A stretch of 21,139 nucleotides of DNA from a virus. The notes below the pieces were generated by a model. The model worked only from the letters and a program-made list of their open reading frames with translations, was not told where the DNA came from and ran no database searches. The stretch lies in the IMG/VR virus record IMGVR_UViG_3300005608_000027, positions 1 to 21,139 of that record; one strand, 5' to 3'. Below, one piece after another: positions 1 to 21,139 of the stretch. The position numbers were made by a program, and so were the translations under genes. The number at the start of each line of letters is the position of its first letter. The first letter of the stretch is position 1.

Positions 1-109
1 GATGTCCAGATAAACAACGATTGACAATATAAGGAGGATAAGATTTCATATCCTCAGATAAATCTTCTTTTGTAAAGTTAACTGAATTCAACCAATCTTT
101 GAGTTCCAT
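1..109 (-). CDS. 62: Clamp loader small subunit gp62, N-terminal fragment
   Basis: The minus-strand frame opens with ATG at 107-109 and stays open to the window edge, giving 36 residues beginning MELKDWLNSVNFTKEDL. This resembles the start of cyanophage gp62 as I remember it, and the clamp gp45 and clamp loader gp44 lie just upstream. In T4, gp62 joins four gp44 subunits to load the gp45 clamp on DNA. The start codon shares one base with the stop of the preceding gene (TAATG), so translation is probably coupled. The rest of the gene lies outside the window. The assignment depends on a short stretch plus context. Confidence 0.75.
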   Translation of the reverse strand, partial: MELKDWLNSVNFTKEDLSEDMKSYPPYIVNRCLSGH

Positions 110-1173
110 TATCTAATAATCTCCATATTTTCTGTAGATCCCCAAATCTCAAGTTCAGTTCTTAATCTGTCTTCAGACTTAAGTTTTTCAAAACGCTTGG
201 ATGCTTTCTTCTTCCACCAGGTGATTGCTTCTTCTGATGTATGACGGAAGTCTCCAAGATAATATCTTTTCTTTTCTGTAAGAGACATAGCATGATCAAT
301 ACACTCATTGAACTGCTTTAGTTTGTCTTCATCCTTCAAAGAGTTTCTGATGATAGAAATCATTTTAACTTGAATCTTCAGTTTCTTTGATGACTTATCA
401 GCAGAAATCAAACGCTCACCACCGTTACGCTCGTTAAACCACCAGAAGAAGTCTCTAAACACATCATCATGAAATAGAGGTAAGAACTTACTCTCAGTGT
501 CTCCAATGTGCCTCAGAAAGGGTTTGAGTCCATCATACATCGATACACCCTTAGTTGTTCCATATAAAGATGTAGTCTCAAAGTATTTGAGATCTATCCC
601 ATACTTCTCATCAAACTGTTGCTTTAGTTCTTTAGAAGATGCTAGTAAGGCAAGAAGTTTTCCGCCCAAATAATTGAACCCGAAAGGTTGAGTAGGAACA
701 ATGTTAAAGCCCATAACGAAGTGAGCATTAATATCACTAAGAGACTTGACTTCACCAAAGTAGTTATTACGTGGTTTACTGTTGATTGTGGGAGAACCAA
801 ACCTAACAACACCAACAACTTTATTCGTGTTTGTTTCAACTACAATCCATTTATGTGTCCTACCAGGAATTGCTTCCTCAATAGGATTAGAAGCAGTCAA
901 ATTCAGTGTCTCAGAATAAAGCCACTGATTATACTTTGAACGACTTTTATTATCAGTATCAACAACATGAACTTCAAAATTCATGTCATTAGGATGCATA
1001 TCAAACTTATCAAACATATCCGAGTCTGCACCAAACCCCGGAAGATATCCTGATCTATTTTCTCCCCTATCTTCCTTAATGTGTCTTAGATAATCATCGA
1101 TACGATTGAACTGAGTATAATAATCAATAAATTTATCTGCGGCATAAACCGCATCACTCTCAGTTAATATCAT
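109..1173 (-). CDS. DruA/DUF4338-like or Mom-like protein (354 aa), inserted between gp44 and gp62
   Basis: Seen: a 354-aa protein with a central block of G-V-V-R-FGSP (residues 121-128), an R-N pair near 135, a hydrophobic MGFNIVP stretch (154-160), then YLGGKLLALL (168-177) and YGIDLKYFETTSLYGTTKG (191-209). This order of motifs (FGSP strand, N-F-x-I-x-P strand, L-rich helix, Y-G-x-x-L-x-x-F-E-T strand) recalls the DUF4338 domain of Druantia DruA and the GNAT-like fold of phage Mu Mom. The last 100 residues are lysine-rich and could bind nucleic acid. Its ATG overlaps the stop of the 50-aa ORF upstream (ATGA) and its TAA overlaps the gp62 ATG, so it is built into the replication operon. Family membership is inferred from memory of motifs; function (DNA modification or defence/counter-defence) is unproven. 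Confidence 0.5.
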   Translation of the reverse strand: MILTESDAVYAADKFIDYYTQFNRIDDYLRHIKEDRGENRSGYLPGFGADSDMFDKFDMHPNDMNFEVHVVDTDNKSRSKYNQWLYSETLNLTASNPIEEAIPGRTHKWIVVETNTNKVVGVVRFGSPTINSKPRNNYFGEVKSLSDINAHFVMGFNIVPTQPFGFNYLGGKLLALLASSKELKQQFDEKYGIDLKYFETTSLYGTTKGVSMYDGLKPFLRHIGDTESKFLPLFHDDVFRDFFWWFNERNGGERLISADKSSKKLKIQVKMISIIRNSLKDEDKLKQFNECIDHAMSLTEKKRYYLGDFRHTSEEAITWWKKKASKRFEKLKSEDRLRTELEIWGSTENMEIIR

Positions 1174-1322
1174 TTATAATGCTTATCTAGATAATTTAAA
1201 TTTTCGGAAAATCCACAATCACAATTGTATAAATTCTGAACTGCCTCGGGTGATAAAATTAACATACTCATGCATCCTAAACAAAATGCAATCATTATTT
1301 GATAAAGATTTTCGGCGTTCAT
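1170..1322 (-). CDS. Small ORF (50 aa) coupled between gp44 and the DruA-like gene
   Basis: ATG at 1320-1322 overlaps the gp44 TGA (ATGA), and the TGA at 1170-1172 overlaps the ATG of the next gene (again ATGA). The product starts MNAENLYQIMIAFCLGCMSM, with a hydrophobic N-terminal half (residues 8-24) and a polar C-terminal half carrying a C-D-C-G motif (residues 33-37 region). I do not recognise a family. The exact double overlap on both sides is the main argument that it is real; a chance frame would rarely fit both junctions. It may be a small membrane-associated protein or a translational coupler. Confidence 0.6.
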   Translation of the reverse strand: MNAENLYQIMIAFCLGCMSMLILSPEAVQNLYNCDCGFSENLNYLDKHYK

Positions 1323-2263
1323 TTGAATTCACACTCCACCATAATCTCAGTCAGACATGCAAGCAGATTTATTTCCTGATCCGCAACGAAGGCAATCTGA
1401 TACTGATACTTAGCAATGACAAGCACAGCAGCAGGAATACTAGAGTTTGCCAAGGATGTATAAAGAGCATCGTAAATACGACGCATGAGTACACCAGAAT
1501 CATTGTCCAAATTATCCACCACCCACTTCCGAACTTCAGGGAAGTTCTTTTGTTTAAGATTTTGTATAAGGTTGTTAACTTTGACATCAGAGAACGTAGC
1601 GAGGATTCCTGCATCAATAGCACCACCTGATGAGTAGCGTTGAATTTCATTTAGAACCCTACGCCAATCAGGAAAATGTTTATTGATTAATTCTACCAGG
1701 ACTTTATTATCATATTTAATACTCTCTTCATCCAAGATGGTTTTGACACGCTTGAAGAAAGATGCTGCAATTTCTTGTCGTTCCTTTCCTTTGATTCCAA
1801 ACTCGATGACGGCGCACCGAGAGTGAAGAGGTTCAACAATTTTGTTTTTATAGTTGCAGGTGAAGATGAATCTGCAGTTGCCACTAAACTCCTCAATAAA
1901 CGCCCGTAGGAGGAGTTGAACGTCGTTGGTGGTGTTATCTGCCTCATCAATGATGATGACTTTGTGTTTTGCAGTTGACGCAAGCGAAACGGTTGAAGCG
2001 AAGTTCTTCGCATTATTTCGGACGGTATCAAGGAATCGCCCCTCATCGGATCCATTGATGACATAATAGTCTACTCCAAGTTCAGTGCAAAGTGCTTTTG
2101 CAACTGTAGTTTTACCACATCCAGCAGGGCCTGCAAGAAGCAGGTTAGGCACTTCTCCTTTATCTAGGAAATCAAGAAAAGTTTTCTTGATATTGTCAGG
2201 GAGAATACACTCCTCAATTTTACGTGGGCGGTATTTTTCTACCCACAGAAACTCGTCGCGCAT
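1319..2263 (-). CDS. 44: Clamp loader large subunit gp44 (AAA+ ATPase)
   Basis: This 314-aa protein (T4 gp44 is 319 aa) has a full clamp-loader ATPase core: Walker A GPAGCGKT at 45-52, Walker B VIIIDEAD at 102-109, and the SRC motif at 148-150 that contributes the arginine finger. The N-terminus LWVEKYRPRKIEE is the typical loader opening. With gp62 it opens the gp45 clamp and loads it at primer-template junctions during phage DNA replication. The ATG at 2261-2263 lies inside the preceding gene (25-nt overlap). Downstream, gp62 is displaced by two intervening genes, unlike in T4 where 44 and 62 are adjacent. Confidence 0.95.
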   Translation of the reverse strand: MRDEFLWVEKYRPRKIEECILPDNIKKTFLDFLDKGEVPNLLLAGPAGCGKTTVAKALCTELGVDYYVINGSDEGRFLDTVRNNAKNFASTVSLASTAKHKVIIIDEADNTTNDVQLLLRAFIEEFSGNCRFIFTCNYKNKIVEPLHSRCAVIEFGIKGKERQEIAASFFKRVKTILDEESIKYDNKVLVELINKHFPDWRRVLNEIQRYSSGGAIDAGILATFSDVKVNNLIQNLKQKNFPEVRKWVVDNLDNDSGVLMRRIYDALYTSLANSSIPAAVLVIAKYQYQIAFVADQEINLLACLTEIMVECEFK

Positions 2264-2583
2264 AATATTGTTTTAGGAATAAACCAATAGGATACAGATT
2301 GCCAGTATTTTCCAAGCAAATATGCTTCGTAAAAATCCTGAATATCTTTCCAAGTATTGCGATAATCGCTAGGATAAATCGTAACACTCATAATACAGAA
2401 TACCACAACATGAAAGAAACTTCCAGCGGGGTGATGTCCTAATTGAAAACCAAGAAGTTTGGCTTCTTCATTAACACTAAACCCAAGATCAAAGTGAATG
2501 TGAAGTTGATCATGAAGTTTGGTGTCTTCACCTATTCCAGGTATCCAATTTTCTAAGAATTGAATATACGGATCAGGTTCCAT
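2239..2583 (-). CDS. Hypothetical protein (114 aa)
   Basis: I do not recognise this protein. The ATG at 2581-2583 gives MEPDPYIQFLENWIPGIGED; a TTG nine bases upstream would add only three residues. It is rich in aromatics and histidines, with an LHIHFDLGF stretch, a GHH near the middle and one hydrophobic segment (FFHVVVFCIMSVTIYP). It overlaps the preceding membrane-protein gene by 11 nt and the following gp44 by 25 nt, so it is part of the clamp/clamp-loader operon. The deep overlap with gp44 suggests translational coupling. Confidence 0.6.
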   Translation of the reverse strand: MEPDPYIQFLENWIPGIGEDTKLHDQLHIHFDLGFSVNEEAKLLGFQLGHHPAGSFFHVVVFCIMSVTIYPSDYRNTWKDIQDFYEAYLLGKYWQSVSYWFIPKTILCATSFCG

Positions 2584-2779
2584 AGTGTGCAAATAATTTA
2601 CTTATTCCAATAGTAACAAGAAAAGAGAGCATAACTACCATATCCCACATTTTGTTTTTAATAAAGAATGGGAGAGTAAGAAAATCAGCGACTAGATGCA
2701 CTATGACTCCTGCTAAAACACTTACATAAATCAAAGTAAAGTGAGAGCAGACAATCAAAATGCATCCAATCAACCGCAT
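2573..2779 (-). CDS. Small membrane protein (68 aa), DUF3307-like motif
   Basis: The chosen ATG at 2777-2779 follows the gp45 TAG by one base; an earlier start at 2812 would overlap gp45 by 32 nt. The protein is mostly two hydrophobic helices: about residues 3-27, and again about 44-60. Between them lies VHLVADFLTLPFFIKNK, which resembles the H-x3-D-F-x3-P pattern of DUF3307 membrane proteins. It is much shorter than typical members, so the match is tentative. It sits directly after the sliding clamp, with its 3' end overlapping the next gene by 11 nt. Its role in a replication operon is unknown. Confidence 0.6.
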   Translation of the reverse strand: MRLIGCILIVCSHFTLIYVSVLAGVIVHLVADFLTLPFFIKNKMWDMVVMLSFLVTIGISKLFAHYGT

Positions 2780-2780
2780 C

Positions 2781-3464
2781 CTACCCAAAAGTTGAGTCTG
2801 GTTCAAGTGCAATGTAGTAAGTCAGATCGTGATTTTTACTTGTGAAGCGAGACAGAAGTTTTTGCGAAACTACAACATCATATGTTCCAGGGAGAATCTT
2901 AATATTCTCCACTTTAAAGTTAAAGTTGAAAGTTCCATCCGTCTCACCAACAACTTCTTCGTGAGCATTAGAAGTATCGTTCTTCTTATCACGAACTACA
3001 AGTTTCACAACACCTGCTTCACCAACAGCAGAGATATCAGGAAGTTGGTAGACAGCAGCTGCTTTTAGAAGTTTCTCAAGAACAGTAGTAGTCAATTCAA
3101 AACTGACATCTTCACTAGGAAGTGAAATCTCTTTATCAGGAGGAGTAACAATAACAGATGGATCTGCAAAGAAATACTTAGAACGTGAGCGTCCTTCCTT
3201 GATCACTACATAACCATCATTTGCAAAGTCAAGTTCAGGTTTTTGGTGTAGACTCAAACCATTAAGGAATTGGTTGAGATCGTAGATTCCAAAATCGCGG
3301 GCAAACTCTTCATTAATGGTTGCTTCTGCGAGAATATTCTTCATCACACTAATAGTGCGAAGTTTACTACCCTCTTTGAACAGAATAGATTGGTTGATGG
3401 AAGAAAAGTTTTTGAGGAGAGAAAGGGTAGAATCAGACAGTTTCATAGGATTACGAATTTTCAT
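2781..3464 (-). CDS. 45: Sliding clamp gp45 (DNA polymerase processivity factor)
   Basis: The ATG at 3462-3464 gives a 227-aa protein (T4 gp45 is 228 aa). It begins MKIRNPMKLSDSTLSLLKNF, the usual clamp N-terminus, and is an alternating beta-alpha-beta sequence as expected for the two-domain clamp subunit. gp45 forms a trimeric ring that tethers the phage polymerase and, in T4, also activates late transcription through gp33 and gp55. The upstream gene ends at 3467, two bases before the ATG; a TTG overlapping that stop is a less likely start. Placement ahead of gp44 and gp62 supports the call. Confidence 0.93.
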   Translation of the reverse strand: MKIRNPMKLSDSTLSLLKNFSSINQSILFKEGSKLRTISVMKNILAEATINEEFARDFGIYDLNQFLNGLSLHQKPELDFANDGYVVIKEGRSRSKYFFADPSVIVTPPDKEISLPSEDVSFELTTTVLEKLLKAAAVYQLPDISAVGEAGVVKLVVRDKKNDTSNAHEEVVGETDGTFNFNFKVENIKILPGTYDVVVSQKLLSRFTSKNHDLTYYIALEPDSTFG

Positions 3465-3466
3465 TA

Positions 3467-3988
3467 TCAATAAGGGAAGTCAGAGTTGGTTGATTTGTAA
3501 TGATCATCAAAATGCAAGAGTAGCATAGCATAATGAATGACTTTAAGTAAATCTTTTTTATTTTTTCCATCTTTATCGCCATATCTACTTCCATACTTTA
3601 AAATATTTGCTTGACAGAAATTAGAAGCAAGATTTTTTACTTCCATCAAATCAATAGTTTGAATATCTTTGAATCCTCCTTCATTTCCAGTGTAGTGACT
3701 ACGATAAGTGCCACTAACATATTCATGAATATCCTTCAAAATAACATCTTCATTATATTTCCAACGTCCGTTATTGTTGTCTGGTGCATTTGGAAGATCT
3801 GGGATGTTAACAGTGTAATCCATAGTTGTTTCGTCTAGAGAAGCCCATTGAGACAATGCATCACTTGGAATTGCTGGGATAGCAATTGTGTCTTCACCTA
3901 ATCCACCAACAATTCCATCTTCAGTTGTAGAGTATCCATCTGCTTTCGTAGTCATAACATCATAAAGTAAACTCCAAGCATTAGTCAT
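3467..3988 (-). CDS. DUF3310-like (SaV-like) protein (173 aa)
   Basis: The ATG at 3986-3988 gives MTNAWSLLYDVMTTKADGYS; a TTG at 4015 would overlap the upstream AAA+ gene and is less likely. The C-terminal third contains SHY...IQTIDLM, NFCQANILKYGSRYG, and KKDLLKVIHYAMLLL, which matches the pattern of phage DUF3310 proteins (Y, then a helix ending in GNAIKYIxRxGKK, then DLxKAxxYL). The first 80 residues are acidic and low in pattern. DUF3310 function is not established; the family is common in phage replication regions. It lies 4 nt after the CobS-like gene and 2 nt before gp45. Confidence 0.6.
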   Translation of the reverse strand: MTNAWSLLYDVMTTKADGYSTTEDGIVGGLGEDTIAIPAIPSDALSQWASLDETTMDYTVNIPDLPNAPDNNNGRWKYNEDVILKDIHEYVSGTYRSHYTGNEGGFKDIQTIDLMEVKNLASNFCQANILKYGSRYGDKDGKNKKDLLKVIHYAMLLLHFDDHYKSTNSDFPY

Positions 3989-3992
3989 TTTA

Positions 3993-5081
3993 TCACTCAG
4001 CAGTATAAGTGTCAACGATATCCTCAGAGGGCATCACGAAATCAGCATCAACTTTATCATACAGTTCCAGGAATGCCTGCTTAGTTTCGTCATCAAAACG
4101 ATTCACGCAAACCTCAATTGCTTTTGCTTTGTCACCGAAAATATTGTATGCCTGAACAATATGAACCAAACGACGAGTGCTGATGATCTCCTCAATACCA
4201 CCATCATAGAAAGTCTTACGGATGATATCTGCCCAGTCTGCAAGACGCTTACAGAAAGTATCATCAGTGCAAAGTTTAGAGAGAATCTTAGTCTCAATAG
4301 CAGTGGTAGGATACTCTTGCTCAAAGGTGACGGGGAAACGCTCTAGAAACGCTTCGTTGAGCACGTTAGTTCCAATGAATCGTCCGTCGTCACTACCTTT
4401 ACCCTTAGTGTTGGCTGTGGCGACGACATTGAATCCACTTCGAGGAGAAACCCATCTTCCGATTTTTTTAAGGAAAACTCCTTTCCCTTCAAGGATAGAT
4501 TGGAGACAGAGAATTTTGTTAGAAGCGAGATCGAGTTCGTCAAGGAGCAATACAGCACCGCGTTCGAGTGCTTCGATGACTGGGCCATTGTGCCAGACGG
4601 TGTTGCCATCAATAAGGCGGAAACCGCCAATAAGATCATCTTCATCAGTTTCGATTGTAATGTTTACACGGATTAGTTCCCTTCCGAGTTGGGCACACGC
4701 TTGCTCAACCGAAAAAGTCTTGCCATTACCGGAGAGTCCCGTAATGAACGTTGGATAAAAAATACCGGACTGAATAATTTTTTTAATATCAGCGAAGTTA
4801 CCAAACTTGACGAAGGAATCATCTTTCTGAGGAATAAGATTTTGCTCAACTGCAGGCATAGCAGCAGGAGCAGTATAGGACGTTTCCAGATCTTCTACAG
4901 TCTCTTTAGTTACTTCCAAATTCCACTTACCACGTCCGACTTTGTAATCCGATAATTTGTTAGTGACAGTCTGATAGTTAGAACCGTTCATAGCACACCA
5001 TGCACGAACATCGGCTGCAGTGAACTCGATGCCATACAGTTCTTGAAGTGAGGTGCGAATGTACTCGGGGGACAGTGCCAT
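3993..5081 (-). CDS. cobS: CobS-like MoxR-family AAA+ ATPase (362 aa)
   Basis: The AAA+ core shows Walker A GLSGNGKT (115-122), Walker B VLLLDELD (177-184), a sensor I ATAN (221-224) and an arginine-finger context ERF (247-249). The GGFRLIDGNTVWHNGPVIEAL stretch before Walker B is typical of MoxR/CobS-type ATPases. In bacteria CobS works with CobT in cobalt insertion into the corrin ring; MoxR ATPases generally pair with VWA proteins to remodel targets. Cyanophage genomes commonly carry this gene under the CobS name. The VWA partner candidate is the gene just upstream (5281-7368). No chelatase subunit CobN is seen here, so cobalamin synthesis is an inference by name only. Confidence 0.85.
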   Translation of the reverse strand: MALSPEYIRTSLQELYGIEFTAADVRAWCAMNGSNYQTVTNKLSDYKVGRGKWNLEVTKETVEDLETSYTAPAAMPAVEQNLIPQKDDSFVKFGNFADIKKIIQSGIFYPTFITGLSGNGKTFSVEQACAQLGRELIRVNITIETDEDDLIGGFRLIDGNTVWHNGPVIEALERGAVLLLDELDLASNKILCLQSILEGKGVFLKKIGRWVSPRSGFNVVATANTKGKGSDDGRFIGTNVLNEAFLERFPVTFEQEYPTTAIETKILSKLCTDDTFCKRLADWADIIRKTFYDGGIEEIISTRRLVHIVQAYNIFGDKAKAIEVCVNRFDDETKQAFLELYDKVDADFVMPSEDIVDTYTAE

Positions 5082-5104
5082 GTGCTTTTGTTGTTTACCT
5101 GCTT

Positions 5105-5110
5105 ATTATA
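5105..5110 (-). promoter_or_regulatory. Possible -10 box upstream of the CobS-like gene
   Basis: On the minus strand a perfect TATAAT lies 24 nt before the ATG at 5081 and just after the terminator at 5117-5139. The -35 position falls in the terminator loop and does not match TTGACA. It could restart transcription of the cobS-45-44-62 operon after the terminator. Confidence 0.35.
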
Positions 5111-5116
5111 CACACA

Positions 5117-5139
5117 AAAAAGGGGGGCATGTACCCCCA
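5117..5139 (-). terminator. Rho-independent terminator after the 46-aa ORF
   Basis: The minus-strand transcript reads GGGGG, loop TACATG, CCCCCC, then six T. It starts five bases after the stop of the 46-aa ORF, closing the CobT-like unit and separating it from the CobS-like gene. Confidence 0.85.
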
Positions 5140-5143
5140 GTGT

Positions 5144-5284
5144 TCACTTTTCAAACCGTCTATACTTGAATTTCATTACTTGGAGCATCCATGCGTCAGT
5201 CAATTTCTTAGGGCCCTCCATAAGAACCTTGCGAACCCTGGGATCGGTTTCCATCTGAAGTGCAATTTCTTTCCAAGTCATCAT
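5144..5284 (-). CDS. Small ORF (46 aa) coupled to the CobT-like gene
   Basis: The ATG at 5282-5284 overlaps the TGA of the CobT-like gene (ATGA) and the frame ends TGA at 5144-5146, right before the terminator. The product starts MMTWKEIALQMETDPRVRKV and is basic at its end (KFKYRRFEK), with a predicted all-helical look. I do not recognise a family. The exact fit between an overlapping start and a terminator argues that it is a translated gene. It may be a partner or regulator of the VWA protein. Confidence 0.7.
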   Translation of the reverse strand: MMTWKEIALQMETDPRVRKVLMEGPKKLTDAWMLQVMKFKYRRFEK

Positions 5285-7368
5285 GCTACTAGAGAAATAA
5301 ATTCACCCAGGACTTTTTTATTTAGTTTCTTAGTCTTAAGACTTTTGGCGAAAGCAGACTTAATCTTTGCTTTTGATGCTCCATCGTCCACCTCAAACTC
5401 AACATCTTGAGCAAGAGCCGTGCATGAAAGTCCAAAGTATGCATCATATCCAGACTCACGGATCACAAATCCTTTCTCTTTCTTCCACTCATTCTGCAGT
5501 TTAATTAGTTCTTCACCATGATCATAATAAAGTTTAAGAAAATTATTAGCATCGCGAGGAGCAAGTAAACGAATGCCAACAAAGTTCACTTCAGGAAAAT
5601 TATCCTTAAGATTCTTCAGCATGACATCAGAGAATCCGTTGAAGTTTCCAGACTCAAACTTATACATGTTACCAGTCTTACGATCGCGTAGAATAGTTTT
5701 CCAGTGATCGTGTCTAGCCTCTCCAAGAAACTCAGCATTGTTCTCCCAGTACCTCTTAATCAATTTGTGACGATTGAGAGGACATGCTTCACCATCAGTC
5801 AGAACCACACATTGAACTTTCTGCAGTTTGTTTTCACGTTGAAACTTAGGAAGGATCTGATGAAGAGATACAAGTGCTTCATTCAAAGGAGTTCCTGACA
5901 GAGACATCTTCCTGCCCCAAGTATAGCAAGAACGATATACTCTAGTAAAACCTACAGCATGTCGCCAGACGTTGATCATCTGATGCTCTAGATCTTTGGC
6001 AGATACTTTGCTTGTAAGAATGTTGAGGAGATTGAAATCATCTGAAACACAAAGAAGATTTTCTTTCTTCTCGTAATGATCTAATAATTGATGTGGAAAA
6101 TTAATATCATGACTACTCCACTCATTAGTAAAAGCATATACATCAAAAGGAATACCAACTTTCTTACAGAACCACAGCAGGTTAAACATTTGCTTACAAG
6201 TATCCATCAGAGTGTATTGCATTGAACCACTCCAATCAAGCATAAAAACAAGTCCATGGTTCTTACCGTCCGCAAGAGTTGTTACCTTGCGGAAAAGATC
6301 TTCATTATACTTGTAGGTGTGAAGTTTGGTGCAGTCAAGAACACCAGTGCGAGAAGTTGTGGCACGGGCGTATGAGTCAGCCGCTTTCTTACACTCAAAC
6401 TCTTTTACCAGGTAATTGACTTCTTTCTGCGCTGAACGCTTGAACTGAATATATTCTTTGTCACACTCCTCAAAGATCCGCATATCCATTTCAAGTCCAG
6501 CACGTTCCTGACAATCAAAGACATGATCAACATATCGATGCACCAGATCGTTACTGACAATAATCGTATCCAGATTTACTTTCGGAACCTCAACATAAAC
6601 AGTTTCGATACCATCAGTCTGTGCTAGTTGTTCAATACTGTTAGAAAGAGAATCTGCAGTTTCAACTTCCGGTTCTACTTCTTGTTCAGAATTATCTTGC
6701 CCTCCATCATCAGGAACATCTTGAATGTTTCCCTGAGGTTTTGACTCCTCACTATCCTGCTCTTCTTGTTCCTCAGACGATTGTTCTTGAGACTTAGGTG
6801 CTTCTATATCTTGAGTTTCGTTATTGACTTCTTTCTTGCAATACTTGTAAAGTTCTTCTGCTGCCTCAGTAACATCCTCAAATGTCTCACAATCTCTAAT
6901 CATACGGACGATTGACATCTCTTCTTCAGAGAATTCAATATCTACAAAATTACCAATCTTAAAGTATAGATTTGTACGATCAGCAAGATTGAACTCATTG
7001 ACATCTTCATCAGAGATTTTGAAGAAATCATCATCACTCATCTGATTATATCCTCTGAAGAATGTCTTATGCATTCCAGGATACTTACGCTTCATTAACT
7101 TCTCAATACGAGCATCCTCAACAATATTGATAAAGGAGTGAGGAATACCCTTTGGTGGATCCACATCAGGAGTGAAGAGAGCATGTCCAACTTCATGTCC
7201 TACAAGAAGATCGTAAACAGTATTACTTGCACTCTCCCACATCGGAAGCGTCAGCACACGCTTATGAACATCAAACTGAGCAGTAGAAACCTTACGGTGC
7301 TCAACCACCAGATCCTCAGTGGCAAGAAGTTTGGCGAGTTGTGACTTGATTTCTTGTAGGACTGGCAT
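5281..7368 (-). CDS. cobT: CobT-like protein: HEXXH peptidase-like domain fused to VWA domain (695 aa)
   Basis: Domains in order: an N-terminal region with LLVGHEVGHALF (HEXXH at 58-62) followed by FINIVEDARIEKL (79-91), the layout of a zinc metallopeptidase; an acidic low-complexity linker (about 178-238, many E, Q, S); a helical part; and a C-terminal VWA domain with MIDAS DWSGS (378-382), GTPLNEA (492-498) and LTDGEA (523-528). VWA proteins of this type act as partners of MoxR/CobS ATPases, here encoded downstream. Cyanophage homologues are often labelled CobT or peptidase. The start ATG at 7366-7368 has an AAGGA ribosome site 6-8 nt upstream. Terminators flank the unit on both sides. Whether it cleaves proteins or assists metal insertion cannot be told from sequence. 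Confidence 0.85.
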   Translation of the reverse strand: MPVLQEIKSQLAKLLATEDLVVEHRKVSTAQFDVHKRVLTLPMWESASNTVYDLLVGHEVGHALFTPDVDPPKGIPHSFINIVEDARIEKLMKRKYPGMHKTFFRGYNQMSDDDFFKISDEDVNEFNLADRTNLYFKIGNFVDIEFSEEEMSIVRMIRDCETFEDVTEAAEELYKYCKKEVNNETQDIEAPKSQEQSSEEQEEQDSEESKPQGNIQDVPDDGGQDNSEQEVEPEVETADSLSNSIEQLAQTDGIETVYVEVPKVNLDTIIVSNDLVHRYVDHVFDCQERAGLEMDMRIFEECDKEYIQFKRSAQKEVNYLVKEFECKKAADSYARATTSRTGVLDCTKLHTYKYNEDLFRKVTTLADGKNHGLVFMLDWSGSMQYTLMDTCKQMFNLLWFCKKVGIPFDVYAFTNEWSSHDINFPHQLLDHYEKKENLLCVSDDFNLLNILTSKVSAKDLEHQMINVWRHAVGFTRVYRSCYTWGRKMSLSGTPLNEALVSLHQILPKFQRENKLQKVQCVVLTDGEACPLNRHKLIKRYWENNAEFLGEARHDHWKTILRDRKTGNMYKFESGNFNGFSDVMLKNLKDNFPEVNFVGIRLLAPRDANNFLKLYYDHGEELIKLQNEWKKEKGFVIRESGYDAYFGLSCTALAQDVEFEVDDGASKAKIKSAFAKSLKTKKLNKKVLGEFISLVA

Positions 7369-7400
7369 TGAATTCCTTTTGATGTACCTATAATACTAAA

Positions 7401-7420
7401 CCCCCACCTTTCGGTGGAGG
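7401..7420 (-). terminator. Hairpin terminator at end of the gp55-gp46 operon
   Basis: On the minus strand CCTCCACC, loop GAAA, GGTGGGGG forms an 8-bp stem (one T-G wobble) with a GNRA tetraloop, followed by TTTAG, a weak U-tract. It lies 35 nt after the 60-aa gene and just before the CobT-like gene, so it likely ends the upstream transcript. Confidence 0.75.
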
Positions 7421-7455
7421 CCCTCAGTGACAGTTTCTATAGTGTCTATGGTTGG

Positions 7456-7638
7456 TTATGAAAGAATACTCCTACAGATTCGTTTACAAGTCGCCTGATC
7501 ATCATCACATTCAATTAGACAGTCGTAATAATCATTTATTTGATCAGATTCATCAAGTGTTCGATCTAAAGTATGAGTCAATCGTTCAATACTTTGTTTC
7601 CAACCCGCTAACTGATTATGTGAAATTAAATTGTGCAT
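7456..7638 (-). CDS. Conserved-looking small acidic protein (60 aa)
   Basis: ATG at 7636-7638 gives MHNLISHNQLAGWKQSIERL, followed by an acidic middle and a cysteine pattern DYYDCLIECDDDQATCKRIC (four cysteines in 15 residues). The regular cysteine spacing and the helical heptad-like N-terminus look like a real protein, and I have an impression of similar small proteins in other cyanophages, but I cannot name a function. An overlapping plus-strand frame in the same place lacks such features. It is the last gene before the terminator at 7401-7420. Confidence 0.7.
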   Translation of the reverse strand: MHNLISHNQLAGWKQSIERLTHTLDRTLDESDQINDYYDCLIECDDDQATCKRICRSILS

Positions 7639-7643
7639 GATTT

Positions 7644-7751
7644 CTAATTATAAACATCAGATAATGAAGAATTTAATTTCACTTCATAACCTTTTCTCCA
7701 ATTCTGTATTATATAGTCAGCGTTTCCTAACTTAATGAAGTTTGTGTCACA
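7644..7751 (-). pseudogene. Open 35-codon stretch in frame after the gp46 stop (possible gene remnant)
   Basis: Directly after the gp46 TAA, the same frame stays open for 35 codons (CDTNFIKLGNADYIIQNW... ending SDVYN) before a TAG at 7644-7646, five bases before the next gene's ATG. It has no ATG, GTG or TTG near its start. The reading is protein-like. It could be a former small gene that lost its start, a former C-terminal extension of gp46 cut off by a new stop, or a readthrough product. A sequencing error is also possible. Confidence 0.35.
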
Positions 7752-9461
7752 TTATACAATTCTTGAAAAACCTTTATGTTTCTCAAACTTTATCAGATTT
7801 TCAAATTTATCAAACAAAGACTCTTTGTGTGAGATGACAAAGACGTTTGCATCTTTAATTACAAATCGAATGATTTTCAAGAACTCATCTGTGCCAAATC
7901 CATCAAGAGAACTATCAAATACTTCATCCATAATCAATAGATTAGTATTTACAGAGTTCTTCATCCTTGCCACCTCTCTCCAGGTAAACAAAAGTGCTAA
8001 ATCTATTCGCATCTTCTCTCCCTCGCTGAAAGAAGAATAAGAAAAGTCCTCATGTATCGGGGACTGGACGGTTTCGTTGAACTCTTCATCAAGAGTAAAG
8101 TTAATATAGAAGTCCATCATCTGAAGATAACGGTTAACTTGCTGATTAATCAGCGGCAAATACTTCTTAATGATTTTTGTCTTGACTCCACCGTCTTTAA
8201 GTAGACTATACGAAAAATCGTAGTAGTTAATGGTGTCCTTTCTTGACGCTAATTCGCCAAATGTAATTGTTAAGTTGTCTTTGAAGGTTTCTAACTTCTC
8301 ATGTTCAGTATTTCGGTTTGCAAGTTGCTCGGTAAGCTCTTGAACTTCCGATTCCAGATTTCCGATTTGTCGTTGACACTCAGAAATCCGAACATTGTCC
8401 TTAGAAATGTCATTCTGTAGTTTAGAGATCTCCTTCGATAGGGCAAGAAATTGACGCTCTCGCTCCTGTTCTTCATTAATTGCCTCATCCAGTTCTTTTA
8501 AACCAGATTGCAACTCGTTCGCTACATTTTGAGCGTCGTTAATCTTATTTATTCTGAAATCCTCTTCAATAGACTGAGTACAAGTGGGACAAACCGTATT
8601 CTCAGTGAAAAACTTATGCTCTTTTCTAAGAGTTGATGCTTTTTGACTGATTTTACCCTTCAATCCACTCAGTTTACGCAGTTTTTCTGTAGCTCCTATC
8701 ACTATTTCTTGCTCTTTTGCAAGAGAAAATACTTTTTCTTCGGTAATACCAACTTCTTTGTTGTAAAGATTGATAAGTTTCTTAAGTTCAGAGACTTTTT
8801 CCTTTTTCTCAGCAATATTTTCCTTACCTTGAGTCTCTAATTTGTCAATAAAGCGAGTTTGCATGTCAACTTTGTCACTCAATGACTCTTTTTTGAGTGA
8901 TAGTGTCTTAACTTCATCCTTCAAGGCACTAATTTTACCCTTGATTACAGTATTCATGGACGAAAAGATCTTAATATCAAGCAAATCCTCAATAACTTCA
9001 CGTCGATTTGCTGCAGAAAGTTGCATGAAGGGCACAAAAGTACTACTTCCAAGAATAACAATCTGAGTAAATGACTTATAGTTCATCTTTAAGACATTTT
9101 GCTCCAGCCATTTTTGCTGATCCAGTGCTGCAGCGTCTTGATTCAGTTCTTCACTATTGCGATAAATCTTGAAAATGTTGGGTTTAATTCCCCTAATTAC
9201 TTTCCAAGAGATATTACCAATAGAAAACTCTACTTCAACACAACAATCTTTCTCATTAGTTGTATTGAGTAGTTGTGGTTTGTTGATCTTACGAAATGCC
9301 TTGCCAAAAAGAGAAAATGTAAGAGCATCAAGAATAGTAGACTTGCCAGCACCATTAGTACCGACAATCATCGTATTACCATTCTCGTTTAATTTAACTT
9401 CAGTATAATGATTGCCCGTAGAAAGAAAATTCTTCCAACGAATCTTCTCAAATAAAATCAT
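7752..9461 (-). CDS. 46: Recombination endonuclease subunit gp46 (Rad50-like)
   Basis: A 569-aa SMC-type ATPase (T4 gp46 is 560 aa). Walker A GTNGAGKS is at 34-41, a coiled-coil arm runs roughly 170-420 with a zinc-hook CPTC at 291-294, and the C-terminal Walker B LLIMDE is at 508-513 followed by the D-loop SSLDGFG. With gp47 it forms the phage Mre11/Rad50-like complex that processes DNA ends for recombination-dependent replication and host DNA breakdown. Its ATG overlaps the DUF3110-type gene by 14 nt. It belongs to the operon starting at gp55. Confidence 0.95.
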   Translation of the reverse strand: MILFEKIRWKNFLSTGNHYTEVKLNENGNTMIVGTNGAGKSTILDALTFSLFGKAFRKINKPQLLNTTNEKDCCVEVEFSIGNISWKVIRGIKPNIFKIYRNSEELNQDAAALDQQKWLEQNVLKMNYKSFTQIVILGSSTFVPFMQLSAANRREVIEDLLDIKIFSSMNTVIKGKISALKDEVKTLSLKKESLSDKVDMQTRFIDKLETQGKENIAEKKEKVSELKKLINLYNKEVGITEEKVFSLAKEQEIVIGATEKLRKLSGLKGKISQKASTLRKEHKFFTENTVCPTCTQSIEEDFRINKINDAQNVANELQSGLKELDEAINEEQERERQFLALSKEISKLQNDISKDNVRISECQRQIGNLESEVQELTEQLANRNTEHEKLETFKDNLTITFGELASRKDTINYYDFSYSLLKDGGVKTKIIKKYLPLINQQVNRYLQMMDFYINFTLDEEFNETVQSPIHEDFSYSSFSEGEKMRIDLALLFTWREVARMKNSVNTNLLIMDEVFDSSLDGFGTDEFLKIIRFVIKDANVFVISHKESLFDKFENLIKFEKHKGFSRIV

Positions 9462-9726
9462 ATGTTTCGGTTTCTGGCGGCACCACGATGTCGTTCTTAG
9501 AAATTATAGCATACTCACACTCATGAATGTGGCATGTCTTAAGCATTATTTCATCTTCTACTTCAATTATATGCATCTCCGGGTATCCATGTTCATCTTC
9601 TAACTGTATGGCAAAGCGAGTGGCATCATCCTCTTCCTCAAACAGATAAAGTATCTTATCTCCTGATTCGTTTTCTACGGAATATGCTCCTCTATCTTCT
9701 TTACCATCTATAGTTAGAATAAACAT
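9448..9726 (-). CDS. DUF3110-like protein (92 aa)
   Basis: The sequence GAYSVENESGDKILYLFEEE followed by DDATRFAIQLED and a PEMHIIEVEDEIM stretch matches the pattern of DUF3110, a small family of cyanobacteria and plastids (E-G-I-x-x-L, V-L-M-F-E-D-E-D-D-A-x-R-F-A-x-x-L-E, P-x-V-x-x-I). Function of the family is not known. The ATG overlaps the gp47 TAA by one base (TAATG) and the 3' end overlaps gp46 by 14 nt, so it is locked between the two subunits of one complex. The family suggests transfer from a cyanobacterial host. Recognition is from memory of the motif. Confidence 0.65.
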   Translation of the reverse strand: MFILTIDGKEDRGAYSVENESGDKILYLFEEEDDATRFAIQLEDEHGYPEMHIIEVEDEIMLKTCHIHECEYAIISKNDIVVPPETETYDFI

Positions 9727-10766
9727 TAAATTAACTCACACGCCTCTTGATATGTTGTTCGCATAATGTCTTGCAGAACAGATTTATCAAGACTAATTTC
9801 TGCTTCTTGGATATATCTATTCAAAATAGAAAGTGTGTCTTCAGACTCAAATGCTTCAAACTCTTCAGGATCTCCAACTTCAAAATTTTCTACAGTTTTT
9901 AGATCTGCAACTCCCACAGAATAAAGTTTATCAATAAACTTTTCAAATTTTTTACTATTTGATTTCTTACGAACAATAACTTTTACGATTTTGTTCTCAT
10001 AATCTCTTACGTCAAATGTTTGATGATCAGTATCTTCATAGAAGATATTGTAGAACATTCGATACGGGTTGTTAACATGTGTATGCTCTAGAGTTTCTGT
10101 GTCGAAGATTGTAAATCCTCGTGTATCATTCACATCATTCCAAAACATCTCATAAGGATTTCCTAGATAGAAGATCTTCTGATCATCTGATCGAGTGTGG
10201 TAGTGTCCCGAGAAGACTTTGGTGAACTTCTTAAATAAGTCGCTCTCAAAACCATGCTCCATGATGCAGCCGCGATGAGCTCTAAATCCGCGTAGTTCAA
10301 GGTGCCCCATCGCGCATTTGCTAGTTGTATTTTCAATAGCAGTGAAAGTGCTCTGAGAGTTGTCTTCATTAATCCAAGGAATAAAAAGTACGTTTAAATT
10401 ATCTAACTTTACTTCTTCAGGCGAAGAGTAAATATGAACATTGCCATACTCACGAAGAAGTAAATCTACAGCATTAACTTCGTTAGTGTTTTTATAAAAA
10501 GCAGTATGGTTTCCTACAATTGTATGAACAGTAATACCCATCTGTTCAAGTCTGTCATAGTAATTATCTTTTGCCCATGCAAGAGAACCAAAATTGATAC
10601 CAGTACGGTTATCAAAGGTATCTCCCATATCTACTACAGTGGTAATACCGTGTTTCTCTAGATACGGAAAAAAGATATCCTTATAAAATTTAAGAAAGTA
10701 GTTATGGAAGAGTTTAGAATTTTTACGGGCACCAAAGTGCTGATCCGTGATAATTGCTACTTTCAT
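9726..10766 (-). CDS. 47: Recombination endonuclease subunit gp47 (Mre11-like phosphoesterase)
   Basis: A 346-aa calcineurin-type phosphoesterase (T4 gp47 is 339 aa) with all metal-binding motifs: D8-x-H10, GDTFDNR (D49), GNH (85-87), GHLE (154-157) and SGHYH (186-190). It is the nuclease partner of gp46. The ATG at 10764-10766 overlaps the stop of the 2OG oxygenase gene upstream (ATGA), and its stop overlaps the DUF3110-type gene. In T4 genes 47 and 46 are close together as well; here a small host-like gene sits between them. Confidence 0.95.
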   Translation of the reverse strand: MKVAIITDQHFGARKNSKLFHNYFLKFYKDIFFPYLEKHGITTVVDMGDTFDNRTGINFGSLAWAKDNYYDRLEQMGITVHTIVGNHTAFYKNTNEVNAVDLLLREYGNVHIYSSPEEVKLDNLNVLFIPWINEDNSQSTFTAIENTTSKCAMGHLELRGFRAHRGCIMEHGFESDLFKKFTKVFSGHYHTRSDDQKIFYLGNPYEMFWNDVNDTRGFTIFDTETLEHTHVNNPYRMFYNIFYEDTDHQTFDVRDYENKIVKVIVRKKSNSKKFEKFIDKLYSVGVADLKTVENFEVGDPEEFEAFESEDTLSILNRYIQEAEISLDKSVLQDIMRTTYQEACELI

Positions 10767-11290
10767 GAATAAGTTAAATTTGATTTAAAATTTAATTTGT
10801 ATGTTAAAGAATATCTAATTGGACAATGTTGATATGAGAATGAATATGCTTTATGATATATATTGCCATTAAAGATAACCATTGATGATGTAAACGGAGC
10901 TACACATTTAATCTCAGGATGATCTCCATTTTTATTAAAGATAAATTCAGTGAATCCTCCCCATTCAATATCGTAAGGACTCAAATAAATCAATACCGTT
11001 TTATCACAACCGTCAATGTGAAACGTTCCATTGCATCCTGGCGATTGTCCGTTAATACAAACTCTACGCAAGAAAACTTTTTCATTTGTCAATTTTTTTA
11101 TCCTTTCAAAAATAGTTTTATGAAAGAATGTTTCTTCTTTTGGAATATTTAAATATAAAAAAGGAGTTGCTATAAAATTTGTCTTACCTAAAGAAGTTTG
11201 AAATTGCCAATTTTTAGAAGAATTTGCATAATCATACAAATTTTGAGTTTCTTCCTCAGTTAAAAAGTTATCAAAAACTTGTATAGACAT
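10763..11290 (-). CDS. 2OG-Fe(II) oxygenase, prolyl-hydroxylase-like (175 aa)
   Basis: The double-stranded beta-helix iron site is complete: H91-x-D93 in GTFHIDGCDK, distal H146 in GNIYHKAY, and the 2-oxoglutarate-binding R159 in PIRYSLTYKL. The WGGFTEF stretch between them is typical of the prolyl-4-hydroxylase-like branch. The N-terminus IQVFDNFLTEEET is also typical. The chosen ATG (11288-11290) shares its first base with the gp55 stop TGA; a TTG one codon upstream is less likely. The substrate is unknown; cyanophages carry several such enzymes. It lies between the late sigma factor gp55 and gp47, both by overlap. Confidence 0.8.
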   Translation of the reverse strand: MSIQVFDNFLTEEETQNLYDYANSSKNWQFQTSLGKTNFIATPFLYLNIPKEETFFHKTIFERIKKLTNEKVFLRRVCINGQSPGCNGTFHIDGCDKTVLIYLSPYDIEWGGFTEFIFNKNGDHPEIKCVAPFTSSMVIFNGNIYHKAYSFSYQHCPIRYSLTYKLNFKSNLTYS

Positions 11291-11784
11291 CAATAACGAA
11301 GTTTGGAGTGAACTGCATCCTTTATAGAATTATAGTCACTGTAGTTCGATCCGTCAAGGGTGTTGTTATCGTCAAACACCTCACTATACCCAGACTTCTC
11401 CAGAATCTTGTTCTTGATCTCTAACTGACGCTTCTCTCTTTGAATCCGTCTCAAAAAAGCGTAGTGAATGATTTGCGTGAAATATGCAAAAGGATTTTGA
11501 GATTTCTCTGGGTTGAAGTTGTGAATATACTGCACACAATTTTCAATACCATCAGAAACCATATCGTCCTTGAACATATAATTCACGAAGTTTGGTTTAA
11601 ATGATAAGTGAGTTGCAATCTTAAGAAAGCACTCTCCAATGTATCTGGGAATAACAGGCCTTGGAAGTCCTTTTGCTTCTGCAACTTCTCTTTCTTCACG
11701 ATATGCAATCAAAGCAGCTAAGAACTCTTTGTTGTTTACATAATGTTCTGATCTCTTTCTCTTAGTCATGCCTGGTTGTATCAT
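11290..11784 (-). CDS. 55: Late-transcription sigma factor gp55
   Basis: A 164-aa protein (T4 gp55 is 185 aa) with the conserved core YVNNKEFLAALIAY (15-28), MVSDGIENCVQYIHNF (75-90) and NPFAYFTQIIHYAFLRRI (97-114), which correspond to T4 gp55 segments YVNNKELL, MIADGIEASIKGLHNF and NPHAYITQACFNAFVQRI. gp55 directs host RNA polymerase to TATAAATA late promoters, several of which occur in this window. Its upstream region has a sigma70-type promoter at 11810-11838, consistent with expression before late genes. A second ATG at codon 6 is an alternative start. Confidence 0.93.
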   Translation of the reverse strand: MIQPGMTKRKRSEHYVNNKEFLAALIAYREEREVAEAKGLPRPVIPRYIGECFLKIATHLSFKPNFVNYMFKDDMVSDGIENCVQYIHNFNPEKSQNPFAYFTQIIHYAFLRRIQREKRQLEIKNKILEKSGYSEVFDDNNTLDGSNYSDYNSIKDAVHSKLRY

Positions 11785-11809
11785 AACTATATCTCATCAT
11801 TATGTATAA

Positions 11810-11838
11810 AGTATACCACCGAGACATATACTTGACAA
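11810..11838 (-). promoter_or_regulatory. Sigma70-type promoter for the gp55 operon
   Basis: Minus strand: TTGTCA (11833-11838), 17-nt spacer, TATACT (11810-11815); five of six matches in each box with ideal spacing. The -10 box ends 25 nt before the gp55 ATG. The -35 box sits in the palindrome ACTTGACAAGT at 11830-11840. Confidence 0.7.
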
Positions 11839-11860
11839 GTCCTTAAATCATGTGTAGACT
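11832..11860 (+). promoter_or_regulatory. Possible opposing sigma70-type promoter
   Basis: Plus strand: perfect TTGACA (11832-11837), 17-nt spacer, TAGACT (11855-11860, four of six). It shares the palindrome with the gp55 promoter but points toward the 3' end of a minus-strand gene, so any transcript would be antisense to 11894-12319. It may be only a by-product of the palindrome. Confidence 0.3.
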
Positions 11861-11893
11861 ACCTTTGTCGGGTTTGAAGAAACAGCTATAGCT

Positions 11894-12319
11894 TTAATTA
11901 TTAGTAATATCTTTACTAGAAGGAGTATTATAGAGTTTTTCTAGAACCTCTCTTGCATCATTTACATTAGCAAGATATCCCATCTTTTTATCTAATTTAT
12001 GATTACTAGATCCGGAAATAGGATTATCATCTGTTTTTCTAACATATTCTTGATGTATGAGAATCATATCAATATCGTTTGATTCTGACATTGTTAATAC
12101 ATCATTTAAATTAATAAAGAACATATCATCAGAAGATGTTTTCAACCAAGGCTCTACCTTGTAACCAACTGTTCCTATTCTTGCTTTTACTTCACTTATA
12201 GTGACTGGATTAGAAACTACTAAAATAGTCCTATCAGGTTCTTCCTCAGCAGCTACTTTAGCAAAGATTTCTTCACCTGATTTTAGTTTTATTGTTGCAT
12301 AGAAATCGTCTTCTATCAT
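11894..12319 (-). CDS. Hypothetical protein with Sm-like N-terminal pattern (141 aa)
   Basis: The N-terminal half reads FYATIKLKSGEEIFAKVAAE, then a TILVVSNPVTISE strand and a DMFFINLNDVLTMSES strand, the strand order of an Sm/LSm-type barrel (x-V-x-L-K-x-G-E-E, variable loop, I-x-L-x-D-V-x). The C-terminal third is polar and probably disordered or helical. The match is by fold pattern only. Its ATG overlaps the uvsW stop (ATGA), so both are co-translated. RNA binding is possible, but no direct evidence exists. Confidence 0.6.
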   Translation of the reverse strand: MIEDDFYATIKLKSGEEIFAKVAAEEEPDRTILVVSNPVTISEVKARIGTVGYKVEPWLKTSSDDMFFINLNDVLTMSESNDIDMILIHQEYVRKTDDNPISGSSNHKLDKKMGYLANVNDAREVLEKLYNTPSSKDITNN

Positions 12320-13788
12320 GATTTTTTTAAGTGTATGGTTATGATATCATAGTTAAAGTTCTCTTCATTATAGATCTTAATTCTTTCAATGAGATGATTT
12401 AACGTATAGTTTCTTCTTGTTTTTGTAGAACAATCATCTGCAATATCATACAGTGTTGCTTTTACTTTGTTTTTTCCTTTTCTAAGAACTCGTCCAATAC
12501 TTTGAAGATTTCTGACTCTGGACTTACTTGGAGAGGCAAAGATAACATTATGGAGGTTTTTAATGTTGATACCAGTAGAAAAAGTTCCATAAGAGGCGAC
12601 AATGATAGCGTTGTTTTCTCTTTCTGTGATTTCTCTGACTACCTCCCTTTCTTCAGCGTCTACACCACCATGTACAAAAAATACCTTACGGTTGTCACGC
12701 TTGTTATTATTTATCTGATTGTAGAGTATCTCTCCATGTGCTTCGACTCTTGCGAAAAGAACAAGTGTGTTCCCTTTAAGATCAAGTGTTAGATTAGTAA
12801 TGAATTTATTTCTCTGTTCATGAGAAATTAAATATTCAATCTCATCATTATATGTTTCAAACTTTTGTGGTTCATGTTTAAGAACAAGACATTGAATATC
12901 CAACTCAGACAAGTGTCCTTGCTTCATCAATTCATCAGTTCTTGTTACTTTGTATGATGGGCCAAAGACTCCCTCAAGCACCCACTTATGCGTCTGTGTG
13001 CCGTCCAAAGTACCTGTGAACCCAAATCTATACTTCGCATGATGTAACTTAGTCATGATTGAAATAAGTGACTTACTCTTGAAGAGATGTGCCTCATCAC
13101 CAATCACAACATTATATTCCTCAAACCAACTTCTCTCCAACTTATAGATAGATTGCCAGGTGGTAATCGTCACAGGACAATTCGTGTCCTTTTCCCTGCC
13201 ACTGTAAATCTTATGACAAAATGTCTCAGCGTCCCAACCATAATCCTCAAAATCCTTGTACATCTGCTCTACAAGAGATGTCGTTGGAACGACAAGAAGA
13301 ATTTTTTGTTTCCTGTCTACGTAATATCTCACTAATGAATAAATCATCAGAGATTTGCCGCTCCCAGTGGGGCTTATCAATAGCTTTCTATTATGCTTTA
13401 AAGCATCGTATACTCCCTCAATTTGATATCGACGTGGAGTATGAGTACAAATAGATCGCATAAATCCTTTGACACCCTCATATGATATCTCATCATTTAC
13501 TTCAAAAGGTTGTCCATAGAATTTATTATTTTCAAAAGAAAAAGTATATCCGTAGTTCTCACAAAAACTTACAATTTTATCCAGCAACCCAACATAGATT
13601 TGCTTGGAACGCATGTCATATAAATGAATTTCTCCATTCCAGTTTCTACCACGATACTGTGGCATAAACTTGGCATTTGGGACTTCAAATTTAAAATGAT
13701 CTCTTAACTCATATTCGATATGAGGTTCAGTATTGATTTTTAGAAAAACTTCGTTAGATTTAGAGATTACAAGATCTGTTGTATTCAC
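12316..13788 (-). CDS. uvsW: UvsW helicase (superfamily 2)
   Basis: A 490-aa helicase (T4 UvsW is about 500 aa) with an N-terminal DNA-binding region (1-100), Q-region and Walker A SPTGSGKS (139-146), DEAH (231-234), FTGT (257-260), and the C-terminal QSIGRVLRKG motif VI. UvsW unwinds R-loops, branched DNA and stalled forks, moving T4 from origin- to recombination-dependent replication. The start is a GTG at 13786-13788; an in-frame TAA two codons upstream rules out a longer form, and AGGTG lies 10 nt upstream as a ribosome site. Confidence 0.95.
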   Translation of the reverse strand: MNTTDLVISKSNEVFLKINTEPHIEYELRDHFKFEVPNAKFMPQYRGRNWNGEIHLYDMRSKQIYVGLLDKIVSFCENYGYTFSFENNKFYGQPFEVNDEISYEGVKGFMRSICTHTPRRYQIEGVYDALKHNRKLLISPTGSGKSLMIYSLVRYYVDRKQKILLVVPTTSLVEQMYKDFEDYGWDAETFCHKIYSGREKDTNCPVTITTWQSIYKLERSWFEEYNVVIGDEAHLFKSKSLISIMTKLHHAKYRFGFTGTLDGTQTHKWVLEGVFGPSYKVTRTDELMKQGHLSELDIQCLVLKHEPQKFETYNDEIEYLISHEQRNKFITNLTLDLKGNTLVLFARVEAHGEILYNQINNNKRDNRKVFFVHGGVDAEEREVVREITERENNAIIVASYGTFSTGINIKNLHNVIFASPSKSRVRNLQSIGRVLRKGKNKVKATLYDIADDCSTKTRRNYTLNHLIERIKIYNEENFNYDIITIHLKKS

Positions 13789-13814
13789 AAGGATTTATCA
13801 CCTGTGAGTATTTA

Positions 13815-14033
13815 TTAGTCAATTTGAAACTTATATTCAAGAACTACTCTATATAAAAAATTTTTTAAATATTGCAATCTTTCTTGCTCGTCAGGATCTC
13901 CTCCTGTCCATTTATCTAAATGAACAGAAACTGATTTATACAATAAGTGCAAATCTTCAGGGCCAAATTGTAGTTCTATGTATGGAAGATCTTCATTAAA
14001 ATCATCATCTTGATATGTCCATTCATTATTCAT
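13815..14033 (-). CDS. Small acidic protein (72 aa)
   Basis: The product begins MNNEWTYQDDDFNEDLPYIE, followed by GPEDLHLLYKSVSVHLDKW, GGDPDEQERLQYLKNFLYRV, and a short end. It is acidic and helical, with no motif that I recognise. It lies 26 nt upstream of the uvsW start and is divergent from the plus-strand oxygenase. A late-promoter-like AATAAATA is 31 nt upstream of its ATG. The periodic helices make it look like a genuine small protein. Confidence 0.7.
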   Translation of the reverse strand: MNNEWTYQDDDFNEDLPYIELQFGPEDLHLLYKSVSVHLDKWTGGDPDEQERLQYLKNFLYRVVLEYKFQID

Positions 14034-14055
14034 AGAACATTCTTAGGCACGGAAA

Positions 14056-14071
14056 ACTAAATATATTTATT
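14056..14071. promoter_or_regulatory. Divergent late-promoter-like boxes
   Basis: The 52-nt gap between two divergent genes holds ACTAAATA on the plus strand (14056-14063, six of eight to TATAAATA) and AATAAATA on the minus strand (14064-14071, seven of eight). They touch back to back and lie 22 and 30 nt from the two start codons. Function as gp55-dependent promoters is inferred. Confidence 0.45.
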
Positions 14072-14085
14072 GTAAATGCTGCTGT

Positions 14086-14628
14086 ATGGAATTAGTCACT
14101 GATAAATTTGAAATTTACAAGCATAAGATTTTAAATTGGAAAGAAAAAAAAGATAGATTAATTAAATCATTTTACAAATCAAATCCTAGAATGTATGGAA
14201 ATGTTTTAACCAATTTTAATATGCCAGGACAATATAGAAATATGCTGATTGAAGTAAATGAATTGTTTAAAAATGAAATCAATGAATTTTTAGAACTTCT
14301 AAATTTAGATTTATTTGTTGAATCCGCGTGGATTCAAGAATATGGAAAAAATATGTCACATGGACTACATGATCACGGAGATGGATACTCTTCTGTTATT
14401 TTTATCAATTTTGACAAGAATGAACATTCTTCAACCATATTTTTTGATGAGGAAAAAAATTTTTCTTATAGTCCCGAAGTTGAGGAAGGTGATATGATTT
14501 TTTTTAATTCAAAACATCTTCATCAATGCCCATATAATAAATCAGATAGTAAAAGGATGGTATGTTCTTTTAATTTAAAAGATGCTAAAACTTATATGAT
14601 ATCTCGTAAAAAATTAATTTATTTTTAA
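14086..14628 (+). CDS. 2OG-Fe(II) oxygenase (PF13759-like), only plus-strand gene
   Basis: A 180-aa protein whose C-terminal half has the pattern of 2OG-FeII_Oxy_5 enzymes: AWIQEYG, H95-D-H97 iron ligands in GLHDHGDGYSSVIF, an EEGDMIFFNSKHLHQCPYN stretch (133-151) with distal H146 (or H144), and R157 in KRMVCSFN. Substrate unknown. It is very A+T rich, codes on the opposite strand from every other gene here, and its TAA overlaps the stop of uvsY by two bases in a convergent arrangement. These points suggest insertion as a single-gene cassette between uvsW and uvsY. It is a different subfamily from the oxygenase at 10763-11290. Confidence 0.8.
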   Translation: MELVTDKFEIYKHKILNWKEKKDRLIKSFYKSNPRMYGNVLTNFNMPGQYRNMLIEVNELFKNEINEFLELLNLDLFVESAWIQEYGKNMSHGLHDHGDGYSSVIFINFDKNEHSSTIFFDEEKNFSYSPEVEEGDMIFFNSKHLHQCPYNKSDSKRMVCSFNLKDAKTYMISRKKLIYF

Positions 14629-15062
14629 CCTAACCCTGCGTTAAATCGCATAAACTCTATTGCATTTTTAATGTGATAAGTTCTATTACTTACTTGTTTA
14701 AGTATACTTTCAATATAAACAAGCATTGTATCATAATAGTCAATCTTTAAAGAGACTGATGAGAGTTTGTCATCCGCATCCAAATATTTTTGCATAGTTT
14801 CTTTATCCCTAATTTTTTTAGGGAATGGATTCTCCACATAAACATCAGGATCTGCTTTTCCACTAAAGTACTCATATCTTTCGTGTCTAATGTTTTTTCT
14901 TTGTTGTTCTGCTTTCTTCCTCAGAAGAAATATGGTATTATATAGTTCAAAGTATTTTGCATGTAGAGATGGAATTTTCAAAGACTCTTCATGTAAGTTG
15001 TCTCTGTCAATATCAGAATCTTTTTTCCACATCTCTTGAATTGAATCAAGATCAAGACTCAT
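14625..15062 (-). CDS. uvsY: Recombination mediator UvsY
   Basis: A 145-aa protein (T4 UvsY is 137 aa) that starts MSLDLDSIQEMWKKDSDIDR, equivalent to the T4 start LEDLQEELKKDVFIDS, and keeps the YEYFSGKADPDVY segment equal to T4 YYSGRGDGDEF. UvsY loads the UvsX recombinase on gp32-covered single-stranded DNA. No uvsX is in this window. The ATG overlaps the stop of the virion gene upstream (ATGA). The 3' end overlaps that of the plus-strand oxygenase. Confidence 0.9.
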   Translation of the reverse strand: MSLDLDSIQEMWKKDSDIDRDNLHEESLKIPSLHAKYFELYNTIFLLRKKAEQQRKNIRHERYEYFSGKADPDVYVENPFPKKIRDKETMQKYLDADDKLSSVSLKIDYYDTMLVYIESILKQVSNRTYHIKNAIEFMRFNAGLG

Positions 15063-15622
15063 AATTTGTTGCCAGACATATCAGTTATATTGTAGATAGT
15101 ATACTTGAAAGTTGCCTCTGCTGTAAAGTACGCAACATCTTCACTTGTTGCATCAAAGTTAAGTGTAGATAGTTCTACAGGGAACATATCTTTGAAGGTA
15201 ATTTTAAAATTTGGATTTTGACTACTTGTCAAAATCTGTAAGGTAGCATCAGAAAATAAATTAAGTTCTGAATTGTTAGGTTGAAGAAAATTTTCAACAC
15301 CACCTTGCCAATCATATATTTCTTGTAAACTCTCTGGATATCCCAATCCTCTAATCCAATTATAAATCTCAAGATAGTTTTCTAGATTTTCATCAACAAG
15401 AAATCTAAAATTAAAATCTTCAAATTCAACCTTGTCACCAGGACGATCAATATCTTTTAGGTAGGTTGGTTGAATGGCAGTTCCCATTGAAATTGCAGGT
15501 AAGTTCGCAGAGTTACCAAAGAAAGAAACTTTGGGTGCTCTATTCAACAAGAACTTAAAACCAGTAGGAGATAAGAAATTTCTATTACTTATCTGATTCT
15601 CAAAAGGATTGCCGTAAGACAT
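15059..15622 (-). CDS. Virion protein with tail-tube-like fold (187 aa; gp19/gp54/gp3 type)
   Basis: The segment SANLPAISMGTAI, then RPGDKVEFEDFNFRFLVDEN and YLEIYNWIRGL follows the pattern of contractile-tail tube proteins (LPG strand, P-G-D-K-x-x-F-x-D, F-x-V-D-E, W-I). T4 gp19 shows similar order. In other cyanophages, as I recall, the gene after gp23 is named as gp3 (tail completion); I cannot decide between a tube, tube-initiator or terminator role. A TCTAAATA late-like box lies 12 nt before the ATG. Its stop overlaps the uvsY start, so a structural gene is coupled to a recombination gene. Confidence 0.65.
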   Translation of the reverse strand: MSYGNPFENQISNRNFLSPTGFKFLLNRAPKVSFFGNSANLPAISMGTAIQPTYLKDIDRPGDKVEFEDFNFRFLVDENLENYLEIYNWIRGLGYPESLQEIYDWQGGVENFLQPNNSELNLFSDATLQILTSSQNPNFKITFKDMFPVELSTLNFDATSEDVAYFTAEATFKYTIYNITDMSGNKL

Positions 15623-15633
15623 CGTTTTCTAAG

Positions 15634-15641
15634 TATTTAGA
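15634..15641 (-). promoter_or_regulatory. Late-promoter-like TCTAAATA close to start codon
   Basis: Seven of eight matches to TATAAATA on the minus strand, next to the T-tract of the gp23 terminator. T4-type spacing would put the transcript start near 15628, leaving a leader of about 6 nt before the ATG at 15622. No ribosome site is visible. Confidence 0.4.
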
Positions 15642-15671
15642 TAAAAAAAGGGGAACCTTGCGGTTCCCCTT
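15642..15671 (-). terminator. Strong rho-independent terminator after gp23
   Basis: Minus strand: AAGGGGAACC, tetraloop GCAA, GGTTCCCCTT (perfect 10-bp stem, arms at 15662-15671 and 15648-15657), then a run of T. A second hairpin lies upstream at 15676-15694. Confidence 0.92.
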
Positions 15672-15675
15672 GCAC

Positions 15676-15694
15676 TTCCTTCACACGTAAGGAA
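15676..15694 (-). other. Extra stem-loop in the gp23 3' untranslated region
   Basis: TTCCTT and AAGGAA arms of 6 bp flank a 7-nt loop, between the gp23 stop and the terminator. It could protect the abundant capsid mRNA from 3' exonucleases; this is inference. Confidence 0.45.
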
Positions 15695-15700
15695 ATTATA

Positions 15701-17089
15701 TCACATAAGGTTCTTAACAGCAACACGTCTGTAGTAACGGTTGGCGTTAATGTGAAGAGCGCCGAGTCCAGCGTCAGTTCCTTCTGCAAATGGGTTGGCA
15801 ACCATACCGTAACGAGTCTTGAAGCCAATCTTGGGTTGGAAGGTGTCCTGTCCAACGGCACGAACCATTTGAAGGGGAACGTAGGGGCAGTAGAACAGTC
15901 CAGCGTCATAAGGAGAAGTACCCTTATAACCGACAACATAATACTGGTTACCGGGAGTTCCGTTACTTGAAGTCAGGTTAGCAGCATAAGGATCGATGTA
16001 TACACGATACTTACCTTGCAGAACACCAGCGAAGGTGTTACCTGCGTCATCGACGTTCAGGTTAGCGTTCAGAGCAGGGGTGTAGTCAAGTACACCAGCC
16101 ATGGTGAGAGCAGAAGCAACGTCAGCGGAGCAAAGGATAGTGTTGCCCTTTCCTCTACGAGTTCTTTGTGCAATCGCGTTGGCGTCTCTTTCGATCTGGA
16201 ACAGCAGTCCCTTGAACTTCTCAACACTCCAGCGTCCGTTGGAGTCGATGTCAAGATCGAACTCACCAGCGGTAGCGGTGTTCTGAACAGCACCTTGCTC
16301 AGCAACCTTGTAGATAGTACGGATAACTTCGCGGTTGATCTCAGCCAGAATCTCAGTGGAGAGAATGTTGGCGAGTTCAGCCTCGGCGTTTAAACCGTGG
16401 ATTGCTTTCAGATCCTGTGCCAGTTCCAGGGAATACTCAGCCTTGAGGGCGCGTGACTTAGCAGTTACGGTAACCTTCTCAATGCTGAATGCCATCTCAT
16501 TGAAGGCATTTCCTGTTGTACCATCGCCGAGTGCTTCAGACTCAGCAGTTGTCATGCCTTGTCCAGCGTTATAACCGATGGAAGAGGCAGAACCAACAGG
16601 GTTCAGAACAGAAGGATTAGTACCACCCTGTGAAGTAGTACCCATACCAGCGTTGGCATCGGAGAAACCACCAGTGAGGTTACGTCCGAAGTTCTGTCCG
16701 GAGAATGCAGAATCAGGTTCGTTGTAGAACGCTTCGGTTCCAGACTGATTCTGATAACGTGAACGCATCGCGAAGATGAGTCCAGTGGGGCCGCTCATGG
16801 GTTGAACACCAGCCAGATCATAAGCGATCAGGTTAGGCATGGAGCGTCTGATCAGGGAGATCAGTACGGGATCGAAGTTATCGATGCTTGATCCAGTTGA
16901 GTTGGTAGGAGCAGCTTCGTTAAGAAGTGATCCACCGTTCTCGAAGGAGGAAGTCTCCTTGAGGAATTTTTCTTGGTTTTCGAGCAGGACGGCGGTTACA
17001 GCCTTTCTATGAGGATCCTTGATGGAATCGAGTCCATCATACTCAAGAAGTGGTGCCCACTTTTCCTGCAACTGTTCGGAATGGAACAT
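15701..17089 (-). CDS. 23: Major capsid protein gp23
   Basis: A 462-aa T4-type capsid protein (T4 gp23 is 521 aa). Recognisable segments include RRSMPNLIAYDLAGVQPMSG, PTGLIFAMRSRY, EMAFSIEKVTVTAKSRALKA and EYSLELAQDLKAIHGLNAE, all hallmarks of gp23. LNE followed by A (E58/A59) fits the gp21 cleavage rule (L/I-x-E, then A/G), so a 58-residue propeptide is likely removed during head maturation; T4 cuts at E65. The vertex paralogue gp24 is not present downstream. GC content is visibly higher than in neighbouring genes, in keeping with high expression. A terminator with two hairpins follows. Confidence 0.97.
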   Translation of the reverse strand: MFHSEQLQEKWAPLLEYDGLDSIKDPHRKAVTAVLLENQEKFLKETSSFENGGSLLNEAAPTNSTGSSIDNFDPVLISLIRRSMPNLIAYDLAGVQPMSGPTGLIFAMRSRYQNQSGTEAFYNEPDSAFSGQNFGRNLTGGFSDANAGMGTTSQGGTNPSVLNPVGSASSIGYNAGQGMTTAESEALGDGTTGNAFNEMAFSIEKVTVTAKSRALKAEYSLELAQDLKAIHGLNAEAELANILSTEILAEINREVIRTIYKVAEQGAVQNTATAGEFDLDIDSNGRWSVEKFKGLLFQIERDANAIAQRTRRGKGNTILCSADVASALTMAGVLDYTPALNANLNVDDAGNTFAGVLQGKYRVYIDPYAANLTSSNGTPGNQYYVVGYKGTSPYDAGLFYCPYVPLQMVRAVGQDTFQPKIGFKTRYGMVANPFAEGTDAGLGALHINANRYYRRVAVKNLM

Positions 17090-17132
17090 TGCGGTTTACC
17101 TATTAAAAGTTTAGTGTTTGTTTATGTTAAAT

Positions 17133-18269
17133 TCAGGATTTGCTAAAAGTTCCCAGGGATCTGAGATAAGCACTCATTTTATCAGAATACTGCTGATGGT
17201 TATGAGTTTCACCTTCAGACAGGGTTTCGGTTTTAGCAACGGGAGCGGACTTAGGGAAATATGATTCCTTAAGTGTCTCCAGTTTTTCACGATAAGATTT
17301 TTCACTTTCAAACTCTACACTTTCGGAAAGTGAGGCGAGCTTCTCCTTCTGAGTAGACGCAAGTCCTTCAGAAATTTCATCGAGGATACCTTCTGCAACA
17401 GACTCATTGAGTCTGGAGTTCAGGGAGATATTCTTTTCGATTTGCTCGTTGAGTTTTGTCTCCATATCATCAAGTTTTTCTACCATGCTCTCAAGCACAT
17501 CATACTTCTCTTCAGGGATAGTTACATAATGTTCTTCAAAAAGGCCCTTCATTCCGGAGAGGAATGATTCAGTCATTTCAGTCTTGAGTCCTGCTTCGAT
17601 AGCGAGTGCATTTTCTGCAACCCACTCATCGGCAACGTACTCAAGATAAGAATCAACACGCTCAGCGAGTGATTTCTTTGCTGCCTCAACTTCTTCGGCG
17701 AGCTTGGCAGCATATGCTTCTTCCAGTTCTACTTTAATTGTAGAAACTTTGGAATTGATAGCGGCTTCAAAGATTGTCTTTGCTTTTTCTTTGAAGTCTT
17801 CGGAGAGTTCTTCGCCACCGAGAAGAGCATTAACGTCTTCTTCAACGTTATACTCAGCAACTACCTCTTCTTCGGCAGTTTCTTGTTCAGCAACGACTTC
17901 TTCAGTAGTAGTTTCTTCTTCAGCAACTACTTCATCAACAACTTCGTCAGTGGTTTCTTCTTCGATCACTGGTTCCTCTACTTCAACTTCTTCAGCAGGT
18001 GCAGCCATTGCTGGTTTTGCCTTAGCATTTACAACATCCTTAACTTGCTTAAGAGTTGCACCAGGTGTCTTTAGCTTTGCTGAATCATCATCAGTCTTAT
18101 AGTTCTCGGGAGTTGGCCCACCGAGATCCTCATAAGAGGCAGTTTGTCCGGGGGTTGTTCCAGACATAGAGGGCATAGGATCGCCAGGTTTGGCGTTAGC
18201 GTTAGCAGCAGTTTTAGACTGCTGTACATTGCCTACTTCCATTTCTTGTAAATTTTGTCCACTAGACAT
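17133..18269 (-). CDS. 22: Prohead core scaffolding protein gp22
   Basis: A 378-aa protein (T4 gp22 is 269 aa) placed between gp21 and gp23 as in T4. The first 90 residues are low-complexity polar, 93-146 are an acidic repeat of E, V and T (EVEVEEPVIEEETTDEVV and similar), and the remainder is a long charged helix or coiled coil ending in HNHQQYSDKM and a short tail. Possible gp21 cut sites such as LSE/G (E352/G353) occur, fitting the breakdown of scaffold during maturation. A late promoter at 18308-18315 and a GGAG ribosome site precede the ATG. The extra acidic repeat explains its greater length. Confidence 0.9.
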   Translation of the reverse strand: MSSGQNLQEMEVGNVQQSKTAANANAKPGDPMPSMSGTTPGQTASYEDLGGPTPENYKTDDDSAKLKTPGATLKQVKDVVNAKAKPAMAAPAEEVEVEEPVIEEETTDEVVDEVVAEEETTTEEVVAEQETAEEEVVAEYNVEEDVNALLGGEELSEDFKEKAKTIFEAAINSKVSTIKVELEEAYAAKLAEEVEAAKKSLAERVDSYLEYVADEWVAENALAIEAGLKTEMTESFLSGMKGLFEEHYVTIPEEKYDVLESMVEKLDDMETKLNEQIEKNISLNSRLNESVAEGILDEISEGLASTQKEKLASLSESVEFESEKSYREKLETLKESYFPKSAPVAKTETLSEGETHNHQQYSDKMSAYLRSLGTFSKS

Positions 18270-18307
18270 TTGAACAGCTCCGTATCCGTTTTTAAAAATA
18301 CTATATT

Positions 18308-18315
18308 TATTTATA
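18308..18315 (-). promoter_or_regulatory. T4-type late promoter TATAAATA upstream of gp22
   Basis: Exact match to the gp55-dependent late consensus on the minus strand, 38 nt before the gp22 ATG. It should drive gp22 and gp23 at high level. Confidence 0.8.
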
Positions 18316-18338
18316 AATTAGAAAACTTTATCAATAAA

Positions 18339-18989
18339 TCAGAGATTGTTGAGAAAGTCTTGGAAAAGATCTAATTTCTTTTCATCTAATTGCTTTTGGG
18401 TAGCAAGCGTGTTAATCTGCTTATATGTTTTTTCAGCATATCTTTCACGGAGGATTCCTCCTTCCCATACCCAATCTTTTCCTTCCATAATTCCTTCAAC
18501 AAATGCATCAGGAGCAGAAGGATCAGCAACAATATCAGCAGCAGTTGCTAACATGAAATCATCACCAACGATATTAGTTCCCTCTTTTGTCATTTTAAGA
18601 GAACCAATACCTCTAGAAGAAACACCCAGTTTTACTCCTTCATCAATTAGTGAAGAAGCGATCTTACCCATGGGTGTTCCCAGGATTTTTGCTTTACCTA
18701 TAAAGTTAGAACCCGATTCTCTCAGAGAAACAATTTTGTGAGATACACGATCTAAGTTGACGGTAGGGCCGTCAGGATGTCCAAGTTCGCCAAGTGCTCT
18801 GCCTGCCTGAACATGATTTTCGTTGTATCTCCCAACTTCACGGCGAAGTGTTTCCATTGGATACATTCTACCATTACGGTTTTTAATGTTTCCTTGGAGG
18901 AATACACCCTCGATGTAAAGTTGTTTCTTACCGCCTTTTGATTCAACAATGAATTCGACGGATTCGATTTCTTCTCTGATGAGTTTCAT
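18339..18989 (-). CDS. 21: Prohead protease gp21
   Basis: A 216-aa protein (T4 gp21 is 212 aa) with the conserved blocks NRNGRMYP (37-44), GELGHPDGP with candidate catalytic His71, LGVSSRGIG with candidate catalytic Ser124, and LATAADIVADPSAPDAFVEG (148-167). It is the maturation protease that cuts core proteins and gp23 after L/I-x-E. The ATG lies 4 nt after the preceding stop, with AGG in the overlapping upstream sequence. It is followed by a 69-nt gap holding the gp22 late promoter. Confidence 0.95.
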   Translation of the reverse strand: MKLIREEIESVEFIVESKGGKKQLYIEGVFLQGNIKNRNGRMYPMETLRREVGRYNENHVQAGRALGELGHPDGPTVNLDRVSHKIVSLRESGSNFIGKAKILGTPMGKIASSLIDEGVKLGVSSRGIGSLKMTKEGTNIVGDDFMLATAADIVADPSAPDAFVEGIMEGKDWVWEGGILRERYAEKTYKQINTLATQKQLDEKKLDLFQDFLNNL

Positions 18990-18993
18990 GTTT

Positions 18994-19263
18994 TTAACCT
19001 GTAAATCCTACTCTTGTCCCAAGAACACCTGCATCGGCAGCAAAAATTACGTAACTAGCTCGTTTTTCAACGTATTCAACAGTGCCTGCTGGCATAGTCA
19101 TTGAACCAATACCAATACCACTTTGCGTTTCAAGAACAGTAACTTTATGAGCAGCACCAGTGGTATTAACAAGTCTAACTACAGTTGCACCACCAAAACT
19201 AGTGGCAGCTCCTGCAGTTATTGGACAAGCAATTTCAGCTCCAACTAGTAATGAACGAGCCAT
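18994..19263 (-). CDS. Small beta-rich virion-region protein (89 aa)
   Basis: The product begins MARSLLVGAEIACPITAGAA, then alternates short beta strands (GATVVRLVNTTGAAHKVTVL, VEYVEKRASYVIFAA) with glycine- and alanine-rich turns. No family is recognised. It is small, non-acidic and beta-rich, placed among head genes where T4 has gene 68, but I see no sequence likeness to gp68. A capsid-surface or decoration protein is a reasonable guess. It starts one base after the gp67-like stop and ends 4 nt before gp21. Confidence 0.75.
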   Translation of the reverse strand: MARSLLVGAEIACPITAGAATSFGGATVVRLVNTTGAAHKVTVLETQSGIGIGSMTMPAGTVEYVEKRASYVIFAADAGVLGTRVGFTG

Positions 19264-19264
19264 T

Positions 19265-19489
19265 TCAGACAGTCTCCTCTTCTGGTTCTTCTTCAGTTTC
19301 TAATTCGTCGGTGACTTCAAGAGTTTCCTCTCCATCTTCGACATCATTTCCATCAAATAAACTATTTGCCACTAAGGGGCGAGCAGCATCAACCCTCTCA
19401 GCAGCTTTTCCAAACAAAATATCCTTGATTCTATCGCTAATTTGCGAAGGAGAATCATCGGATACTATCATATCCATAAGTTCATCCAT
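19265..19489 (-). CDS. 67: gp67-like prohead core protein (74 aa)
   Basis: The N-terminal part MDELMDMIVSDDSPSQISDR, followed by IKDILFGKAAERVDAARPLV, is a helical head, and the C-terminal 25 residues are almost all E, D and T. T4 gp67 (80 aa) has the same design, a short helical start with a strongly acidic tail, and sits at the same position between gp20 and gp21. gp67 is an internal core protein processed by gp21. A TATAAATA late promoter lies 28 nt upstream. Confidence 0.7.
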   Translation of the reverse strand: MDELMDMIVSDDSPSQISDRIKDILFGKAAERVDAARPLVANSLFDGNDVEDGEETLEVTDELETEEEPEEETV

Positions 19490-19515
19490 GTTTTGTAGTC
19501 AAAATTTACTATAAT

Positions 19516-19677
19516 TTATTTATACCTACTTGTTGCTCTCAGAAAAAATGGGTGAATATTTTTATATGGATATAGATGTGGATGTTTATTTTGCAAATTT
19601 AAATCATTTAAATGAGGATGTTTCCATTGATTTTCGATCATATATTTTATAATACATTTTTTTAAATCTGTATCCAT
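19516..19677 (-). CDS. Doubtful small ORF (53 aa) after gp20
   Basis: An ATG at 19675-19677, 8 nt after the gp20 stop, opens a 53-codon frame starting MDTDLKKCIIKYMIENQWKH and containing two KHPHL repeats, ending in TAA within the late promoter box. GGAG and GCGGA precede it. A plus-strand frame of 34 codons (19548-19652) reads equally well in the same DNA, so one or both may be chance. The region is very A+T rich. Kept as a possible gene because it fills the 195-nt gap with coupling-like spacing. Confidence 0.4.
   Translation of the reverse strand: MDTDLKKCIIKYMIENQWKHPHLNDLNLQNKHPHLYPYKNIHPFFLRATSRYK
19517..19524 (-). promoter_or_regulatory. T4-type late promoter TATAAATA upstream of the gp67-like gene
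   Basis: Exact late consensus on the minus strand, 28 nt before the ATG at 19489; the predicted leader is about 22 nt. The stop codon of the doubtful 53-aa ORF lies inside this box. It should drive the 67-like, 89-aa and gp21 genes. Confidence 0.8.
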
Positions 19678-19684
19678 TCCGCTT

Positions 19685-21139
19685 CTATATTTCTCCACCC
19701 TTGGGTAATTCTGGTGCTTCAGTAGAAGAACCATCAACTTCTGGTTCCATAACTGGTTGTCCTAAATCATTACCACCAACTGCTCCTGGAATTGGTTGTC
19801 CAGTTTGAGGATCGATTTGCATTTCTGCAGGATCAGGAATAATACCTGCTTTGATTTCTTTTTTAATAAGTTTATCTTGTTCGATAATTTCTTCATCAGT
19901 TTGACGAAGAACTTTTCTTCTAATGTAATCTTGAGAGTAATACTTACCAACATATGCTTCTGCAGTTTGAACCAAAGTAAGTCTTTCGTTCATCAATTCT
20001 GCCTCTTTTAGTTCAGCAAAATGATTATCATAAAGGAAATCATATTGAATATGCTCACTCATCATCTCCCAGTCTTCGGGAGTAATAACATTCTTAAGAA
20101 GAAGTTGAGTCTTCAGCATATCATTGAACATTCCTGAGAATCTCTTTCTCAGTCTTCCGACAAATTTACTGAATTTAACTTCATCTCTTAAGATTTCAGA
20201 AGATCTCCCCAGGTTAAACCCGCCATCTCCTTCAATTCTGGAGATAGGAACATTAAGTGACTTGTACAGTTTCTTTTTAAAATATTCAATATCAGTGATT
20301 TCGCCCAGGTTTTGTCCGCCAGGCAAAGTGGAGATTTCGGTGCCTCTTCCGCCCTCACGCCTGGGAAGCCAGAAATCTTCAAGCATTGACATGAATTTTT
20401 TGTCATCACGAATCTCACCTGTTTGTGCATTGTATACAAGTTTGTTGCGATATCTGTTCATTACATCACGCAGATATTGTTCTGCCTTTACTTTTGGAAG
20501 ATTACCAACATCAATATAGAAAATTCTACGCTCTGGTGCTCTTGATAATCTGTAAATAACAAGACTATCTTCAATCATTCTAAGTTGATTAAGAGACTTG
20601 ATTGCTTTATGAAGATAAGAAAGAGTTGATCCTTTGTTACGATCTACAAGTCCGGATGAACAATATGTGATTGAATCTTTAGAAAATTTTACTCCAGATT
20701 GTCCGCCTTGTGCGGATCCAGGACTTGCACTAGGATATGTGCTCTTTGGATTATAAACGAAATACTCTTCAATCTCTGGAAATTCATATTCCATTGGATT
20801 GTCAGATGCTTTACCAATATTCGCTAAACGAATATTATTGCTATCTTTTTTCTTTTGTTGACGCACATAACGCATTTTCATTGCGTCAATATAGCGTAAT
20901 TCTTGAATACCCTCATGAGGGTTCTTCATATCAATTACTTTATGGTAGTAAAGTCGTCCGTCAATATACCAATTTCTGTAGATTTCGTGTGCTTTTTTGT
21001 CAAAATCTAATAATCCAAGGATATATTTAAATTCTTCTCTAATCTTTCTTTTAATACCATCGCTGGCATTTAGGTTAGAAAGTTCAATTTCAACGGGCGA
21101 GTCATTCGTATCAGCAACAATTGCCTCATTCACAACATC
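19685..21139 (-). CDS. 20: Portal vertex protein gp20, N-terminus outside window
   Basis: The frame is open from the window edge (484 codons visible; T4 gp20 is 524 aa). Segments YIDAMKMRYVRQQKK, LSYLHKAIKSLNQLRMIEDS, LVIYRLSRAPERRIFYIDVG, NLPKVKAEQYLRDVMNRYRN, EDFWLPRREGGRGTEISTLP and GGQNLGEITDIEYFKKKLYK are the classic conserved gp20 core used for cyanophage diversity surveys. The dodecameric portal forms the DNA entry vertex and nucleates head assembly. An apparent GTG near 21133 is not the true start: the frame continues upstream. The C-terminus is proline- and glycine-rich. Confidence 0.96.
   Translation of the reverse strand, partial: DVVNEAIVADTNDSPVEIELSNLNASDGIKRKIREEFKYILGLLDFDKKAHEIYRNWYIDGRLYYHKVIDMKNPHEGIQELRYIDAMKMRYVRQQKKKDSNNIRLANIGKASDNPMEYEFPEIEEYFVYNPKSTYPSASPGSAQGGQSGVKFSKDSITYCSSGLVDRNKGSTLSYLHKAIKSLNQLRMIEDSLVIYRLSRAPERRIFYIDVGNLPKVKAEQYLRDVMNRYRNKLVYNAQTGEIRDDKKFMSMLEDFWLPRREGGRGTEISTLPGGQNLGEITDIEYFKKKLYKSLNVPISRIEGDGGFNLGRSSEILRDEVKFSKFVGRLRKRFSGMFNDMLKTQLLLKNVITPEDWEMMSEHIQYDFLYDNHFAELKEAELMNERLTLVQTAEAYVGKYYSQDYIRRKVLRQTDEEIIEQDKLIKKEIKAGIIPDPAEMQIDPQTGQPIPGAVGGNDLGQPVMEPEVDGSSTEAPELPKGGEI

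Follow-up and report, generated by a model that had tools for sequence, protein, structure and literature searches.

Cyanophage genes related to the cobaltochelatase subunits CobS and CobT raise the question of whether they serve cobalamin metabolism or encode an ATP-driven machine acting on proteins. CobS is reported in a passage of PMC3037559 as a cyanophage core gene, and part of PMC8651126 describes a cyanophage gene as a "CobT mistakenly annotated as a peptidase". Such a pair was analysed here in a stretch of 21,139 nucleotides (the window), which is a cyanomyophage fragment.

Organization of the gene pair

Both genes lie on the minus strand. A 695-aa protein, a cyanophage 'peptidase' by annotation, is encoded at 5281..7368, and a CobS/MoxR-like AAA+ ATPase of 362 aa, assigned to phrog_249 'porphyrin biosynthesis', at 3993..5081. 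The longer protein matches phrog_459 with an E-value of 1.7e-261, and its gene family was found in 463 phage records and is widespread among T4-like cyanophages. The original prediction took the gene to be labelled CobT in cyanophages; most of the listed cyanophage records say 'peptidase', and CobT is the name used in a paper.

The putative zincin-like N-terminal domain (residues ~1-186, 6811..7368, minus strand) was delimited by a 190-residue model and fold searches. It contains HEVGH (residues 58-62, 7183..7197), where H58 and H62 are predicted zinc ligands and E59 the predicted general base, and NIVEDARIE (residues 81-89, 7102..7128), where D85 is the predicted third ligand and E89 a predicted second-shell residue. 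An acidic linker follows (residues ~186-235, 6664..6813), mostly of low confidence with pLDDT below 50 at residues 186-230. The helical arm and VWA domain (residues ~300-695, 5284..6471) carry a MIDAS, recognized from sequence and alignment, made of DWSGS (residues 378-382, 6223..6237) with T493 and D525. HEVGH, NIVEDARIE and a full MIDAS, proposed earlier to occur in one protein, were all located in this ORF.

A 46-aa ORF (5144..5284, minus strand) lies between both genes and overlaps the end of the 695-aa gene. SSM2_134 of phage S-SM2 occupies the same place, a match by position alone, and it is uncertain whether the small ORF is a member of the ATPase/VWA system.

Conservation of the zinc-type motif

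The bare motif is common by chance, since HE..H appeared in 1,003 of 20,000 shuffles of the 695-aa protein; a chance HEXXH is ruled out by its invariance across homologues. In an alignment of 85 rows (the window, seven loci and 77 of 78 new loci from the best 80 of 591 relatives), H58, E59, H62, N81, E84, D85, R87 and E89 are invariant, and so are the MIDAS residues DWSGS, T493 and D525. The median pairwise identity of these homologues is 0.59, and 114 of the 695 positions are invariant. The motif is kept in 78/78 new loci, two of the best 80 having already been in the set. A second alignment of 73 rows combined the window, 42 cyanophage rows and 30 of 34 divergent rows picked by script for an intact HE..H, a choice that by itself makes H58, E59 and H62 invariant in it; the invariance of E84, D85 and E89 does not follow from the selection. 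The divergent relatives were the best 80 of 162. No viral relatives were found with the DLP6 protein as single query.

Among 83 rows, less the misaligned V_L216 and G_L149, D85 is kept in 53/53 rows with HE..H and in 1/28 rows without it, while E84 and E89 are mostly retained in rows lacking HE..H. The tree shows three or more changes of the site, in which D85 goes with the histidines; it was made by a quick method, was rooted at its midpoint, and has long branches that meet. Nine of the 83 rows (V_L216, V_L179, V_L184, V_L205, V_L211, G_L146, G_L145, G_L149 and G_L148) were dropped before its construction as fragments or divergent sequences, the last of them being a loss that reads REVAK with D85 retained. 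Because D85 changes together with the histidines, H58, H62 and D85 are, on this sequence evidence, the likely zinc ligands. As third ligand, E84 was rejected because it is V in ICP2, and E89 because it is N in L145. Both histidines are gone in the nickie clade and on an Acinetobacter plasmid, where the gene pair persists, so that peptidase chemistry would be dispensable there.

Predicted fold of the N-terminal domain

The N-terminal domain was modelled separately because VWA chains filled the fold search with the full-length protein. The 190-residue model (pLDDT 90.0, pTM 0.85) places helices in zincin order, and the two expected helices were predicted at residues 49-65 and 77-95, the second containing D85. 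At the level of its helices, the model gave nothing to suggest that H58, H62 and the E84-D85 region cannot meet, an arrangement that would count against the site. The first nine Foldseek rows were zincins, including selecase, ArdC and abylysin; the best probability was 1.00 with an E-value of 0.02, and no match fell below 0.001. The leading VIA rows were also mostly zincins, with ArdC at Z 6.9, selecase at 6.3 and ZMPSTE24 at 5.5, followed by BlaR1 (5.4), Wss1 (4.8) and IrrE (4.6); the best Z is below 8, the value that the tool advises. A PDB sequence search with the full 695-aa protein gave nothing relevant. The model thus weakly suggests a zincin-like fold: the order of helices and the nearest neighbours agree with the zincin prediction, and the match scores are weak.

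The minigluzincins (selecase, abylysin, jannalysin), ArdC, Wss1 and IrrE share with the window protein an HEXXH helix followed by a second acidic helix, and are the leading, though weakly scoring, fold matches; none of them was found by the N-domain profile in a sequence search. The third zinc ligand of gluzincins is Glu, whereas Asp is predicted here.

The VWA half and its AAA+ partner

In the structure comparison the VWA half scored highest against NorD and MDN1/Rea1, with Z from 12.7 to 14.2 in nine rows (14.2 for both 8ql1 and 9qh6), against at most 11.7 for other VWA domains and 10.9 for one NorQD state. The ATPase matches AAA_5 (E 1.2e-16) and reaches CbbQ_C at its cut-off (20.6 bits); against the CobS equivalog TIGR01650 it scores 64.7 bits, below the cut-off of 558.55. 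Its sequence matches include midasin, CobS, NorQ and CbbQ. A MoxR/AAA_5 ATPase thus stands beside a VWA protein with a full MIDAS, the same combination of a MoxR/midasin-type AAA+ protein with a MIDAS VWA as in NorQ-NorD and Rea1/midasin. A term search of the text of the NorQD paper (PMC13036017) gave no mention of peptidase or zinc.

The CobS-like AAA+ gene lies downstream of the 695-aa gene in 52/52 cyanophage loci with enough sequence, and is nearby in 78 of 80 SSU5/RHEph10-type loci. In the staphylococcal phage phiSA12, ORF27 beside a CobS-like ATPase is a DUF7192 protein and not a VWA protein, so not every CobS-like ATPase has a VWA partner.

Relation to cobaltochelatase

Profile comparison of the N-terminal domain with that of CobT by hhalign gave a probability of 77 (E 2e-5), and the 695-aa protein matches phrog_5298 'cobalamin biosynthesis protein' (E 4.5e-6). 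These profile matches make cobaltochelatase CobT a distant relative of the family. The score against CobT PF06213 is 11.2 bits, below the cut-off of 26.1. The CobT_C VWA domain PF11775 is present in the RHEph10 protein and in the ICP2-like Saratov-12 protein; it is not among the matches listed for the window protein, where the HMMER filters discard most hits with E above 0.1. HEXXH was found at the aligned place in none of 30 chelatase-type CobT proteins, all from one order, and their aligned rows have Q or R at the position of D85, in line with the earlier remark that bacterial CobT is not known for the zinc-type motif. The intact motif of the window family contradicts the wording "mistakenly annotated" in that part of PMC8651126.

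An AAA+ protein with an acidic-linker VWA partner, encoded as a gene pair, is common to the phage system and CobST (PF06213/PF11775 CobT; TIGR01650 CobS), as is an N-terminal domain of remotely homologous sequence. The two differ in that chelatase-type CobT is without HEXXH, and the chelatase CobST requires CobN. As had been noted, no CobN was seen among the ORFs of the 21-kb fragment, and one CobN query (E 0.001) detected it in 2 of 50,697 phage records. PF02514 (CobN or ChlH) was detected in the control Synechococcus elongatus and in 0/99 genomes from the Kluyvera G008 family, 61 of them of at least 3 Mb; plasmids from Klebsiella, Escherichia, Enterobacter and Salmonella carry SSU5-type genes. 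Among 27 genomes, PF02514 was found in 2/7 with the HEXXH type and 11/20 others (L148 and L147 among them, the latter with no recovered ORF), a distribution that draws no clean line between the families. In Paracoccus G003 a chelatase-type and a zinc-type CobT occur side by side in one genome. It looks unlikely overall that the phage pair works with host CobN, though it may do so in cyanobacterial hosts.

Genomic neighbourhood

In cyanophage loci with both flanks, gp45, gp46 and gp47 were found near the pair in 12/12 and gp44 in 11/12; replication genes are densely packed in T4-like genomes, so this neighbourhood proves little by itself. DnaE, ligase, primase or helicase is near the pair in 26 of 30 clusters, which are not independent, since an SSU5-like terminase is common to 13 of 29 records; none of the four CRP-810-like clusters has a replication neighbour. 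With few virion queries, no virion match fell within ~5 kb of the pair in any of the 30 clusters, the terminase being detectable elsewhere in those 13 records. The maps of SSU5 and ICP2 place the pair in the replication region, away from virion genes. This context indicates a link with replication genes of the phage itself rather than with a host complex, the target suggested earlier.

Late-type ATAAATA sites of the window stand before gp22 and the ORF at 19265-19489, and before neither gene of the pair. This is weak evidence, with TATAAATA present twice against 1.21 expected. Both uvsW and one small ORF likewise have ATAAATA ahead of them, and the 46-aa ORF is preceded at 41 bases by a CTAAATA.

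Proposed machine and alternatives

We consider it somewhat probable that the pair forms a two-part, ATP-driven remodelling or protease machine with a putative zinc site, working in phage DNA replication. The AAA+ protein would form the motor ring, with the 695-aa protein as a VWA cochaperone to which the zincin-like domain is fused. The VWA end may dock on the ring while the MIDAS grips a substrate, probably a protein at or near the phage replication complex, and ATP hydrolysis may twist or pull it by analogy with the proposal for NorQD (PMC13036017). The tethered N-terminal domain, in which H58, H62 and D85 would hold zinc and E59 would act as base, could then cut or clamp the exposed segment. 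The motif, the zincin-like predicted fold, the NorD/Rea1-like VWA, the pairing in all 52 cyanophage loci and the absence of the motif from chelatase CobT are consistent with the ATPase-driven machine of the original prediction; its proteolysis part is weakened by the relatives that lost the site and kept the pair. Those relatives, the chelatases without the site, and E84 and E89 persisting without it as structural residues would, suggest instead a zinc-binding, non-catalytic adaptor, the site being structural and the machine only remodelling. This is possible but doubtful, as E59, which is expected to act in catalysis as the base and not to bind the metal, is the same in 85/85 homologues.

The alternatives that give the pair another task appear less probable. 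A cobaltochelatase module, in which phage CobST joins host CobN for more cobalamin as proposed in part of PMC8651126, could draw on the remote homology to CobT and CobS and on PF02514 in Synechococcus elongatus; the sub-threshold CobT score, the 30 of 30 chelatase-type CobT proteins lacking HEXXH, both CobT types in Paracoccus, the rarity of CobN in phages and the absence of PF02514 from the Kluyvera family despite SSU5-type genes on the plasmids named above make it very unlikely. A chaperone-protease for virion assembly, processing structural proteins, is suggested in a section of PMC7824862 for the group 2.2 jumbo-phage pair, with the MoxR-vWA of Acidianus two-tailed virus cited there as phage-tail precedent. 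Wide conservation in T4-like cyanophages would suit this role, which is nevertheless quite unlikely given the distance of the pair from virion genes in SSU5, ICP2 and the 30 clusters and, weakly, given the placement of late-type sites in the window. Counter-defence genes are typically patchy in distribution, whereas this gene is widespread and syntenic in cyanophages, so a protease removing a host protein or immune complex in host takeover is hardly to be expected. What recommends it is the antirestriction metallopeptidase ArdC as best-Z fold, IrrE/PprI among the matches, and the NxVEDxxIE stretch shared with anti-CRISPR AcrIIA26 (E 0.0014); the ArdC Z is only 6.9, and the next match in the AcrIIA26 search is an RNA polymerase (E 0.067).

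Related systems and significance

The same architecture is published, in a passage of PMC7824862, for jumbo phages in another family. The MoxR and metallopeptidase-vWA pair of Atu_ph07 (ASV44729.1/ASV44728.2) is alike in architecture and gene pairing; ASV44728.2 reads HQILH instead of an HEXXH. It is a PF13203 DUF2201_N protein (E 4.2e-38, positive control), a family not listed for the window protein under the same HMMER filters, and it gave no match to the N-domain profile (hhalign probability 0.2). A search of Atu_ph07 with this profile and the ATPase was empty, which shows little alone. The MoxR-vWA couple is also common to the conflict systems described in part of PMC7159879, likened here by description, which are cellular multi-component defences with a metallopeptidase fused to the vWA component as a rare effector.

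More tentatively, and with considerable doubt, phage and phage-plasmid 'cobS/cobT' auxiliary metabolic genes may often encode a replication-associated, AAA+-powered zinc protease unrelated to B12, parallel in role to Wss1/SPRTN with an AAA+ motor, and bacterial cobaltochelatase CobT may be a descendant of this protease-VWA after loss of the zinc site. Cyanophage CobS is classed among the B12 auxiliary metabolic genes. Should the zinc site prove real, ATP-driven protein remodelling or proteolysis would be a conserved step in a very common group of marine phages and in SSU5-type phage-plasmids, and the metabolic inference of a B12 function should be dropped. The finding also gives a testable account of the kinship between a metal-chelatase subunit and a protease-like cochaperone.

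The gene pair and its distribution

The nearest listed relatives of the window, a 21,139-base IMG/VR virus record, are T4-like cyanophages; megablast aligns 57% of it, at 77.5% identity, with Synechococcus phage S-SM2 (Kyanoviridae). Both genes of the original prediction were recovered as ORFs, with 5281-7368 (-) encoding the 695-aa HEXXH-VWA protein (phrog_459 'peptidase', E 1.7e-261) and 3993-5081 (-) the 362-aa CobS/MoxR-like AAA+ ATPase (phrog_249 'porphyrin biosynthesis', E 3.9e-138). The gene of a DUF3310 protein (3467-4015 (-), E 6.2e-9) overlaps the 3' end of the ATPase gene. Named genes of S-SM2 run gp47, gp46, peptidase, cobS, gp45 and gp44, with interspersed small ORFs, denV and speD, and from this order the neighbours in the window are read as the same genes. 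By tblastn, the 695-aa protein was matched in 463 of 50,697 phage records (456 at at least 80% coverage), named Synechococcus (365), Cyanophage (61), Prochlorococcus (24), Marine (7), Pelagibacter (3), and Stenotrophomonas, Pseudoalteromonas and Ochrobactrum (1 each).

Conservation of the zinc-type site

HE..H alone arises in 5% of shuffles of the 695-aa protein, and therefore the case for a site rests on conservation. HE..H and N..ED..E are kept in all 78 further viral loci, drawn from the best 80 of 591 relatives. Residues H58, E59, H62, N81, E84, D85, R87 and E89 are invariant in an alignment of 85 sequences, as are D378, S380, S382, T493 and D525 of the MIDAS; 114 of the 695 positions are invariant there, and median pairwise identity is 0.59. 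After two of 83 non-redundant rows were set aside, D85 occurs in 53/53 rows with HE..H and 1/28 without, the latter retaining E84 (28/28) and E89 (27/28). Since E84 is missing from ICP2 and E89 from L145, a Candidatus Uhrbacteria locus, D85 is the best third-ligand candidate in a predicted metal site spaced HEXXH-22-DxxxE, which resembles the ExxxD pattern of gluzincins.

Relation to CobT and cobalt chelation

The same zinc-type site is borne by divergent phage proteins annotated as CobT, cobalamin/porphyrin biosynthesis or peptidase, namely those of DLP6 (HEIGH/NVIEDARIE), RHEph10 (HEVAH/NIVEDTMIE), SSU5 (HEVAH/NALEDVFIE), CRP-810 (HEAGH/NALEDIWLE), Mae-Yong (HETLH/NCLEDVRIE) and ICP2 (HECYH/NMVVDHNIE). 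In 80 SSU5/RHEph10-type viral loci, HE..H is intact in 68, replaced by SEISK, SEVSK or AEISK in eight, and truncated or unclear in four. Cellular CobT, in contrast, reads ALALx, GMALR or similar at the HE..H position and VEQARVE, LEQLRVE or similar at that of NxxEDxxIE; HEXXH, for which bacterial CobT is not known according to the original prediction, was found in 0/30 CobT of the Paracoccus order (first 260 residues). Of four proteins scanned against Pfam cut-offs, RHEph10 passes CobT and CobT_C, Saratov-12 (ICP2 type) CobT_C, and DLP6 and Mae-Yong neither; the window protein falls under the CobT cut-off. Profile comparison links the phage and CobT N-domains (probability 77, E 2e-5), and a plain BLASTP search with the window protein gives no significant match to one cellular CobT (E 0.34); the phage proteins are therefore remote relatives of CobT. 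The name CobT is shared by two unrelated proteins. An Escherichia phage record (row H239) names a phage CobT-type protein dimethylbenzimidazole phosphoribosyltransferase, a function also ascribed to it in a CHUG phage paper (PMC11288001).

The original prediction favoured an ATPase-driven machine over a cobalt chelatase. In one Paracoccus genome, a chelatase-type CobT (E 2.3e-100) occurs alongside a zinc-type phage CobT (E 1.1e-9), and PF06213 matched strongly in 61/61 genomes of that order. The SSU5 gene was matched in 970 of 72,556 plasmid records at E 1e-5 (405 with coverage of 80% or more), mainly from Klebsiella (348), Escherichia (229), Acinetobacter (155) and Enterobacter (92); among the weaker matches are the degenerate type of Acinetobacter and a Pandoraea gene of chelatase type. 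PF02514 was found in 0/99 genomes of the family of a Kluyvera genome (61 of at least 3 Mb), five control genomes being positive, and one CobN query matched 2 of 50,697 phage records. Across 27 genomes, PF02514 gave no clean split (2/7 zinc-type versus 11/20 others). Because it does not tell CobN from ChlH in cyanobacterial hosts, the phage pair may work with host CobN there; in general, cobalt chelation is an improbable role. A MoxR-type AAA+/VWA machine with a zincin-like domain is well supported. A Halomonas type (L132-L144) has a chromosomal CobST pair without the zinc site; since some such chromosomes lack PF02514, e.g. H. elongata (L134), this pair, too, may serve a purpose other than cobalt chelation.

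Predicted fold

The full-length model reached pLDDT 76. Its VWA half is nearest to the MDN1/Rea1 MIDAS and NorD VWA domains (nine rows, Z 12.7-14.2), remaining VWA domains scoring Z 11.7 or lower and one NorQD state Z 10.9; a twisting mechanism is proposed for NorQD (PMC13036017). Residues 1-190, modelled separately with 73 sequences, gave pLDDT 90.0 and pTM 0.85, in the order helix 9-17, three strands, helix 49-65 (HEVGH) and helix 77-95 (NIVEDARIE). Zincins (selecase, ArdC, abylysin) fill the first nine PDB rows of Foldseek, with a best E of only 0.02. VIA-align placed ArdC on top (Z 6.9, rmsd 4.6, 123 aligned), followed by selecase (6.3), ZMPSTE24 (5.5), jannalysin (5.5) and BlaR1 (5.4), with Wss1 (4.8) and IrrE (4.6) lower; a mycobacterial transcriptional regulator gave three rows near 5.2. 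The case for the zincin fold proposed for the N-terminus lies in the large number of zincin rows and in the motifs sitting on the expected helices, which suggests a zincin-like domain; the scores are weak, under the level that the alignment tool deems safe. Significant named matches among viral models are phage CobT or VWFA proteins, and many rows are nameless. The anti-CRISPR AcrIIA26 (PDB 9zq6_B), reported to have a novel fold without a DALI match (PMC13089141), matches the N-domain profile near NxVEDxxIE (E 0.0014; next match 0.067) and may be derived from this domain.

Gene neighbourhood and earlier proposals

Wherever a cyanophage locus includes 2.5 kb or more of downstream sequence (52/52), the CobS-like gene follows in the same orientation at a distance of 82 to 4,042 bases; such a gene also accompanies 78/80 SSU5/RHEph10-type loci. 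The 12 cyanophage loci with both flanks carry gp45, gp46 and gp47 (12/12), gp44 (11/12) and uvsW (7/12), and virion queries matched in none. DnaE, ligase, primase or helicase lies near the pair in 26/30 SSU5/RHEph10-type clusters, where virion queries matched in 0/30; the SSU5 terminase is detectable elsewhere in 13/29 of these records, which means that some of the clusters belong to a single lineage and that virion genes are missing only locally. On the maps of ICP2 and of SSU5 (first 100 of 103 kb), the pair sits within the replication region, apart from structural genes. Polymerase, ligase or primase is also near it in DLP6, nickie, RHEph10 and two plasmids; no such neighbour was found in the CRP-810 group.

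Late-type promoter sequences (TATAAATA) occur at 18308-18315 and 19517-19524 (-), 46 and 35 bases ahead of gp22 and ORF 19265-19489. These positions are suggestive; ATAAATA also precedes uvsW and ORF 13815-14033, and the count in the window is not above chance.

Group 2.2 jumbo phages are reported to pair a MoxR ATPase with a vWA protein that bears a metallopeptidase domain at its N-terminus, and a part in virion assembly was suggested (PMC7824862); metallopeptidase-vWA fusions are mentioned as rare effectors of MoxR-vWA conflict systems (PMC7159879). The jumbo-phage ASV44728.2 belongs to PF13203, reads HQILH and does not match the cyanophage-type N-domain in profile comparison; the architecture is therefore known, in another sequence family. 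Cyanophages were assigned to group 2.1, and in the passages covered their pair goes unmentioned (PMC7824862). In other papers cobS is called a cyanophage core gene (PMC3037559), the B12 reading is repeated (PMC9503304), phage cobS is described as uncertain in function (PMC11288001), or a phage CobS is treated as a B12 gene of speculative role (PMC11705849). Beyond these, no phage CobT-metallopeptidase link was found among the matches listed in full-text searches of open-licence papers.

Site changes and proposed role

On a 74-row tree, the zinc-type site needs three changes: one in the 17 rows that unite cellular CobT with Halomonas-type proteins in a clade, one in the 8 rows of the nickie clade, and one in the single row of an Acinetobacter plasmid. 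The midpoint root gives no direction; loss would be a simpler step than assembling an identical site de novo. Both histidines and D85 are replaced in the nickie clade (L040, L186, L193, L195-L197, L201, L202, L204) and the Acinetobacter plasmid (L042), and the CobS-like partner is kept despite the degenerate site (annotated in L040 and L042). At L145, a reverse-transcriptase-like ORF (1052-2065; YADD, by eye) overlaps the start of the HEGGH-VWA protein gene by 4 bases, possibly a diversity-generating element.

The pair would probably couple ATP-driven remodelling to predicted proteolysis; phage DNA replication is the most likely stage for its action, a placement held with less confidence than the machine itself, for which confidence is moderate. 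The degenerate-site versions are a natural, ready-made control for a catalytic role.
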